Shown: positions 1 to 64,000 of the stretch, piece by piece
Layout of the letters: every line of letters starts with the position of its first letter
Position numbering within the stretch: the first letter of the stretch is position 1
NCBI RefSeq assembly: GCF_017939705.1
Contig: NZ_JAGKSQ010000003.1
Location: forward strand, 1-64,000
Direction: 5' to 3'
Source: Halalkalibacter suaedae
Lineage (GTDB): Bacteria > Bacillota > Bacilli > Bacillales > Bacillaceae_D
Length of the DNA stretch: 64,000 nt
Program-made: the position numbers and the translations under genes
The notes under the pieces: generated by a model
Database searches by the model: none
What the model saw: the letters and a program-made list of their open reading frames with translations, nothing else
Told to the model about the DNA's origin: nothing

Positions 1-123
1 CCACGTGTTACTCACCCGTTCGCCGCTAACCTCTGGGAGCAAGCTCCCATTAGTCCGCTCGACTTGCATGTATTAGGCACGCCGCCAGCGTTCGTCCTGA
101 GCCAGGATCAAACTCTCCATAAA
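1..123 (-). rRNA. 16S ribosomal RNA, 5' end (partial)
   Basis: The reverse strand carries the universal 16S start motif AGAGTTTGATCCTGGCTCAG, followed by the conserved region up to GGGTGAGTAACACGTGG at the window edge. Only about the first 120 bases are present, and the gene continues off the left end on the minus strand. The exact 5' end is estimated by analogy with Bacillus 16S genes. The V1 loop carries a GGGAGCTTGCTCCC hairpin. Confidence 0.97.
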
Positions 124-287
124 ATTGTTGAGTTTAAATAGCTCAATACTTGTTGCTGACTTTTAATAAAAGTCTAAATTAACGAGATATCCTTACTGTT
201 GAAATCAACAGTAAAATCTCTATTTCGCTTGGCTTTTGTTCAGTTTTCAAAGAACTCGTTTGCCACATCTCTCAGTGACAGAATACT
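124..287 (-). other. rRNA operon leader region
   Basis: This A/T-rich leader lies between the promoter and the 16S start. On the minus strand it contains GTTCTTTGAAAACTGAAC (238-255), a sequence typically found beside rRNA genes in Bacillus, where it contributes to the processing stem or antitermination region. It also contains the mirrored segments ACAGTAAGG/TTTACTGTTG near 193-213. The role is inferred from position and from similarity to known Bacillus rrn leaders. Confidence 0.6.
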
Positions 288-316
288 ATCTTAACATATC
301 AAACTCAGCTATGCAA
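288..316 (-). promoter_or_regulatory. Likely rRNA operon promoter (sigma-A)
   Basis: On the minus strand, -35 TTGCAT (311-316) and -10 TAAGAT (288-293) are separated by exactly 17 bases and lie about 165 bases upstream of 16S. This is the spacing expected for an rrn P2-type promoter. Further upstream (317-481) there is no gene. A perfect GCGACGTCGC palindrome near 340-349 is the only other structure seen there. Confidence 0.55.
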
Positions 317-481
317 GACTATTTAAAAATTTATTTTTGCGACGTCGCTTTGTTTTGGCGACGAGGAATAATATATCATTATTAAACAAAAGATACAATC
401 ATTATTCCAATAAAATATTTAACCATTTTTTAACATATACCTGATAACTACAACTGCCCTACTGTCTAAAGAACCAAAAGG

Positions 482-519
482 AATAAAAGCCACTAAAGTT
501 TTTACCTTACAGTGGCTTT
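482..519 (-). terminator. Rho-independent terminator of the 47-aa protein gene
   Basis: The arms AAAGCCACT (486-494) and AGTGGCTTT (511-519) form a hairpin, and on the minus strand it is followed by TATTCCTTTT. It lies about 60 bases beyond the stop of the small zinc-ribbon gene. Confidence 0.6.
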
Positions 520-579
520 GATGCAAACTATGAGCTTTAATGTTCCTCTAATCCTGAAAGAACTTATCTCCACAAAGAA

Positions 580-723
580 CTAACCTTTTATTCCTTGGAG
601 CCATTCTTTATAACACTCCTCACATAACTCCTTTTCGATATGTTCATTCTGAAGTATAAACATCGCAGAGTAAATGGACGCTAACTCCTCTTCACAATAG
701 AAACATTGCTCATTCATTGTCAT
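580..723 (-). CDS. 47-aa CxxC...CxxC zinc-ribbon-like small protein
   Basis: This 47-codon frame starts at ATG 723 behind a perfect GGAGGAAA ribosome binding site and ends with TAG at 580. A second in-frame ATG at 717 is an alternative start. The product has two CxxC pairs, C7-x-x-C10 (CFYC) and C34-x-x-C37 (CEEC). They are separated by an acidic helix-forming stretch, so it most likely folds around a structural zinc ion. I do not recognise a named family. It stands alone with its own terminator next to the rRNA operon. Evidence for reality is the strong RBS, the paired cysteines and the terminator. Function is unknown. Confidence 0.72.
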   Translation of the reverse strand: MTMNEQCFYCEEELASIYSAMFILQNEHIEKELCEECYKEWLQGIKG

Positions 724-827
724 TTTCCTCCTTTATTAATAGTAGTTCTAGATTTTGCTTATCTAAGGAAAATTACAAATGAGCTTTGATGTCATTTATG
801 GAAGAATCTACACTTAAAACCCACTCA

Positions 828-856
828 TTGTACAGAGTCATATGGGTTAGTGTATA
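828..856 (+). promoter_or_regulatory. Sigma-A-type promoter for the 57-aa protein gene
   Basis: TTGTAC (828-833) and TGTATA (851-856) are separated by 17 bases and lie 19 bases before the start codon at 875. The element position fits a short 5' leader with the RBS GAAGGAG. Confidence 0.5.
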
Positions 857-874
857 TAGAGAAGGAGTGATAAC

Positions 875-1048
875 ATGCAATTAGATGAAGAACTCAGAAA
901 TGTTATTCATGAATTAACTATTGTAGCAAGTAATAATCAGTCCAAGTCAGATGAGAAAAGGTTACGTAAAGTCATTGAGCTTCTAGAAAATACAGTTGAG
1001 CACACGTCTTCTCGAGAACCACTTGAATATTTCCAACCAGAAGTATAA
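875..1048 (+). CDS. 57-aa hypothetical helical protein
   Basis: ATG at 875 follows GAAGGAGTGAT, and the frame ends with TAA at 1046-1048. The product is small, charged and predicted to be almost entirely helical, with leucine/isoleucine spacing consistent with two amphipathic helices (residues about 3-20 and 26-42) followed by a short polar tail. It has no signal peptide, membrane segment or cysteine. The length is reminiscent of Spo0E-like regulators, but the SQELD signature is absent, so I do not assign that family. It has its own promoter and terminator and converges on the metallophosphoesterase gene. Function is unknown. Confidence 0.65.
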   Translation: MQLDEELRNVIHELTIVASNNQSKSDEKRLRKVIELLENTVEHTSSREPLEYFQPEV

Positions 1049-1055
1049 GGCTACA

Positions 1056-2201
1056 TCATTGGTTTTTATCCGAATCCTTCTGATCAGAGTGGGTTCGGTT
1101 TTCATGAAAAGTAATGTCTATTTGTAAGATTTCTGACCTGCTTCCAATTCGAAGCGGCGGTCCCCAAAACCCATAACCTGAAGAAACAAAGGCATGCAAT
1201 TGTCCCTTTTTTAAATAGCCCCAGTCTAATTCGAAAATTTTCTTTGTAATTAAATGGTTAGGTGCCATCTGTCCACGATGTGTATGTCCCGATACAATAA
1301 AGTCAACTCCCATTTCCCTCGCTTCCATGATTTCAGCAGGCTGATGATCCATCATAAAAAGGGGAAGGTTAGGGTCAATGTCATTAGTTAATTCTTGTAT
1401 TGTCTTGCGATTCCGGTCAGTCTTATCCTTTCGACCAATCAGTTGGATCGTATCATTAATTATGATGATGTCATCTGTCAATATAGAGATGTTTTGTTTT
1501 TTCATTTCCTCAATGTATTCTGGGATGTCTCCACCATAGTATTCGTGATTACCTAAAACGCCATAGACTCCTAATGAGGCCTGCAACTCGCTCATTATGT
1601 TGCCGATGTTCTTACTTATAAATGGTTCTAATTGATCATCTATTACATCCCCAGGTAGCAAAATTAAATCCGGCTTAAAACTATTTATAAATTGAACCAT
1701 TTTTTTAGCGTGTGAAATACCTGATAAGCCACCAAAATGCATATCAGATGCCACGCCAAGTCTTAAGTGAATATCACTATTAGGTTTCGGAATATGTATC
1801 TCGTATGTTCTAATAACCGGACTATACGCATTATAGGTGCCGATTAATAAAAGTATTGCTAAACTAAGTAAAACAACAACACCAGTCCAAAAAATAATGG
1901 CTTGTCCTTCAATATCGGTAAATCCAACTAGTAAGACAACGAGATTTGCAACCGGAAGAAGTAACAAACCGTATTGAATAACCCCAAACCAATATGCTCC
2001 AATGATTCGTAAAACACTTAACATTTTCACCGATCTTCCAATTACGTATGAGTAACACAGAACAGAGAAGAGAATAAGGTATAACCAGAAATGTTCGAAT
2101 CCGAACGCGACCTTCAACCACACCCATCCATTCCATCCTAAATAGAGAAAAACTCCATTTATTATTAGAAAAATAGGCAAAGCCTGCAGTATTTTTATCA
2201 T
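1056..2201 (-). CDS. Membrane-anchored metallophosphoesterase
   Basis: This 381-aa calcineurin-like phosphoesterase has all expected metal-binding blocks in order: SDMH (D153, H155), GDVID (184-188), GNHE (217-220) and GHTHRGQ (305-311). Four or so hydrophobic segments occupy residues 1-120, so the catalytic domain is tethered to the membrane, as in the YkuE/YaeI group that acts on lipid-linked phosphoesters. I chose ATG 2201, preceded by AAGGGGG nine bases upstream; a longer frame to 2291 lacks an RBS and would add a charged stretch before the first membrane helix. The last ~16 residues are polar and are encoded by the opposing terminator. The substrate is not predictable from sequence. Confidence 0.9.
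   Translation of the reverse strand: MIKILQALPIFLIINGVFLYLGWNGWVWLKVAFGFEHFWLYLILFSVLCYSYVIGRSVKMLSVLRIIGAYWFGVIQYGLLLLPVANLVVLLVGFTDIEGQAIIFWTGVVVLLSLAILLLIGTYNAYSPVIRTYEIHIPKPNSDIHLRLGVASDMHFGGLSGISHAKKMVQFINSFKPDLILLPGDVIDDQLEPFISKNIGNIMSELQASLGVYGVLGNHEYYGGDIPEYIEEMKKQNISILTDDIIIINDTIQLIGRKDKTDRNRKTIQELTNDIDPNLPLFMMDHQPAEIMEAREMGVDFIVSGHTHRGQMAPNHLITKKIFELDWGYLKKGQLHAFVSSGYGFWGPPLRIGSRSEILQIDITFHENRTHSDQKDSDKNQ
1070..1103 (+). terminator. Terminator of the 57-aa gene, inside the opposing gene's 3' end
   Basis: CCGAATCC (1070-1077) pairs with GGGTTCGG (1091-1098), followed by TTTTC on the plus strand. The hairpin lies within the last codons of the convergent metallophosphoesterase gene. 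Confidence 0.6.
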
Positions 2202-2349
2202 ATAAATGGCCCCCTTCATTTCGAATTTTTTATTTATTTTATTCTTTTCGATACGATATGTACATTTTGACGCCTTATATCTAATGAACACACGGAACGG
2301 AGCTATCGTCAGTGACTATTTGAGACAGCCCCTCCGCTTCTAATTTCCC

Positions 2350-2709
2350 TTAGTTAATAATGCTTGATACGGAACCGCTTCCAAGTGTTTTTTTTGATTG
2401 ATTCAATCGGTTTAACTCATTTGATAAGGTAATAAACCACTTCTCTTCCCTTGTCGATAGAGCTAAGTCAATCAAATTCAATAACTCGCCTTCTGACCAT
2501 TTTTGCTTTCTAGGAACTTTTCTTATATTCTTTTCATCCACTCTAATTACTTTCCCAATCAGTTCTTCATTATCGGAAGAGGTCACCATAATTTTAACAA
2601 TGGAGCTATACTGTTCGTAGCTTTCTATATAACCATGTACTAGCTCTCCGATCAACGTCTTCCCCTTAACCCAGTCACCAGTGACAGCTTTTTGATCGTT
2701 TTCGTCCAC
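2350..2709 (-). CDS. IDEAL-domain protein
   Basis: The protein has 119 aa. The N-terminal half (residues 11-65) begins with GDWVKGKT and looks like a small beta-rich domain. The C-terminal half contains IDLALSTREEKWF...LSNEL (residues about 81-103), which matches the IDEAL domain found in several Bacillus regulatory or adaptor proteins. The start is GTG at 2709, because an in-frame stop lies just upstream. Its RBS (AAAGGA) is very close to the start, so the TTG at residue 19 (behind AAGGGG) is a possible alternative, but it would remove the conserved GDWVKGKT block. It stands alone, and its function is not known. Confidence 0.75.
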   Translation of the reverse strand: MDENDQKAVTGDWVKGKTLIGELVHGYIESYEQYSSIVKIMVTSSDNEELIGKVIRVDEKNIRKVPRKQKWSEGELLNLIDLALSTREEKWFITLSNELNRLNQSKKTLGSGSVSSIIN

Positions 2710-2913
2710 TTCCTTTCACCAGCCTTTCTGAACTCTACTCATAATCGGAAGGTCATTTTGACTCTCTTAATAATGTTATATATCCTTATCCTATTCACTA
2801 CTCTGATCTTTTTCTTGTGCATTTACCTATAGTAATTAACGTAAAAAATGATCAATCTTCTACCTATTCATGTTCTAGTTCCATCAGTTTCAACAATGAA
2901 CACCTTTTTAAAG

Positions 2914-2960
2914 AAGAAAAAGCTATCACATATTCGCACTATGGCCTATGTGACAGCTTA
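2914..2960 (-). terminator. Terminator of the Gfo/Idh/MocA gene
   Basis: The long imperfect stem AAGCTGTCACATA / TATGTGATAGCTT on the minus strand is followed by TTTCTTC, directly after the stop codon at 2962. Confidence 0.75.
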
Positions 2961-2961
2961 T

Positions 2962-4218
2962 TTATACTAAACTAGATATCTTATTTTCATACCTTTTAAG
3001 ATTAATTGTTTCATTCGTTAACCTAGCCTCCTCAGCTGCAAAAGCTAAAATATGACTATTAATTATTTTCTCACTCGAATTGTCTCTAGCATTAAATGAA
3101 CACACCTTCTCGACAAAAGCAGATAATAAGCCGTAATCTCCCCCAGCATGCTGACCAACATTTACTGGAGAAAGATTGATCACTTGTTCCTCTTGCCCAA
3201 ATCTAGATACAACAAGCTTATTCTTCTCCATCGTTCCATTAATTTCTCCCTTCGTCCCCAACACTCTCACTGTTCGCTTTAACTGATTCGTAAATCCACT
3301 CATCGTTAACGTCGCTGTCGTACCCGTACTATATTCCATGTTCACGATCTGATGATCAACAACATCATTATCACAATAATAGACACATCTTCCATAAGGT
3401 CCTTCTTTAATTGCCTGTAAGCGACCCTGTTTGGTTAAATCGGTGCTAATCGTATTAACAGGCCAACCTGTATTATCACCAGTATAAATTTTCAGTGCAG
3501 AAAAGGAACAGCTTTCTTCAACAGCACAACCATCTATACATCGCTTGGTGGAGCCAACTGGTGCATTTCCCTTTGTAAAATGAGAAAGATTTCCGAATGA
3601 GGAAAGGCGTATACATTCTTTTTCAAGAAGATAATCGATAATATCAAAATCATGACAGGACTTTGCGAGTATCATCGGACTTGATTCTGATCCATTACGC
3701 CAATTCCCTCTTACAAAACTATGTGCCTGATGCCAATAAGCAACATCCATTTCAATGGAGATATGACGTACATCACCAATACTCTGATTTGAAAGTAATT
3801 GTTTTAACATTTGAAAAAAAGCCGTATAGCGTAGAACATAACAAAGAACGAGTAAGCGGTTCTTTTCCTTAGCTTTCCGTTCCATTTCTATGCACTCTTG
3901 CAAACTAGGACTTAGTGGTTTTTCAACAAGTACATGATACCCTAGATCTAAAGCTGCCATTGTTGGCTCATAATGCTTTTGATCCTGTGTAGTTACGATG
4001 ACAGCATCAGCTTCCGGTCTTTCCAACATCATTTGTTCCCAGGATTCAAAACAGGAATCCGCTCTTAAATGATGCTTAGCTGCAAACAATTCTCTACGTT
4101 GTTGGTCAGGCTCAGCTATTGCAATAACCTCAATTTGATTTAACTGTTGTAAACTAAAATCTCCATATACATTCCCACGATTTCCAGCTCCTATTATCGC
4201 AACCTTCACACTCTTCAT
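2962..4218 (-). CDS. Gfo/Idh/MocA-family sugar or polyol oxidoreductase
   Basis: This 418-aa NAD(P)-dependent oxidoreductase has the Rossmann glycines GAGNRG (residues 10-15) and the family signature EKP (residues 99-101, in VEKPLSPS). The C-terminal domain holds a cysteine-rich insertion (KRCIDGCAVEESC, about residues 190-204) that could bind a metal. Members oxidise or reduce sugars, inositols and similar polyols; the substrate here is unknown. It is divergently transcribed from an ABC sugar importer across 117 bases, which suggests that it processes the imported compound. The start at 4218 is supported by AGAGGTG eight bases upstream. Confidence 0.88.
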   Translation of the reverse strand: MKSVKVAIIGAGNRGNVYGDFSLQQLNQIEVIAIAEPDQQRRELFAAKHHLRADSCFESWEQMMLERPEADAVIVTTQDQKHYEPTMAALDLGYHVLVEKPLSPSLQECIEMERKAKEKNRLLVLCYVLRYTAFFQMLKQLLSNQSIGDVRHISIEMDVAYWHQAHSFVRGNWRNGSESSPMILAKSCHDFDIIDYLLEKECIRLSSFGNLSHFTKGNAPVGSTKRCIDGCAVEESCSFSALKIYTGDNTGWPVNTISTDLTKQGRLQAIKEGPYGRCVYYCDNDVVDHQIVNMEYSTGTTATLTMSGFTNQLKRTVRVLGTKGEINGTMEKNKLVVSRFGQEEQVINLSPVNVGQHAGGDYGLLSAFVEKVCSFNARDNSSEKIINSHILAFAAEEARLTNETINLKRYENKISSLV

Positions 4219-4261
4219 ATCCGCACCTCTATAATAAATTCATTTTATTGTATTACTTATC

Positions 4262-4290
4262 TTTCAATCTTAATAACTTTTATGTATAAT
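4262..4290 (+). promoter_or_regulatory. Probable promoter of the sugar ABC operon
   Basis: A perfect -10 TATAAT (4285-4290) is preceded, at 17-base spacing, by a weak -35 TTTCAA (4262-4267). The poor -35 would fit a regulated, activator-dependent promoter in this divergent intergenic region. Confidence 0.45.
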
Positions 4291-4335
4291 GTCCATGATT
4301 AATAGTTATAGATGGAACTAACAAAATAGGGGGGA

Positions 4336-5598
4336 ATGAATATGAAAAAGATAATCTCATCCATTATGATCTTGTTCGTGCTACTCGTTGGCTGTGGTAG
4401 TAACACTGAATCGAATGCTGATGGAACAAACGACGAAACGACAACATTAACTGTTTGGGTGATGGGCTCTGACGATCACTGGAAGACATATCATGATGAT
4501 CTTATTGAAAGATTTGAACAAGAAAACAAAAACATTGAAGTTGAAGTTGATTACATACCGTGGGCAGAAGGCGAAAATAAACTAGTAACTGCAGCAACAA
4601 ATAACCGACTGCCAGATGTCACTACAATTGCAGGTCGCTGGACACCACAGCTTGTTGCCATGGAGGCTGTCGAACCACTTGATTCTTATTTTGATGAAGC
4701 CTTTCAAGAGAGCTTTGTTGAAGGAGCATGGAATACCACACAGTATCAGGGTTCAACCTGGGGGCTGCCCATTGGCTTTACGACGACAGGATTATTTTAT
4801 CGGACCGATTGGTTAGAAGATGCAGGATTTAATAGTCCACCTACTACATGGGAGGAGTTTGTTGATGTAGCCAAGGCATTCACAGCTGAGGACCGCTATG
4901 GATTTGGCTTAGTTGGCTCAAATGGAATGGAAACAACGATGTTCTGGGCTCCATTTTTATGGTCCAACGGAGGGGAACTTCTTAACGATGACCTCACTGA
5001 GGCTACCTTTAATAGCCCAGAAGGTGTGGAGGCATTAGAATTCTACACTGACCTTCTTTTAACACATAAAGTTGCACCAGAGGGCAGCATTAATTATGGA
5101 CGTGGTGATTCACAAGACCTTTTTGTTTCAGGCGCTGTTGGTATGACAACTGTTGGACCTTGGTTTCCTAAGACGCTCGCTCAACAGGCACCAGAAATGG
5201 AATATTCTATTGCCCCGTATCCCGTCAAAAAGGAATCAGCGAACCTAGGCACTGCCGATCACATTATTATGTCAAAGCAGTCTGAAAACAAAGAGACCGC
5301 ATGGACCTTTATGGAATTTTTTACAAACGAAGAAAATGATATGAAGTGGGCTGAATATCAAGGCTTTATCCCATATCATAAAGCTAATTTAGAAAATGAC
5401 CCTAGAAAAGATGATCCCGAATTTAAGGTGTTTTTTGACGTAGCTCCTGATGCTGTCGTTTACCCGACAATGCCTGAATGGCCTCAGATTGACCAAGCGA
5501 TTGCTGATGCCATCCAAGAATCACTCACCGGGACAAAAACACCTCAACAAGCCCTTGATGATGCTGCAGAAAAGGTTAATCTTTTACTAGCGAAATAA
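4336..5598 (+). CDS. ABC sugar transporter, solute-binding lipoprotein (CUT1 family)
   Basis: This 420-aa extracellular binding protein has a lipoprotein signal peptide with lipobox LLVGC (Cys20), so it is anchored in the outer leaflet of the membrane. The mature part shows the usual features of family 1 binding proteins: an N-terminal TLTVWVMG strand, the NRLPDV block and the GAVGMTTVGPWF block. ATG AAT ATG gives two adjacent start choices behind GGGGGGAATG; the first is taken. It is the first gene of a three-gene importer with the two permeases downstream. No ATPase is encoded, as usual for Bacillus CUT1 systems that share MsmX. The ligand is unknown. Confidence 0.93.
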   Translation: MNMKKIISSIMILFVLLVGCGSNTESNADGTNDETTTLTVWVMGSDDHWKTYHDDLIERFEQENKNIEVEVDYIPWAEGENKLVTAATNNRLPDVTTIAGRWTPQLVAMEAVEPLDSYFDEAFQESFVEGAWNTTQYQGSTWGLPIGFTTTGLFYRTDWLEDAGFNSPPTTWEEFVDVAKAFTAEDRYGFGLVGSNGMETTMFWAPFLWSNGGELLNDDLTEATFNSPEGVEALEFYTDLLLTHKVAPEGSINYGRGDSQDLFVSGAVGMTTVGPWFPKTLAQQAPEMEYSIAPYPVKKESANLGTADHIIMSKQSENKETAWTFMEFFTNEENDMKWAEYQGFIPYHKANLENDPRKDDPEFKVFFDVAPDAVVYPTMPEWPQIDQAIADAIQESLTGTKTPQQALDDAAEKVNLLLAK

Positions 5599-5611
5599 CG
5601 GAACTGAAACG

Positions 5612-5637
5612 AAAAACGGGGGAAACCCCGTTTTTCT
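5612..5637 (+). terminator. Intra-operon attenuator after the binding-protein gene
   Basis: AAAAACGGGG-GAAA-CCCCGTTTTT is a near-perfect stem with a GNRA-like tetraloop and a T-run, placed between the binding-protein and permease genes. Partial readthrough would give the usual excess of binding protein over permease. Confidence 0.85.
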
Positions 5638-5663
5638 TATATCAATAAGGTGGTGAAGTAATA

Positions 5664-6545
5664 ATGAAGAAAGGGAAGAATCTTGCTGGTTTCCTCTTCA
5701 TCTTTCCTGCATTATTTGTGTTACTTTGTATCGTCCTCTACCCTCTACTACATACATTATGGCTTAGCTTACAGAACAAAGTCTTAATCGCACCAAATCA
5801 AGATGAGTTTGTTGGTTTTAATCAATATATTGAAGTTTTTCAATCCGCTGATTTACTACACGCTCTCTGGATTACAATTATTTTCACACTAACCTCTGTT
5901 GCAATGAAGCTTGTGCTCGGCATGATTGGTGCCCTATTGTTACAGGTAAAATCAAAAGCAACAAAAATCTATTGGTCTATTTTTATGATCCCATGGTTGA
6001 TTCCCTCTGTTGTTGCAGCCCTAATTTGGCGTTGGATTTTACATGACCAATATGGGATCTTGAATCAAGTTTTGTTAAATTTCAATCTAATTGATACGAA
6101 AGTTGCCTGGTTAAGTGATTCTATCCTTGCATTAATTTCCGTAATTCTTGTAGATGTCTGGGTAGGTTTACCCTTCATGATTATCGTTTGTTTAGCTGGA
6201 TTAAACACAATACCAAAGGAATGGTATGAAGCAGCAATGGTGGATGGGGCAAGTTTCCTTCAACGCTTCCGCTACATCACATTACCCGGAATGAAGCCAA
6301 TCCTTCTCGTGATTGGAATTCTAAGCTTAATTGGCACCTTCAATAGCTTTAACATTATCTATACATTAACTGGAGGAGGGCCCGTTAACGCTACCACAAC
6401 GCTCGTCATTCATATTTACCAAATGGCTTTCACAAATTACGATTTTGGAATGGCATCAACATTATCTGCTTTAACCCTGCTCATAATCTTCATTCTAATC
6501 AGCCTTTATCGAAAAGCTCTAGACAAGGAGGGTGACCTGCTATGA
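5664..6545 (+). CDS. ABC sugar transporter permease (MalF-like)
   Basis: This 293-aa integral membrane protein has six hydrophobic segments. It has the EAA loop EWYEAAMVDGASFLQRF (about residues 190-206), which docks to the shared ATPase, followed by the conserved LPGMKP. It forms the channel with the MalG-like protein encoded by the next gene, which it overlaps by four bases (ATGA), indicating translational coupling. The start ATG 5664 follows GGTGGTGAAGT. Length and topology are standard for the MalF half of CUT1 importers. Confidence 0.93.
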   Translation: MKKGKNLAGFLFIFPALFVLLCIVLYPLLHTLWLSLQNKVLIAPNQDEFVGFNQYIEVFQSADLLHALWITIIFTLTSVAMKLVLGMIGALLLQVKSKATKIYWSIFMIPWLIPSVVAALIWRWILHDQYGILNQVLLNFNLIDTKVAWLSDSILALISVILVDVWVGLPFMIIVCLAGLNTIPKEWYEAAMVDGASFLQRFRYITLPGMKPILLVIGILSLIGTFNSFNIIYTLTGGGPVNATTTLVIHIYQMAFTNYDFGMASTLSALTLLIIFILISLYRKALDKEGDLL

Positions 6546-7372
6546 GCAAAAAAACAGGAAAACGAATTCTTTGGTACATATCGATTAGCACTTATGGGCT
6601 GTTATTAATTTCTCCACTATTATGGATGATTTCAACTTCATTAAAACGCTCAGAAGACGTGCTAGTCCTTAAGCCTAGTCTTATCCCTGAGATTTTCAGC
6701 ATCCAACCGTATATTGACGTGTTACAAATCCCTGCATTTAGATCGTATCTAGCTAATAGTCTATTTGTCTCTATTACGTCAATGGTCATTACAGTGATTC
6801 TGTCAGCACTGGCTGGCTACGGATTTGCGAGAATTGCGTTTAAAGGAAGAAAATTACTTCTAACTGGTTTTATAAGTGCACAAATGATTCCAAGCGTTAT
6901 TTTATTAATTCCAATCTTCTATATTATGAATCAACTTTCTCTGATTGACACTTATAGTGGATTGATCGCTACTTATGTCACATTCTCCATTCCTTTCTGC
7001 ACATGGATCATGTTTGGATTCTACAAAGGTATTCCAAGAGAGTTAGAGGAGGCAGCTTATATAGATGGAGCAAATAAATGGCAGGCATTCGTCAAAGTTA
7101 TCATTCCATTATCAACACCTGGCATTATGGCCTCAGCTATCTTCGCTTTCTTAATCGCTTGGGATGAGTTTCTTTTCGCACTTGCTTTAACTGACTCTGA
7201 AAGCAAGCGGACGTTACCTTATGGATTATATAGCTTCATGAACCAATATGGAGTTGAGTGGAATAACCTTATGGCTGCATCAATTTTGACCATGCTTCCA
7301 CCAATTATTTTGTTTCTTTTCTTCCATAAGTACTTTATTGGTGGTAGACTTGCGGGTGCGATCAAGGAGTAG
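6542..7372 (+). CDS. ABC sugar transporter permease (MalG-like)
   Basis: This 276-aa protein has six membrane segments and the EAA motif ELEEAAYIDGANKWQAF (about residues 175-191), followed by VIIPLSTPGI. It ends with the typical KYFIGGRLAGAIKE tail of MalG-type permeases. It is translationally coupled to the upstream permease by a 4-base overlap. With the binding protein at 4336 it makes a complete importer apart from the ATPase. No catabolic gene follows in the operon; the next gene is a regulator. Confidence 0.93.
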   Translation: MSKKTGKRILWYISISTYGLLLISPLLWMISTSLKRSEDVLVLKPSLIPEIFSIQPYIDVLQIPAFRSYLANSLFVSITSMVITVILSALAGYGFARIAFKGRKLLLTGFISAQMIPSVILLIPIFYIMNQLSLIDTYSGLIATYVTFSIPFCTWIMFGFYKGIPRELEEAAYIDGANKWQAFVKVIIPLSTPGIMASAIFAFLIAWDEFLFALALTDSESKRTLPYGLYSFMNQYGVEWNNLMAASILTMLPPIILFLFFHKYFIGGRLAGAIKE

Positions 7373-7436
7373 TCTTGAGTATAATGGATCAGTTGGATTA
7401 TACTTATTGTGAAGTCATAGGTAAGGAGCCCATTTA

Positions 7437-8315
7437 GTGAACCTAAAACGAATTAAAACATTTATGCTACTCATTGATCATAAAAATTTCTCAACAACTG
7501 CCGACATTTTAGATATTAGTCAGCCAGCAGTAAGCAAACAGATTAAGGCATTAGAAGTCGATCTAGGAACCCAATTGGTCCACCGTGACTCTTTGGAACC
7601 AACAGAAGCTGGTCGAATTGTATACGTAAGAGGGAAAGACCTATTGCATTCGTGGAAGCAGTTAGAAGAGGAATGCACATCCTCAAAGGAAGCACTGACA
7701 GGTTTAGTAAAAATAGGTGCAAGTTCAATTCCAAGTACATATATTGTCCCTAGATTTCTAAAAGATCTATTAACATTACATCGACATCTAGAGGTGGAAC
7801 TGGCCGAATACGAATCAGAAAAAGTACTTGAATTAATCAAGAACGAAAAACTTGATATTGGATTTGTTGGGACTAAACCTCCTAAAGACACTTTTACAAG
7901 TCATCTCATAGCCCAAGATCAGCTTCAGCTAATCGGTCCGATAGATAGTCCTGATATTCATTCCTTTGATGATATCCGTGGATTGCCTTTTGTTTTCCGT
8001 AGTGAACGCTCCGGCACATGGAAAGCAGCCAAGCAAGCACTAACTGATTGGGGCGGATCAGTTCAAGACTTGAAAAGACTCGCAACCGTCCACAGCACAG
8101 AATCAGTTATTGTCATGGTCGAATCTGGTTTAGGTTATTCAATTGTGTCAGATCTTGCTGCAAGACTAGCAACGAAATACAATAGAGTCAAAATTCTTGC
8201 AACATTACCTTTAAATCGAGAGTTTTATTGTGTGTACTCCCCTTACATGGAACAAGATCCAAAAATTAAAGCATTGATCGAGCTACTCAAAAGTGATCTT
8301 CCCTACGGTGAGTAA
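7437..8315 (+). CDS. LysR-family transcriptional regulator
   Basis: This 292-aa protein has an N-terminal winged helix (residues about 1-60, including the STTADILDISQPAVSKQIKALE recognition region) and a C-terminal two-lobed effector domain (about 90-290). The start is GTG 7437 behind AAGGAG. It lies 64 bases downstream of the ABC permease genes on the same strand, so it could be co-transcribed with them. LysR proteins usually control divergent or adjacent genes, and here the importer or Gfo/Idh gene is the obvious candidate, by inference only. The effector domain resembles the CysL/CbbR-type group, but the ligand cannot be read from sequence. Confidence 0.9.
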   Translation: MNLKRIKTFMLLIDHKNFSTTADILDISQPAVSKQIKALEVDLGTQLVHRDSLEPTEAGRIVYVRGKDLLHSWKQLEEECTSSKEALTGLVKIGASSIPSTYIVPRFLKDLLTLHRHLEVELAEYESEKVLELIKNEKLDIGFVGTKPPKDTFTSHLIAQDQLQLIGPIDSPDIHSFDDIRGLPFVFRSERSGTWKAAKQALTDWGGSVQDLKRLATVHSTESVIVMVESGLGYSIVSDLAARLATKYNRVKILATLPLNREFYCVYSPYMEQDPKIKALIELLKSDLPYGE

Positions 8316-8402
8316 GAAGTTATCTTGATGTCTAGATGGTTTTTAATAAGACCATTAAGAAAGGTGAAAAAACGTAACTTCCTTAAAGGCCATATAGTTT
8401 TT

Positions 8403-8424
8403 TTTACGTAGTATGATACGTAAA
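8403..8424 (+). promoter_or_regulatory. Palindromic operator overlapping a -10-like element
   Basis: TTTACGTA (8403-8410) and TACGTAAA (8417-8424) form a perfect 8-bp inverted repeat around GTATGA. TATGAT (8412-8417) inside it resembles a -10 box. It lies 30 bases before the HAD phosphatase start and downstream of LysR, so it may be the binding site of a dimeric repressor. The regulator is unknown. Confidence 0.45.
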
Positions 8425-8453
8425 CGACCTACTAGAAGAAGAGGAGATGTAAG

Positions 8454-9320
8454 ATGAGATTAATCGCAACCGACTTAGATGGAACCCTTTTAAATGAGGA
8501 CCATGAGGTGAGCAAGGAAAATGCTCAAGCTATTCAAAAAGCAAAAGACCACGGGATCGAATTCGTTGTTGCAACAGGTCGTACATACAATGCGGCTAAG
8601 AAGCCTCTCGAAAAAGTAGGAATAACCTGTCCAATAATTTGTTTAAATGGTGCAAATATCTATACAGAAAATGAAACACTTATCCGCAGCGTTCCTCTAG
8701 AAAAAGAAACAGTACAAAAGATTCAACAAACCTGCGAAGAACATAATCTCTATTTTGAGGCATTCACAAATCAAGGAGGATTTTCCACAGACCGAGAGAA
8801 GTTTGTCCGAGTTTTGGTTGATATCTTAACTTCAGCCAATCCTAGTCTGAAACGAGAAGATGTCGCAATGATGGCCAGGCAACGGTTCCAAGATGAAGAG
8901 ATTGAAGTAATCGATCATTTCGAAGAACTTTTTTCACGACCAGATTTAGACGTTTATAAAATTCTTGCCTTCTCAATTACTTCAGACAAACTTCAACAAG
9001 CCCATGACCAACTAGGAAACGAAAAAGGAATCGCTATAACCTCATCTGGTGATCGAAACTTAGAATTCAATCACCCTAACGCACAAAAAGGATTAGCATT
9101 GCAGCTCTACAGTGAACAATTAGGAATTGAAATGAAAGATGTGATGGCTTTAGGGGATAATTATAATGATGTTTCAATGCTTGAAATGGCAGGTCTTGGA
9201 GTCGCTATGGGAAATGCTGATGAAACAATTAAAAACCTATCCAACTTTACAACCAAGTCCAATATTGAGAATGGGGTTGCGTTCGCGATAGAGGAGCTAC
9301 TTAAAAATAATATTGGCTAA
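8454..9320 (+). CDS. HAD superfamily (Cof-type) phosphatase
   Basis: This 288-aa haloacid dehalogenase hydrolase of the Cof/IIB subgroup has motif I DLDGTLL (D8 nucleophile, D10 acid), motif II ATGRT, a C2-type cap (about residues 85-200) and motif III/IV GDNYNDVSML. Such enzymes remove phosphate from small sugar phosphates, nucleotides or flavin precursors, often with broad specificity. The start has RBS GAGGAGATGTAAG. It is monocistronic, with the palindrome at 8403 in front and a strong terminator behind. The substrate is unknown; similar B. subtilis paralogues include YhaX and YwpJ. Confidence 0.9.
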   Translation: MRLIATDLDGTLLNEDHEVSKENAQAIQKAKDHGIEFVVATGRTYNAAKKPLEKVGITCPIICLNGANIYTENETLIRSVPLEKETVQKIQQTCEEHNLYFEAFTNQGGFSTDREKFVRVLVDILTSANPSLKREDVAMMARQRFQDEEIEVIDHFEELFSRPDLDVYKILAFSITSDKLQQAHDQLGNEKGIAITSSGDRNLEFNHPNAQKGLALQLYSEQLGIEMKDVMALGDNYNDVSMLEMAGLGVAMGNADETIKNLSNFTTKSNIENGVAFAIEELLKNNIG

Positions 9321-9327
9321 CTTTTGT

Positions 9328-9369
9328 AATCTGCTCCCAGATTGAGACGTTCTGGAAGCAGATTTTTTT
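9328..9369 (+). terminator. Terminator of the HAD phosphatase gene
   Basis: AATCTGCTCCCAGA pairs with TCTGGAAGCAGATT and is followed by a T7 run. The T-run touches the stop codon of the convergent gene at 9368. Confidence 0.9.
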
Positions 9370-9955
9370 AACAGCTCTCCCTTTTTAAGCAATTTAAGTA
9401 GACTCTTGCAAAATCATCTGCTGCTTTTTCATGTGGAATATTGCGGTAACGTTTCTTCTCTTCATAGCTATCACCATGCTTCATATGTTCCACAAAACAA
9501 TCATAATGATGCTCACCACGGTCGAAATAGTCATAAATCTTTTCTTTCTTACTTTTGCCTCGTCCTCCAATAAGTGCTTGAACATAATGTCCAACCTCGT
9601 GTAATGTCACAAAAGCTGCATAATCAAAACAGGTAGTATTACTCACTTTCATATCGTACAAAAATTCTTGCTTTTGATAGTCATCAACAATCGACATGAC
9701 ATTAATATAAACAACTGGATGGAAGTCCTCTCGTTCCTCAATTGCTAGTTCTCCTGGAAAATTAATTGGTTCATCTGAGATATGAAATGTTAAATCATCT
9801 ACAATTAGATGAAAGACAGAGGTTTTAAGCCATTCTACGGTAGCATGCACACCCTCGATTGCTTGAAATATGTGATCCTTCGAAATGGAAAATTGCCTCT
9901 TTAAGAACTGAGGATTTTCATGAATAAAATGGAATGACTCTATGATCTTTATCAA
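9368..9955 (-). CDS. Putative zinc metallopeptidase (HEVGH)
   Basis: This 195-aa soluble protein has a zincin signature H119-E-V-G-H123 in VTLHEVGHYVQ and, downstream, HEKAADDFA (E176, D180). The latter fits the third glutamate ligand position in ImmA/IrrE-like or related gluzincins. The start is TTG 9955 behind AGGGGGGAT. I do not recognise a named family, and the N-terminal 100 residues resemble nothing familiar. It has no signal peptide, so it is probably cytoplasmic. It stands alone between two terminators. An active peptidase is plausible, but neither substrate nor role can be stated. Confidence 0.72.
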   Translation of the reverse strand: MIKIIESFHFIHENPQFLKRQFSISKDHIFQAIEGVHATVEWLKTSVFHLIVDDLTFHISDEPINFPGELAIEEREDFHPVVYINVMSIVDDYQKQEFLYDMKVSNTTCFDYAAFVTLHEVGHYVQALIGGRGKSKKEKIYDYFDRGEHHYDCFVEHMKHGDSYEEKKRYRNIPHEKAADDFARVYLNCLKRESC

Positions 9956-10033
9956 AATCCCCCCTAAATAACATATTGGGGAAACCTATAAGACATGTTT
10001 CCTTCTAGCCATTGTATTCAAAGGAAAAAGGGA

Positions 10034-10076
10034 TATGAAAAAAAGGCTACTGAAAAGGGAGCATTCAGTAGCCTTT
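10034..10076 (-). terminator. Terminator of the SulP-STAS gene
   Basis: On the minus strand, AAAGGCTACTGAA and TTCAGTAGCCTTT form a 13-bp perfect stem followed by TTTTTTC, just after the stop codon at 10089. Confidence 0.9.
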
Positions 10077-10088
10077 CGTCAACTATAT

Positions 10089-11801
10089 TCAAATGTGATA
10101 ATCCAATACACCTGGCTCGAGCTGTTTGGAAGAATCAATGTTAATTCCCTTTTCTTTTAGAAGTTGTTCTAACGGGAGATGATTCATTTGCTCTTGATAC
10201 TTTTTGTTCCAATGGACTTTGTTCATTGTATCTCTTATTGATCCTTTCATATTAGAAAACAATATAGTTATCCCTTGTCTTTGATAATGATCAATCATTT
10301 CTTCAAGTGTATCTACTGAAATCGTGTCAACATCATTTACACCAGCCATATTAATGATCACCCATTTCGTATTTCGTCGATTCATTAGAAGATTTTTTAG
10401 CTTTTCTTCAATAAAAGAAATATTAGCGAAATGCAAACTTGAATCAATTCGAATAATTAATGCTTGATCAGAAGTCACTGCATCTAGATATCGTTCAATA
10501 TTATGATAGGTCTTTTCTTCTTTTACATATCCTAATTCAACAATTGATGGTTGTGCACTCTTTTTCAACAAGAGTATTAAAGTGAAAATTGCTCCAATTA
10601 CAATCCCCCATTGAATTCCTACAAATAGAGTAACAATAAATGTCGTGATCCAAACCAAGCCTTCGAAACGATTGATCTCAAACAGATGTTTCAATTCCTT
10701 AATATCCACCAAACTATAAACAGCTACTAAGATAATTGCTGCAAGGACGGCATTAGGTAAGTAATAAAAATAAGAAGTAAAAAAGAGTAATGTAATAATA
10801 ACAAGTATTCCAGTAATTACAGAAGTAACCTGGGTCGCACCACCCGATTGATGGTTAACAGCCGTTCTAGAAAAGCTACCGTTAATTGGCATTGACTGAA
10901 AGAAGGCTCCTATTAGATTGGAAAGTCCAATTGCTTTAAGCTCTCTATTAGGATAGATGAGATACTTTTCTTTACGTGCAATCGTTTTGGCGATTGCTAG
11001 TGATTCCATAAAGCCCATAAGAGCGATGGTAATAGCCATTGGAACTAATAACTTGATCGTCTCAATTGTAAAATCAGGTAAGATGAAAGCTGGTAATCCT
11101 GTAGGAACATCTCCAACAATCCGTACTCCCTTTTCCTCTAGTGAAAAGAGATACACTAAGGCACTAGATATGATTACTATAATTAGTGCACCAGGCATTC
11201 TTGGACCGATTTTTTTAAATATAATTAACAGACTCATACTAGCCAGTCCAATTAATACGGTAAGTAAATTAACATTCTTAAATTCTTGTAATACGTCGAA
11301 TAGTAAATAATGAATCTGTAAATAGTTACCAACATCAATACCTAATACATGCTTAATCTGACTAACTCCAATAACAATCGCTGCTGCGGAAGTATACCCA
11401 TTCATAACCGAGTGAGGGATAAATTTCACTATGAACCCTAATCGACTAACTCCTAATAATAGTTGAATCGCCCCGACCATAGCTGCTAGAACGAGTACGT
11501 ACGAAACATAGCTAGAAGAATTAGGCTCTGCTAACCCGGATACCCCTGAAAAAACAAGAAGTGAGCTAATCGCAACAGGGCCAACGGATAAGTGTTTGGA
11601 CGAAGCAAAAATGGCATAAATAAATAGAGGAATGGTCGCTGCATAAAGACCCATCACAGGAGGAATCCCTGCTAACATCGCATATGCCATCCCTTGTGGA
11701 ATAAGCATGACAAAAAGTGTGATTCCAGCAAGTAGATCACTTGTAAATAAGTTTGAATTATATATAGTTAAAAACGTTCTTTTTTTCAACCTCTCAAGCA
11801 T
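10089..11801 (-). CDS. SulP-family anion transporter with STAS domain
   Basis: This 570-aa SLC26/SulP transporter has a hydrophobic domain of about residues 15-410, containing the N-terminal signature LIPQGMAYAMLAGIPPVMGLY. A cytoplasmic STAS domain follows (about 430-550; VIINMAGVNDVDTISVDTLE carries the anti-sigma-antagonist-like loop). Members move sulfate, bicarbonate or dicarboxylates, and the ion here is not predictable. Start ATG 11801 has RBS GGAGGTATGTG. It is monocistronic. A second, STAS-less paralogue is encoded at 60173-61429. Confidence 0.92.
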   Translation of the reverse strand: MLERLKKRTFLTIYNSNLFTSDLLAGITLFVMLIPQGMAYAMLAGIPPVMGLYAATIPLFIYAIFASSKHLSVGPVAISSLLVFSGVSGLAEPNSSSYVSYVLVLAAMVGAIQLLLGVSRLGFIVKFIPHSVMNGYTSAAAIVIGVSQIKHVLGIDVGNYLQIHYLLFDVLQEFKNVNLLTVLIGLASMSLLIIFKKIGPRMPGALIIVIISSALVYLFSLEEKGVRIVGDVPTGLPAFILPDFTIETIKLLVPMAITIALMGFMESLAIAKTIARKEKYLIYPNRELKAIGLSNLIGAFFQSMPINGSFSRTAVNHQSGGATQVTSVITGILVIITLLFFTSYFYYLPNAVLAAIILVAVYSLVDIKELKHLFEINRFEGLVWITTFIVTLFVGIQWGIVIGAIFTLILLLKKSAQPSIVELGYVKEEKTYHNIERYLDAVTSDQALIIRIDSSLHFANISFIEEKLKNLLMNRRNTKWVIINMAGVNDVDTISVDTLEEMIDHYQRQGITILFSNMKGSIRDTMNKVHWNKKYQEQMNHLPLEQLLKEKGINIDSSKQLEPGVLDYHI

Positions 11802-11891
11802 TCACATACCTCCTAAGCACCCAAAACCGATCTCTCCACAATTCATTATAAGCGATCGTCACAAAGAAAGAAAATCCACTATTTTTAAAAA

Positions 11892-11932
11892 TAAAAAAAG
11901 CACATGGACTAGTTAAAACCATGTGCTTTTTA
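11892..11932. terminator. Bidirectional terminator after the DHA2 exporter gene
   Basis: AAAAGCACATGG (11896-11907) and CCATGTGCTTTT (11919-11930) form a perfect stem with A/T tracts on both sides. It ends the minus-strand exporter transcript and also separates the SulP promoter region. Confidence 0.85.
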
Positions 11933-11955
11933 GTCGATTATATTCATTCATGTTA

Positions 11956-13386
11956 TTAATGATTACTTACTTGCTTATATTCCTCTTGATTGTCCTCTTC
12001 AGCGGGCTTGCTATTCTTAATAAAGAAAGACATGATTAAACCCACTAAGGTAAGAACTGCTACAACGATGAAGGCAATGTTCACTCCATATATTCCAGGA
12101 TCAGAAATCTCTGGTCGAAGTTCAGCTCTTGCTTCAGTTGTTGTCATGACCGTAACAAGAATTGCTGTTCCTACTGAAGATGCCATCATTTTCATCGTAT
12201 TGTCCATTGCTGCACCGTGTGGAATTAAGTGTTTCGGCAATTGGTTTAGAGCAGCCGTTGCGACAGGCATCATGACCATTGATAGACCAAACATACGTAT
12301 GCTATACATAATCGTAATGTACATCATCGAAGTATCCGTACTTAAATTTATAAATGCAAATGATGATAACGTTAAAATAGCTAAGCCCGTTACCGCTAAC
12401 CATCTAGCTCCAACCTTATCAAAGATTCTTCCGGTAATAGGAGACATAATACCCATAATTACTGCACCAGGTAATAATGCTAATCCTGCTTGAAATGCTG
12501 TAAATTCACGTTCTTCCTGCATAAATAGTGGAATTAGCGTTTCAACACCAATTAGACCCATAAAACCGATCATTCCAATGATAACAGCAAAAGGAAAGAT
12601 CGAATACGTAAATACACGGAACTCAAGCATAGGATGCTCCAGCTTAAGTTGTCTGATAATAAATAGCGTTATCGAGGTAACTCCTACTAATAAAATAAGT
12701 ATTGTCAAAAAATGAGTCCAACCATTATTACCTGCACTTGTAAATCCGTAAAGTAATCCACCAAAACCAAAAGAAGATAAAATAATAGAAATACTATCCA
12801 TCTTCGGCTTAGTGATTTCTGTTACATTCTTTAATTTAAATGCAGCAATAACAATATCAATTAAAGCAATTGGCAAAATAAAAAAGAACAGTAGTCTCCA
12901 TGAATAATTTGCAGTTACCCACCCTGAGATAGCAGGACCAATTGCTGGTGCAAATGAGATAACAAGTCCAATTAACCCCATTGCTGCCCCTCGCTTATTC
13001 ACTGGGAAAATCATTAAAAAGACCGTCGTCATTAACGGAAGCATGACCCCTGCTCCTACTGATTGAATAACCCTACCAAGTAATAATACTTCAAAGCCAG
13101 GTGCCAACCCAGCGACAAGCGTCCCAAAAGCAAAAATACTCATTGCTGTTAAGAAAAGCTGTCTTGTCGTAAATCTTTCTAGTAAAAAGGCACTTACTGG
13201 AATCATAATTCCATTTACAAGCATAAAAACAGTTGTAAGCCACTGAGCACTATTTGCGGTGATCCCCATCTCATCCATAATTGGTGGAATCGCAGTAATC
13301 ATTAGTGTCTGATTTAAAATTGCGATAAAGGAACCTGCGAGTAGCAATGCAACAATTGTTGACTTATTGTAACTAGGTATTGACAT
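11956..13386 (-). CDS. DHA2-family MFS drug exporter (LmrB/EmrB type)
   Basis: This 476-aa major facilitator protein has about 14 hydrophobic segments. Residues ~35-60 (MDEMGITANSAQWLTTVFML) and the motif C region (APAIGPAISGW, about 145-155) mark it as a drug:proton antiporter of the 14-helix DHA2 group. The internal segment TRQLFLTAM...AGLAPGFEVLLLGRVIQ closely resembles B. subtilis LmrB. Start ATG 13386 has RBS AGGGAGAGAC. No TetR or MarR regulator is adjacent. Its substrates are unknown. Confidence 0.92.
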   Translation of the reverse strand: MSIPSYNKSTIVALLLAGSFIAILNQTLMITAIPPIMDEMGITANSAQWLTTVFMLVNGIMIPVSAFLLERFTTRQLFLTAMSIFAFGTLVAGLAPGFEVLLLGRVIQSVGAGVMLPLMTTVFLMIFPVNKRGAAMGLIGLVISFAPAIGPAISGWVTANYSWRLLFFFILPIALIDIVIAAFKLKNVTEITKPKMDSISIILSSFGFGGLLYGFTSAGNNGWTHFLTILILLVGVTSITLFIIRQLKLEHPMLEFRVFTYSIFPFAVIIGMIGFMGLIGVETLIPLFMQEEREFTAFQAGLALLPGAVIMGIMSPITGRIFDKVGARWLAVTGLAILTLSSFAFINLSTDTSMMYITIMYSIRMFGLSMVMMPVATAALNQLPKHLIPHGAAMDNTMKMMASSVGTAILVTVMTTTEARAELRPEISDPGIYGVNIAFIVVAVLTLVGLIMSFFIKNSKPAEEDNQEEYKQVSNH

Positions 13387-13701
13387 GTCTCTCCCTCTTT
13401 TCTCTCTGTTTCAAATCTTTACATGATATGTCTGTATGAATATGATGTATGTCATTGATTTATCAATTAAAAACCTTTTTACAGAGTACACGAATTCCAA
13501 TGATTAAGCCATCCTATAATTTAAAATTTATGAAATAAAAAATAGCAACTATAGGACGTGAGAATTTCAGCCTTAGATCCGCCTTCTTTTACTGAATCAC
13601 TCCTCCGATTACATGATTCCCAACCTTTATTTACCATCATTTATTTCATTTAATAACTAATACTAAGAAAAACCATTTTGAATAAAGGAGAATTATGAAT
13701 C
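13387..13701. other. Divergent intergenic region without a gene
   Basis: This 315-base region separates the exporter and the CAP-domain lipoprotein gene. I find no ORF with an RBS. The segment near 13425-13460 contains repeated ATGATATG/ATGATGTATG motifs that could be an operator for the exporter, but no clean palindrome is seen. Confidence 0.4.
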
Positions 13702-14604
13702 ATGAAAAGAACAATCACCGTTTTACTCATCAGCATCCTAACATTGGTAGGTTGTGGGAATAATGATGAAAATGCAATGGAAGGATTACAAGTCGGGCAA
13801 GGCCAGATTTCAAGTGACTTCACAACAAACTCAAGTAAAGAATTTCCGCATACAAAGCCTATCCAAGTCCAGCATGCAAAGTATGAGTTCGCTGTTCAGG
13901 ATTCGGTACAGCTTTCTCGCGACGAAATTGCTAAATTACTTCCTGGGGACATAACAAAGCATCTACCTCAAAATGTTCAGCATCTTACTCCAGAGGATAT
14001 CGCTCGTTTAATTCCTAAAGGAACCACACAACTTACACCTGAACAAATCTCAGAACGACTCAATACTGGTACGAATGGCACCAAACAAGAAGCTTCACCT
14101 ACTCCAAAACAACAAACAGAGCAACCTGCACCTTCACCAACGGCCCCGCAGCCAAAAACGGAGCAAGCAGAAGAGCCTGCAGTGGAAAAGGAGCAAACTC
14201 CAGCTAAACCAACTCAGTCGGGAGATATTAGTGAAATTGAACAACAAGTCATTGAATTAACCAATGCAGAAAGAAGAAATAATGGCTTAGCTGACTTACA
14301 GGCAGATACTGCATTAAGTAATGTCGCAAGAGAAAAATCAAATGATATGCAAACAAACAACTACTTTTCTCATACTAGTCCGACTTACGGTTCTCCTTTT
14401 GATATGATTCGTGACTTTGATGTATCGTATAATTCCGCTGGAGAGAATATCGCTCAAGGTCAACGCTCAGCTGAAGAAGTCGTCCAAGCATGGATGGATA
14501 GTGAAGGGCATCGTGCAAATATAATGAACGGAGATTTTACTCATATTGGTGTTGGTTATATTGAGGAAGGTCATTATTGGACACAGATGTTTATAGGTCG
14601 ATAA
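13702..14604 (+). CDS. CAP/SCP-domain lipoprotein (YkwD-like)
   Basis: This 300-aa secreted lipoprotein has a signal peptide with lipobox LVGC (Cys18). It is followed by a region of short repeats around LLPGDITKHLP, LTPEDIARLIPKG and LTPEQISERLNTG (about residues 73-130), a Pro/Gln/Glu-rich linker (130-175) and a C-terminal CAP domain (about 178-300). The CAP domain contains the expected NAERRNNGL, HTSP, GENIA and AWMDSEGHRANIM motifs. Bacillus homologues such as YkwD are sporulation or wall-associated proteins of unclear activity. Start ATG 13702 lies 11 bases after AAGGAG. It is monocistronic with a strong terminator. Confidence 0.92.
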   Translation: MKRTITVLLISILTLVGCGNNDENAMEGLQVGQGQISSDFTTNSSKEFPHTKPIQVQHAKYEFAVQDSVQLSRDEIAKLLPGDITKHLPQNVQHLTPEDIARLIPKGTTQLTPEQISERLNTGTNGTKQEASPTPKQQTEQPAPSPTAPQPKTEQAEEPAVEKEQTPAKPTQSGDISEIEQQVIELTNAERRNNGLADLQADTALSNVAREKSNDMQTNNYFSHTSPTYGSPFDMIRDFDVSYNSAGENIAQGQRSAEEVVQAWMDSEGHRANIMNGDFTHIGVGYIEEGHYWTQMFIGR

Positions 14605-14608
14605 CGGT

Positions 14609-14649
14609 AAAGGGTATTCAAGGTTAAATCACCTTGAATACCCTTTTTT
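14609..14649 (+). terminator. Terminator of the CAP-domain lipoprotein gene
   Basis: AAAGGGTATTCAAGGT and ACCTTGAATACCCTTT form a 16-bp perfect stem with a 6-base loop and a T6 run. Confidence 0.95.
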
Positions 14650-14736
14650 CCATAACCAATTGTACCTATTGAGGAAATTCATAAAGCTTTTGTATAGTAC
14701 AGCGAGAAATCTTAAAGGAGAGTCGCCATTGAAAAA

Positions 14737-14770
14737 TGCTTCGACTCCGCTACCGGGATGGGGAGCAAGC
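14737..14770 (+). repeat. Degenerate partial copy of the hairpin repeat at 23.6 kb
   Basis: TGCTTCGACTCCGCTACC and the following GGGATGGGGAGCA match, with a few differences, the reverse complement of 23647-23679. No second arm is recognisable nearby, so this looks like a remnant of the same intergenic element. Confidence 0.6.
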
Positions 14771-14838
14771 TGTGTTAGAGTTAAAATTAGAGTTAACTTC
14801 TTTTTAACATTAACAAATTCATTGCCGACCATTTCTAA

Positions 14839-14994
14839 TTATTCCTGCCTTTTGTCGTAATCAAGCTTTTTCATTTCTAAATCAATTTTCTTTTGTTCTA
14901 ATTCGATTTTCTTTTCTTCTAATTCGTATCCCTTTTTCTTATCGTATCCATAATATAAAAGACTAAGTGCAACAATAATTGTGATCCATAGCAT
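14839..14994 (-). CDS. 51-aa membrane-anchored coiled-coil microprotein
   Basis: The 51-codon frame starts at ATG 14994 behind GGGGGTGAG and ends with TAA at 14839. Residues 1-16 are a hydrophobic membrane segment (MLWITIIVALSLLYYG). Residues 19-50 form a charged helix with a clear 7-residue period (KKIELEQ, KKIDLEM, KKLDYDK), so an oligomeric coiled coil projecting from the membrane is likely. It sits between the lipoprotein terminator and the dispersed repeat. I do not recognise a named family. The strong RBS and heptad design argue that it is a real gene. Confidence 0.72.
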   Translation of the reverse strand: MLWITIIVALSLLYYGYDKKKGYELEEKKIELEQKKIDLEMKKLDYDKRQE

Positions 14995-15062
14995 CCCACT
15001 CACCCCCAAGGCACTTTAACATTAATTGTAAACCGAAAGCAGTCATTTTTCATTCAAAATTC

Positions 15063-15305
15063 AAAAAAAGAGGTTCGGGCATAACTAAAGTGCCTAACTG
15101 AAATAGCGAATAATGCAATTACGTAGCGGATGAAATATACGTAGACTCCTGCGGGACCTAAAAGCCAAAGGTGAGACCCCGCAGTGCGAAGCACGAGGAG
15201 GCTCACCGGCTTCCCGCGGAAAGCGTAGTATATTTCAGGAGCGGTTTATGTCCGCCAACTATTTTTATTCGGATTTTCTATGGTTAAATCACTTTTGTCC
15301 CAGCA
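15063..15305 (-). repeat. Dispersed ~240-bp intergenic hairpin repeat, copy A
   Basis: This noncoding element matches 53541-53796 along almost its whole length in opposite orientation. It is built as nested inverted arms: TGAAATATAC (15131-15140) with GTATATTTCA (15228-15237), and GACTCCTGCGGG (15143-15154) with CCCGCGGAAAGCG (15213-15225). It lies immediately downstream of the MATE exporter gene and may serve as its terminator region. Similar GC-rich elements with this core are familiar from Bacillaceae intergenic regions. No coding sequence is present. Confidence 0.85.
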
Positions 15306-15313
15306 CTTTTTTA

Positions 15314-16675
15314 TTAATTAAGCACCTTAACTCTAAATCTCTTTTGGACTATACCTAAACGAACAAGAAATCCGATCGCCGCACATGTCAAGCCAAGTGT
15401 GATACCAATCCAAAAGCCAAATGCACCTAAGTCTGTGTAAACTGATAAAAGATACCCCGCAGGAATTCCAATAATCCAGTATGAAATAAATGCGGTGATG
15501 AATGGTATTTGGACATCTTTATATCCACGTAATACCCCTTGCAGCCCTGCTTGAGCTGCATCCGAGAGCTGATAGAAGATCGCAATAATAAAGAATTGTC
15601 CAGCTAGCATAACAACCTCTTGATCGGTTGTATATAGATAAGCAATGGGTTCTCTGAAGAAATAAAGGAAAATAGCACCAACCGCTAGAAAACCAATTCC
15701 ACCAAGAACACCAAGCTTTCCATATTGCTTTGCATCCTCTAGACGATCTCCTCCAACTGAAAAACCAACGACAATCGTCAGTGCCATTGAAATGCTTAAC
15801 GGAATCATAAAGATCAACGAGGTAAAACTAAGTGCAATTTGATGAGCAGCTACGGTCACCGTTGTAAACATCATTCCAATCAACAGAGTCACTACTGCAA
15901 ATATGCTTGCTTCAAAAAAGATTGATAACCCAATAGGAACACCTATTGCTAATTGTTCTTTCCACGCTTTCAGTGATGGCTTCGCCCATACGATAAAAAG
16001 CTTATAGCGTCGTAATGATTCCAACCTAAATGTCATCCAAATACTTAGTGCCAGAATAATCCAATACGTAATAGCCGTTGCATATCCGGCTCCAATACCT
16101 CCAAGTTGAGGTAGACCAAAGTGACCAAAGATCAAACCATAATTCAACAAAATATTGAAAGGAACAGCCGCTACTGTAATTACCATTGTAATTCGAGTAA
16201 ATCCTTGTGCATCAAAGAAATATCGAAGCACACTTGACAAGAATAACGGTATGATCCCTAACGATAGACCAACCAAATAATGATAAGCAATATGATAAAC
16301 AGCCGGATCTAAATCCATTAATCCGAGAATCGGATGTAAGAATACGATTCCGGCAAGGACAACAACGACTGCAAGTAGCAGGGATACATAAAAGGCTTGC
16401 ACAATCGATCCTGAAATTTGATCCTTTCTTCCTTTTCCAATTAACTGTGCAACAATCGGCGTCACAGCAAGTAGTATTCCATTGATTCCAGAAAAAATCG
16501 GCATCCACAAGCTTGATCCAATGGCCACACCAGCTAGATCATTCGTCCCGACACGACCAGACATCATTGTATCTACTAGGTTCATTGCATATAAACTTAC
16601 TTGTGTAACCATAATGGGCCACAGAATTTTCATGAATAACATTATTTTTTCTTTCAATGAATCAGTATGGTACAT
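15314..16675 (-). CDS. MATE-family multidrug/sodium exporter
   Basis: This 453-aa protein has twelve hydrophobic segments and an internal duplication typical of NorM-like MATE transporters. Examples are the N-terminal PIMVTQVSLYAMNLVDTMMSGRVG block and its echo GVPIGLSIFFEASIFAVVTLLIG in the second half. Such proteins export cationic drugs in exchange for Na+ or H+. Start ATG 16675 follows GGAGGAAACTGT. The gene is monocistronic, lying between the mannitol operon terminator and repeat copy A. Its substrates are unknown. Confidence 0.92.
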   Translation of the reverse strand: MYHTDSLKEKIMLFMKILWPIMVTQVSLYAMNLVDTMMSGRVGTNDLAGVAIGSSLWMPIFSGINGILLAVTPIVAQLIGKGRKDQISGSIVQAFYVSLLLAVVVVLAGIVFLHPILGLMDLDPAVYHIAYHYLVGLSLGIIPLFLSSVLRYFFDAQGFTRITMVITVAAVPFNILLNYGLIFGHFGLPQLGGIGAGYATAITYWIILALSIWMTFRLESLRRYKLFIVWAKPSLKAWKEQLAIGVPIGLSIFFEASIFAVVTLLIGMMFTTVTVAAHQIALSFTSLIFMIPLSISMALTIVVGFSVGGDRLEDAKQYGKLGVLGGIGFLAVGAIFLYFFREPIAYLYTTDQEVVMLAGQFFIIAIFYQLSDAAQAGLQGVLRGYKDVQIPFITAFISYWIIGIPAGYLLSVYTDLGAFGFWIGITLGLTCAAIGFLVRLGIVQKRFRVKVLN

Positions 16676-16747
16676 ACAGTTTCCTCCATTGATGCAATCT
16701 GCTCAATTTCTTTTTTAGTCAACCTATCTATATTAAGTCGGATGGAA

Positions 16748-16790
16748 CAGAAAAAGCAAACAAGAAATCTCATCTTGTTTGCTTTTTTCT
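16748..16790. terminator. Terminator of the mannitol operon
   Basis: AAAGCAAACAAGA (16753-16765) and TCTTGTTTGCTTT (16773-16785) form a perfect 13-bp stem flanked by A and T tracts. It lies seven bases beyond the mtlD stop codon. Confidence 0.9.
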
Positions 16791-16796
16791 TTCATT

Positions 16797-17933
16797 CTAT
16801 ATTTTACTTAATACTAAATCAATCAGTGGATGGCCTTCACTAAGCCCACTTACTTCTTTTAGTGTTTCCTTATACCCTTGAGTTTTCACTTTTTCTTGGA
16901 GAATTACTGCTTCTTCATCTTGTAAATAATCGTATTGAAGGGCTGCTGCAATAGTTGTTGCCAAGTGCTCAGGCTCCCCGTTTAACACATCAAAGTATTG
17001 TTTAGCAGGACTGATCAATCGATCATTTGGCCCTAACTTGCGAAGCGGACCTCTAGCTACCCTTGGAATCTCATCATTAATATACGGATTTGTAAATCTA
17101 CCCAAAATTTTATCAATATATTTTTGATGCTCCTCTTTACTAAAGCCGTACTGTTTCACTAAAACACTACCTGTCTCTACCAATGTCTCTTTAACAGTTT
17201 GGTACACTGTTTCATTATCCATCGCATCTTTTATTGTCTTAAATCCCGCTCTATAGCCAACATAAGCTGCTGCTGCATGCCCAGTATTTACAGTAAAAAG
17301 CTTTCTTTCAATGAAGGGCTTTAGATCATCAACAAACGTAATCCCCTCTATCGTTGGCATCTCACCAATCATAGCTGAGCGATCAACAACCCATTCATAG
17401 AATGGTTCTACCGAAACCATTAACTTGTCTTCGTTTGTTTGATTTGGAACAATTCGGTCAACAGCTGCATTAGGAAAAGCAAATAGTTGATCAAATCTCT
17501 TCTGCTCCTCAGCATTTAGTTTCTCATATATATTTTCCTTTAAGAACTCACTACCGCCAATCATATTTTCACAAGCAATAATGTTTAATGGCTTCCGATC
17601 CAAGTCTACTCTTTCTCTCAGACCGCTTGCAATCAGATCTGAGATGATTTTTAGAATATTTGGTCCAACTGCAGTGGTAATTAAATCAGCATTCGTAATA
17701 GCCTCAATTACAGCTTCAGGGTTAGATAAACTGTTAATTGCATGAACATCTTTTACGACAATTTCTTCTGTATTTTCAGAAGCTAAAACCACACGATACT
17801 CTTTTTTTTCGTTTAACAACTGCACAACTTCTGTATTTACATCAACAAAACAAACCTGATATCCAGCTGCAGACAACAAACTTCCAATAAATCCTCTACC
17901 AATATTCCCAGCTCCAAAATGTACGGCTAACAA
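16797..17933 (-). CDS. mtlD: Mannitol-1-phosphate 5-dehydrogenase
   Basis: This 378-aa enzyme oxidises mannitol-1-phosphate to fructose-6-phosphate with NAD+, the second step of mannitol use. The N-terminal NAD-binding motif is GAGNIGRG (residues 7-14). The catalytic region contains ERKLFTVNTGHAAAAYVG (about 180-200), with the conserved lysine and the NTGHA block. Length matches the family. The start is TTG 17933, one base after the mtlF stop, with mtlF's final GAGGTGAAC serving as RBS, so translation is coupled. It is the last gene of mtlA-mtlR-mtlF-mtlD. Confidence 0.96.
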   Translation of the reverse strand: MLAVHFGAGNIGRGFIGSLLSAAGYQVCFVDVNTEVVQLLNEKKEYRVVLASENTEEIVVKDVHAINSLSNPEAVIEAITNADLITTAVGPNILKIISDLIASGLRERVDLDRKPLNIIACENMIGGSEFLKENIYEKLNAEEQKRFDQLFAFPNAAVDRIVPNQTNEDKLMVSVEPFYEWVVDRSAMIGEMPTIEGITFVDDLKPFIERKLFTVNTGHAAAAYVGYRAGFKTIKDAMDNETVYQTVKETLVETGSVLVKQYGFSKEEHQKYIDKILGRFTNPYINDEIPRVARGPLRKLGPNDRLISPAKQYFDVLNGEPEHLATTIAAALQYDYLQDEEAVILQEKVKTQGYKETLKEVSGLSEGHPLIDLVLSKI

Positions 17934-17934
17934 A

Positions 17935-18369
17935 TTAGTTCACCTCATTAAATAGGTTTAGAATTTCTGCTGCTGATTTTGCTTCAACAATTTGATTTAC
18001 ATTCTCTTCCTCCGAACAAACAATCGCAATTTGCGACAGAATCTCTAAATGTTCATCTCCCTTTCCTGCAATTCCTATTAATACTTTAACAATCTCTCCA
18101 TTAAAACTAACCCCTTCAGGAACTTGCACTATAGAAAGTCCAGATTCTATAACTGCCTTTTTTGCATCTTCTGTTCCGTGTGGAATCGCGACAAAATTAC
18201 CCATATAGGTTGTTGTAAGTTCTTCTCGCTCTAGCATTTTCTCGATATATGATGGTTCAACATATCCCTTATCAACAAGGATTTGACCTGTTTTTCTAAT
18301 CGCTTCCTCTTTGTCTTTAACAGATACATTCAATTCGATATTTTCAACAGCCAAAATTTCTTTACTCAT
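17935..18369 (-). CDS. mtlF: Mannitol-specific PTS enzyme IIA
   Basis: This 144-aa EIIA accepts phosphate from HPr on a histidine and passes it to the IIB domain of MtlA. The active-site region is VAIPHGTEDAKK (His64 from the start used here). ATG 18369 is chosen because AGGAG lies eight bases upstream; the GTG three codons earlier abuts the RBS. It is separated from mtlR by 11 bases and from mtlD by one base. The split of IIA from MtlA matches the arrangement in Geobacillus stearothermophilus. Confidence 0.95.
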   Translation of the reverse strand: MSKEILAVENIELNVSVKDKEEAIRKTGQILVDKGYVEPSYIEKMLEREELTTTYMGNFVAIPHGTEDAKKAVIESGLSIVQVPEGVSFNGEIVKVLIGIAGKGDEHLEILSQIAIVCSEEENVNQIVEAKSAAEILNLFNEVN

Positions 18370-18380
18370 AATATCCACTC

Positions 18381-20459
18381 CTATTTTATAAACAGTTGAT
18401 TGTACATTGATCTTAATTCACTGGTAAAAAACAGCTCTAACTGTTTTTCGTCATTTGTTTGAAAAGAGTCAGTCGTCTTCTCATCTCTAATAATAATCGA
18501 ACTAATTCCGCTTAATAGTTCCAATGTTTCTTCAGTCGTTTCTTGCGGACATAACATCATTAAAATTGTATTGATCTTCATCTGTGAATTGTCCATTGCC
18601 TTGATAGAAAGCGGGAAATGGAGCCGATAGACGGTAAAAGATGGTACTTGTACTGCATCACTTCTGGTATGATATAAGGCAAGCATTGTACCGGGAATTC
18701 CCAATCCTCCCACTTCTTCTCGTTCTAGAAGCTCTTTCACGACTTGCTCACTATTTGTAATAACATTCTTCGCTAATAAGCGTTCACAAATTTCAATCAA
18801 CATTTCTTCTTTCTTTTCTTGTTGCAACGTCGTTAAGCTAAATCCACTTATTACTTGTTGTAATGCTGCTATATAATGCTGAACCCTATTTAATTCCGTT
18901 AAAAAATCAACACGCTTCATTGTAGGTTGTTTAATACTTTTAGCAAATTGCTTTTTACCGAGTAAAGCTCTTTTAATTTGGTTGATCTCTAACTCAGAGA
19001 GTAAAGGATTAACTAAAATATACTCTTTAGTCAAGCCTCCTAAAGGGATCGTCGAAACAATAAGGTCATACTCATCTTCGTCCATTGTCTCTAAATCAAA
19101 CAGAGACACATTAGATGTTTTCAAACTTGGAATTTCTTGTTGTAACTTTGTAGAAAGCATTTTCGAAGTACCAATTCCACTTGAACATACCACCAAAGCA
19201 TGTTGCTCTCTTAAATCACCTTGATTAAGTAAAGCTGAAGCAAAATGCATAACTAAATAGCCAATTTCCTCTTTAGGTATAATTAATTCAGGTAACGTCT
19301 CTTGAACTGCTGCCTCTATTGTAAGAAAAAGTTCATGATAATCTTGCTCAATTTGATAAAGCAAAGGGTTTGAAATCCCCATCTTTTGTTTAATTCGATA
19401 GAGCGCTGGTCTTAGATGTGCAACTAACCCCTGGAACAACGAAGAATTATTACTTAAATTATAGTTAATTCTTTTGCTGACAAATTGAATTAATTTCTGT
19501 GCGATAATTCCCACCTGTAGACTTGTATCCTCAAGTAGATGATCATAATCATTTCGTAATTTTGCTCCCATTAGATGCATTGTTATGTAGCCTACTTCAC
19601 CTAGGGAGATTGACGTTTGAAACGCTTTCTCTAATGCCTCTACTAATTTCTTAGCAACAGTAAATTCCCTTGTGTGCTTTAAACTTTCAAGGTATTCCTC
19701 ATTGAACGTAACATTTTCTCCTTGCTGAATCCTCTCAATCGCTAGTGTCAAATGAACAAGCAAGCCAATATACGCACTATCTGCCATTGAGTAAGGAAGA
19801 TCACCTTTAATCTCATTTACATGCTTTTCAATTATAAAAAGCTTCTGTTTATCAACAAGACCTAAAAGTCGATCTGACGTTGCCTCAATAGGATCTGTAG
19901 ATTTTTTAATAATATTTTCTTTAACGAGCGTAATAAGTTCAAATTCATCAAGATGATCTAGAAGGAGCTTACTCATCGCCTTACGCTTAGCTGTTTCCGA
20001 ACCATTTATTTCTAGGCCGTAGCCTCGTTTTCGAATCAATGAGAGTTCAAATGCAGATATCTTTTCCTCGACTTTATTGAGGTCATTGCTAATCGTTGCA
20101 ATCGTTACATTCAAATCAGTAGCTAAGGATACAAGTTTTATTGGATCTTTTGCCTCTAATAATGACGTTAAGATAATGGTTAGCCTTTCATCAGGAGTAT
20201 ATTCATTATGATTTTCTTGAAATAAACGTTTCTTCAACAATTCTTTCAGATTCTCTTCACCAATAATCTTAATTCCTGATCCTGATTTCTTATTGAGTGC
20301 TAATCCCACATCATGCAAAATATCTTCGACACCTTTTAAATCTCTGTGAACAGTTCTTGAACTGACATTTAACTCTTTAGCTAATTCCTTAACTGTTGTT
20401 TCATCTTCTTTTCTTAATAATACCTCGAGAATGGTTCGTTCCCTTGCTGAGATATACAT
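18381..20459 (-). CDS. mtlR: Mannitol operon activator (PRD regulator)
   Basis: This 692-aa regulator has an N-terminal winged helix (TTVKELAKELNVSSRTVHRDL, residues 21-41) and a second HTH-like segment. Two PTS-regulation domains carry conserved histidines at H236/H295 and H348/H405. An EIIB-like domain carries Cys425 (VVCSSGIGTS), and a C-terminal EIIA-like domain carries His597 (ALYHTRS). In Bacillus and Geobacillus, MtlR activates the mtl promoter and is tuned by PTS phosphorylation; length and all phospho-sites match. It lies second in the operon, behind its own operator-like palindrome. Confidence 0.95.
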   Translation of the reverse strand: MYISARERTILEVLLRKEDETTVKELAKELNVSSRTVHRDLKGVEDILHDVGLALNKKSGSGIKIIGEENLKELLKKRLFQENHNEYTPDERLTIILTSLLEAKDPIKLVSLATDLNVTIATISNDLNKVEEKISAFELSLIRKRGYGLEINGSETAKRKAMSKLLLDHLDEFELITLVKENIIKKSTDPIEATSDRLLGLVDKQKLFIIEKHVNEIKGDLPYSMADSAYIGLLVHLTLAIERIQQGENVTFNEEYLESLKHTREFTVAKKLVEALEKAFQTSISLGEVGYITMHLMGAKLRNDYDHLLEDTSLQVGIIAQKLIQFVSKRINYNLSNNSSLFQGLVAHLRPALYRIKQKMGISNPLLYQIEQDYHELFLTIEAAVQETLPELIIPKEEIGYLVMHFASALLNQGDLREQHALVVCSSGIGTSKMLSTKLQQEIPSLKTSNVSLFDLETMDEDEYDLIVSTIPLGGLTKEYILVNPLLSELEINQIKRALLGKKQFAKSIKQPTMKRVDFLTELNRVQHYIAALQQVISGFSLTTLQQEKKEEMLIEICERLLAKNVITNSEQVVKELLEREEVGGLGIPGTMLALYHTRSDAVQVPSFTVYRLHFPLSIKAMDNSQMKINTILMMLCPQETTEETLELLSGISSIIIRDEKTTDSFQTNDEKQLELFFTSELRSMYNQLFIK

Positions 20460-20479
20460 GTATCCACCACCATCGTCCG

Positions 20480-20497
20480 TTTGTCATTGCTGACAAA
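20480..20497 (-). promoter_or_regulatory. MtlR-type operator in front of mtlR
   Basis: TTTGTCA-TTGC-TGACAAA is a perfect inverted repeat 21 bases before the mtlR start. It shares the TTTGTCA half-site with the site upstream of mtlA (22177-22200). This suggests an internal, MtlR-controlled promoter, separated from mtlA by the terminator at 20611. Confidence 0.6.
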
Positions 20498-20610
20498 TCT
20501 TAATAAGGATACGGTACAATTTCTATTTTAAAACCTTTGCGATCTCACAACAACAGAAGATAAACATCAATTCGTCATCTACATTGTTGCCAAAATTGAA
20601 TTATACATGT

Positions 20611-20653
20611 AAAGACCGATTCAAATGGAATGGAGATCCATTGAATCAGTCTT
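20611..20653 (-). terminator. Terminator between mtlA and mtlR
   Basis: On the minus strand, AAGACTGATTCAATGGA pairs with TCCATTTGAATCGGTCTT. The stem is long, but the T-tract is poor (TACATG), so readthrough into mtlR is likely. Confidence 0.6.
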
Positions 20654-20660
20654 CTTAGTT

Positions 20661-22070
20661 TTACTTAAGGCTATCAATTAATTCATCATATTTTGGACTA
20701 TTTAAGAAACTATCAACTGAGATGTGATGAGCTGTAGGAAGTTTTTCCTTTGCTCTAGATGTTAAATCCTTATGTGTTACAACCACATCAGCATCAGCTG
20801 GGATATTACTAATCGCAGTGTTTGTAATTTCAACATCCAATCCTGCTTTTTTCGCTTTATTTTTTAAGATAGAAGCACCCATCGCACTCGAGCCCATACC
20901 CGCATCACATGCAAAGATAATCTTGTTAACGTTTTTAGGGTCGAATTCTGTATTAGTTGCTGCAAATGAGCCTGATACTGAACTTTTCTTACCTTTCATT
21001 TCTTCCATTTTTGCTGCCGCTTCTGAAAGATCTTCATCTGTTTGCTTACCAGTCTTCAAGATGATTGCTGCAATGACGAATGAAACAGCTGCAGCAATTA
21101 ATACACCCAATAAGACTGCTAAATGCCCTCCACCTTTTGGTGTCATTGCCATTAAGGCAAAGATACTACCTGGTGATGGTGGTGCAACTAATCCAACATT
21201 GAATAATGTAAATGTTAATACTCCACTTGCTCCACCTGCGATTGCAGCTAAGATCAATAAGGGTTTCATTAAGATATAAGGGAAGTAAATCTCATGAATA
21301 CCACCTAAGAAGTGGATAACTACTGCCCCAGGTGCTGTTTGCTTAGCTGTTCCTCTACCAAAGAACATGAATGCAAGTAAGATTCCAAGACCTGGTCCAG
21401 GATTAGATTCAAGTAAAAATAAGATCGATTTCCCTGTTTCTGCTGCTTGCTCAGCCCCAAGCGGACTTAAAATTCCATGATTGATTGCATTGTTTAAAAA
21501 TAACACTTTCGCTGGCTCGATAAAAATACTAGCTAATGGTAGCAAGCCCGCTCCAACAATCACTTCTACTCCAGCTGCTAGAACCTTATTCAATGATTCA
21601 ACAAGTGGACCAATACCGATTAAAGCAATAATTGATAAAATACCTGCGAGTATACCTGCAGTAAAGTTATTGACTAACATTTCAAATCCTTGTCTTACTT
21701 TAGGTTGGACTGCTTGATCGACTTTCTTAATCAAGTAACCACCAAGTGGACCCATAATCATAGCCCCAAGGAACATCGGGATATCAGCACCAACAATAAC
21801 CCCCATTGTTGCTGTTGCCCCAACAACTCCTCCACGTCCACCATACACCATCTTTCCTCCGGTATAACCAATTAATAGTGGAAGTAAGTATGTGATCATA
21901 GGACCAACAAGTTGAGCTAGGTTTTCATTTGGTGTCCATCCAGTCGGAATGAATAGGGCTGTAATAAACCCCCATGCGATAAATGCCCCAATATTCGGCA
22001 TAATCATACCACTTAAGTGACTTCCAAAACGCTGTATTCTTACACGTGCATCTGGTTTAGAATTTGACAT
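20661..22070 (-). CDS. mtlA: Mannitol-specific PTS enzyme IICB
   Basis: This 469-aa membrane permease imports mannitol and phosphorylates it to mannitol-1-phosphate. The IIC domain (about residues 15-335) has repeated hydrophobic segments and conserved GGIHEIYFPYILM. After a linker, the IIB domain starts with KIIFACDAGMGSSAMG, where the phosphorylated Cys is about residue 388. The start is ATG 22070 behind GAGAGGAG; a TTG six codons upstream is part of the RBS context. It has no IIA domain, which is supplied by mtlF. Promoter, cre-like sequence and operator are visible upstream. Confidence 0.96.
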   Translation of the reverse strand: MSNSKPDARVRIQRFGSHLSGMIMPNIGAFIAWGFITALFIPTGWTPNENLAQLVGPMITYLLPLLIGYTGGKMVYGGRGGVVGATATMGVIVGADIPMFLGAMIMGPLGGYLIKKVDQAVQPKVRQGFEMLVNNFTAGILAGILSIIALIGIGPLVESLNKVLAAGVEVIVGAGLLPLASIFIEPAKVLFLNNAINHGILSPLGAEQAAETGKSILFLLESNPGPGLGILLAFMFFGRGTAKQTAPGAVVIHFLGGIHEIYFPYILMKPLLILAAIAGGASGVLTFTLFNVGLVAPPSPGSIFALMAMTPKGGGHLAVLLGVLIAAAVSFVIAAIILKTGKQTDEDLSEAAAKMEEMKGKKSSVSGSFAATNTEFDPKNVNKIIFACDAGMGSSAMGASILKNKAKKAGLDVEITNTAISNIPADADVVVTHKDLTSRAKEKLPTAHHISVDSFLNSPKYDELIDSLK

Positions 22071-22130
22071 TATAATTGCTCCTCTCAAGCTTTTTTTGGC
22101 CTGTAAGTAGGTTTCCCCTTTACACCTATT

Positions 22131-22159
22131 ATCATAAGTTTTTGATGAAGCGTTTTCAA
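22131..22159 (-). promoter_or_regulatory. mtlA promoter with overlapping cre-like sequence
   Basis: On the minus strand, -35 TTGAAA (22154-22159) and -10 TATGAT (22131-22136) have exact 17-base spacing, about 60 bases before mtlA. The -35 lies in TTGAAAACGCTTCA, which resembles a CcpA cre site but does not fully match the consensus. Confidence 0.65.
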
Positions 22160-22176
22160 TTTAAAGAAAAACGAAA

Positions 22177-22200
22177 TTTGTCATTCACAATGTTGTCAAA
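22177..22200 (-). promoter_or_regulatory. Probable MtlR binding site upstream of mtlA
   Basis: The minus strand reads TTTGACAACATTG followed by TGAATGACAAA, that is, TTGACA and TGACAA half-sites around a TGTG-like core. It resembles the published B. subtilis MtlR box. It lies about 20 bases upstream of the mtlA -35 box, the correct position for an activator. Confidence 0.6.
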
Positions 22201-22339
22201 AATACATTAGTTATTTTAAGATCTTGCTATTGACTTCATTTAACAAATAGTACCAAAACCTTTTTATGTAAAAGAAGGATGTTTAAAGGAGTCCCCTTTA
22301 GCGGATTCGTAAAATCACAATCACTCCAGACGTTGCACA

Positions 22340-22370
22340 CCAACTATGAGCTTAAACCACTCATAGTTGG
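22340..22370. other. Hairpin between the coiled-coil gene and the mtl promoter
   Basis: CCAACTATGAG and CTCATAGTTGG form a perfect 11-bp stem with a 9-base loop, 75 bases beyond the coiled-coil gene's stop. It has no T-run on either strand, so it is not a canonical terminator. The rest of 22201-22444 shows no gene. Confidence 0.5.
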
Positions 22371-22444
22371 CTTAAGAGAACGCAACGATTACACTCATTC
22401 AATACTAAGATTCACTCAAACCTAAATACATTCAAAAATAGTTT

Positions 22445-23227
22445 TTAAATTTCTTGCTGTGCTCGATCAATCTTCAACTGCTCTAACTCACTATTCACCT
22501 TGCTTGTATGACGCTCCATATCTCCATCGATATAATCTTTGAACTCAAGGAACTCAGTATACAACTCCAAATGTAGCTGTTCCTGGTTCCGATGTGCAGA
22601 AGTAAGTCGTGCTATTGTTTCTATAAGTTCATTCATTTGCTCTTCTACTTGGTTATGTTCAGTTTCGTTATCCTTAACCTTTTCAAACAAATCATCGTGA
22701 TCAATTTCTCTTAATTGAAGTTGTTGCACTAGCTCTTCCAATTGTTCTTTTTGATTTAATTGCTCTTTTCTAACACTTTTCATTAATTGATCATGGCTTT
22801 GAAGATTTTCATTATACTCAGTTAATTGTTCATAGAGATCGTCCTTATTATTTTCGTACTCATCTAGTCTAGCGGCTATTTCCAGGTTCGTTTGTTCAAG
22901 CTCATTTAGTTGCTTAACAGTCATATCCTTTTCGAGTACGTACTCATTTAGTTTCATCATTAATTCATTTAGTACATTATGTTTTTGCTTTAACATCGTT
23001 TGAACATGTTCATTTAATACCTGTAAGGAATGAGTCTTTTGCTCCTGTCTTACTAATCTATTTGACATCTTTTCACTATTTTCAAGGATTGTCTTCATTT
23101 GATACTCGATATGATCAACTCTTGTTGGTGAGTAAAATACGTTCTGATTAGGACGTTCTTTTAGTAGTCTATCCTCTTGATACAATAACGGCTTTACAAA
23201 AGAATTTTCTTTGTTATTGTTCTTCAC
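22445..23227 (-). CDS. Long coiled-coil protein of unknown function
   Basis: This 260-aa soluble protein is almost completely helical from about residue 40 to the end. It is rich in Glu, Gln, Asn and Leu, with heptad patterns (for example MKLNEYVLEKDMTVKQLNEL and EEQMNELIETIARL). There is no membrane segment, signal peptide or cysteine. I chose GTG 23227 because AAAGGAG lies eight bases upstream; TTG 23248 would extend it by seven residues but lacks an RBS. It resembles structural or scaffold coiled coils, but I do not recognise a family. It is monocistronic, next to the direct-repeat-bounded segment. Confidence 0.78.
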   Translation of the reverse strand: MKNNNKENSFVKPLLYQEDRLLKERPNQNVFYSPTRVDHIEYQMKTILENSEKMSNRLVRQEQKTHSLQVLNEHVQTMLKQKHNVLNELMMKLNEYVLEKDMTVKQLNELEQTNLEIAARLDEYENNKDDLYEQLTEYNENLQSHDQLMKSVRKEQLNQKEQLEELVQQLQLREIDHDDLFEKVKDNETEHNQVEEQMNELIETIARLTSAHRNQEQLHLELYTEFLEFKDYIDGDMERHTSKVNSELEQLKIDRAQQEI

Positions 23228-23326
23228 TTCTGCCACTCCTTTCGTCAATATAGTTTTAGTCTATGAATTTATAGGCGATTGAGTGCGTCCACCAAATTCC
23301 CGATGGAACACATATCCATACTTGAA

Positions 23327-23345
23327 ACCTAGTCAAGGACTAGGA
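23327..23345. repeat. 19-bp direct repeat, left copy
   Basis: ACCTAGTCAAGGACTAGGA is identical to 23759-23777. The core CCTAGTC-AAG-GACTAGG is itself a perfect inverted repeat. Confidence 0.9.
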
Positions 23346-23356
23346 CAGACTGAGAC

Positions 23357-23394
23357 AAAACGCCTTTGAGAAAATAACTCTCAAAGGCGTTTTT
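23357..23394. terminator. Bidirectional terminator
   Basis: ACGCCTTTGAGA (23360-23371) and TCTCAAAGGCGT (23379-23390) form a perfect 12-bp stem followed by TTTT on the plus strand and preceded by AAAA. No plus-strand gene ends here, so its partner gene may have been lost. Confidence 0.75.
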
Positions 23395-23553
23395 ACGTAA
23401 TTCCATCTATTTTCAGTTGGTAGACCTAAGGATTGGTGTCCCCCCAATCCCAGTTGTTTTCATTCATATTATAAAAATAATCTATAAATTGTCTCCAATT
23501 TACTTTATAAGGGATCGTTCAAGAGGGAGTAGATTCCCATGTCTCCTCTAAAA

Positions 23554-23679
23554 AAGCGGACGGGATGGGGGCCGACTCCTGCAGGAGGAGAGGGCAGGTG
23601 GAAATCCACCGGCAGAGCCGGTTAGTTCCACGCCCGCCTGCGGAAAGCGTGCCCCCATCCCGGTAGCGGATTCGAAGCA
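23554..23679 (+). repeat. Dispersed hairpin repeat, copy C (divergent arms)
   Basis: The core GACTCCTGC (23574-23582) ... CTGCGGAAAGCG (23638-23649) is shared with copies A and B. The flanking arms are different: CGGGATGGGGGC (23561-23572) pairs with GCCCCCATCCCG (23651-23662). The arms therefore differ in sequence but stay complementary. The element is noncoding. The surrounding region 23228-23788 otherwise holds only terminators and the direct repeats. Confidence 0.75.
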
Positions 23680-23704
23680 ACTTATCATGGTCTTCCTTTC
23701 AACT

Positions 23705-23757
23705 GCAAAAAAGCCTGTCGACAAAGCCTCGTCTTAGCGAGACATTGTCGACAGGCT
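23705..23757 (-). terminator. Terminator of the epoxide-hydrolase-like gene
   Basis: On the minus strand, AGCCTGTCGACAA pairs with TTGTCGACAGGCT and is followed by TTTTTTGCAG. A second small stem (CTCGTCTTAGCGAG) sits in the loop. Confidence 0.9.
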
Positions 23758-23758
23758 G

Positions 23759-23777
23759 ACCTAGTCAAGGACTAGGA
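23759..23777. repeat. 19-bp direct repeat, right copy
   Basis: Identical to 23327-23345, with the starts 432 bases apart. It lies between the hydrolase stop codon (23789) and its terminator. Confidence 0.9.
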
Positions 23778-23788
23778 GTAGATTCTAC

Positions 23789-24649
23789 TTAATTAGTTAA
23801 AAATTGACGAATTAGCTGATTCAAAATAGTCGGTTGTTCATGGTGCACCCAATGAGTGGCCTCATCAACAGCAATTAATTGTCCATCTTGACACATTTCA
23901 AGACTTCTTTTCGCTAATTCTAAAGGTAAAAATTGATCGTTCTTTCCCCAAATGATACATACAGGGATTGTTATTTTAGAAATAGGCACATGATTTAAAC
24001 TACCTCTTCGTATCGCTCTATACCAATTTAACATTCCTGTGAGTGAGTAAGGCATCGACCATGCCTCGAGGTACATATGTAATGTATGATCATCAAACGT
24101 ATTTCGGTTTGACGTCATTCTCAACGCGGTTTTTAACGATTGAAACTGATTGGATTGAAGGAATTTTTCAGGGAGCGTCGGTAGCTGAAAGAAGAGCATA
24201 TAGGAACTCCGAAGCAATTGGGTTGGCTTCGTATACAGTGCTTTCTTCATTATTTCCGGATGAGGAATATTAATAACAATAAGCCGATTCACATAAGAGG
24301 GGTGACTAGCAGCTAAATACCAAGCAACCGCCCCTCCCCAATCATGACCGATGATGCTCGCTTGTTCATAGCCCAGCTGATCAATAATGCCTATGACGTC
24401 ATCTCGTAAAGTCGTAAGTTTATATGCGTCTATTTCCTCTGGTTTTTCACTTAAATTATAGCCTCTTTGGTCTGGAATGACGACACGATAACCAGCTTTC
24501 ACTAGAGGAGTAACTTGTTGGTTCCACCCATACCAGAATTCAGGAAATCCATGCAAAAGAATAACAAGTGGTCCGTCTTTTTGACCTGCAATAGCAACAT
24601 GTAATGTTACTCCATTTGTTTCAATATACGAATGTTCGATCTCGTTCAT
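23789..24649 (-). CDS. Alpha/beta hydrolase, epoxide hydrolase family
   Basis: This 286-aa soluble hydrolase has the oxyanion-hole motif HGFPEFW (residues 33-39). The nucleophile elbow GHDWGG carries an aspartate (D103), as in epoxide hydrolases and haloalkane dehalogenases, and the catalytic histidine lies in ATHWVHHEQP (H266). The lid region (about 130-215) includes LTGMLNWYRA, whose tyrosine fits the epoxide-activating position. The start ATG 24649 has GAGAGGG upstream. Epoxide hydrolysis is more likely than dehalogenation, but the true substrate is unknown. The gene is monocistronic. Confidence 0.9.
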   Translation of the reverse strand: MNEIEHSYIETNGVTLHVAIAGQKDGPLVILLHGFPEFWYGWNQQVTPLVKAGYRVVIPDQRGYNLSEKPEEIDAYKLTTLRDDVIGIIDQLGYEQASIIGHDWGGAVAWYLAASHPSYVNRLIVINIPHPEIMKKALYTKPTQLLRSSYMLFFQLPTLPEKFLQSNQFQSLKTALRMTSNRNTFDDHTLHMYLEAWSMPYSLTGMLNWYRAIRRGSLNHVPISKITIPVCIIWGKNDQFLPLELAKRSLEMCQDGQLIAVDEATHWVHHEQPTILNQLIRQFLTN

Positions 24650-24740
24650 TGCAAGCCCTCTCTTCTGAGTTAATTAGTCTTATTCTTCTCCTAAAAGGGT
24701 CTGCTATACAATGATCGAACCTTCATTCTCGTAAAACACT

Positions 24741-25289
24741 TTATGCGGTTTCAATGATACCGTATTTGCCATCTTTTCTTTGATAGACAATATTCGTTAA
24801 CTCAGTTTCGGCATCTGTATAAACAAAAAATTGGTGTCCAAGCAAATGCATTTGGAGAATCGCTTCCTCTGTATGCATCGGCTTTAAGTAAAAGCGCTTG
24901 TTCCGAACCACTTGAAGCTCCTCATCTTTTTCAAGCATTTGAGCGATGGGATCAATCACAACCACATTTGATAGCTCCTTACGTACCAACTGCCTAGGTT
25001 TTCGATTCACCTTTGTTTTGTATTTACGCACTTGACGTTCTAGCTTATCGACAATTAAATCAATAGCAGCGTACATATCAAGATGTTGTTCTTCAGCACG
25101 TAAGAGTAAACCCTTAACAGGAATCGTCATTTCAACTTTTGACCCTTTTTCGTAAACATTTAATTTCACCTGCACTTCAGTCAGGATTGCCCCATCAAAA
25201 TATTTCTCTAATTTCTCCACTTTTTTTATAATATAATCCTTTAATGCACTCGTTACCTCAACATTTTCGCCACGAATATTAAACCTCAT
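24741..25289 (-). CDS. hpf: Long-form ribosome hibernation promoting factor
   Basis: This 182-aa protein dimerises ribosomes into inactive 100S particles in stationary phase. The N-terminal S30AE/YfiA-like domain (MRFNIRGENVEVTSALKDYI to about residue 100) is followed by a basic linker. The C-terminal dimerisation domain (about 125-180, VVRNKRFYLKPMHTEEAILQMHLLGHQFFVY) marks the long form (YvyD in B. subtilis). Start ATG 25289 is preceded by GGAGGAGATCTAT; longer in-frame extension to 25430 is noncoding leader. No clear SigB or SigH promoter could be picked out by eye. Confidence 0.96.
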   Translation of the reverse strand: MRFNIRGENVEVTSALKDYIIKKVEKLEKYFDGAILTEVQVKLNVYEKGSKVEMTIPVKGLLLRAEEQHLDMYAAIDLIVDKLERQVRKYKTKVNRKPRQLVRKELSNVVVIDPIAQMLEKDEELQVVRNKRFYLKPMHTEEAILQMHLLGHQFFVYTDAETELTNIVYQRKDGKYGIIETA

Positions 25290-25384
25290 ATAGATCTCCT
25301 CCAAACTTTTGTTTCTTGCCACGCCCCTATCGTACCTTCTCTCATTACCAGTTTCTGTGATCTTCATCACAATAAAAACGTTAA

Positions 25385-25447
25385 TAAATAAAGTCAGGCC
25401 ACTAGATCGAGGTAAAAACATACTTTTCACCGTAATCTAGTGGCCCT
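25385..25447 (-). terminator. Terminator of the cyclotransferase-like gene
   Basis: GGCCACTAGAT (25397-25407) pairs with ATCTAGTGGCC (25435-25445) around a long loop. On the minus strand the stem is followed by TGACTTTATTTATT. Confidence 0.7.
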
Positions 25448-25462
25448 GATAAGAAGCTTTTT

Positions 25463-26317
25463 CTATATTACTATTTCTATATTAAATTTACTCTTCAACT
25501 CGTTAATTAACTTACTATAATAGCGTTCACTTACAATTCCATGAGCCCCTCTAATAATTTCTTTAGCATAGTGCGTTGGAGGAGCAACTTCATCCTCTTT
25601 ATGTATAACTAAAAAGGTTAACACATTCTTGTATTCCACCCCTTCTATCATTACGTCTATAAATGCTGGACGATATACATCCGTGTCTACCCCTTCACGC
25701 AGGAATAAGTACTTTAGTGCTTCTTGATTTACTTCATATATCTTACCTTCAACCCATTCGGACGATTCAATTAAATCAGCTCTTCCTCCGTCTGCAAAGG
25801 GACGAGTATAGGACAATGAATAACCTTGAACAACACCACAACCTTTAAGCTTCCTAAATAAATGATCAACACCTTGCTTTTGAAATCTCTCATGATCCAT
25901 ACAGGAACCGTAAGCAAAATAGAGAAATGATTCGTCTTGAAGATGAAGATGACATTTCCAATCTCCATAACGAATCATTTCAAAGTTCTTCACTTTTGAT
26001 TCAGGATAAATATAGACATATGCTTGCATTTCACCAAAATCGGTGTGAACCGTTGCAAACACGCGATTATAATCGTTTTTTACACTCTCTCCACCGTAAC
26101 CTTCAAGCCAATCAATCTGGTCTAGTTGGTTCTCATTCACTTGATATAATTCACCATAGATACGTTGGTTCTTATCTTTAATCATTGTTGGGTATCCTAA
26201 ACCTGTATCATACATCACTCCATTAACCCAACACTGTCTCGCAAGGCAAATCGCTCCATCTAAATAATGATGATTTACTTCATTCTGTCGTAACGTTCCA
26301 TAGACAAATACATTCAT
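25463..26317 (-). CDS. ykqA: Two-domain gamma-glutamylcyclotransferase-like protein
   Basis: This 284-aa protein holds two related cyclotransferase-fold domains. The first begins VFVYGTLRQNEVNHHYL (residues 3-19), with the YGTLR phosphate/substrate loop. The second begins FLYFAYGSCMDHERF (about residue 130), with the YGS variant. Such proteins release 5-oxoproline from gamma-glutamyl amines or peptides. The double architecture and length recall B. subtilis YkqA, and the symbol is given on that basis only. Start ATG 26317 is preceded by AAGGAGTGGT. It is monocistronic. Confidence 0.85.
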   Translation of the reverse strand: MNVFVYGTLRQNEVNHHYLDGAICLARQCWVNGVMYDTGLGYPTMIKDKNQRIYGELYQVNENQLDQIDWLEGYGGESVKNDYNRVFATVHTDFGEMQAYVYIYPESKVKNFEMIRYGDWKCHLHLQDESFLYFAYGSCMDHERFQKQGVDHLFRKLKGCGVVQGYSLSYTRPFADGGRADLIESSEWVEGKIYEVNQEALKYLFLREGVDTDVYRPAFIDVMIEGVEYKNVLTFLVIHKEDEVAPPTHYAKEIIRGAHGIVSERYYSKLINELKSKFNIEIVI

Positions 26318-26540
26318 TACACCACTCCTTAAAACTATAGATAACGAACTAGATGGTTTTAATCATTAGATCCGAACTAATTATTATATAATTGTATTTT
26401 TCTCTCTCTAATCTTAAACATTAATGCTTATACATTAATATTCACATAAAATATTTATACTATTTTTGAAATTACAAGGCTAATTTTAACAATTTATTGT
26501 ATAATGAAGATGATTTAAACGATAAAGGAGAGTGACATTA

Positions 26541-26786
26541 ATGAAAGTAAAAGTGTTAAAGCCAATCTTCGGCGAAACGGCAACAAAATTAGTAAACACT
26601 GCTGGAGCATTTCCTGAGACTATTCTAATTAAAAAAGATCATTGGGTAATTGATGCAAAAAGTTTGTTAGGATTATTAGCCATCTCACTACAACCAGATC
26701 ATGAAGTTATTCTTGAAGTAAGTGATAGTGAGGATACAGCCCCTTTAGATGCATTACTTGCAATTGGTATTTTCGAAAAAATCTAA
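26541..26786 (+). CDS. HPr-like protein lacking the phosphorylatable histidine
   Basis: This 81-aa protein aligns with the PTS phosphocarrier HPr over its whole length: KLVNTAGAFPETILIKK corresponds to helix 1 and strand B, and AKSLLGLLAISL to the regulatory Ser46 helix. The His15 loop (GIHARPA in HPr) is replaced by GETAT, so it cannot carry PTS phosphate. Ser41 sits at the HPr kinase site in a KSLLGLL context. This is a Crh-like pattern. ATG 26541 has AAGGAG ten bases upstream, which decides the start over GTG 26532. A TATAAT at 26500-26505 is the likely -10 box. The regulatory role is inferred. Confidence 0.85.
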   Translation: MKVKVLKPIFGETATKLVNTAGAFPETILIKKDHWVIDAKSLLGLLAISLQPDHEVILEVSDSEDTAPLDALLAIGIFEKI

Positions 26787-26812
26787 AGGTAATCTACTTT
26801 AATATTTGTAAT

Positions 26813-26853
26813 TAAAAAAGGTTGACCAAAATGTAAGCGGTTAACCTTTTTTA
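26813..26853. terminator. Bidirectional terminator between convergent genes
   Basis: AAAAAAGGTTGACC and GGTTAACCTTTTTT pair around an 11-base loop with A/T tracts on both sides. It serves both the HPr-like gene and the convergent oxidase gene. Confidence 0.85.
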
Positions 26854-26860
26854 ATTTGTC

Positions 26861-27976
26861 CTATTTTATAGCTCCCTTAATATCATACGAAGAAAGATCG
26901 ATTTCTGTCTTTAATCCCTGGATCAGCTTAGCTAACTCAGCTCCTAAATACGGTCCTACAGTTAAGCCTGATGAACCTAATCCATTGGCTGCAGTCAACC
27001 CCTTAAAACCAGGTATCTCCCCAATTACCGGAAGAAAGTCAGGACTAACAGGTCGAAAACCAACTCTTGTTTCTAATACAGCACTAGTTGCTAATCTAGG
27101 AGCAAGCTCAAAGGCCATACCTAGAATTTCATGGAGACCAGCAGCTGTAACTGTTGTATCAAATCCGGTGTCATTTTCATGAGTTGATCCAATTACCATT
27201 CTTCCCTCTTCAAAACCAAGTAAATACTTACTCGTCGGAGACATTACAACAGGCCACTCATCACAGTTATTATAATCCGCTAATTGCAAATGAAGGATTT
27301 GAGCTTTTTGAGGCTTGATTAGAAATTCGACACCAAGCGGTTCAAATAATTCTTTTGCCCAAGCACCAGCTGTGACAACAACCTGATCTGCTTGCAGAAA
27401 CTCTCCTTCAACCTTAACCCCATTTACTTGACCTTCACTACAAATGAGTTCCGCATCGCCCTGCTTAAAGACAGCCCCATATTTAATCGCTGTTTTTATT
27501 AGTGCAAGACGCAATGCTTTCCCGTTAACACGTGCCCCTCCACTTACATGCAAAGAAGCATACCCATCTGCAAGCAGCGGAAATTGCTTTTGCGTTTCTT
27601 GTGGGGATAACCTTGTAATTTCCCCAATCTCAGGTGCATCCTCTCGTCTCTGACGTGCTCTTTTTTCCATTTGGTCAAGTTTCTTCCCATCTGAATGAAC
27701 ACTGATAACACCAACCTTAGCATACCCTGTCTCACTCTCTCCTTCACGCTCTAATCCTTCAATTAATTCTGGATAAAACCTCGCTCCTGCTTTAGCAAGC
27801 TGATACCAGGCCTGATTTCGTCGCTGTGAGAGCCAAGGGCAAACAATACCTGCTCCTGCATCCGTTGCTTGACCAGCATCATTTCGATCAATCATTGTCA
27901 CATCGACACCAGCTCTCGCCAGATGATAAGCCGTTGATGCTCCTAAAATACCTGCCCCGATAATTATGATATGCAT
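26861..27976 (-). CDS. FAD-dependent D-amino-acid/glycine oxidase family protein
   Basis: This 371-aa flavoprotein has the dinucleotide motif IIIGAGILGASTAYHLARAG (residues 4-23) and the FAD-contact block GQATDAGAGIVCPWLSQRRN (about 40-60). The C-terminal ATG-like signature is LTAANGLGSSGLTVGP (about 334-349). It belongs to the DAO fold shared by glycine, sarcosine and D-amino-acid oxidases and closely recalls B. subtilis YurR. The reaction is probably oxidative deamination of a small amine, but the substrate is unknown. Start ATG 27976 is preceded by GAAGGTGTAGAT. The gene is monocistronic. Confidence 0.9.
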   Translation of the reverse strand: MHIIIIGAGILGASTAYHLARAGVDVTMIDRNDAGQATDAGAGIVCPWLSQRRNQAWYQLAKAGARFYPELIEGLEREGESETGYAKVGVISVHSDGKKLDQMEKRARQRREDAPEIGEITRLSPQETQKQFPLLADGYASLHVSGGARVNGKALRLALIKTAIKYGAVFKQGDAELICSEGQVNGVKVEGEFLQADQVVVTAGAWAKELFEPLGVEFLIKPQKAQILHLQLADYNNCDEWPVVMSPTSKYLLGFEEGRMVIGSTHENDTGFDTTVTAAGLHEILGMAFELAPRLATSAVLETRVGFRPVSPDFLPVIGEIPGFKGLTAANGLGSSGLTVGPYLGAELAKLIQGLKTEIDLSSYDIKGAIK

Positions 27977-28033
27977 ATCTACACCTTCGTCTTCTTAATT
28001 ACTTTTCTGCTTAACAAATCTAGACCTACTTAG

Positions 28034-28067
28034 TAAAAAGAGGATCCCAATTTCCAATGGGAACCTC
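28034..28067 (-). terminator. Terminator of the aldo/keto reductase gene
   Basis: On the minus strand, GAGGTTCCCA pairs with TGGGATCCTC and is followed by TTTTTAC, ten bases beyond the stop. Confidence 0.8.
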
Positions 28068-28077
28068 ACAAACGTTA

Positions 28078-28917
28078 TTATTCAAAACCGACACTAAAGT
28101 CGTCTGGATTAGGACCGACTCTGTCTTCTTTGTTAAGTTCAGCAATCTTCTCCATATCCTCTGAAGACAACTCAAAATCAAAAATAGCGGCATTTGCAAT
28201 AATGCGCTCTTCTTTAATTGATTTCGGTATTGTTACTACTTTCATCTGCAGATCCCAACGAAGAATGACCTGAGCAACTGTTTTATTATATTTCTCAGCA
28301 ATTTCGCTTAAAATTGGATCATCTAATAATTGTCCTTGCTTAAGTGGAGACCATGCTTCTAATTGAATACCTTCTTGTTCACAGTAAGTAAGAAGCTCCT
28401 TCTGTGCAAGTGTTGGATGAAACTCTACCTGATTGACCATTGGTTTAACTTCAGAATCACTTATTAACTCTTTCAAATGATGAACCTGGAAATTACTTAC
28501 TCCAATTGCACGTACCTTGCCATCCTTATAAAGCTTTTCTAATGCTTTCCAAGTCTCTTTATATTTATCTTTTCCAGGCCAATGGATTAAATATAAATCC
28601 AAATAATCAAGGCCTAGTTTTGATAAGCTTGTTTCAAATGCTGCTAGAGTGGAATCATAGCCTTGGTCGCTATTCCAGACTTTGGTCGTAATAAATAAGT
28701 CTTCACGAGCGATTCCAGACTCTTTAATTCCTTGTCCGACGCCCTCTTCATTTTTGTAAACAGCTGCTGTATCAATGCTACGATATCCATTTTTGATAGC
28801 AGATTTAACTGCATTAATGACTTCTTGTCCTTCTTGAGCCTTGAAAACACCTAAGCCGAACCATGGCATCTTAACACCATTATGTAATGTCGTTGTATCC
28901 TGTAAGCTAGTTGGCAT
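28078..28917 (-). CDS. yvgN: Aldo/keto reductase, glyoxal reductase type
   Basis: This 279-aa NADPH-dependent TIM-barrel reductase has the full catalytic tetrad D49, Y54, K79 and H112, and the signature [18 protein letters not shown]. Much of the sequence, including the N-terminus [14 protein letters not shown] and the tail EDRVGPNPD, closely matches B. subtilis YvgN, which reduces methylglyoxal and glyoxal. The coenzyme motif [10 protein letters not shown] near residue 235 is intact. Start ATG 28917 has GAAGGAGGATTC upstream. The gene is monocistronic. Confidence 0.95.
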
Positions 28918-28998
28918 ATGAATCCTCCTTCATCTGTATGAGATCGCTCTCTATCTACTATATAAACATATTTATCAATAAGAACTCAAATCATATAC

Positions 28999-29040
28999 AA
29001 AAAAATAGTCAAAAAACTGCCAGTGCAGAAATTTTGACTT
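28999..29040 (-). terminator. Terminator of the 62-aa zinc-ribbon gene
   Basis: AGTCAAAA and TTTTGACT pair around an inner CTGCCAGTGCAG stem. On the minus strand a TATTTTTTT run follows. Confidence 0.7.
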
Positions 29041-29062
29041 ATCCTGTGGACGCTTGTCCTGT

Positions 29063-29251
29063 TTAATTATCTCGTTTATTTTCTTCTTCTCTCATCTCAA
29101 GTGCTAAGGATTGTAGATAAGATGGAATTGGATTTGCATAATGGCAATTGCTACAGTACACCTGAGTGGCAATCCAAAAGTACTCCCTCATGATATACGT
29201 TTCAATTGGTTTCGGTGTACCACACTGATCACAAAACATGAGATAGTCCAT
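29063..29251 (-). CDS. 62-aa two-CxxC zinc-ribbon-like protein
   Basis: The protein has C7-x-x-C10 (CDQC) and C33-x-x-C36 (CSNC), spaced as in small zinc ribbons, with aromatic residues between them (EYFWIATQVY) and an acidic, helical C-terminus. There is no signal peptide. ATG 29251 follows AAGGAGGGGTAACAA. It is monocistronic with a clear terminator. No named family is recognised. It is a second example, besides 580-723, of a free-standing small zinc-ribbon gene in this window. Confidence 0.78.
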   Translation of the reverse strand: MDYLMFCDQCGTPKPIETYIMREYFWIATQVYCSNCHYANPIPSYLQSLALEMREEENKRDN

Positions 29252-29372
29252 TTGTTACCCCTCCTTTTTAATATTCTTTTATTGTATTAATACTCGCCGT
29301 AGAATAGAACCTACTATGCTTATCTTATTCAACGAATCCTCGTTTGACAGGGGACTAGCGGAGGAGCACAAT

Positions 29373-29430
29373 TTTATTTTAAAAAAGACAGAAGCTAGTC
29401 AACTCATTAGAGGTAGTTAGCTTCTGTCTC
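29373..29430 (-). terminator. Terminator of the phzF-bstA pair
   Basis: GACAGAAGCTA (29387-29397) and TAGCTTCTGTC (29418-29428) form a perfect 11-bp stem. On the minus strand it is followed by TTTTTTAAAATAAAATT. Confidence 0.85.
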
Positions 29431-29434
29431 ATGC

Positions 29435-29956
29435 TTATCCTATTCTTTTGAATCGTTCAGTGATGTGAGCTGTATGGTGCTTTCCGTGCCAAGCGTAATT
29501 CGCAACACTTTCCCTTAATGTGATAGTACTCATATGTTCTGGATGAGAAAAAACCTTCTGCAAATCTTCTTCAGTTAGAGATTCAATTAATATACTCCAG
29601 CGAGCGTGAAGAGCCTCAAGAAGTTTCAAAGAAATATCAATGTCTAACTTAGAGTCAGCAAGTTGTGCCCACTCACCCTCATCGTACGGTTTGATTGTTG
29701 GATTTTCTTCCGTTAATGCTAATTTGAAACGGATATATGCATTCATATGGCTATCAGCTACATGATGAACAACTTGACGAACAGTCCATCCCTGAGGGCG
29801 ATAAGTTGTATCGAGCTCCACTTCACTTAATCCTTCAACAGCAGCACGTAACTTAGTTGGAAGTTGTTTTATTTCATCAATCCACACCTGGAATAATTGC
29901 CCCGACTCTTCTTCATTATATGTAAACAGGCCTATCGGGTATCGTAATGTATCCAT
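29435..29956 (-). CDS. bstA: DinB-fold thiol transferase (BstA/YfiT family)
   Basis: This 173-aa four-helix DinB-like protein has the metal-binding histidines in QVVHHVADSHMN (H64/H65/H70) and WHGKHHTAH (H157, H160, H161, H164). The starting block DTLRYPIG and the overall length match B. subtilis YfiT, a bacillithiol S-transferase. It would conjugate bacillithiol to electrophiles such as drugs. ATG 29956 is used because AAAGGTG is nine bases upstream; the TTG two codons earlier is too close. It is 16 bases downstream of the PhzF gene, in one operon. Confidence 0.9.
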   Translation of the reverse strand: MDTLRYPIGLFTYNEEESGQLFQVWIDEIKQLPTKLRAAVEGLSEVELDTTYRPQGWTVRQVVHHVADSHMNAYIRFKLALTEENPTIKPYDEGEWAQLADSKLDIDISLKLLEALHARWSILIESLTEEDLQKVFSHPEHMSTITLRESVANYAWHGKHHTAHITERFKRIG

Positions 29957-29972
29957 ATACAATCACACCTTT

Positions 29973-30866
29973 CTATGGTAATGTCACTTGCCCCTTAATC
30001 GTAATTACTGCCTGCCCACCCAGCTTCACTCTCATTTTATTATCTTGAAGAAACGTCTTAATTTTTGTGACACCAGGTCGATTCATCGAATTGCCCTGAA
30101 CAATCATAAATGAACTGTTTGTTTCAACGATCTCTTCAAGCAAGAAGTATCCTGCTAGTGCACCATTAGCAGAGCCTGTAACGGGGTCTTCATTCACTCC
30201 AACTGCTGGAGCGAAGTCTCTTGTATAAGAGAAAAACTCATCCTTTGGTGTATTAAGTGTAAATAAATGTGTTGTAATAATAGAATGTTCTTCATTATAC
30301 TCCTTAAGCCTTAGAAAATTAGGTACAGCAAGATCAATTGCCTTCATCGTCCTCATAGGGACTATTAGATGCCAATTTCCAGTATGTGCTGCCTTAACAG
30401 GATATCTTATGTCGATATCTTTCTCATCAATACCTAGTATTTCTGCTAGTTCTGCTAAATTTAAAGGAATCTCCTTAGATGTTGGTTCTAGCTGAGTCAT
30501 CGTTATAGATAGCTGTCCTTCTACGTCAGAAAACTCCATTGGAACGAGTCCAATATTTGTTTCAAAGGTTAATAGAGTCGATTGTTTCAGAAAATCAAAT
30601 TCCTTGGCTAATACCCACGCAGCGGCCAATGTAGCATGACCACAAAAGTCGATTTCGCATGTTGGTGTGTAATAGCATATACGATAATCCGCTTCATCTA
30701 GCTGACTCGGAACAAGAAAAGCAGTTTCCGATAAATTCATTTCACTAGCTATTTTACGCATGTCTTCTTCAGTTAGACCTTCTGCAAATGGAACGACACC
30801 AGCAGGATTTCCACTAAAAGGTTGATCCGTGAATGAATCAACATGGTAAATGAGATAGTCTCTCAT
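29973..30866 (-). CDS. PhzF-family isomerase-like protein
   Basis: This 297-aa protein has the diaminopimelate-epimerase-like fold. The N-terminus YHVDSFTDQPFSGNPAGVV, catalytic Glu47 (NLSETAF) and DFCGHATLAAAWVL (about 72-85) are diagnostic of PhzF-type proteins. The C-terminal half repeats the fold, with EDPVTGSANGALAGY. Members isomerise phenazine precursors, but in Bacillus the substrate is unknown and no other phenazine gene is present. Start ATG 30866 has AAGGAGTGAGGTT upstream. It is the first gene of a two-gene operon with bstA. Confidence 0.92.
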   Translation of the reverse strand: MRDYLIYHVDSFTDQPFSGNPAGVVPFAEGLTEEDMRKIASEMNLSETAFLVPSQLDEADYRICYYTPTCEIDFCGHATLAAAWVLAKEFDFLKQSTLLTFETNIGLVPMEFSDVEGQLSITMTQLEPTSKEIPLNLAELAEILGIDEKDIDIRYPVKAAHTGNWHLIVPMRTMKAIDLAVPNFLRLKEYNEEHSIITTHLFTLNTPKDEFFSYTRDFAPAVGVNEDPVTGSANGALAGYFLLEEIVETNSSFMIVQGNSMNRPGVTKIKTFLQDNKMRVKLGGQAVITIKGQVTLP

Positions 30867-30911
30867 AACCTCACTCCTTCTTGTAAGTCCTTAGTTAATT
30901 ATACCTCTTAA

Positions 30912-30961
30912 GCAAAATTAAAACAGAGGATATTCGACCGGCTTTCACAAAATCATCCTCT
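30912..30961 (-). terminator. Terminator overlapping the stop of the 96-aa membrane protein gene
   Basis: On the minus strand, AGAGGAT (30955-30961) pairs with ATCCTCT (30925-30931), followed by GTTTTAATTTTGC. The upstream arm includes the end of the coding sequence. Confidence 0.5.
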
Positions 30962-31243
30962 TTCAATTACACTCAAATAAATCAACCTCAACAGAATATA
31001 GAAACCAAGATACGCCCCGGACGTTAGAAACCATAGATTAAGGAAAATACCGTGAATGGTCGTCATAAACACTTCATCTGTTATGAGGATTGCCGAGATA
31101 GAATCCGCAGTAATAAAAGCGAAAATGGCAAATGAAAGTAAGGCAAGAAAATTAAAGATAACATGAGCTCTTGACCACTTTTTTTGAATGAAATACATGG
31201 ATATCGGAACAATGATAATTGATAGAACAATCACTAACTCCAT
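30953..31243 (-). CDS. 96-aa membrane protein with three segments
   Basis: The short protein has three hydrophobic segments: MELVIVLSIIIVPISMYFI (1-19), FLALLSFAIFAFITADSISAIL (about 30-52) and LNLWFLTSGAYLGFYILLRLIY (about 67-88). A basic loop KKWSRAHVIFN lies after the first. ATG 31243 is chosen for its RBS GAAGGTG; a longer frame to 31339 includes the terminator and is unlikely. Similar small Bacillus membrane proteins exist, but I cannot name the family. Function is unknown. Confidence 0.72.
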   Translation of the reverse strand: MELVIVLSIIIVPISMYFIQKKWSRAHVIFNFLALLSFAIFAFITADSISAILITDEVFMTTIHGIFLNLWFLTSGAYLGFYILLRLIYLSVIERG

Positions 31244-31297
31244 AAAACTATTCACCTTCTCTATTTCTGTAAACTGTCTTCTCCAACCAAGTATAGC

Positions 31298-31348
31298 CAA
31301 AAGAAATGTCTCAGAAACCTTTGTAGGTTTTTGAGACATTTCTTTTTT
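31298..31348. terminator. Bidirectional terminator
   Basis: AGAAATGTCTCAGAAACCT and AGGTTTTTGAGACATTTCT form a 19-base arm pair with a 4-base loop. T tracts follow on both strands. On the minus strand it lies downstream of the lipoprotein gene ending at 31412. Confidence 0.85.
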
Positions 31349-31411
31349 GGACTATTTAAATGACTAGCAGCTTACACTCTTTCAAAGAATAAAAGTCCAG
31401 ATAGCTAATCA

Positions 31412-31936
31412 TTATTCAATTAAGGATTCTAGTATGTTTGATGTTGTTTCACTATCTCCACTAAAAATGGGAATAAAGGCAATTAGGGGACGCTCTAACT
31501 CAATCCCAATCTCTTTTAGTAATTTACTATCATTTCCAAGTGGGTAGGCATGAACGTTTGTCTCACCGGTCTCTTCATTCACATACTTATATTCATCAGG
31601 TACTGTTTTCAATTGTTCATCAGTTAACATATCTAGTGATTTGAAGGCTTCTGGATCGTATACTGATTGAATTAGTGCCTCATCTACTAAAAAAAGGTCA
31701 ACTTCCTTTGAAATAAATTCAACAATTAATTTTTCATAGAAACCGGCATAAGAACTAAACTCAACATCTGAGCTTGAAGGAGTAGATTCTTGAATCAACC
31801 CTTCAAAATCATCATTAAATTCTAGTGGGATATCTGAAAAAAGGGCAACCTTCACACCCGTATCTTCCTCTTCACCGCAACCGCTTACAATTAAGAACAT
31901 ACTAAATAGCAAAAAACCTTTAAGTAATCTTCTCAT
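31412..31936 (-). CDS. Lipoprotein of unknown function
   Basis: This 174-aa protein has a signal peptide ending in lipobox IVSGC (Cys20), so it is membrane-anchored outside the cell. The mature part is acidic, starts with a run of glutamates and has strand-forming segments such as VKVALFSDIP and VDLFLVDEALIQSVYDPEAF. These are reminiscent of a small periplasmic-binding fold lobe, but the match is not convincing. ATG 31936 follows a GGGGTGTGAACG RBS. The gene is monocistronic, and no family is recognised. Confidence 0.78.
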   Translation of the reverse strand: MRRLLKGFLLFSMFLIVSGCGEEEDTGVKVALFSDIPLEFNDDFEGLIQESTPSSSDVEFSSYAGFYEKLIVEFISKEVDLFLVDEALIQSVYDPEAFKSLDMLTDEQLKTVPDEYKYVNEETGETNVHAYPLGNDSKLLKEIGIELERPLIAFIPIFSGDSETTSNILESLIE

Positions 31937-32074
31937 CGTTCACACCCCTTATCTTCTCTCCCATTACTATACCATTAAAGTGTGAAGACAGTACGTATTA
32001 ACTGATAAGAGACGACTGAAAAAGAATAAAGACCTTCCCAGTGCCTCTTCATCATAAATATAACTCAATCTTTG

Positions 32075-32863
32075 TTATAAAAGAGATTCAGCACCATCAA
32101 TATGAATGACGCTACCTGTAATATGACTTGATAAATCAGAAGATAAGAACGAAACAAGGTCAGCTACCTGCTCAGGTGTACCCGCTTTATGCTCAAGTGG
32201 CTGAGAGCCTTCTGGAAATTCAATTGGAATTTTTATCTTTTCAAGTTCCTCTTTATCAGGAAACGTATTTTGCCCTATATTTGTTTTGATAGCACCAGGA
32301 CAAATCATATTCACTCGTATCCGATATCGTGCCAATTCCAATGCTGCCATTTTGCCAAATGCTACTTGGCCTGCCTTAGATGTACTATAGGCGGACATTC
32401 CGAAGCTTCTAAATGTTCTCGTTCCATTGATTGAACTAGTAATTACAATACTTCCACCGTTTGTCTTCATATGCGGGATAGCTAATTTCACAGCCAAAAA
32501 GGTACTCCTAAGGTTTGTTCCCAAAGTTTGATCCCAATCCTCTGCTGTTAAATCCTCAATTGGCTCAACTTTCCCATTAATACCCGCATTCGCAAAAACA
32601 ATATCAAGTCGTCCCCAGTGCTCCAACACATGGTCATAGCTTTCTGCCATTCGATTCGGATCTGAGACATCTGTATCTGTCACTAATGCTTCCACGCCCA
32701 GTTCCTCAATTTCCTTTTTGACTAGCTCAGCTTTCTCCTCTTTTAAATCAACTAAGGCAATTTTTGCTCCTTGTTTTGCGAGCTGAAGTGCAGTTGCCCT
32801 TCCTATTCCAGAGGATCCACCCGTAACAATAGCTACTTTTCCAGATAAGTTCTTAGCTTCCAT
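32075..32863 (-). CDS. Short-chain dehydrogenase/reductase
   Basis: This 262-aa SDR has the cofactor motif TGGSSGIGRATALQLA (about residues 14-29), NAGING (about 92-97) and the catalytic Ser and YSTSK (Tyr-x-x-x-Lys, about 162-166). D45-type acidic residues after the second strand suggest NAD(H). ATG 32863 is preceded by AAAGGAG; a longer frame to 32944 has no RBS. It lies 119 bases downstream of kdgK on the same strand, so it may be the last gene of the glucuronate operon and act on a related sugar acid. This link is positional only. Confidence 0.9.
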   Translation of the reverse strand: MEAKNLSGKVAIVTGGSSGIGRATALQLAKQGAKIALVDLKEEKAELVKKEIEELGVEALVTDTDVSDPNRMAESYDHVLEHWGRLDIVFANAGINGKVEPIEDLTAEDWDQTLGTNLRSTFLAVKLAIPHMKTNGGSIVITSSINGTRTFRSFGMSAYSTSKAGQVAFGKMAALELARYRIRVNMICPGAIKTNIGQNTFPDKEELEKIKIPIEFPEGSQPLEHKAGTPEQVADLVSFLSSDLSSHITGSVIHIDGAESLL

Positions 32864-32982
32864 CAGCAATCTCCTTTTCAGACTGTATTTGCCGAGTAAT
32901 ATTCCCCATATTCCAGAAAGGTATTCACGGAAATCACACGACAAGTCTAAAAAACGACAGTGATCTTTAAGTCAATTTAACT

Positions 32983-33993
32983 TTATCTTTGTACATGATA
33001 TGTGTTTGATTGAAACAAATTTTCAACTTCCTCTTTTGACGAAAGTAAAGCATCACCAAAGATTGTATGCTTCAATGCCCCGGCTGCTGCTGCAAATTGA
33101 ACTTGGTATTGTTCTTCCTTATCGCAAAGATAAGAATAGAGAAAACCAGCTGTAAATGCATCACCTGCTCCAACTCTATCAATAATATCCAATTGATATT
33201 TTTTCGACTGAAATGCTTCTTCACCATTAAAGACAAGTCCTTGGTACTCATTATGTGATGCTGAGACAACCGTACGATAGGATGAAACAATATAATCAAA
33301 TTGATAGTGTTCATTTACTTTTTTATACAACTTTTTATGATCCATTTTAGTTACAAGATTACTCGTTTCTTCGGGATCGATCCCGAGGAAAGTAGTAAAA
33401 TCAAGTACACCTGCAAATGCAATATTGACGTATGGCAAAACCTTGGAGAACTTAGCTTTTGCCTCATCTGTGGTCCATAGCTTGCTACGATAATTAAAAT
33501 CAAAACTAACCTTAATCCCTCGACGATTTGCTTCTTGCATAAATGATCTGGCAAGCAGATAGGCTTCTTCACTAATACCTAACGTAATTCCTGACACATG
33601 AAATAAATCGACATTCTCAAAAATTTGATCAAAATTAAATTCACTAATTTCAGCTTCTGAAATGGATGAATGTTTGCGGTCGTAAACCACTCTACTTGAT
33701 CTAACAGAATAACCATTTTCGAGATAATACAGACCCATCCGTTCACCACCACGGATGATCAAATCAGTATTTACACCAAACCCTCTTAATTGTTGGATAG
33801 CAGCATCTGCAATTGGATTATCTGGAAGTTTCGTAATCAAAGCTGTATCAATGCCAAAATGGCTAAGTGCAACGGCAACATTGCCCTCACTCCCCCCGTA
33901 ATTAACGTCAAAGGATTGACTCCCAATGATGCGATTACGATCTGGAGGGGATAAACGAAGAAGGATTTCCCCTAGTGTTACTACTCTTTTCAT
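32983..33993 (-). CDS. kdgK: 2-dehydro-3-deoxygluconate kinase
   Basis: This 336-aa PfkB-family sugar kinase phosphorylates KDG to KDPG with ATP. The second PfkB signature DRVGAGDAFTAGF has the catalytic Asp278 and the GAGD anion hole (275-278). The N-terminal GGSEGNVAVALSHFGID substrate region is also present. The neighbouring KDPG aldolase and uronate genes support KDG as substrate rather than fructose. ATG 33993 follows the kdgA stop... order on the strand is kdgA, four bases, then kdgK, so the two are translationally linked. Confidence 0.93.
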   Translation of the reverse strand: MKRVVTLGEILLRLSPPDRNRIIGSQSFDVNYGGSEGNVAVALSHFGIDTALITKLPDNPIADAAIQQLRGFGVNTDLIIRGGERMGLYYLENGYSVRSSRVVYDRKHSSISEAEISEFNFDQIFENVDLFHVSGITLGISEEAYLLARSFMQEANRRGIKVSFDFNYRSKLWTTDEAKAKFSKVLPYVNIAFAGVLDFTTFLGIDPEETSNLVTKMDHKKLYKKVNEHYQFDYIVSSYRTVVSASHNEYQGLVFNGEEAFQSKKYQLDIIDRVGAGDAFTAGFLYSYLCDKEEQYQVQFAAAAGALKHTIFGDALLSSKEEVENLFQSNTYHVQR

Positions 33994-33997
33994 TTAA

Positions 33998-34636
33998 TCA
34001 ACTCCCCATTTGAGTTCGAACTTCTTCAATTTTCTTAATAAACTGGCGAGCAGTTTCAGAAATATCTTCTGATGTTCCTTTTGCGAGCTGCCCGCCTACA
34101 CCGACTGCACAAACACCTGCTTTGATCCATTCTTGAACATTATCGAGACCAACTCCACCAGTCGGCATAATGTCTAGCTGTGGAAGTGGTGCTTTTAAAT
34201 CTTTAACAATGGCTGGACCAAACATTCTCCCAGGAAATAGCTTAATAACATCACAGCCGTTTTCAAGAGCTGATTTCATCTCAGTAATCGTCATGCATCC
34301 AGGCATGTAAGGTATTTTGTATAAGTTACATAGTTTTGCTGTTTCTGTATCGAATGATGGCGAAACGATAAACTCTGCACCTGCTAGCATAGCAAGACGT
34401 GCTGTTGTTACATCTAGTACTGTTCCAGCACCAATTAGAATATCCTTCGGTAACTCTTGTTTTAGTTGTGAGATAACAGCCGAGGCATCCGGTGTCGTAT
34501 AGGTTAACTCAATAACCTTCACACCACCCTCCGTACACGCTTTGGAAATGCGAATTGCTTCTTCCGCATTCTCCCCACGGACAACAGCTACTAAAAGATT
34601 GCTTGAAATGTTTTTAATGACTTCATATTTTTTCAT
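33998..34636 (-). CDS. kdgA: KDPG aldolase (2-keto-3-deoxy-6-phosphogluconate aldolase)
   Basis: This 212-aa class I aldolase cleaves KDPG to pyruvate and glyceraldehyde-3-phosphate. The Schiff-base lysine K132 lies in DVIKLFPG, the acid-base glutamate E43 in VIELTYTTP, and the phosphate site in PTGGV (about 157-161). Length matches the Eda/KdgA family. It lies between uxuB (14 bases upstream) and kdgK (4 bases downstream) in the glucuronate operon and supplies its last step. Confidence 0.95.
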   Translation of the reverse strand: MKKYEVIKNISSNLLVAVVRGENAEEAIRISKACTEGGVKVIELTYTTPDASAVISQLKQELPKDILIGAGTVLDVTTARLAMLAGAEFIVSPSFDTETAKLCNLYKIPYMPGCMTITEMKSALENGCDVIKLFPGRMFGPAIVKDLKAPLPQLDIMPTGGVGLDNVQEWIKAGVCAVGVGGQLAKGTSEDISETARQFIKKIEEVRTQMGS

Positions 34637-34650
34637 CCTAATCCCATCCT

Positions 34651-35499
34651 TTACACACCAGAATATGCTAGGAATCCACCGTCCACCGGAACAGTAATTC
34701 CTGTTACAAAACCAGACATTTGATGATCAGCTAGCCAAATTAATGTACCCAAAAGATCCTCAGGCTTTCCAAATCTCCCCATTGGTGTATGGGCCATAAT
34801 CTTATCTGAACGAGGTGTTAACGAACCATCTTCATTTGTTAATAATTTTCGGTTTTGCTCAGTGAGGAAAAATCCAGGAGCAATCGAATTTACTCTTATG
34901 CCAACTTCAGCCATATGAACAGCTAACCATTGGGTGAAATTATCAATCCCAGCTTTTGCTGCACTATAAGCTGGCACTTTCGTCATCGGTGAGGGGGCAC
35001 TCATTGATGACATATTAATTACTGTTGCACCAGGACGATTAATCATTTTCTTAGAGAAAACTTGTGTTGGGATAATTGTTCCAACTAGGTTCAGATTAAA
35101 AACAAACTGAAAGCCCTCAGTTGTCATATCATAAAACGTCTTTAGAGCATCATTGTCCAAGTCCTCTGCCTTCAACGTTTCATTCGTTGTTGTACCATCA
35201 GGATGATTTCCTCCAGCACCATTGATTAAAATATCACATATACCTAATTGTTCTGTTACGATTTCTTCCGCTTCTTTTACACTTTTGGCATCAAGAACAT
35301 CGCATGATATAGCAAGTGCCACCCCACCAGCTGCTATAATTTCTTGCTCAACAATTTTCCCCTTTTCGAGATTCCGATTTAATATTGCAACCTTAACACC
35401 TTGGCGACCGAGTTCCCTTGCCATTGCTCCACAAAGCACTCCACTTCCACCTGTGATCACGGCTACTTTTCCTTTTAAATTGTCACTCATCGTAATCAT
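34651..35499 (-). CDS. uxuB: Fructuronate reductase / mannonate oxidoreductase (SDR type)
   Basis: This 282-aa short-chain dehydrogenase has the motif [16 protein letters not shown] (about 16-31), [10 protein letters not shown] (about 94-103) and the active YSAAK (Tyr-x-x-x-Lys). The GGNHPDGTT insertion is typical of Bacillus UxuB (YjmF), which reduces D-fructuronate to D-mannonate. This is an SDR unrelated to the E. coli enzyme of the same name. The start overlaps the uxuA stop by four bases. It is part of uxaC-uxuA-uxuB-kdgA-kdgK. Confidence 0.93.
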
Positions 35500-36572
35500 G
35501 TTAGGCTTCTCTCCTTTTTCATCTCAAGTGCATCCCATATTCCCCATAAATACATGATCCCAAGGGCACGGTCATACAGTCCATAACCAGGTCTGCATTC
35601 CTCACCCCAAATATGTCGACCATGGTCTGGTCTTGCGTACCCTTCAAACCCGCTGTCATGCAAGGCTTTGACAATACTTAACAGGTCAACGGTTCCGTCA
35701 GATGAACGGTGCGAGGTTTCAATAAAATCTCCATTTCCATATGTTTTCACATTACGGAGATGAGCAAAATGGATTCGTTCTGAGAATGCTCTTACCATTT
35801 CACTTACATTATTTTCAAGGTTAGCACCTAATGAACCGCTGCAAATGGTTAAGCCATTATAAGGATCATCTACAAGCTCTAAAAAACGAGCAATATTTTG
35901 ATGATTTGTCATTATTCTTGGCAATCCGAAAACAGAAAACGGAGGATCATCAGGATGAATGGCCATCTTGATATCGTGTTCCCTAGCAACCGGAATAATT
36001 TGTTCTAAAAAGTATTGGAGGTTACTCCATAAATTCTCTTCTGTAACATCCTTATACAGTTCAAAAAGCTTTGATAAATCCTTTAATCTCTCAGGCTCCC
36101 AGCCAGGCATAGTCAGTGTAGAGTTTTCAGCGATTTGCTTTACTAGTTCGATTGGATCTGTGTTCTCTAACTTAGCTTTTTCAAAAAAGAGAGCTGTAGA
36201 ACCATCGTCTAATTCTTTGAAAAGATCTGTCCGAGTCCAATCAAATACAGGCATAAAGTTATAACAAATAACCTTCACTCCCACTTGGGCTAGACGTTCA
36301 ATTGTCTTTTTATAGTTTTCAATATATTCATCTCTTGTCGAAAGCCCTAGCTTAATATCTTCGTGAATGTTAACGCTCTCAACAACATCAATTGTTAAAC
36401 CGAGACGATCTGCTTCGGTCTTCACCTCATGTATTCTGCTTAATGGCCATGCCTCACCCGCTGGTACATCATGTAATGCCCAAACGATTCCTTCTACACC
36501 AGGTATCTGTTTAATATGTTCAAGTGAAATTAAATCATTTCCTTCACCAAACCAACGAAAGACCATTCTCAT
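35496..36572 (-). CDS. uxuA: Mannonate dehydratase
   Basis: This 358-aa enzyme of the xylose-isomerase-like TIM-barrel fold dehydrates D-mannonate to 2-keto-3-deoxygluconate. The N-terminus [13 protein letters not shown], the metal-binding HPDDPP block (about 198-203) and GSLGAN with the conserved downstream HLRNVK...ETSHRSSDG are characteristic. ATG 36572 is used, preceded by GGAGAGG; 20 upstream codons belong to the uxaC coding region. It overlaps uxaC by four bases (ATGA) and uxuB by four bases. Confidence 0.95.
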
Positions 36573-38002
36573 TGCGACCTCTCCTTTTCTAGATATGTAA
36601 CATCCAAATACTCTTGAATATTGTAATAACAAATGTCTTTCACGATCTTCCCTATATGATCAAGATCATTTGGATATTCTCCATTTTCTACCCACTTCCC
36701 GATGATATTGCAAAGAATTCTCCTAAAGTACTCATGTCTTGTATAGGATAAGAGACTACGAGAATCCGTTAACATTCCGATAAATTTTGATAACAAACCA
36801 ACATTAGCAAGCGTTTTAAGTTGGTCTTCCATCCCATCACGTTGATCATTAAACCACCATGCTGTGCCGTGTTGAATTTTTCCTGGGATCTCACTTTGAA
36901 AGTTACCTGCCATTGTCGCAAGCATATAATTATCTCTTGGGTTTAAACCGTAAAGGATCGTTTTAGGTAATTCATTCGTCACTTCAAGATGATTAAGAAA
37001 GCTCCCTAAGTCAGCTGCATAGCTGAAATCAGCTATAGAATCGAAGCCAGTATTCATTCCAACTTGAGCAACCATTCTTTTATTTACCCCTCTAAGACCA
37101 CCAATATGGAGCTGCATGGCCCATCCTTTACGAGCATAAAGTCTCCCTAGTGCTACTAGGACTGCGGTCTTAAATTTAATAACCTCTTCTGTAGACAATG
37201 AATTTCGTTCACGAGCTTGTTGGAAGATTGACTCCACTTCTTCTTCAGAATAATTACGGTAAAATCCTGTATCCAAGCCATGGTCAGAAAGGCGGCACCC
37301 TACTTCATGAAAGTAATTAATTCGTATTTCAAGTGCCTTCTTAAAATCAGTAAAGGTCCTTATAGCCGTATCAGATACTTGTTCAAGCTCCCCTATATAG
37401 TCAAGAAAACCATCTACCTCTATATTAAAAGCCCTATCTGGTCGGAAGGTCGGTAATACGTCAACTTCAAAAGAGGAATCCTCTTTTAATTGCTTATGAT
37501 GAATAAGTGAATCAACCGGATCGTCAGTCGTACAAAGCATTTTCACATTAAATTGTTTAATAATCCCTCTAGCTGACAGACGTTCCTTTTTTAATTCTTG
37601 ATTACACGCCTCCCATATTTTCTCAGCACTATTTTTATTTAAACTATCAAAAATTCCAAAGCAACGCTGTAATTCAAGATGGGTCCAGTGATATAACGGA
37701 TTTCCTATGAGGTCTGGAACTAGTTCGGCCCATTTCATAAATTTTTCTTTTTCACTTTTATTTCCAGTAATATAAGCTTCAGGAACTCCAAAAGTACGTA
37801 GCATTCTCCATTTATAATGATCTTCACCTAACCACATTTCTGCCATTGATGAAAACTGTCTATTTTCAGCAATTTCTTTTGCCGACAAGTGGCAGTGATA
37901 ATCAATAATTGGCATGTTTTTCGCAAACTCATGGTAAAGAGTACGTGAGGTTCTCGTTTCCAGTAAAAAATCTTCTCCTAAGAACGGCTTCAACTTAATC
38001 AT
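36569..38002 (-). CDS. uxaC: Glucuronate (uronate) isomerase
   Basis: This 477-aa amidohydrolase-superfamily isomerase converts D-glucuronate to D-fructuronate (or galacturonate to tagaturonate). The metal motif YHCHLSAKEIA (about 35-45), the CTTDDPVDSL block (about 155-164) and MQLHIGGLRGVN (about 297-308) are standard for UxaC. ATG 38002 lies close behind GAGGAAAGG. It is the first gene of the glucuronate catabolic operon and the entry point for glucuronate released by the GH67 enzyme at 43174. A cre-like site lies just upstream. Confidence 0.95.
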   Translation of the reverse strand: MIKLKPFLGEDFLLETRTSRTLYHEFAKNMPIIDYHCHLSAKEIAENRQFSSMAEMWLGEDHYKWRMLRTFGVPEAYITGNKSEKEKFMKWAELVPDLIGNPLYHWTHLELQRCFGIFDSLNKNSAEKIWEACNQELKKERLSARGIIKQFNVKMLCTTDDPVDSLIHHKQLKEDSSFEVDVLPTFRPDRAFNIEVDGFLDYIGELEQVSDTAIRTFTDFKKALEIRINYFHEVGCRLSDHGLDTGFYRNYSEEEVESIFQQARERNSLSTEEVIKFKTAVLVALGRLYARKGWAMQLHIGGLRGVNKRMVAQVGMNTGFDSIADFSYAADLGSFLNHLEVTNELPKTILYGLNPRDNYMLATMAGNFQSEIPGKIQHGTAWWFNDQRDGMEDQLKTLANVGLLSKFIGMLTDSRSLLSYTRHEYFRRILCNIIGKWVENGEYPNDLDHIGKIVKDICYYNIQEYLDVTYLEKERSQ

Positions 38003-38018
38003 CCTTTCCTCGCTAGTA

Positions 38019-38032
38019 TGGTAGCGATTACA
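38019..38032 (-). promoter_or_regulatory. Cre-like site upstream of uxaC
   Basis: TGGTAGCGATTACA agrees with the CcpA consensus TGWAANCGNTNWCA at 12 of 14 positions and lies 17 bases before the uxaC start. It is a weaker match than the two exact sites at 48326 and 51869. Confidence 0.4.
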
Positions 38033-38124
38033 AAATAAGACGTATTTATTATTCTGAAACGTAGATTATTAATGAGCTCGCCTTGTAATTAATCTTGCAA
38101 AATGATCAACGCTTTGGTCTTGCC

Positions 38125-38156
38125 AAGGAGGGGAAATTCACCCCACCTCCTTTTTT
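38125..38156 (+). terminator. Plus-strand-oriented terminator-like hairpin after the GntR gene
   Basis: AAGGAGGGG and CCCCACCTCCTT pair, followed by TTTTTT on the plus strand. The adjacent genes both run on the minus strand, where no T-run follows, so this would stop antisense rather than sense transcription. Confidence 0.45.
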
Positions 38157-38163
38157 GAAGAAT

Positions 38164-38847
38164 CTATTTAAAATAATTCGGATATGTTTCCTTTAGCTGG
38201 GATAGGTCTTTACTCACTAGATCTAAATGTTCAGCTAATATCTTTTCTGCTTCTGCCTTCTCGTGATATTTAATCAATCTAATCATTTCTTCATGCTGAA
38301 ATAAAATCGTCTCTAAATGATCGTATTTAACGAGACTAAGCATGCGAACACGATTGACGTGTACGTTCATTTGTTGGATCACAGTCCATACCCTCTTCTT
38401 CCCACACCCTACAGCAATTGTCTGATGGAATTCCTCGTCAAGAAGAAACAATCTATCGTAATCCCTTACTTCGACACACTTCTTTTGCATATGAAGATTA
38501 AATTCAAGCTGTTGCAAGTAGTCGTTGGGAAGGTGATCACATGCTAAGCCAAAAATGGCTTTTTCAAGATGTCTACGAATAAAACGAGCTTCCTCAACAT
38601 GCTCTAGATCTATGAGAGCTACAAATGAACCTCTTTGAGGATATACTTCAAGTAATTCGTCTTGGACTAGCTTAACAAAAGCTTCTCTTACTGGGGTCCT
38701 GCTCACTTCTAATCTTTCCGAAATGTCTTTCTCAGAAATGCTCTCACCCGGCTCAAGCTTTAGTGAAATCATATTTTCTTTTAAGCTTTGATAGACGAAA
38801 TCACGAGTAGAAGCGTATTTCTTTCGAGTCTCTTGATCAATTTTCAT
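38164..38847 (-). CDS. GntR/FadR-family regulator of glucuronate genes (UxuR-like)
   Basis: This 227-aa regulator has an N-terminal winged helix (residues about 8-75, with ISERLEVSRTPVREAFVKLVQ) and a C-terminal FCD effector domain (about 85-215, with LDEEFHQTIAVGCGKKRV providing metal-binding residues). ATG 38847 is chosen because AAGGAG is eight bases upstream. It lies directly upstream of the uxaC operon, so a glucuronate- or fructuronate-responsive repressor is likely. Its own promoter region has a TATAC-N4-GTATA palindrome at 38884. The effector is inferred from context. Confidence 0.88.
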   Translation of the reverse strand: MKIDQETRKKYASTRDFVYQSLKENMISLKLEPGESISEKDISERLEVSRTPVREAFVKLVQDELLEVYPQRGSFVALIDLEHVEEARFIRRHLEKAIFGLACDHLPNDYLQQLEFNLHMQKKCVEVRDYDRLFLLDEEFHQTIAVGCGKKRVWTVIQQMNVHVNRVRMLSLVKYDHLETILFQHEEMIRLIKYHEKAEAEKILAEHLDLVSKDLSQLKETYPNYFK

Positions 38848-38883
38848 GTTGTTCACTCCTTACTGTTCATACTACCATACAAG

Positions 38884-38897
38884 TATACATGTGTATA
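38884..38897 (-). promoter_or_regulatory. GntR-type operator candidate
   Basis: TATAC-ATGT-GTATA is an inverted repeat about 37 bases upstream of the GntR gene start. Short palindromes of this design are typical FadR-subfamily operators. Autoregulation is inferred. Confidence 0.4.
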
Positions 38898-38938
38898 GTG
38901 TGAAAAAGTTAGCAGACCCATCCTGCTAACTCCACCTA

Positions 38939-39430
38939 TTATCTGTAGTTAATAAACTGAACATCAATTGATAAATCTGCACCACGAACTGCTGCAATAA
39001 TTGCTTGGAGATCATCTCGATTTTTACCGGTTACGCGTACTTGATCATCCTGAACTTGGCTTTTTACTTTCACTCCACTATTTTTAATTATTGTATTAAT
39101 CTTTTTTGCATTTTCCTTGTCAATTCCCTGAATCAGCTTGGCACGTTGACGAACGGTACCACCTGATGCTCCCTCTATCTTTCCATAATCAAGATTTTTG
39201 ATCGAAACATCACGCTTGATCAGTTTGGAAATTAACACGTCTTTCAACTGATCTAATTTATATTCATCATCAGAGATAAGAACTAATTCTTCATTGTCTA
39301 GGGAAATATTACTTTTACTTCCTTTAAAGTCATAACGAGTCTGAATTTCTTTCGTTGCCATCGTAACTGCATTCGTCACTTCTGAAAAATCAATTTTTGA
39401 AACAATATCGAATGAACTTTCTTTTGCCAT
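38939..39430 (-). CDS. yajQ: YajQ-family nucleotide-binding protein
   Basis: This 163-aa UPF0234 protein has the hallmark N-terminus [25 protein letters not shown] (about 33-39) and C-terminal [12 protein letters not shown]. The fold is a pair of ferredoxin-like domains that bind nucleic acid or cyclic di-GMP in proteobacteria. Its role in Bacillus (YitK) is not established. ATG 39430 is preceded by GGAGGTAAACA. It sits between the uronate and xylan genes but looks unrelated to both. Confidence 0.95.
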
Positions 39431-39613
39431 TGTTTACCTCCAAAGGGTTATTTCATCTTATTATAGATGAAAAACGATCAGGTTAACAACCTTAATGGGT
39501 GAGTATGTCGCATATATATAAACTTTCTATGGCCTAAACTTTAATTTGACTATTTCTTCTGAAAAACATCCTTTGGTATACTTTCTAAACAACATTCAGT
39601 AGGGGGTTAATCT

Positions 39614-41122
39614 ATGTTGAAAACAGTTACGATTGAAAATGAAACGATTCGTTCATTTAAAAGGAATTGGAAAAAATGCATTGGAACTGGCAGACTTGGT
39701 CTTGCCCTACAAAAGGAATATTTAGAACATCTCGAAACAATACAAAAGTCTATTCAATTTGACTACATACGCGGGCATGGTCTATTAAGTGATGACGTCG
39801 GCATTTACCGTGAAATGGAGATTAATGGTGAGAAGAAACCATTTTATAATTTCACTTATATTGATCGGATCTTTGATGCATTTCTTGACCTAGGTCTACG
39901 TCCTTTTGTTGAATTTGGTTTTATGCCAAAGCTATTAGCTTCCGGAGACCAGACGATTTTTTATTGGGAAGGAAATGTTACTCCACCGAATGATTATCAG
40001 AAATGGGCTAATCTAATTAAGGCATGTGTCTCTCATTTTATTGACCGCTATGGGATTGAAGAAGTTCTCGAATGGCCGTTTGAAGTTTGGAACGAGCCAA
40101 ATCTAGTGAATTTCTGGAAGGATGCAAACAAGGAGGAATATTTCAAGCTTTATCACATTACTACAGAAGCAATAAAAGAAATCCATCCAGACCTGCAAGT
40201 AGGTGGTCCTGCAATTTGTGGTGGTTCAGATGAATGGATTGTTGATTTTCTTAATTTCTGCAAAAATGAAAGCGTTCCCGTGGACTTCGTAAGTAGACAT
40301 GCATATACGTCTAAGCCACCTACGAAGATTACGACGGAGTACTACTATCAAGAACTGGTAGATAATACAGATATGCTTGAACAGTTTCGAAGTGTGCGAG
40401 AAATGATAGATCAATCACCGTTTCCAGAATTGCCTTTTCATATTACTGAGTACAACACTTCTTATAGTCCAATTAATCCCGTCCATGATACGACGCTAAA
40501 TGCTGCGTATCTTGCTCGAATTTTAAGTGAAGCTGGGGACTATGTTGATTCATTCTCTTATTGGACATTTAGTGATGTCTTTGAGGAACTTGATGTGCCT
40601 AAATCCCAATTCCACGGGGGATTCGGCCTAATAGCATTAAATCATATTCCAAAACCTACATTCCATTTATTTGCTTTTTTTAATCATTTAGGAGAAAGGG
40701 TTCTTTATCGTGACGAGCAAGCAATCGTGACTCAAAGGAAAGATGGATCTATTGTATTAATTGCCTGGAATTTAGTCATGGAAAAAGGGGATGACTTTAA
40801 CACCGAAGTTGAATTCTCGATCCCAGTTCCGTCGTCAGTTCTATTTCTAAAAAGACAAACAATTGATGAGAATCATGCGAATCCGTGGAAGGTTTGGCAA
40901 CAGTTAGGACGTCCTAGGTTTCCAGATAAGCAAACCATTCATACCCTTCAACAAACATCAATACCTTTCGTTCGGACCTCTCGAGAGCAAACAGTTGATG
41001 GCACGCTGACTGTATCAATTACTTTAACGAAGAACGAAGTGACATTGATTGAAATACAACCAATTAACGATGAATCAGACAGTTACCATGGCTTAGATGA
41101 TCGTTTAATTACGTCCTATTAA
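39614..41122 (+). CDS. GH39 beta-xylosidase
   Basis: This 502-aa intracellular glycoside hydrolase has the acid/base Glu161 in VWNEPNL and the nucleophile Glu279 in HITEYNTSY, both as in Geobacillus XynB1 of family 39. The C-terminal beta domain (about residues 360-495) is present, and there is no signal peptide. It would release xylose from the non-reducing end of short xylo-oligosaccharides. ATG 39614 follows AGGGGGTTAATCT. It forms an operon with the GH8 gene 39 bases downstream. A TATACT -10-like box lies at 39577-39582. Confidence 0.94.
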
Positions 41123-41161
41123 CCTTTTAAAATCGTCAACCAATTACTAGGAGGTTCAACA

Positions 41162-42313
41162 ATGAAAAAAACGGCTGGAGCTTTTCATACAGGTCAATAT
41201 CGTAATCTTTTTAAAGAATATGGCTATAGCGAATCAGAAATCGAGACGAGATTACAAGATACATGGAGAGAATTATTCTTTGGTGATGAAGATTCTAGAA
41301 TTTATCACGAAGAAGGGGAAAACTTTGGTTACTTTGTTGATACTGGTAATAATGATGTTCGTACAGAAGGGCAATCCTACGCCATGATGATGGCTGTTCA
41401 AATGAATAACAAAGACGTGTTTGATCGAGTCTGGAATTGGACGAAAACATATATGTATATGGATAGTGGTACACATGCCGGCTATTTTGCTTGGTCTTGT
41501 CAAACCGATGGAACCAAGAATGCTCATGGGCCCGCTCCTGATGGTGAAGAGTTCTTTGCAATGGCTTTATTTTTTGCTTCCCATCGTTGGGGGGATGGAC
41601 CATCTCCTTTTAACTACAGTCAGCAAGCAAAGGACATCCTTGATGCTTGTCTTCATAAAGGTGAGCACAATGACGGATATCCAATGTGGAATCCAGAAAA
41701 TCACTTAATAAAATTTGTACCGGAAGTTGAGTTTTCTGATCCTTCTTATCATCTTCCCCATTTCTATGAACTTTTTAGTTTATGGGCAAATGAAGAAGAT
41801 CGTCCATTTTGGAAAAGTGCTGCACAAGCTAGTCGCGATTATATTAAGCTTTCCTGTCATCCTGAAACAGGTCTCGCTCCGGAGTATGCCCATTATGACG
41901 GAACTCCTAATCATATACGAGGATTCGGATATTTCTTTAGTGACTCATATCGACTCGCAGCAAATATTGGACTTGACTATGAATGGTTTCGCATAGACAC
42001 CTGGCAAACAGAAGAAGCAAACAAAATTCAAGCATTCTTTATCGACAAAGATATAGAAGATTATCGCCGGTATACGATTGAAGGAGTAGCTTTTGACGAA
42101 AAGTCGTTACATCCAGTCGGTCTGCTTGCAACGAACGCTATGGCTTCACTTGCTTCTTCTGATGGACCATATGCTAAAGCAACCGTAGACCTTTTTTGGA
42201 AGACTCCATTGCGAACTGGCGATAGACGATATTATGATAATTGTCTTTATTTTTTCAGCTTGCTTGCTTTAAGTGGAAACTACAAAATTTACTTTCCAAA
42301 TACAAATAACTAA
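41162..42313 (+). CDS. GH8 reducing-end xylose-releasing exo-oligoxylanase (Rex)
   Basis: This 383-aa GH8 enzyme is close to the well-studied Bacillus halodurans Rex. The proton donor Glu69 (VRTEGQSYA), base Asp261 (FFSDSYR) and His317 (KSLHPVG), the residue type known to block the +3 side and set reducing-end specificity, are all in matching positions. There is no signal peptide, so it acts in the cytoplasm, removing xylose from the reducing end of xylotriose and longer oligomers. This complements the GH39 enzyme working from the other end. ATG 41162 has AGGAGGTTCAACA upstream. Confidence 0.95.
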   Translation: MKKTAGAFHTGQYRNLFKEYGYSESEIETRLQDTWRELFFGDEDSRIYHEEGENFGYFVDTGNNDVRTEGQSYAMMMAVQMNNKDVFDRVWNWTKTYMYMDSGTHAGYFAWSCQTDGTKNAHGPAPDGEEFFAMALFFASHRWGDGPSPFNYSQQAKDILDACLHKGEHNDGYPMWNPENHLIKFVPEVEFSDPSYHLPHFYELFSLWANEEDRPFWKSAAQASRDYIKLSCHPETGLAPEYAHYDGTPNHIRGFGYFFSDSYRLAANIGLDYEWFRIDTWQTEEANKIQAFFIDKDIEDYRRYTIEGVAFDEKSLHPVGLLATNAMASLASSDGPYAKATVDLFWKTPLRTGDRRYYDNCLYFFSLLALSGNYKIYFPNTNN

Positions 42314-42321
42314 ATCATCAA

Positions 42322-42372
42322 AGAAACCCCATCAAAAGGCTATTTCCCTTTTGATGGGGTCTTAATTTTTCA
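42322..42372. terminator. Terminator between the GH8 gene and convergent yesL-like gene
   Basis: ACCCCATCAAAAGG (42326-42339) and CCTTTTGATGGGGT (42347-42360) form a perfect 14-bp stem. T-rich tracts follow on both strands. Confidence 0.92.
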
Positions 42373-42393
42373 ATATTTGTTGTAAACCACCTT

Positions 42394-43044
42394 CTACACA
42401 CTTTCACCAACAACATCTTCCAAATCTTCTTTGCGTCTTTCTAATCGTACAAAGGCATAATATGCATTTCCCATAATGATAAATCCGATCACACTAAAGC
42501 TAAACAATGGGATTAATCCAGGAATCATTCTGAACACAAAATATAGAGCGATTAAGCTGAGCAGCATAAGTATAGTCATTAACGGACTAATTACGCCGAT
42601 CATCAGTGAATGTTTAATATATTGAAAGAACTTCAGGTCGTAATGAACATATACAGGGATAAGATAAGCAAGTAACAATAAATATAATATACCAGCGATA
42701 AACAAAAATGCTGTAAAAATAAGATTTAACATACCATCTACTGTACCTAGATAGACAAAATCAACGTATAGAATATAACCTACTATTGCTAAAAACAAAC
42801 CTAAGCCATTCCCTTTGATAAACTCATTCTTGTACGTTCTTGCGTATAACTTAAAAATAGGCGTATCTCTTTCTCCCATGAGCCACTTTCGATAGACGGT
42901 AAACATGGCAATCGTTGAGGGCATGATTCCTAAAACAATTAGTCCAAGCAATGTAAATAAGATCCATAATATATTTAAATAGGCGAATAACATGATTCGC
43001 TCAGCAACCCGGTAGAACCCACCCATAGCTCCTTGGCCATCCAT
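42394..43044 (-). CDS. yesL: YesL-family (DUF624) membrane protein
   Basis: This 216-aa protein has five hydrophobic segments and the family signature of an N-terminal region (RVAERIMLFAYLNILWILFTLLGL, residues ~13-36) followed by FTVYRKWLMGERD (about 49-61). DUF624 proteins are encoded next to LplB/LplC-type oligosaccharide importers and YesM/YesN sensors in many Bacilli. Their function is unknown. ATG 43044 follows AGGGGGAAATTT. It lies beyond the terminator at 43110, so it is probably transcribed separately or by readthrough. Confidence 0.85.
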   Translation of the reverse strand: MDGQGAMGGFYRVAERIMLFAYLNILWILFTLLGLIVLGIMPSTIAMFTVYRKWLMGERDTPIFKLYARTYKNEFIKGNGLGLFLAIVGYILYVDFVYLGTVDGMLNLIFTAFLFIAGILYLLLLAYLIPVYVHYDLKFFQYIKHSLMIGVISPLMTILMLLSLIALYFVFRMIPGLIPLFSFSVIGFIIMGNAYYAFVRLERRKEDLEDVVGESV

Positions 43045-43109
43045 AAATTTCCCCCTAACATCGCATTGTAACCCCTTTCATTATAACATTGTTTAGATGA
43101 GGTTAACAT

Positions 43110-43162
43110 ATGCAAAGAGGCTATCTCATATAGAATAATTTAGACTATTTGAGATAGCCTCT
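43110..43162 (-). terminator. Terminator of the lplBC-GH10-GH67 operon
   Basis: AGAGGCTATCTCA (43116-43128) and TGAGATAGCCTCT (43150-43162) form a perfect 13-bp stem around a 21-base loop, ending in CTTTGCATATG on the minus strand. The T-tract is weak. Confidence 0.7.
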
Positions 43163-43173
43163 CCGACTTTCAC

Positions 43174-45234
43174 CTAATAGATCACTCTATTTTCTTTATC
43201 TTTTATTCCTGATTTGCGGTAGAAATATGTATTGATCATATCTCTCCACTCTTTAGCATTTTCAATTTGCTCTTCTAATCTTTCGTTAACTGAGTGAAAC
43301 CGTTCCTCATCAATCGCTTGCTGCAAAGCCTCCCACTTTTCCTTCAGAGCTATTGCCTGATCAACGCCTTCAAAATGAGTATTATAGATATGTTGGATGA
43401 CAGTTTCTCCTGATTTCAGCAAATGAGTATACGGAACATGATGGAAAAATAAAAGCAATTCATCTGGACAAGTCTTAAGTGACTCATAGTATTTCATATT
43501 TTCTTCAAAATATTGAGACGTGTATCCAGTGCCACTCGTCACTGTTCGATCAACACCAATGCCTTGCCAATCTGCAAAATGATATGTTCCCCAAACTGAG
43601 TATTCATAGCCATCAACATTTGGACCATAATGATGGTTAGGATTGACCATCCAGCCTACACCCAATGGAGCGGTGTAACTTTCGTAGATCTGCCAGGAAC
43701 TAAGAAGCATTGCTGAAATATTTTCAATAACAGCTGAGTTATTTCCAAATGTTGCTCTAGCCCACTCATCAACAATATCTTCATTTGAAAGATTAGGGTC
43801 CCAGATAAGTCGTCCATAACCAAATAAATTAGCTTGTGCAAGCTGATGCCCACACCAATTCGTATCGTTACCAATATTTGAAACAGCCGCGATCCCACTT
43901 AACTTACTTTCATACATTGAGCCATCAACAATTGATTTCACCGTTGAACCTTGCCCTTTGGCATACGTATCAAAGTCTAGAATCTCCTTCCACTGTGGAA
44001 TTAGGAAGCAGACATGTCGCTGCTGACCCGTATACTCCTGTGCAACTTGAAATTCAATCATCTGATTTGTGTCCCTCATTGCTCCAAATAGCGGAGAGAC
44101 CGGCTCTCTTACTTGAAAATCCATTGGACCGTTTTTAATTTGTAAAATAACATTATTATGGAATTGACCATCAAGTGGTTTAAAGTGATCATACGCAGCT
44201 CTAGCCCGATCTGTGGAACGATCCCTCCAATCCTGCATACAGTTGTATACAAAGCATCTCCAAATGACAATTCCACCAAATGGTTCTAATGCTTCTGCTA
44301 GCATATTGGAACCATCTGCATGATTTCGTCCATACGTAAAAGGTCCAGGTCTATGCTCTGAATCAGCCTTTACGACGAATCCACCAAAATCTGAGATATA
44401 ACTATACACTTCTTTTACTTTATCTTTCCACCATGCTTTAACTCCCTCATCTAGCGGATCCGCTGTTGTTAAATCACCTAGTTCCATCGGACTTGCATAA
44501 TTTGCACTTAAATATGTCGTTATCCCGTATGTTCTGAATACATCAGCAACCTTTGCGACATCTGGTAGAAATGTCGTAATAAGACTTGTTTCAACAGCAT
44601 GAACATTGACATTATTAATTGAGATTGCATTTATCCCCACTGAAGATAGGAGTCTGGCGTAATCTTTAATTCGGTCATAATCACGAATAAAGTCATCGTC
44701 CTTATAGAAAATTGACTCCCCAGCATATCCACGTTCAACACTTCCATCCATATTATCCCACTGATTGATCATCCGTATTTGATTGCGAGGACTTTCAACG
44801 ATATCGAGATTATCAAGACTATGTTCTGCTTGAATCAAACGAAGCAAATGAAAGGTAGCATATAAAACCCCTTTGTCAGACTTTCCAGCTAATAATATAT
44901 ATGATCCCTCTTCATGTTTCACAGTCTTAATCAAATAACCTTCTTCATTAATCTTTCTTATTTCAGGAAATTCATCTACATTTAGCTGCTCTGATGTCGC
45001 TAATCGAATATGATTGGACGTTACTGTCTCTGAAGCTATTTGTGGCTCTTCACCAATCATGATTGAAATCGCTCTTGTCAATTCTTCTTTAGCAGCCTGA
45101 ACGATCCTTGTATCTACTAAATGAACAATTCGACTACACCATCGGCTTATTTCTCTTATATTCTCCTGACTCGTAACAAGATCGTACTTAAGCCACGCTT
45201 TATATCCTTCAGCATTCTTAACATCTACACTCAT
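43174..45234 (-). CDS. aguA: GH67 alpha-glucuronidase
   Basis: This 686-aa intracellular enzyme removes (4-O-methyl)glucuronic acid from the non-reducing end of aldouronic acids. The family landmarks are [10 protein letters not shown] (Glu293, acid candidate), [13 protein letters not shown] (Asp372) and QVAQEYTGQ (Glu400). The 28-residue spacing between the last two equals that of the base pair in the Cellvibrio enzyme. Length is standard for GH67, and no signal peptide is seen. ATG 45234 has AGGAGGGGTAACG upstream. It lies 17 bases downstream of the GH10 gene and feeds glucuronate to uxaC and xylo-oligomers to the other hydrolases. Confidence 0.95.
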
Positions 45235-45251
45235 CGTTACCCCTCCTATTA

Positions 45252-46259
45252 TTAAAAACTAGTTACAGTCGTTAGAGCTTCTTTCGGTCTATGGTTTTCA
45301 TCGAATAAAAACGGCCAATTCTTTCTCCCTCTCACTGGAAAATCAGATAACCAAGTATAATCATCTGCAGCTCCCCAAAACGTCACAGAGGTAATCACCT
45401 CTCGATACTCTCTAAATACCTTAAAAAATGCTTCAAACCGTTCTGCTTGTAATTCCTTCATTTCGTCTGTGGGTTGTTTAAGATCTGTTCGGCGATCCTC
45501 CCAATCAAAAACAGATACATCCATCTCTGTTATTTGTACTTGTAACCCTAAAGAAGCATATAATTCAATTGCTCGTCGAATGTTATCAATCGTTGGTAAA
45601 TGAATATTCCAATGAGCTTGCATCCCCACACCATGAATCGGCACTTCTTTCTCAATCAACGATTTCACAAGTCGGAAAATTTTATCCCTTTTTACTGGCT
45701 CAGATTCGTTATAGTCATTATAGAAAAGAGAGGCTGTTGGATCAGCTTCATGAGCGAAGAAAAAGGCTTTCTCAATAAAATCTTCTCCCACAATATCAAG
45801 CCATTTAGAAGCACGTAAAAATTGACTACTTTCATCAGCAATCGCTTCATTTACGACATCCCAACAATCTACTTTCCCTGCATAACGCTTAACAACTGTT
45901 TGAATATGAGATTTCATTCGTTCTAATAACCTTTGACGATCAATTGTGGTACCTGTAGTGTCGTGAAACATCCATTCAGGCATTTGATTATGCCAAACAA
46001 GAGTGTGACCTCTAACTGCCATGTTATGATCTTGTGCAAACTGTACGATTCGATCAGATTTTTCAAAAGAGAAGACACCTTCTTCAGGTTGAAGCATTTC
46101 TGGTTTCATTTCATTTTCTGCTGTAAGACTATTGAATTGTTTTTTTAATAATTCACTCGCAGAATGTAATGTTCTTTCGTTCACAGCTGCTCCGATACGA
46201 AAATAGTTACTATAGCTTTCCTTTAAAATAGGAGCTTTTTTATTTTCCAGCTTATCCAT
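45252..46259 (-). CDS. Intracellular GH10 endo-1,4-beta-xylanase
   Basis: This 335-aa family 10 xylanase has acid/base Glu138 in DVVNEAI, nucleophile Glu245 in QITEMDVS and substrate-binding [13 protein letters not shown] (84-96). It lacks a signal peptide and any binding module, like Geobacillus XynA2 and Paenibacillus intracellular GH10 enzymes that hydrolyse short imported (aldouro)xylo-oligosaccharides. ATG 46259 is preceded by GGGAGGAAGAACT. It is co-oriented with and adjacent to GH67. A hairpin at 46291 separates it from the permease genes. Confidence 0.95.
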
Positions 46260-46290
46260 AGTTCTTCCTCCCTTAAGCAGATCAATATGA

Positions 46291-46338
46291 AGGGTGTCTC
46301 CGAGGATCTTTGCTAGACCAACGGGACACCCTCTTTTT
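46291..46338. terminator. Hairpin between permease and GH10 genes
   Basis: AGGGTGTCTC (46291-46300) and GGGACACCCT (46323-46332) pair around a 22-base loop. T6 follows only on the plus strand, and on the minus (sense) strand the tail is CTTCATATTG. It is therefore more likely an attenuator or mRNA-stabilising hairpin than a full stop. Confidence 0.5.
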
Positions 46339-46360
46339 TAGATTATCTTATGGATCTCAG

Positions 46361-47284
46361 TTATTCTTTTACTCCACCTAAAGTTAACCCTTTAACGAAG
46401 TACTTCTGCAAGAATGGGTAGACCATAATAATAGGTACACTCGCAACGATCGTCATTGTTGCACGAATGGATACAGGAGTGACCCGTTCAGCTTGTGATC
46501 CTGAATTGACAAAGGCATCCGTTTGACTACCTCCTCCAATTGCAGTTGAATTTTGGAGGATTTTCATTAATTCATATTGCAATGTACTCAATGTTTGATC
46601 ACTTGAATTATATAAGAATACATCAAACCATTGGTTCCATTGGAATACCGCAACAAATAGAGACACGGTTGCAAGTACTGGAAGTGATAGTGGTAAGACA
46701 ATTTTAAAGAAAGTAGTGAAGTCCCCAGCACCATCAATTCGTGCTGATTCAAACAAGCTTTCCGGTAGTCCCTCAATGAATGAGCGAATGACGATTAGGT
46801 TGAATACTCCAATGATTCCCGGAAGGATATAGACCCAGAAGCTTCCGATTAATTGTAAATCACGCATAAGTAAGAAAGTTGGAATTAATCCACCATTAAA
46901 ATACATTGTTAAGACAAAAATAACTGTCACTGATTTTCTAAAGACGAACTCTCTTCGACTAATTGCATATGCAACCATTGCAGTACAAATCAATGAGATA
47001 CCGGTACCAATTACTGTTCTTAAGATAGAAATCCATGTTGCTTGGAAGATAGTCGATTGACTAAAGACATGTTCATAGCTCTTCAAAGTAAATTCTCTCG
47101 GCCAAAGGAAGATTCCACCTTTAATTGAATCTGAAGCATCATTCAAAGAAATGGCCAATGTATTTATAAATGGATACAGCATAACGATACAAAGGAAAAT
47201 CATAAAAATAGTATTTAATGTATCAAAAACAACATCTTCTCTCGTGCGACGGATGTTTCTTTTCTTCTTAGTAAAGAGACTCAT
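46361..47284 (-). CDS. ABC oligosaccharide permease, LplC/YtcP type
   Basis: This 307-aa membrane protein has six hydrophobic segments and the EAA loop SLFESARIDGAGDFTTF (about 200-216), followed by KIVLPLSLPVLATV. The tail FVKGLTLGGVKE is typical of LplC/YtcP permeases. The N-terminal RRTREDVVFDTLNTIFMIFL also fits. With the LplB-type partner it should import xylo-oligosaccharides or aldouronates. ATG 47284 has AAGAGGAGGTGCCCAA upstream. It is 14 bases after the lplB-type gene. No binding-protein gene is adjacent. Confidence 0.92.
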   Translation of the reverse strand: MSLFTKKKRNIRRTREDVVFDTLNTIFMIFLCIVMLYPFINTLAISLNDASDSIKGGIFLWPREFTLKSYEHVFSQSTIFQATWISILRTVIGTGISLICTAMVAYAISRREFVFRKSVTVIFVLTMYFNGGLIPTFLLMRDLQLIGSFWVYILPGIIGVFNLIVIRSFIEGLPESLFESARIDGAGDFTTFFKIVLPLSLPVLATVSLFVAVFQWNQWFDVFLYNSSDQTLSTLQYELMKILQNSTAIGGGSQTDAFVNSGSQAERVTPVSIRATMTIVASVPIIMVYPFLQKYFVKGLTLGGVKE

Positions 47285-47298
47285 TTGGGCACCTCCTC

Positions 47299-48276
47299 TT
47301 AAAATAATCTGGCCTGGCCTAGTTTTTTGGCGATACCATTTGCTGCAAATAGGAAAACAAATGCTACGACTGTTTTAAAGATTCCAGCTGCTGTAGCTAG
47401 TGAAAAATTCCCCATCGAAATTCCATATTTTAAAACAAAAATATCTAGGTTTTCAGAAAAGTGATAGTTCATTGGATTTCCTAATAGATATTGAGGTTCA
47501 AATCCAGATTCTAAAATGTATCCTAGATTCATAATGACAAGAATAACAATAACGGGTTGCATTGCAGGAATCGTAATATGAATAATTCTTTGTATTCTCG
47601 AAGCTCCATCAATTTCGGCTGCTTCATATTGAGCTTGATCAATCATAGCGATTGCAGCTAAATAGATAATCGTATTCCAGCCAACGTTCTTCCAAGTTTC
47701 AGCTGCCCCAATAATTCCCCAGAAATATTCACCAATCCCTAAAAACAAAATAGGTTCATCAACAATATTGAAGGTTGTCAAAAGAATATTTATAATACCG
47801 TTCTCTAGAGATAGTGTGTAAGAAACAATACTTGCTGCTACAACCCATGAAATAAAGTGGGGCATGTAACTAATTGTTTGAACGATTCGTTTGAAGCCCA
47901 TATTTCTAATCTCATTTAGTAGTACGGCTAAAAGAATGGCAGTTACAAATCCTAATACCATATTAATAAAACTCATTGCAAACGTATTTCGAAGAATGAT
48001 TAAGAAGGTATTGTCTTGAAATAAGAAGTAGAAATGCTCAAGGCCTACCCATTTCTGCTCACTAAAACTACGTGCTGGTTTGAAGTCCTGAAAGGCCATT
48101 GTCCATCCCCATACAGGCACATATTTAAATATTATTAGCCAAATAACAAACGGTACGGTCATTATCAATAGTGCTTTCTGTTGCCTACATTTCTTTAGAA
48201 TCGTTTTCAGTTTTGGTTCTTTCTTTTTCTCTAACAGAGTTGGTACACTATTCTGAGGTTCTCTTTCTATACGCAA
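47299..48276 (-). CDS. ABC oligosaccharide permease, LplB/YteP type
   Basis: This 325-aa permease has a charged N-terminal extension, then six membrane segments starting ALLIMTVPFVIWLIIFKYVPVWGW (about 33-56). The latter is the LplB hallmark with its conserved YVPVWGW. The EAA motif is QYEAAEIDGASRIQRI (about 218-233), followed by ITIPAMQP. The start is TTG 48276 behind AAGGAGGG. It is the first gene of lplB-lplC-GH10-GH67 and has an exact cre site 50 bases upstream. The ATPase is probably a shared MsmX-type protein encoded elsewhere. Confidence 0.92.
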   Translation of the reverse strand: MRIEREPQNSVPTLLEKKKEPKLKTILKKCRQQKALLIMTVPFVIWLIIFKYVPVWGWTMAFQDFKPARSFSEQKWVGLEHFYFLFQDNTFLIILRNTFAMSFINMVLGFVTAILLAVLLNEIRNMGFKRIVQTISYMPHFISWVVAASIVSYTLSLENGIINILLTTFNIVDEPILFLGIGEYFWGIIGAAETWKNVGWNTIIYLAAIAMIDQAQYEAAEIDGASRIQRIIHITIPAMQPVIVILVIMNLGYILESGFEPQYLLGNPMNYHFSENLDIFVLKYGISMGNFSLATAAGIFKTVVAFVFLFAANGIAKKLGQARLF

Positions 48277-48325
48277 TTCTATCCCTCCTTGATTAGACTA
48301 TTGTTCTAACACTCAAACAAAAAAC

Positions 48326-48339
48326 TGTAAGCGGTTTCA
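48326..48339 (-). promoter_or_regulatory. CcpA cre site upstream of lplB
   Basis: TGTAAGCGGTTTCA matches the consensus TGWAANCGNTNWCA at all positions. It lies 50 bases before the lplB-type start codon, where bound CcpA would block transcription when preferred sugars are present. Confidence 0.85.
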
Positions 48340-48428
48340 TCTGATTAGTTTTATTTTAACGCTAACCTTGTGTTTCTTGGACCATCAAAACTATAGTTCT
48401 TACTTTGAAAAACTTAGGCTAATTTAAG

Positions 48429-48466
48429 ACAAAAATAAACCATAGTCAGGACGACTATGGTTTATT
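48429..48466 (-). terminator. Terminator overlapping the yesM stop codon
   Basis: On the minus strand, AATAAACCATAGTC pairs with GACTATGGTTTATT (14 bp), followed by TTTTGTC. The TAG stop of the sensor kinase gene lies inside the first arm. Confidence 0.92.
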
Positions 48467-50197
48467 AGGACTGCTATCAGCTGGACATATAATTTTAACT
48501 GTTGTGCCTTCCGAGATTGTACTACTCATTGTAAATTCAAACTGGTTGCCATATAGCAGTTTCAATCGGTAATAGACATTACGAATTCCTACACTATCAC
48601 CCATTGATTCGTTTGTCTGTAAAGAATGAAGATACTCATCTAAAAATTCTTTCTCCATCCCAACTCCATCATCCGTTATTTGACAGACTATTTTATTTTC
48701 TTCCTTTGTAATTTTAATCTTAATTAATCCGTTACCGAGCTTTGGTTCAATTCCATGAATACTAGCATTTTCTATAAATGGAGTGTATGCCATGTTCGGA
48801 ATCTTACATTCCTTTGCATCATCATCTACTTCAATATGATAGTTTAATTTTTCATCGAAACGATATTTTTGAATCTCTAGAAAGTATTGAATCATTTTTA
48901 ATTCTTCTTGAACAGTTACCCAGTCCTTCCCCCACGAAATTGAATTTCTAAGGATTTTAGCCATATTCTTAATTATATTTGCTGTCTCATCTTCATTTTT
49001 TAGCATGCTTCTCATTCGAATCGTTTCTAAAGAATTAAATAGAAAATGTGGATTTATTTGACTTTGAAGAGCACTCAATTGAGCTTGTTTACTTTTTAGT
49101 TCAAGGTCCTTCTTTTGCAGATTAGCAAGATACACATCATTAATTAAATCTTTGATTTTCTTAGACATGCGGTTAAATTCAGTTGTTAACTGGCCTATCT
49201 CATCCTTATATTCAACACCTTCAATACTATTAAATTGTTGATGTTTCATTCGCTTCATTTGTTTTAAGATCCTGATTAAACGTGAGTGTAGTGAACTAGT
49301 AATATAAATAATAACAAAAGAGGGGACAAAGAAATTAATAGCAGCTAAATACAAAATGAATCTTCTTGAATTTTGAGCCTCTTCTAAAATGGTCGCTTCG
49401 GAAACAATACCAATCACTTTCCATTCATTTAAATAGTTGATTGTGTATTCTTCTGAAAAAACAAGCGAATCTTGTTCAATTAATTTATCAGAGAAAAATT
49501 CCGTATCACTATTAGCTGCGGTTGTATATTGAATCATATTATTCTCATCAACCAAATAGACTTCACCTTGAAACGTTGCGTTAACAAAGGCTTTCTTTAT
49601 TAGTTCTGTATTTAAATCAATCTTAACAATTTTCTGTTTTGTATTGTTATGAAAATGATCTAGTTTACGAATCACACTGAAAATGAATCCGTTTTCACTT
49701 TTTTCATCATCTATTCTAATCACAGTAGGTGCAAACGTAGATGAATTAAGCACATCTTTCAGCCATTCTTGGTTCGGGAGGTCCTCCATTGCATTTCGAA
49801 TACCGCCCGCATACAACACAGTTTGATTATCTGTGAATAAATTAAAATCTTTAATTGAAGCATAGAGCGTACTATACTTATAGTTTCTTAAAACTAAATC
49901 ATAATCATTAACATACTCAACGATGGATTGATAATCCTTTTCTAAAAAATCATGGAGAGTCTTATCGGTATAAATGGTTGCCGATATCCCAACTGCATCA
50001 TTAACAATGTTTTTGAAGCTATCAGACATATGTCTGACAGCTAAAGTTAGATCTGCTTCTTTTTGTTTTTGAACATTTGTAATCGTAACATGATAAAAAA
50101 TGATATTAGTTAATAGGATTGGAATAAAGACCGAGAAGAAATAGACAATTAATAGCTTATTTCTTAAGTTGACATTATTAATATTAAATTTACCCAT
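48455..50197 (-). CDS. Sensor histidine kinase, YesM family
   Basis: This 580-aa membrane kinase has two transmembrane segments (about 14-36 and 279-302) enclosing a ~240-residue extracellular dCache-like sensor. A HAMP linker (about 305-355) is followed by the His_kinase domain with phospho-acceptor His384 in INPHFLFNSLE and a HATPase domain with DDGVGM. YesM-type kinases sense oligosaccharides, often with the binding protein of the ABC importer. Here it should respond to xylan fragments. ATG 50197 has GGGGAAACT upstream. It lies 10 bases after the response regulator gene. Confidence 0.93.
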   Translation of the reverse strand: MGKFNINNVNLRNKLLIVYFFSVFIPILLTNIIFYHVTITNVQKQKEADLTLAVRHMSDSFKNIVNDAVGISATIYTDKTLHDFLEKDYQSIVEYVNDYDLVLRNYKYSTLYASIKDFNLFTDNQTVLYAGGIRNAMEDLPNQEWLKDVLNSSTFAPTVIRIDDEKSENGFIFSVIRKLDHFHNNTKQKIVKIDLNTELIKKAFVNATFQGEVYLVDENNMIQYTTAANSDTEFFSDKLIEQDSLVFSEEYTINYLNEWKVIGIVSEATILEEAQNSRRFILYLAAINFFVPSFVIIYITSSLHSRLIRILKQMKRMKHQQFNSIEGVEYKDEIGQLTTEFNRMSKKIKDLINDVYLANLQKKDLELKSKQAQLSALQSQINPHFLFNSLETIRMRSMLKNEDETANIIKNMAKILRNSISWGKDWVTVQEELKMIQYFLEIQKYRFDEKLNYHIEVDDDAKECKIPNMAYTPFIENASIHGIEPKLGNGLIKIKITKEENKIVCQITDDGVGMEKEFLDEYLHSLQTNESMGDSVGIRNVYYRLKLLYGNQFEFTMSSTISEGTTVKIICPADSSPNKP

Positions 50198-50207
50198 AGT
50201 TTCCCCA

Positions 50208-51782
50208 TTACTCTAAATTACTTTGTTGTAGAATTTGATTGCGGTACTCTGTTGGTGTCAGGTTCTCAATTTTTTCAAATTGAGTGACAAAATAATCGGG
50301 ACTTTGGAAGCCGACCTTTTCAGCAATTTCATAGATTCTTAAATTAGTTTGGCGTAAATGTTTCTTTGCTTCTTCAATTCTTACCTGCAACAAATATTCT
50401 TTAAAATACATACCGTATGCTTTCTTGAAAAGCTGACCCATATAGACAGGATTCATAAAGAACGTATTAGCGATACTTTTTAAACTAATATTATTATGGA
50501 AATTGGCTTCAATAAACTTTTTTACTTTTTGGATATCTCCTTTGCCATTTTGCTTTCTTAGCTCAACTAGATATTCTGAGGCTTCGAGTACAAAATCGGA
50601 AAAGATCTTTTTTAATTGTTCGAATGTCCAAGAATATTGATGCCATTTAATCATTATTGGCAAACTCGAAAGGTTCTTCTCGTCCCCCTCCATATTTCTA
50701 ATCGTTTTGGTTACACTATGGACACAACGATTAATTGACGTTTTTATAGCTTCAGGTGCAAATAATTTAGTTTGGAATTCCTCAAACATTTGGTCAATAA
50801 TTAACACGGTATCCTTTCTATGATTCTCTTCAATTGATACGAGTAATTTTTGATAAATGGCTGTATCCATTTCAGTATAAATGATTGTTAAATTTTTCAC
50901 CTTAGTATAATAAATTGGTTTATTATCATTCGAACTATATTTATATTGCATCGCAAAATTAGCTGAATCCATTGAAGTAGATACTTCACTCAAACTGTCT
51001 ACCCCATCCCCAATATAAATAGAGATATGTTTACCCAGTTTTTTTTGAAGGTTCAACTGCAATTTTTCAATAAATATATCAAAACTGTTCATGAATCTAT
51101 CCAACGTTAAATCAGTTACTAATAAACCGTAACTATTACGTTGGTGAGTTCGAAAAGGAAGATTAGGACTCCCATTAGACCATTCCCCAATTAATTCCTC
51201 AATCCTACCTTTCTCCAATTGTAAGCAGTTCTCTTCATTCAAATCACTGCCATTAATCTCAATAATAATATAGTAAAATTTGCTAGCTTTGTTTAACTTC
51301 AAGATTTCTAATAGATCTTCTGAATGTTCAACTTTACCACTAATTATTTCTTCAAATCTATTTGTTATCAGTATTTTTTCATTCGATTGTTTAATCGCTT
51401 TTTCCTTTAAAATAGAAGTACTGAGTTGTATTAGAGTTTCTTCCAACTCTTCTTTCTCAATTGGCTTTAATATAAAGTCATAAACACCATATCTCACTGC
51501 CTTCTGGGCATATTTAAAATCATTATAGCCACTTAAAATGATAAATTTCGTGTCCAGATCCCTTTCTTCGACTGTCTGTCTTATTAACTCAATTCCATCT
51601 AGAACAGGCATTCGAATATCCGTGATGACTAAATCAGGGTTCGTTTGTTCAATCTGTTGCAACGCTCCCTTACCATTATCTGCTTCTGCACAAACCTGAA
51701 AACCACATTTTTCCCAATCAATTAGATTGAGTAGACCTTGGCGAACAAAACGCTCATCATCAACTAAAATGACTTTATTCAT
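50208..51782 (-). CDS. AraC-type response regulator, YesN family
   Basis: This 524-aa regulator has an N-terminal receiver domain with phospho-acceptor Asp55 (LVITDIRMP) and DDE at residues 8-10. A long middle region (about 130-410) is followed by two AraC helix-turn-helix motifs (about 425-520, including SLKSIANTFFMNPVYMGQLF and YEIAEKVGFQSPDYF). ATG 51782 is preceded by GGGAGGGTCAT. It is the first gene of a two-gene unit with the kinase and probably activates the lplBC-GH10-GH67 operon. An exact cre site lies 87 bases upstream. Confidence 0.94.
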   Translation of the reverse strand: MNKVILVDDERFVRQGLLNLIDWEKCGFQVCAEADNGKGALQQIEQTNPDLVITDIRMPVLDGIELIRQTVEERDLDTKFIILSGYNDFKYAQKAVRYGVYDFILKPIEKEELEETLIQLSTSILKEKAIKQSNEKILITNRFEEIISGKVEHSEDLLEILKLNKASKFYYIIIEINGSDLNEENCLQLEKGRIEELIGEWSNGSPNLPFRTHQRNSYGLLVTDLTLDRFMNSFDIFIEKLQLNLQKKLGKHISIYIGDGVDSLSEVSTSMDSANFAMQYKYSSNDNKPIYYTKVKNLTIIYTEMDTAIYQKLLVSIEENHRKDTVLIIDQMFEEFQTKLFAPEAIKTSINRCVHSVTKTIRNMEGDEKNLSSLPIMIKWHQYSWTFEQLKKIFSDFVLEASEYLVELRKQNGKGDIQKVKKFIEANFHNNISLKSIANTFFMNPVYMGQLFKKAYGMYFKEYLLQVRIEEAKKHLRQTNLRIYEIAEKVGFQSPDYFVTQFEKIENLTPTEYRNQILQQSNLE

Positions 51783-51868
51783 GTTGTATGACCCTCCCAT
51801 CTTATTGCCTAAGTAAATAACAACGATCTTAATCTATCAGTTCTCATTGTAATACTTTTTCCAAAGAT

Positions 51869-51882
51869 TGAAAACGGTTTCA
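51869..51882 (-). promoter_or_regulatory. CcpA cre site upstream of yesN
   Basis: TGAAAACGGTTTCA matches the cre consensus exactly and is nearly palindromic. Its position upstream of the response regulator gene indicates carbon catabolite repression of the sensing system itself. Confidence 0.85.
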
Positions 51883-51966
51883 ATTATTTAATTTATTTTA
51901 TAATCTTTAACACTCCATCTTTAGTTAAAGGAAACCCGTGCCACAGCCTAGGATTGTTAGTGAATG

Positions 51967-51996
51967 TTGACTACTTAAATTCAAATAATTTATAAG
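51967..51996 (+). promoter_or_regulatory. Promoter candidate for the HpaB-type gene
   Basis: TTGACT (51967-51972) and TATAAG (51991-51996) are separated by 18 bases on the plus strand, about 100 bases before the start codon. An inverted repeat ATTCAC-N5-GTGAAT (52038-52054) lies between the promoter and gene and could be an operator. The rest of 51783-52098 has no gene. Confidence 0.5.
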
Positions 51997-52098
51997 TTAT
52001 TCTCTTTCTGTCTGTCCGTATGCTGTTGGTTATATTCATTCACAAAAAGTGAATACCCCCATAAAATACGCATATAGACCATAAAAGGTGGGATCCAG

Positions 52099-53538
52099 GT
52101 GTCCATTGTTACAGGAAAACAATATATAGATCGTATCGACAAACTAAAGAATGAAATTTGGATTGACGGGGAAAAAGTGGAGGATAAACTCTCTGAGCAT
52201 CAAGCATTCAAGGGAATCTTAAAAAGCAAAGCAGCCTTATACGAGCTACAACATGACAGCTCATTACAAGAAAAATTAACATTTGTAGAGCAAAATGAGC
52301 GACATAACTTTGCCTATAAACAGCCAAAAACAATTTCTTGCCTACAGGAACGACGGGATGGGACACAGCTTTGGGCAAAAGAAAATGGAGGAACAATTGG
52401 TAGATCACCAGATTACATTAATACAGCTATTATGACATTAGGTACATCCCATTCATTTTTTGATAATCGTTTTGCAAATAACGCTACAAACCTTTACGAA
52501 AGAGCAAAAAAAAATGATTTGTCCTTTACTCATACATTTATAAATCCTCAATCTAATCGCTCGCCCTTTTACTTTGAATCTTATAGAGAAAATAATAAGG
52601 ATGACATTGTCGCTGCAAAAGTCATCGACGAAACCGAAGATGGTATTGTCATTCATGGTGCTCGCCTACTCGCAACACAGGGGGGGATCACCGATGAAAT
52701 ACTCGTCTTACCTGCTGCTACTAAATCAATGGACACTACCTACGCTTTCGCATTCGCCATTCCATCTAACACACCAGGGTTGAAATTTCTATGTCGGCAA
52801 TCCTACGCATCTAGTTCAAATTGTCAATTTGATTACCCGTTGTCGTCACAGTTCGATGAGGTCGACGCTATCGTTGTATTCGATCACGTCCTCGTTCCCT
52901 GGGAGTGCGTTCTACTATATAAAAATTCTGAAAAGGCTAGTACTATTTTCACAGAAACAAATCTTAATATTATGCTTTTGTATCAGGCGGTATCAAGACA
53001 AATAATCAAGACAGAATTCATACTAGGAGTTGGTGAATCATTAGCAACTTCGATTGACGTCACACAATATCAACATATACAAGAAAAATTGAGTGAAATC
53101 ATCGTTTGTTTGGAAATTATGAAATCTTTACTAGCTAGGGCCGAGTCAGAAGCAAGTGTAAATTCTTTCGGCACAATGGTTCCTGCACATGTTCCCCTAA
53201 TGACAGCATCTAACTATTATCAAAAAACATATCCACGTCTCGTTGAGATTCTTCATCTAATTGGTGCAAGTGGTTTTATCTCTCTTCCAACTGAGGCCGA
53301 CTTTAATACAACGATCGGAAAAGAATTAGAACATTATCTTCAAGCAGCAAATGTGAAAGGTAGAGAACGTGTACAATTGACAAGATTAGCTTGGGATTTA
53401 ACAATGAGTCCTTTTGGCTCGAGACAAACACAGTATGAACGCTTTTTTTTCGGTGATCCTATTAGACTTTCATCAGCACTATATCTTTCCTATGACAAAC
53501 AACCATTTGTCGATGACATCGATTCATTTTTAAAATAA
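52099..53538 (+). CDS. 4-hydroxyphenylacetate 3-monooxygenase-type flavin monooxygenase (HpaB family)
   Basis: This 479-aa protein of the HpaB/acyl-CoA-dehydrogenase-like family hydroxylates phenolic compounds using FADH2 from a separate reductase. The N-terminus (TGKQYIDRIDKLKNEIWIDGEKV), SHSFFDNRF, THTFINPQSNRSP and the central DHVLVPWE block are characteristic. The start is GTG 52099 behind AAAGGTGGGAT. It resembles B. subtilis YoaI. No HpaC-type reductase or other aromatic catabolic gene is nearby, so the substrate remains open. It is monocistronic. Confidence 0.92.
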   Translation: MSIVTGKQYIDRIDKLKNEIWIDGEKVEDKLSEHQAFKGILKSKAALYELQHDSSLQEKLTFVEQNERHNFAYKQPKTISCLQERRDGTQLWAKENGGTIGRSPDYINTAIMTLGTSHSFFDNRFANNATNLYERAKKNDLSFTHTFINPQSNRSPFYFESYRENNKDDIVAAKVIDETEDGIVIHGARLLATQGGITDEILVLPAATKSMDTTYAFAFAIPSNTPGLKFLCRQSYASSSNCQFDYPLSSQFDEVDAIVVFDHVLVPWECVLLYKNSEKASTIFTETNLNIMLLYQAVSRQIIKTEFILGVGESLATSIDVTQYQHIQEKLSEIIVCLEIMKSLLARAESEASVNSFGTMVPAHVPLMTASNYYQKTYPRLVEILHLIGASGFISLPTEADFNTTIGKELEHYLQAANVKGRERVQLTRLAWDLTMSPFGSRQTQYERFFFGDPIRLSSALYLSYDKQPFVDDIDSFLK

Positions 53539-53540
53539 AC

Positions 53541-53796
53541 AGAGGCTGAGACAATAGTGATTTAACTAATAGAAAATCCGAACAATATAGTTGGCGGACG
53601 TAAACCGCTCCTAAAATATACTTCGCTTTCCGCGGGAAGCCGGTGAGCCATGAGGCCACTGAAGAAAGGTGAAAATCACACCTTTTTCAGTGGCCTCTTT
53701 TGCATCGCGCAGGAGTCTACGTACATTTCATCCGCTGAGTAAATGCTTTGTTCGGTATTTCAGTTAGACACTTTAACTATGCCCAGCCTTTTTTTA
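53541..53796 (+). repeat. Dispersed ~250-bp intergenic hairpin repeat, copy B
   Basis: It matches copy A (15063-15305) in reverse orientation from end to end. The arms are AAAATATAC (53613-53621) and GTACATTT (53721-53728), with core CGCTTTCCGCGGG (53624-53636). Its ends AGAGGCTGAGACA and TGCCCAGCCT are inverted relative to each other. The centre differs from copy A: GAGGCCACTGAA (53652-53663) and TTCAGTGGCCTC (53686-53697) form an extra perfect hairpin. It lies between two convergent genes. Confidence 0.85.
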
Positions 53797-53938
53797 CTTA
53801 TATACTTTTTTCGGAGCTGATCAATAGAGCCAGACATACTAATAACTGCCCCACTAATTGCGGTTCGTGCAGACGTCGCTGCATTTCGGCAGATAGTATA
53901 AATTGGAAACAAGATAATAGTAGCAAGCGTCTTGCGGT

Positions 53939-54685
53939 TTATAAACACCACTTCTTAATTGCTTCTGCTACACCACTCTCTTCGTTTGTTACTGTGACCC
54001 AATCTGCTGCTTCTTTTACGATGGGCTGAGCATTCCCCATCGCAACACCAATACCTGCTTCCTTAATCATCGCTAGATCATTTAGGCTATCACCGAGAGC
54101 CATGACCTGATTCATCGTCAGTCCCAATAAACCGCATACTTTTTCAATTGCTCTCGCTTTATTCACACCACCTGCATTCACTTCCAAATTCGTTAAGCTT
54201 GAGTTAGTTACCTCTAGTAGCTGATTTTCAGATAGCTCTTCTAGTATGATTTGTCTTAGTTGATCATCCTCTATATTAAAACCAAACTTCATCCATTCAT
54301 GGGAAGTAAAGTCCTCTGGGAACGTTTCTCTCCATACATTTCCAACTGAAGCTGCCCAACATTCTGTTTGATGCTTTTGCTTCAACTCCCACATATATTC
54401 CACTAAATCTGTACTAAGAATTTGTCTATCAACCAATTGACGAGATGCATCCCAAATTTCGCTGCCATTCACTGTAATAAGATAGGAATCTAACGATAGA
54501 GATTCTATTAAATCGTCAAGTGTCATTCGAGTTCTCCCAGTGCTAATAACAACGTGAATTCCTTTATCCTGTGCTGCCTTAATCGCCTTCCTATTTTCAA
54601 TTGAAATCTTATGTTCGTGATCCAAGAGAGTACCATCCATATCAATAGCAATTAACTGTATATTTTCATGATTGATATTAGTCAT
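53939..54685 (-). CDS. HAD superfamily (Cof-type) phosphatase
   Basis: This 248-aa hydrolase has motif I DMDGTLLD (nucleophile D15), motif II STGRT and motif III/IV MALGDSLNDLAMI, with a compact C2 cap in between (about 85-175). It resembles the B. subtilis YcsE group, some of which dephosphorylate the riboflavin intermediate, but the sequence alone does not fix the substrate. ATG 54685 is preceded by AAAGGAGTTTTTAAC. It is divergent from the lactonase gene at 54834. It is a second, distinct Cof-type enzyme besides 8454-9320. Confidence 0.9.
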   Translation of the reverse strand: MTNINHENIQLIAIDMDGTLLDHEHKISIENRKAIKAAQDKGIHVVISTGRTRMTLDDLIESLSLDSYLITVNGSEIWDASRQLVDRQILSTDLVEYMWELKQKHQTECWAASVGNVWRETFPEDFTSHEWMKFGFNIEDDQLRQIILEELSENQLLEVTNSSLTNLEVNAGGVNKARAIEKVCGLLGLTMNQVMALGDSLNDLAMIKEAGIGVAMGNAQPIVKEAADWVTVTNEESGVAEAIKKWCL

Positions 54686-54833
54686 GTTAAAAACTCCTTT
54701 AAGCTTTCAGTTCCATTCCGCAGTTTTTTCTACTATCATCATTTTAGTTGATAATAATTCGTATAGCAATTACTCTCTCCTGCATCTATGTTATAGTGAA
54801 ATTGTAGAAATTCACTATGGAGGGATGATAACT

Positions 54834-55892
54834 ATGAAAACATCTGATCAGTTAGTTGCATACGTCGGTACATACACAAATGGAGACAGCAAAGGAATTT
54901 ATCGTTTTCAGGTGGACCCAGTTTCAGGACAAGTGGATCATGTCAAAGCAGTCGCCGAAATTGGTGGTCCCACTTATTTAACAATTAGTCAAAATAATGA
55001 TTACTTATACTCTGTCGCTAAAGTAGGGGAAGATGGTGGAGTCGCAGCTTATTCGATTAATGAGGAACATGATTTGACCCTTATTAACCATCAGGTTGAA
55101 GCAGGAAGTCCGCCATGCCATGTTAGTTTAGATGAATCGAATAAGTACCTATTCACAGCTAATTATCATAAAGGAACAGCTGATGCATTCTCTATTAATG
55201 AGAATGGACAGTTATCAAAGGCCTTGTCGACTGTCCAACATGAGGGGAATGGACCTAACGAAGCTCGCCAAGAGAAGGCCCATGCCCACTTTGCTGGCAT
55301 CACACCTGATGGAAACTTCTTGTGTGTTGTGGATCTAGGTACAGATAAGATTGCTATGTACAAGGTTGAGGAAGGAAAGCTTTCACTACATAAAGAAATC
55401 ACCGTAAAACCAGGGAGTGGTCCGAGACATATTAGATTCCACCCTAATGGCAAAACAGCTTACGTCAATGCAGAATTAAGCTCAGAAGTAATTGTTTTTG
55501 AATATGATCATGACAATGGAAATCTCAAAGAAATTCAGGTGCTATCTACACTACCTGAAAATTTTGAAGAAGAAAGTACTGGAGGAGCACTTCACTTATC
55601 AGGCGATGGTCGGTTCCTCTATGCTTCGAATCGCGGTCATGACAGTATAGCTCTCTTCACTATTGATGAGAATACTGGACAAATCACTCTTAATTCCTTT
55701 ACATCAACGGAAGGATCGCATCCACGTGATTTCTCAATTGATCCGACAGGTCAGTTTATTTTTGCAGCAAATAAAGATTCTAATAATATTGTTCAATTCT
55801 CTAGAAACCAAGAAACAGGTGAATTAACAAAAACAGGGATTGAGCTATCAATCCCAAATCCAGTATGTGTTAAATTTCTTAATCTAAATTAG
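54834..55892 (+). CDS. Lactonase, seven-bladed beta-propeller (6-phosphogluconolactonase type)
   Basis: This 352-aa cytoplasmic beta-propeller of the YkgB/Pgl family opens with LVAYVGTYTNGDSKGIYRF and shows repeated blades ending in PDG/PTG turns. The typical DLGTDKI (about 165-171) and GPRHIRFHPNG (about 195-205) active-site strands are present. It would hydrolyse 6-phosphogluconolactone or a related lactone. ATG 54834 is chosen for GGAGGG nine bases upstream; earlier in-frame codons to 54672 are leader. The gene has its own terminator. Confidence 0.9.
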   Translation: MKTSDQLVAYVGTYTNGDSKGIYRFQVDPVSGQVDHVKAVAEIGGPTYLTISQNNDYLYSVAKVGEDGGVAAYSINEEHDLTLINHQVEAGSPPCHVSLDESNKYLFTANYHKGTADAFSINENGQLSKALSTVQHEGNGPNEARQEKAHAHFAGITPDGNFLCVVDLGTDKIAMYKVEEGKLSLHKEITVKPGSGPRHIRFHPNGKTAYVNAELSSEVIVFEYDHDNGNLKEIQVLSTLPENFEEESTGGALHLSGDGRFLYASNRGHDSIALFTIDENTGQITLNSFTSTEGSHPRDFSIDPTGQFIFAANKDSNNIVQFSRNQETGELTKTGIELSIPNPVCVKFLNLN

Positions 55893-55940
55893 GTTTTACA
55901 ATTAAACTCCGTAATAGTAAATCACATATAAACGGTTCGC

Positions 55941-55984
55941 AGGATGTCTTCAAAGGTCAACAACCTTTTAAGGCATCTTTTTAT
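55941..55984 (+). terminator. Terminator of the lactonase gene
   Basis: AGGATGTCTTCAAAGG and CCTTTTAAGGCATCTTTTT form an imperfect stem followed by a T5 run. Confidence 0.75.
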
Positions 55985-56121
55985 GTTGTCTTTTCAATAC
56001 TGAAAACGTAATAGACCATCGATTTAAAAAAAAATGCCCATATTTTTTCTGTTGTTACTCTTATCTATCATTGATACTATATTAATACCTAGATATTATC
56101 TCGAACAGGAGGCGATTTAAA

Positions 56122-57108
56122 ATACTCGCCATATCAGGACTCATTTATATTTTGATTACCCTTATATTATTTACCGTTCTTTATTTCAAATTTACCAACA
56201 AGAGAAGTGTCGCCTTAAAAGGAATGGGTGTTTTCCTCTTTTGTGGATTATTCTTTAGTACTGCTAGTATTGTTTATTATGTTTCAAAGAATGATCTTAC
56301 TCTAGATTTTGCTCTATTTACAGACGTGCCAAGCTTAAATGAAGTTTCAGAAAATGACTTACCATTTCTATTAATAAGAAATAATGAGATAATCGACGGT
56401 TTCACCTTATATTCAGAGGCTATTGATGCAGCTCGTTTGAGTGAGGATACTGAGGTTCATTTACACGTTCAAGGAAATCTCATCTGGCATAGAAATCTAA
56501 ATATAGCCGAAAAAGTACTTCTCAATGTTCCTCTAATTGAACAACTCCCAGAGCTACCTCGTGGCTGTGAGGTGACAAGTCTTGCTATGCTATTTGCTTA
56601 CCATCATCTTTCGATTGATAAGATGTTCCTTGCAGAAAAAGTCATGAAAGACCCTACTCCCTATCAGAAAAAAGGAGATACGATCTATTTTGGCGATCCC
56701 CATCAAGGCTTTGTAGGTGATATGTACAATCGAACCAATCCAGGCTATGGTGTCTATCACCTTCCTATTGAACAGTTAGCGAAGGATTACTCAGACGAAG
56801 ACGTGATCAATTTAACTGGTACTTCATTTGACCATGTCTTACTCCAACTATCACAAGGACATCCTGTTTGGATCATTTCCAATACCAAATATTCGAAATT
56901 ACCTTCAAGTGCTTTTGAGACGTGGCAAACCCCAAATGGACCGAGAGAAATTACCTACCATTTACACTCTGTTGTGGTAACAGGCTTTGATCAAGAATTC
57001 ATCTATTTCAATGACCCTCTAGAAGGGACCAAAAATCGAAAAATGCCCCGTGGATCTTTTATTGAGGCTTGGGAGCAAATGGGCAAACAAGCTATAGTTC
57101 TTCATTAA
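56122..57108 (+). CDS. Membrane-anchored C39-type cysteine peptidase-like protein (YvpB family)
   Basis: The protein has two N-terminal hydrophobic segments and an extracytoplasmic region. A peptidase C39-like domain (about residues 135-328) follows, with the catalytic Cys149 in ELPRGCEVTSLAM, a His in HSVVVTGFD and the FNDPLEG block. It resembles B. subtilis YvpB. No ATG fits. The only strong RBS (AGGAGG, 56107-56112) is nine bases before an in-frame ATA at 56122, which would give 328 aa and a complete first membrane helix. TTG 56152 (318 aa) has no RBS and truncates that helix. The rare ATA start is therefore preferred, but unproven. Confidence 0.82.
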   Translation: MLAISGLIYILITLILFTVLYFKFTNKRSVALKGMGVFLFCGLFFSTASIVYYVSKNDLTLDFALFTDVPSLNEVSENDLPFLLIRNNEIIDGFTLYSEAIDAARLSEDTEVHLHVQGNLIWHRNLNIAEKVLLNVPLIEQLPELPRGCEVTSLAMLFAYHHLSIDKMFLAEKVMKDPTPYQKKGDTIYFGDPHQGFVGDMYNRTNPGYGVYHLPIEQLAKDYSDEDVINLTGTSFDHVLLQLSQGHPVWIISNTKYSKLPSSAFETWQTPNGPREITYHLHSVVVTGFDQEFIYFNDPLEGTKNRKMPRGSFIEAWEQMGKQAIVLH

Positions 57109-57152
57109 AAAAAAGTTGCTTCACATCTAGAAAGATGTTGAAGCAACTTTTT
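57107..57152. terminator. Bidirectional terminator overlapping the asnB stop
   Basis: AAGTTGCTTCACATCT and AGATGTTGAAGCAACTT pair around a short loop with A8 and T5 tracts. It serves the C39 gene and, on the minus strand, asnB, whose last codons and stop lie within it. Confidence 0.9.
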
Positions 57153-59031
57153 CATTATTTTGTTTAGGATCCTCAGAAATAGGCTCATTGAAACGATATA
57201 ATCCCTCAATATAGATTTGATGCCAAATCATAAAGATTAATACAGTCCAAAGCTTACGACTATAATCACCCTTCTGATTTCGGTGAGCCTCTAACATTTT
57301 CAAGAGATATCCTTTCTCAAACAGATGCTCAGTCGCACTTTCCTTAATAAGCTTCTCAGCCCAACCAAACCATTCATTACGAAGCCAATGACGAATCGGA
57401 ACAGGGAAGCCTAATTTCTTCCTCATAAAAATATGTTCAGGAATAATTTCTTTCATCGCGTCTCTAAGTATGAATTTCGTGGTTCCATTAGCCATTTTAT
57501 GACTAGTTTGCAATTCACTAGCGACACGAAAAACTTCTTTGTCCAAGAAAGGTACACGGAGCTCTAACGAATGTGCCATTGTCATTTTATCAGCCTTGAC
57601 TAAAATGTCGCCACGAAGCCATGTGTTCAGATCAATGTATTGCATCTTCATAACATCATCATAATGAGTAATATCATTATACATTGCCTTTGTAATCTCA
57701 GAGACTGGTCGAGTTTTATCATACGTTTGCAAAAACGCTTCTTTTTCCAATTCATTCATAATTTTAGCATTTCCGATATAACGTTCTTCAAGTGGCGTGG
57801 TACCACGTTCTATAAAGCTTTTTCCTTTTACACCATCTGGTAGCTGTTTTGCGATAAGATTTAATATTCTTCGTGCTCCAGAAGGTAATCTAGAAAATCC
57901 TGTTAATGCACTAGGTTCCCGGTAAATATTATAACCACCAAATAGTTCATCTGCTCCCTCACCAGAAAGCACAACTTTAAGATGCTTACTCGCTTCTCTT
58001 GCAACGAAATATAATGGAATAGCAGCAGGATCAGCCATAGGCTCATCCATATGCCAAATAATTTTAGGGAGCTCTTTCAAGTATTCATCTGGCGTAATTA
58101 AATAATCGATATTTTCTACGTTCAATTTATCTGCCGTCTTTTTGGCCACATCGATTTCACTGAATCCATCAATTTCAAAGCCTACACTGAAAGTCTTAAT
58201 ATTTGGATTTACCTCTCTTGCTAAAGCTACGATGGCCGTTGAATCAATTCCTCCAGATAGAAAGGAGCCTACAGGCACATCACTTCTCATATGAACATTT
58301 ACCGAATCCCTTAAGACATCAAGGATTTTCCCCTTTTGATAGTCATAGGAGTCTGATGTCGGAGCAAAGTTAGGTTTCCAATAAGGCTTGATCACCATCT
58401 TCTCACCATATTTCTGCTTAATATAGTGACCTGGTGACAACTTTTTAATTGCCTTTGCAACAGTGTAAGGCTCTGGAAAATACTGAAATGTTAAATAATG
58501 CTGAAGCATTTCTGTATTAATCTCAATTCCATCGAGCATTTCATAAATAGACTTAGCTTCTGAAGCTATGTACAAAGTCTCGTTGATTTCAGCGTAGAAA
58601 AATGGCTTGATGCCAAAATAGTCTCTAGCTGCAAAAAGCTCCTTCTCTTGCTTGTCCCATATAATGAATGAAAACATTCCTCTAAGTTCTTTGACTGATT
58701 CTTCCTTCATTACACTGTACAAAGCGATAATAGTCTCAGTATCTGAATCAGTTTGAAAGGTTAGACCTTGCTTTTTTAGTTTCTCTCTGATTTCAATATG
58801 ATTATAAATTTCACCATTAAAAATAATCGTGTACCGATAATTTTCATAAGTTAATGGTTGATGACCGTTTTCTATATCTATAATACTTAATCTACGGAAT
58901 CCGAATTTAACATAACTGTCCCTGTAATAGCCAACCTCATCTGGACCACGATGGGTGATCATCTCCGTAATCGTTTTTAAGTCATTATCTGTAGGAACGT
59001 CTTTTCCGAATGCTCCAACAATACCGCACAT
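57127..59031 (-). CDS. asnB: Asparagine synthetase (glutamine-hydrolysing)
   Basis: This 634-aa enzyme makes asparagine from aspartate, glutamine and ATP. The N-terminal glutaminase domain has the catalytic Cys2 (MCGIVG) and NGEIYNH. The synthetase domain has the ATP-binding PP-loop LSGGIDSTA (about 258-266) and the SGEGADELFGGY block (about 364-375). Length matches B. subtilis AsnB (632 aa), used for general asparagine synthesis and peptidoglycan amidation. ATG 59031 has GGGGTGTAGAA upstream. It is monocistronic. Confidence 0.94.
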   Translation of the reverse strand: MCGIVGAFGKDVPTDNDLKTITEMITHRGPDEVGYYRDSYVKFGFRRLSIIDIENGHQPLTYENYRYTIIFNGEIYNHIEIREKLKKQGLTFQTDSDTETIIALYSVMKEESVKELRGMFSFIIWDKQEKELFAARDYFGIKPFFYAEINETLYIASEAKSIYEMLDGIEINTEMLQHYLTFQYFPEPYTVAKAIKKLSPGHYIKQKYGEKMVIKPYWKPNFAPTSDSYDYQKGKILDVLRDSVNVHMRSDVPVGSFLSGGIDSTAIVALAREVNPNIKTFSVGFEIDGFSEIDVAKKTADKLNVENIDYLITPDEYLKELPKIIWHMDEPMADPAAIPLYFVAREASKHLKVVLSGEGADELFGGYNIYREPSALTGFSRLPSGARRILNLIAKQLPDGVKGKSFIERGTTPLEERYIGNAKIMNELEKEAFLQTYDKTRPVSEITKAMYNDITHYDDVMKMQYIDLNTWLRGDILVKADKMTMAHSLELRVPFLDKEVFRVASELQTSHKMANGTTKFILRDAMKEIIPEHIFMRKKLGFPVPIRHWLRNEWFGWAEKLIKESATEHLFEKGYLLKMLEAHRNQKGDYSRKLWTVLIFMIWHQIYIEGLYRFNEPISEDPKQNNEKVASTSF

Positions 59032-59115
59032 TTCTACACCCCATTTATATTCTTCACTTAACTCTTCCTATTTATAGTAATTAATCATTAACAATTACCC
59101 ATTAAACTATACTTC

Positions 59116-59144
59116 ACAATACTATATTCGATATTATTCGGCAA
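59116..59144 (-). promoter_or_regulatory. asnB promoter candidate
   Basis: On the minus strand, TTGCCG (59139-59144) and TATTGT (59116-59121) are separated by 17 bases, about 85 bases before asnB. Confidence 0.45.
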
Positions 59145-59171
59145 TAGTTACATGAAATTATTTACATATAA

Positions 59172-59207
59172 ATGAAAAAAAGTATCACAGAACAACTGTG
59201 ATACTTT
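59172..59207 (-). terminator. Terminator of the zupT-like gene
   Basis: AAAGTATCACAG and CTGTGATACTTT form a perfect 12-bp stem with a 5-base loop, followed by TTTTTTTC on the minus strand. Confidence 0.92.
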
Positions 59208-59219
59208 GGTTTCCTATAA

Positions 59220-60029
59220 CTAGATAAAAAGAAGTAAGCTAAGTGCCATAACGGCCATTCCCCCGATAACACCATAAATAGACGAGTGAGCTTCTTCGTA
59301 CTTCTTGGCTGCTGGCAGAAGTTCATCAAGCGATATAAAAATCATAATACCAGCAACGGCTGAAAAAATAATACCAAACATAACATCATTTAGGTAAGGC
59401 ATCAAGAATAAAAATGCGACCACCGCACCAAGAGGTTCAGATAAACCAGACAAAAAGGAGAGCTTAAATGCCTTTTTCCGATCACCTGTAGCAAAATATA
59501 CTGGGACAGAAACAGCAATGCCCTCAGGAATATTATGAATCGCAATCGCTACTGCAATTGCAATTCCTAATCCAGGATCATGTAGTGCTGAGGTAAAGGT
59601 TGCGATCCCTTCCGGAAAATTGTGTATTGCAATCGCCAATGCCGTGAACGTACCCATTTTAAGCAATGCTGGATCTTTTAAATCTTTAACCGGACCGCTC
59701 ATTTCTTCGACTTTCTTTATTTCATGTGGGTTTCCTTGTTTTGGAATAAGCTTATCAATCATGGCTATTAGCAACATTCCACCAAAAAAACCAGCTACGG
59801 TTATCCAGTTTCCAAGCTTTACTCCCATGGCTGATACGAGTGCATCTTGGGCTTTTACAAATATCTCAACCATCGATACATAAATCATCACACCTGCCGA
59901 AAACCCAAGTGCAAATGATAGGAACTTTGTGTTTGTTGTTGAAGTAAAGAAAGCAAGGATACTTCCTATCCCTGTAGCAAGACCAGCCATTAACGTTAAT
60001 CCAAAGGCTAGTAACAGATTTTCAGTCAT
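59220..60029 (-). CDS. zupT: ZIP-family divalent metal transporter
   Basis: This 269-aa membrane protein has eight hydrophobic segments and the two metal-binding helices AIHNFPEGIATF (about 145-156) and AIHNIPEGIAVS (about 170-181), which define ZupT/GufA-type ZIP importers. A histidine-poor cytoplasmic loop (about 100-125) precedes them. It should import Zn2+ and perhaps Fe2+ or Mn2+. The start ATG 60029 has only a weak upstream RBS (AACGGCGG). It is monocistronic, with no Fur/Zur box recognised by eye in 60030-60172. Confidence 0.92.
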   Translation of the reverse strand: MTENLLLAFGLTLMAGLATGIGSILAFFTSTTNTKFLSFALGFSAGVMIYVSMVEIFVKAQDALVSAMGVKLGNWITVAGFFGGMLLIAMIDKLIPKQGNPHEIKKVEEMSGPVKDLKDPALLKMGTFTALAIAIHNFPEGIATFTSALHDPGLGIAIAVAIAIHNIPEGIAVSVPVYFATGDRKKAFKLSFLSGLSEPLGAVVAFLFLMPYLNDVMFGIIFSAVAGIMIFISLDELLPAAKKYEEAHSSIYGVIGGMAVMALSLLLFI

Positions 60030-60172
60030 ATTATCATCCGCCGTTCTTTTTGAGATTCATGCTGTTTTTCCCCAAGCATCTATTCAAACCTTAAACCTTT
60101 ATATTCATTACTTTCTAATTATTTTTAGTATATGAGACTAAACTTATTTTAAAATGATTATAGTGTCAAGCA

Positions 60173-61429
60173 TTACTTCTCTTTCACTATATACTTCCCT
60201 ATAATTGATAATACAAAGCTAAGTGAAACCCCAACAATAAAGCCTAGCTTAATTCCTAACAGCAGTGACGAAAGAAAGGTAATAGAAACTAATAATGTAT
60301 CTATATTCCATTGTTCAGAAAGAGCTGGCAAATGAATAAGCTTTCTTGCAGCAAGAACAATGATAATAGCCAAAGCTGACTGTGGCAAATGAATGAACGC
60401 CGAGGTTAGATAAGATAAAGCGAGAATGACCATAATTGCAGCAAGTAGTGAACTGAGAGCAGTTCTCGCACCAGCCTGCTCGCTTACTGCTGAGCGTGAG
60501 AATGCACCTGCGACAGGGAATGAGCTAAAGAAACTACCTACTGTATTAGCCATGCCAAGTGCAAATAATTCTTGGTTTGGATCAAGGGCTTCTCGTGCTT
60601 TCTTATTTAAAGCCTGAGCCATAGCAAACGATTCTAGAAAGCTAATTAGTGAAATAAACAAGGCAAGTGGGATAAGAATATGCCAATGTTCCAGAATGAG
60701 CACTGGAAACTCTACATCAGGTAACCCACTAGGAATCACCCCGATTGTTTTAATTTGAAAATCCTCTAAAGTGAAAAATGAAACTAGAAGTGTACTACTT
60801 ATGATAAATAATAGTGTCGTTGGAACCTTCTTAACAACCAAACTACAGCCATAAATAACAATCAGAATAGCAGTAAAGGCAACTGAAGCAAATTGGGCTT
60901 CTGGAAACTGTTTAATCAAATCTAATAAAGCAAAAAAGAAAGGTAATTCTTTTGCAAATGTTACGTCTATAAGTTGCCCCAACTGATTTAAAATTATCGT
61001 TAGTGCTAATGCCGAGGTAAATCCCCGCAACACACTAGGTGAGATATATCTCATTAGAGAACCTACCCTACAAATAGCCATCAACATTTGTAGGAGCCCA
61101 ACTAACAGTGTGAGAAATATAACTAAAGAGATATATTGAATGGATCCAGGAGTGGCGATTTTCGCAATTTCCGTAAAAGTCATAATTGCAATGACAGCTA
61201 CAGGCCCCACCGATAATTGTCTAGATGAACCAAGCAAGCTATAAATAATCGCTGGGAAAATAGCTGCATACAAACCATAGACAGGAGGTAAACCAGCGAG
61301 AATTGCATATGCCATTCCTTGAGGTATCAATAGTAATGCAACCATGAATGCGGCATATAAGTCTGCAAAAAAAGAGTGTCTGCTATACTTTGATAATTGA
61401 TGAATAATTGGAAATAGTCCTGACCCCAT
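60173..61429 (-). CDS. SulP-family anion transporter lacking a STAS domain
   Basis: This 418-aa protein has the SulP hydrophobic domain with the signature LIPQGMAYAILAGLPPVYGLYAAIFP. It ends at IGKYIVKEK, right after the last membrane segment, so the C-terminal STAS domain of the paralogue at 10089-11801 is missing. The truncation is not obviously a frameshift: the stop is followed by noncoding sequence with no STAS-like remnant. STAS-less SulP proteins are known. ATG 61429 is preceded by GGGAGGTATGGA. The transported ion is unknown. Confidence 0.88.
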   Translation of the reverse strand: MGSGLFPIIHQLSKYSRHSFFADLYAAFMVALLLIPQGMAYAILAGLPPVYGLYAAIFPAIIYSLLGSSRQLSVGPVAVIAIMTFTEIAKIATPGSIQYISLVIFLTLLVGLLQMLMAICRVGSLMRYISPSVLRGFTSALALTIILNQLGQLIDVTFAKELPFFFALLDLIKQFPEAQFASVAFTAILIVIYGCSLVVKKVPTTLLFIISSTLLVSFFTLEDFQIKTIGVIPSGLPDVEFPVLILEHWHILIPLALFISLISFLESFAMAQALNKKAREALDPNQELFALGMANTVGSFFSSFPVAGAFSRSAVSEQAGARTALSSLLAAIMVILALSYLTSAFIHLPQSALAIIIVLAARKLIHLPALSEQWNIDTLLVSITFLSSLLLGIKLGFIVGVSLSFVLSIIGKYIVKEK

Positions 61430-61577
61430 TCCATACCTCCCTTTTTGATTAGCTAATTAAACTAATTTATGATAAAAGGGAGACAAGTATGATTTGAAAT
61501 TCAAGCCCTGTATCTCAATCAAATAAAGCATAGTGACTGACGAACACTATGTGTTTCTTCCTATTAATTATACTATG

Positions 61578-61612
61578 AACAAAAAAACAGACAGGAGGTG
61601 TTCCCGTCTGTT
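61578..61612 (-). terminator. Terminator of the YjcZ-type gene
   Basis: On the minus strand, AACAGACGGG pairs with CCTGTCTGTT, followed by TTTTTG. Confidence 0.85.
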
Positions 61613-61621
61613 ATGCTTTTA

Positions 61622-61768
61622 TTAACACCATGCAGATCCAACAATGATTAATAGAATGAACAAGACAACAATTAATACAAAACCGTTTCCAGTCCCTGCT
61701 ACTGGTGCTACTGGAGCCGCCACTGGTGCACCGTAACCATATCCACAACTATCATATCCGTAACCCAT
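61622..61768 (-). CDS. 48-aa YjcZ-family sporulation-type peptide
   Basis: The peptide starts at ATG 61768 behind a GGAGGAGATTTTA RBS and ends with TAA at 61622. Residues 1-13 are Gly/Tyr-rich (MGYGYDSCGYGYG), followed by an Ala/Pro/Val linker and a hydrophobic membrane segment (about 29-46) ending GSAWC. This architecture is characteristic of the short YjcZ/SscA-like sporulation proteins, which are typically forespore or coat associated. The gene is monocistronic with its own terminator. It is too short for usual ORF calling but well supported by RBS, composition and terminator. Confidence 0.9.
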   Translation of the reverse strand: MGYGYDSCGYGYGAPVAAPVAPVAGTGNGFVLIVVLFILLIIVGSAWC

Positions 61769-61965
61769 TAAAATCTCCTCCTCTAGTTAATGTATCTTAA
61801 CCTAAGTCAATCATTTCTTTATTGACTGTTGGTTCTTGATAGCATATGCGGAAACTTAAATGTGGTTCGAGAAAAAGCTTGTTAAAATTGGTAAGTAAGA
61901 TCAAAAAGCAGGGAAACCTACTTAGATACTCGAAGTTAGTAATACTATATCCTAGGAGGTAAGCT

Positions 61966-62925
61966 ATGCCGACTCATACGATCATTATTGCACACGATAT
62001 ACACAATAATTATAAACAGCAAATTAAAGAACTCGTCCCAAACTGGGATGTCATCATAGGTAAAGAACAATCCCATTGGGAGAATCATTTAAAAAATGCT
62101 GAAGTGATCTTAGGATGGAAATCAGAAATGAGAAATCAACTACACCAACTCTCCTGCCTCAAATGGTTACAAACTTGGAGTGCAGGAGTGAATAACTTAC
62201 CCTTAAAACACTTTGAAGATAAAGACTTAATCATTACGAGTGCGAACGGTGTCCACGCTAATCCAATCTCTGAAACCATTTTCGGCTTAATGCTAAGTTT
62301 AACTAGAAAAATAAATACATATGTGTTACAGCAAAAACAAAAGCAGTGGCATCATGCAAATATGAATCTCGAAATCCATGGGAAAACAATTGGAATTATT
62401 GGGGTTGGTGAGATTGGTAAGGAGACAGCTAAAATTGCAAAAGCGTTTGGAATGAAGGTTGTAGGAATGAGACATTCAGGTAAACCTGAAGCTAACGTAG
62501 ATGAAATGTACACGCCAAACCAGCTCGACCAACTTCTTCCCAAATGTGATTATGTTGTTGTTACATTACCACTAACTACAAATACGGTTGAGATGTTCAA
62601 AGCAAAACAATTTCAAATGATGAAACCATCAGCGTTTTTCATTAATATCGGTAGAGGGGAAATTGTTAACGAACCAGACCTTATCAATGCACTGCAAGAA
62701 GGAACGATAGCTGGAGCAGGCTTGGACGTTTTCGAACAAGAACCTTTACCTGTTTCGAGTCCACTATGGGAATTTGAAAATGTAATCATTACTCCACACA
62801 CTTCTGGTTCAACTGAGCATTATACCAAGCGAGTGATAGAAGACATTTTCATACCAAATCTCAAAATGTATGTTGGCGGTAATACACCAACAATTAATTT
62901 AGTTGATTATAACAAGGGCTATTAA
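61966..62925 (+). CDS. D-2-hydroxyacid dehydrogenase
   Basis: This 319-aa NAD(P)-dependent dehydrogenase has the nucleotide motif GVGEIG (146-151) and the catalytic Arg230 (NIGRGEIV), Glu259 (DVFEQEPLP) and His278 (ITPHTSG). The TWSAGVNNLPL block (70-80) forms part of the substrate site. It likely reduces 2-keto acids such as glyoxylate, hydroxypyruvate or branched keto acids, but specificity cannot be read. ATG 61966 follows AGGAGGTAAGCT. It is monocistronic. Confidence 0.93.
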   Translation: MPTHTIIIAHDIHNNYKQQIKELVPNWDVIIGKEQSHWENHLKNAEVILGWKSEMRNQLHQLSCLKWLQTWSAGVNNLPLKHFEDKDLIITSANGVHANPISETIFGLMLSLTRKINTYVLQQKQKQWHHANMNLEIHGKTIGIIGVGEIGKETAKIAKAFGMKVVGMRHSGKPEANVDEMYTPNQLDQLLPKCDYVVVTLPLTTNTVEMFKAKQFQMMKPSAFFINIGRGEIVNEPDLINALQEGTIAGAGLDVFEQEPLPVSSPLWEFENVIITPHTSGSTEHYTKRVIEDIFIPNLKMYVGGNTPTINLVDYNKGY

Positions 62926-62926
62926 A

Positions 62927-62974
62927 AAATGGGTTTGTCCCAAAGGGTAAATTACCTTTGAGACAAACCCATTT
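62927..62974 (+). terminator. Terminator of the hydroxyacid dehydrogenase gene
   Basis: AAATGGGTTTGTC-CCAAAGG and CCTTTGAGACAAACCCATTT form a long, nearly perfect stem. The T-run is short (ATTTGC), and an A6 run precedes the stem, so it could also work on the minus strand. Confidence 0.75.
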
Positions 62975-63067
62975 GCATATATGATAAATCCTTCTGATCA
63001 CAAATGCCCTTACGAACCTCCGTTATTTCTCATAGACTACTATAGTTATGAGAAAGGAGGAACCGTT

Positions 63068-63664
63068 TTGCATTATACAGCACTAGGAGATTCCTTAACT
63101 GTTGGGATCGGAGATTCCCTTGGAGGATTTGTTAATCGATCTGCAACAATTCTTAGACACTCAGGAATTCCTGTCAAAGTACAGAAAATAGCCAAAGTCG
63201 GATTGACTTCCCAAGAATTGCTTGTCTCACTGCAAAATCCACGAACACGATTAGCAATCGCACGTGCAGACTTGATTACACTCACAATTGGCGGAAATGA
63301 TCTTCTTAAAGCATTAGAATATGTTGAGAGAACTAAAGACCCCTCTCAATTAGAAATGACCATCTCTAAATTTTCAGTAAATCTTAATAAGATTTTGCAA
63401 CAAATCCAACTAATAAAATCAGCTACTCCTACAAAAAATTATCAAATTCGTATTATTGGATTATATAACCCCGTTCCACATATTCCTTTAAGCACAGCTG
63501 TGATTAAGAAAATAAACAGAATCATTTGTAGCTATCGTTCAGCAACGATAAGATGTGTTGATATTTACAACCACTTCAGCCAACCAGGTAGCCTTGCTCG
63601 TGACCTCCACCCCAATGCAGTTGGATATCAAGCAATTACAAAGCAGCTACTAAACAGTATCTAA
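63068..63664 (+). CDS. GDSL/SGNH-family esterase
   Basis: This 198-aa hydrolase has the block I motif ALGDSLTVG (nucleophile Ser9), block III GGNDL and block V DLHPNAVGY with the catalytic Asp/His pair, as in lysophospholipase/arylesterase-type SGNH enzymes. The start is TTG 63068 seven bases after AAAGGAGG; an upstream in-frame extension to 62981 overlaps the preceding terminator and is rejected. Without a signal peptide it appears cytoplasmic. The substrate is unknown; YpmR is a plausible B. subtilis counterpart. Confidence 0.9.
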   Translation: MHYTALGDSLTVGIGDSLGGFVNRSATILRHSGIPVKVQKIAKVGLTSQELLVSLQNPRTRLAIARADLITLTIGGNDLLKALEYVERTKDPSQLEMTISKFSVNLNKILQQIQLIKSATPTKNYQIRIIGLYNPVPHIPLSTAVIKKINRIICSYRSATIRCVDIYNHFSQPGSLARDLHPNAVGYQAITKQLLNSI

Positions 63665-63666
63665 TT

Positions 63667-63710
63667 CAAAAAAGCGACTAAATGTGATTTATCCATTAGT
63701 CGCTCTTTTT
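63667..63710. terminator. Bidirectional terminator at the right end
   Basis: AGCGACTAA (63673-63681) and TTAGTCGCT (63696-63704) pair, with A6 before and T5 after. It lies between the convergent esterase and 88-aa protein genes. Confidence 0.85.
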
Positions 63711-63711
63711 G

Positions 63712-63978
63712 TTATTCTTTTGGATTGTGGCTGTTCATTACAGGATGCGTTCTACCAAATAAGAGAGCTGCCCATGGATCATAGACTAGCTTTCTTTTTT
63801 CCTGCTGATCAATTTCTTTTTCATCCATCAATTCTTCTTTGACTTCAGTTTCAACCAACTGAGAAACCGCTTCATTTTCGGATTCTGGTGTGACTGAATC
63901 AATCTTTTCAATCGGTCTCTCTTTTTCCTTCTTCATAGAAGGTATATAAACGTCAGGTATCGTTTTATTTATTTTCAT
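63712..63978 (-). CDS. 88-aa acidic hypothetical protein
   Basis: The N-terminal two-thirds are charged and probably disordered (many Glu and Lys). The C-terminus carries a distinct motif, YDPWAALLFGRTHPV (about residues 65-79), that looks like a docking peptide or amphipathic helix. There is no signal peptide, cysteine or membrane segment. ATG 63978 is preceded by GGAGGAGCTTTGAT, a strong RBS. Short Bacillus proteins ending in a similar DPW...GRP/H motif exist, but I cannot name the family. Function is unknown. Confidence 0.75.
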   Translation of the reverse strand: MKINKTIPDVYIPSMKKEKERPIEKIDSVTPESENEAVSQLVETEVKEELMDEKEIDQQEKRKLVYDPWAALLFGRTHPVMNSHNPKE

Positions 63979-64000
63979 ATCAAAGCTCCTCCTCTTTTGA

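Follow-up and report, generated by a model that had tools for sequence, protein, structure and literature searches.

Why would the arms of a repeated hairpin change in sequence and still pair? The question is raised by three repeat copies, here called A, B and C, in 64,000 nucleotides of the Halalkalibacter suaedae genome (contig NZ_JAGKSQ010000003.1, positions 1 to 64,000; hereafter the window). The first-pass annotation of copy C named two possible causes: selection for structure, or a mechanism (fold-back repair or template switching) by which one arm serves as the template for the other. Taken together, that reading is partly supported. Beyond it, we found that C lies inside an internally deleted element of the IS1182 family flanked by a duplicated palindrome, and that the IS1182-like ends differ between A and C.

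Sequence and folding of copy C

We identified the following parts of the hairpin in copy C:

23561..23572, plus strand: 5' arm, CGGGATGGGGGC (direct reading, folding)
23574..23582, plus strand: conserved motif GACTCCTGC (direct reading, pattern searches)
23583..23639, plus strand: inner stems, variable bulge and apical loop (folding, covariation)
23640..23648, plus strand: conserved motif GCGGAAAGC (direct reading, pattern searches)
23651..23662, plus strand: 3' arm, GCCCCCATCCCG (direct reading, folding)

In C, the arms are exactly reverse-complementary to each other; they are entirely unlike those of copy A (TGAAATATAC at 15131-15140 and GTATATTTCA at 15228-15237), in which both motifs are present. 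The change of arms noticed in the first-pass annotation is thus real: direct reading confirms that C shares the two motifs with A and B and carries different, complementary arms. The description of A and B as alike is correct approximately, because the arms of B (minus strand; TGAAATGTAC / GTATATTTTA) are slightly degenerate and an insert is nested inside. Folded as RNA, C reaches -69.9 kcal/mol (z -4.6), a value equalled by none of 200 shuffled sequences. For the remaining seven folds (the other strand and copy A; as RNA and as DNA), z lies between -4.5 and -5.7, and none of 200 shuffles equals any of them, except one for the plus strand of C as DNA. Positions 23554-23679 hold the hairpin only; the entire element occupies 23345-23758.

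Covariation of the arms

We compared 187 distinct copies found in other genomes and on plasmids, leaving out named Halalkalibacter loci, L154-L183 and copies of the same genome. The k-th base before GACTCC was set against the k-th base after GGAAAGC. At positions 4-13, Watson-Crick pairs occur at a mean of 7.27 of 10 positions, and registers slid by 1-3 give 1.98-3.52. Each of these positions shows all four Watson-Crick pair types; thus it is pairing, not sequence, that is kept. The 109 copies that pair at eight or more of the ten positions hold 73 distinct 10-nt 5' arms, so the pairing constraint that the annotation had read from two arm classes extends far beyond them. An independent gapped alignment agrees, with 146 of 186 diverse copies exceeding the 95th percentile of swapped 3' arms. 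Swapping arms among the A copies of the genome itself is without effect because their arms hardly vary. The inner stems covary too; for example, GGTG/CAC, GGTT/AAC and AATG/CAT all occur in C. Many arms can be ordered into graded series in which neighbours differ by one or two pairs (e.g., GGAAATATAC and TGAAATATAC; GGCAACATAC and GTCAAAATAC). Among 198 distinct arm pairs, 726 of 787 helical positions are paired and 61 are mismatched (22 G.T, 12 A.C and 27 other).

Copy C lies in a remnant of an IS1182-family element

The surroundings of the hairpin, and the other two copies in the window, are as follows:

23327..23344, plus strand: left target duplication, palindromic, ACCTAGTCAAGGACTAGG (identical to 23759-23776)
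23345..23758, minus strand: IS1182-family element of 414 bp, internally deleted, MITE-like (alignment to the IS at locus L132)
23346..23393, plus strand: left terminal inverted repeat CAGACTGAGACAAA and hairpin ACGCCTTTGAG..CTCAAAGGCGT (reading, alignment)
23468..23497, minus strand: promoter-like site (TGGAGA, 18, TATAAT) between the hairpin and the lost transposase (consensus scan)
23707..23758, plus strand: right end hairpin AGCCTGTCGAC..GTCGACAGGCTG with terminal inverted repeat (reading, alignment)
23759..23776, plus strand: right target duplication, 18 bp (identical to the left copy)
15070..15306, plus strand: copy A, MITE-like, with the other end type (GAGGTTCGGGCATAACTAAAG .. CACTTTTGTCCCAGCAC; comparison of copies)
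53542..53788, minus strand: copy B, class A, with a small nested insert in the hairpin (comparison of copies)

Both ends of the element around C align at 83% to an IS of H. urbisdiaboli (L132), the left end over 23346-23456 and the right end over 23449-23759, and 882 bp of that IS (L132 4467-5348) are absent from the window. The window element and the L132 IS have terminal inverted repeats in common at both ends, which places the window element in the IS1182 family. Its lost transposase would have read on the minus strand, and no transposase similarity was found anywhere in the window using tblastn. The element is therefore a remnant or MITE-like derivative, not an IS: it is short (414 bp) and non-coding, retains both IS ends and lacks a transposase. 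An 18-bp palindrome is duplicated around it. There are three promoter-like sites in the region where 0.8 are expected, counting consensus matches only; a scan of the leader of the intact relative L392 found neither a promoter-like nor a terminator-like site.

In H. urbisdiaboli, the C hairpins lie within a repeated unit of about 1.3 kb, as seen when 31 named loci were intercompared. The transposase frame of this unit is opposite to the GACTCC strand, its ends are CAGACCGTAGACAAA.. and ..GTCGACAGGCTG, and the palindrome AGAGATTCTAACTATTAGAATCTCT flanks it. A transposase fragment from this species (179 aa) matches IS1182 (NF033551, E 9.8e-58; Pfam DUF772) with 196 bits, below the cut-off set for the whole protein.

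In H. suaedae itself, transposase remnants are still present at one copy (L005). The right end was identified at 14 of 30 C loci of this genome (up to 3 mismatches, no control run) and the left end at six, with a pattern that missed the left end of the window's own element. Palindromic duplications of at least 20 bp were recognised by script at two of the 30 (L009 and L014), and that of the window was read by eye. Some of the C copies thus have a clear IS context; the others are either too diverged or different. Only three IS1182 matches, all weak (best 2.1e-25), were identified in the 30-contig draft genome, and thus no present source of transposase was found.

A lone inverted fragment near copy A (14726-14763) matches the 3' flank of C at 84% across 38 nt, and is probably what remains of another C-type element.

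The hairpin at transposase genes of the order

IS1182 matches were identified in 197 of 299 genomes of the order, from which we took the best-scoring locus of each of 30 genomes. All 30 loci exceed the curated cut-off of 270 bits, including seven that carry the hairpin upstream of the transposase and antisense to it (L383, L387, L390, L392, L400, L405 and L408; up to one mismatch per motif). In all seven, the hairpin core begins 100-171 nt ahead of the open (stop-to-stop) frame and is directed away from it. Four of the seven are from one genus, so fewer independent lineages are represented. L390 has a second hairpin after the gene, and thus one on both sides. The hairpin was not found anywhere in the fetched locus in the other 23. 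The layout of hairpin and transposase recurs in H. urbisdiaboli, at L005 and L208, and on a viral contig (L153).

Exact palindromic direct repeats of at least 19 bp flank 16 of the 30 loci. All 16 are among the 20 in which the longest frame has 424-496 codons, vs. none of the ten with longer frames; several loci in both groups end at contig ends, and the longest frame of L401 may not be the transposase. One locus of the longer-frame group (L407) has the end AAGAGACTGGGACAAAACT, which resembles the class A end, in keeping with what has been published on IS1272 (see below).

We also searched for element ends beside 88 hairpin copies with extended flanking sequence, drawn from the family, the order and plasmids (L082 is from H. 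suaedae and several others are from its genus). An A-type end in the right orientation was present on at least one side of 17 copies, a C-type end at four and a third type at one; 66 have no recognisable end of these three types. Controls far from the hairpin gave no match for any type, and wrong-way controls gave one, of the C type.

Conservation and loss of the hairpin in class A copies

The ends of class A copies resemble those of another IS1182 group. The end GGCTGGGACATAACT occurs at 76 sites with up to one mismatch (reversed control, one site). We examined all 33 exact A-end sites, chosen by the outer end alone. The hairpin is kept in 18 (by a loose motif match), including L223, which has a nested insert. 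It is lost in seven in which the ends are present (L363 twice, L365, L366, L369, L373 and L374). A nested insert is present in six (L364, L367, L368, L376, L377 and L382), and two sites are incomplete (L378 and L379).

In the 18 copies that keep the hairpin, its base deviates from the majority at 10 of 972 positions (1.0%) and the outer parts at 73 of 754 and 103 of 952 (9.7-10.8%); this set was chosen by outer ends, and being called intact still required the loose motif match. The inner stems deviate at 38 of 666 positions, the bulge at 21 of 50 and the apical part at 40 of 234. Conservation by region at C loci is biased, as the query was nearly all hairpin, and copies found by exact motifs were kept out of the conservation figures. 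Stems differ at 10 of 413 positions (2.4%) and outer parts at 31 of 762 (4.1%) in the seven closest pairs of A copies, vs. 1.9% and 13.0% in all 435 pairs. Differences in the stems thus fail to build up with depth, which is what one would see if copies left no descendants once their stems were broken. In a set of A copies (L032-L060), loop and bulge positions differ by about 32% even where the outer parts differ by 4%; the loops seem to change much faster than any other part.

Four of the hairpin losses join at AGCG, which is common to the flank and GGAAAGCG. They are found in two parental variants, and therefore at least two losses occurred. Such losses may have arisen by slippage across the folded hairpin. 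A candidate for an autonomous element with A-type ends (inverted ends 1.67 kb apart, at 296951 and 298617 of contig C26) was rejected, as it consists of two hairpin-deleted copies around ordinary frames.

No target duplication was apparent at 52 A copies, where direct repeats have a mean length of 1.37, vs. 1.32 for swapped flanks. One hairpin-less copy (L374) is flanked by a long direct repeat (10, the limit of the script, and longer by eye). The 5' edge is A-rich in 36 of the 52 copies and the 3' edge is T-rich in 45, with both in 32. Both genes flanking copy A are retained, without the element, in two relatives, but at about 72-81% identity the exact junction of the empty site could not be read. 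A search of plasmid relatives for clean empty sites found no record besides the query's own that covered most of a query.

A small palindromic element, GAGGCCACTGAAAAAGG.., is inserted at the same place in the hairpin loop in copy B (53652-53697) and at L364, L367, L376, L377 and L382. In the copies other than B it is flanked by 8-bp direct repeats (e.g., ATGCAAAA, ATGTAAAA and ATGATAAA); B has lost the second repeat. This is a MITE inside a MITE.

Distribution and genomic context

The 4.32-Mb genome contains 148 exact matches to the pattern GACTCCTGC N55-85 GCGGAAAGCG, 81 of them forward and 67 reverse; the reversed pattern, used as a control, has none. The exact motifs are present in 29 of 41 genomes of the family and in 266 of 397 genomes of the order, with up to 168 copies per genome; the reversed control gave one match, in one genome, across the order. 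In a draw of 398 genomes from the phylum, three matched, all among the seven that belong to the order, and none of the 391 outside it did. The C-specific pattern was identified in 31 stretches of named records, a count that may not include the record of the window itself. All are Halalkalibacter except two from Bacillus sp. JCM 19034.

Copies on plasmids are few, and are of A-like and Priestia-type forms on plasmids of Priestia, Niallia and others; C has no match in the plasmid collection. The single match on viral contigs (L153) lies beside an IS1182 gene. The hairpin, whether in the window or at 20 loci of relatives, reached the gathering score of no Rfam family. Literature searches by sequence string and by topic found no description of the hairpin; subscription journals were mostly outside their scope.

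None of 178 copies overlaps a frame longer than 600 nt. Of the 168 with two neighbours, 58 lie between convergent genes, 11 between divergent genes and 99 between genes on the same strand, counts that were made with a crude frame caller and without a genome-wide background. The element was not found within up to 1.5 kb of flank at 11 loci of the genus that retain the gene which adjoins copy A in the window, two of which keep both neighbours. Thus, copies are gained and lost.

Several further observations concern the placement of copies. Of 16 copies listed for one contig (G066:C1), 13 are on the minus strand, and the three on the plus strand are all beyond 1.4 Mb; orientation may follow replication or gene direction here. 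In five plasmid stretches (L217 and L219-L222) of Bacillus, Priestia, Paenibacillus and Peribacillus, a hairpin copy lies 3' of gnd in a neighbourhood of sugar-phosphate and formaldehyde-assimilation genes, and a Tn3-family transposase is annotated nearby in three of these stretches (L219, L220 and L222). The single Y1 transposase gene of H. suaedae (L061, contig C11) is bracketed by an unrelated inverted repeat (GGGACGGTTCTC / GAGAACCGTCCC).

Possible roles of the fold

We consider it likely that C represents the leader hairpin of an IS1182-family IS whose transposase was removed by an internal deletion, that the hairpin family is a module present upstream of the transposase in a subset of the IS1182 elements of this order and in far more numerous transposase-less derivatives, and that the fold works in cis. 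Of this, the constraint on pairing, the IS context of C, the palindromic target duplication and the deletion of the transposase are established by the data above; the recognition of a right end at 14 of the 30 C loci makes the reading as a whole slightly less likely. The hairpins have two fixed motifs opposite one another in an internal loop, complementary arms that change freely, and variable loops. Insertion is into palindromes; the target palindrome is duplicated in the C group (CAGACTG.AGACAAA ends), and no duplication is seen in the A group (GGCTGGGACATAAC ends). A mutation in one arm would be followed by a compensating mutation in the other because only paired arms would work. Most standalone copies elsewhere may have the same origin.

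Two roles in cis can be envisaged. The structure may be read during IS1182 transposition, or it may shield the transposase from read-through by transcripts entering from a neighbouring gene. The hairpin is outside the promoter-like site; if that site is real, the hairpin would be within incoming transcripts and absent from the transposase message, and a shield is plausible. Upkeep of the fold in copies without a transposase argues rather for a cis role in movement, or for use by the host. The strongest argument against a need in cis comes from the seven A copies that have good ends and no hairpin, unless their hairpins were deleted after insertion. A more specific form of the idea, for which we hold rather little expectation, makes the hairpin an essential cis structure: the transposase or a leader RNA would read folded DNA in both the element and its palindromic targets, so that arms drift while paired and only foldable copies are moved.

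The absence of the hairpin from 23 of the 30 IS1182 loci, and of a recognisable IS1182 end from 66 of the 88 copies elsewhere, means that the hairpin may be a separate element, mobile in its own right or useful to the host, that was taken up by some IS1182 ISs and hitch-hikes with them. The hairpins on both sides of the gene in L390 would also fit. This is a real possibility, though not the one that we favour, given that all seven upstream carriers have the same orientation within a narrow range of distances (four being from one genus), that the layout recurs in H. urbisdiaboli, L005, L208 and the viral contig, and that the A and C lineages carry two kinds of IS1182-like ends. Selection by the host on each copy, as a bidirectional terminator or a stabiliser of 3' ends, is unlikely. 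It would account for the position of copies outside long frames and more often between convergent than between divergent genes, for A-rich and T-rich edges, and for the low divergence of the hairpin base relative to the outer parts. However, insertion into terminators predicts the same location, copies turn over (the element is absent at the 11 loci that keep a neighbour gene of copy A), and the stems of the closest A pairs differ at 2.4% of positions and their outer parts at 4.1%, so that stems are hit at the tips of the tree.

Rewriting of one arm from the other by fold-back repair or template switching, the second cause named in the first-pass annotation, is very improbable. Differences between arms are nearly all full Watson-Crick replacements, with few mismatches, and deletions between the AGCG repeats that bracket the hairpin suggest folding during replication. 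These features would fit such copying, but we found nothing positive for it: the graded arm series, with steps of one or two pairs, need no copying of whole arms, the inner stems covary too, and the loops do not turn palindromic. We also regard as improbable a functional RNA, regulatory or guide-like, made from the GACTCC strand and spread by ISs. In 71 of 94 diverse copies, this strand, which is antisense to the transposase, gives the better RNA fold of the two (mean energies of -55.0 and -52.0 kcal/mol, with no composition control), a bias that lends no support to a function within the message of the transposase. In a helical context, G.T exceeds A.C in arm pairs from other genomes (19 vs. 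8), as it does in the arms of diverse copies (22 vs. 9). The excess is not seen when unfiltered arm positions 4-13 are summed (93 vs. 100), in inner stems (14 vs. 29) or in copies of the genome itself (3 vs. 5), and Rfam has no match. Movement of the hairpin as a REP-type repeat by a RAYT (Y1) transposase is scarcely credible, and was rejected after a PF01797 search of this genome and 397 of the order. The copies are dispersed, intergenic, palindromic and numerous, one Y1 gene is present in the genome, and 293 of the 397 genomes have a Y1 match; against this, the Y1 gene L061 is not flanked by the hairpin repeat, no conserved GTAG tag precedes the hairpin, and six genomes (G353, G290, G146, G368, G373 and G226) that are absent from the list of PF01797 matches have 51-82 copies.

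A shape-constrained module of IS1182 elements explains the changing arms of C better than either mechanism of the first-pass annotation alone.

Comparison with known systems

IS1272, a member of the IS1182 family, is reported to target stem-loops and to replace them without duplication; in the model proposed for it, joining at the other foot duplicates the entire stem-loop (pathway b) (Wan et al., 2017; PMC5678879). The elements described here are similar in that a transposase of this family lies next to a hairpin and palindromic (stem-loop) targets are used. Class A, without target duplication, resembles the reaction reported for IS1272, and C, with the whole palindrome duplicated, resembles pathway b of that model (PMC5678879). 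The window copy differs in having no transposase, and 23 of the 30 IS1182 loci have no hairpin. The consulted passages on IS1272 make no mention of a long, covarying hairpin in the transposase leader (PMC5678879).

The copies resemble bacterial MITEs in being short, non-coding, intergenic and bounded by terminal inverted repeats, and in outnumbering the transposase genes found. They differ in that a structure-constrained central hairpin is better conserved than the rest, with arms that vary between lineages. Dispersed intergenic palindromes are also a feature of REP/RAYT systems, but the hairpin lacks the GTAG tag and RAYT linkage described in the consulted sections of PMC3733652, and is about 125 nt long vs. 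20-40 for REPs. Bhal-1 of B. halodurans is a 74-bp stem-loop with 36 copies (PMC2267715, in the portion consulted); by that description, the hairpin core would match it in size, copy number and host group.

The IS1182 family and the formation of MITEs are known, and as far as our searches go the covarying module is undescribed. The finding gives an identity to a repeat that is present in two thirds of sampled genomes of a well-studied order and has no Rfam match. It ties structure-constrained hairpins to a transposon family that has already been proposed to recognise structure when transposing. The hundreds of natural arm variants are material for testing whether the transposition machinery reads folding, not sequence.
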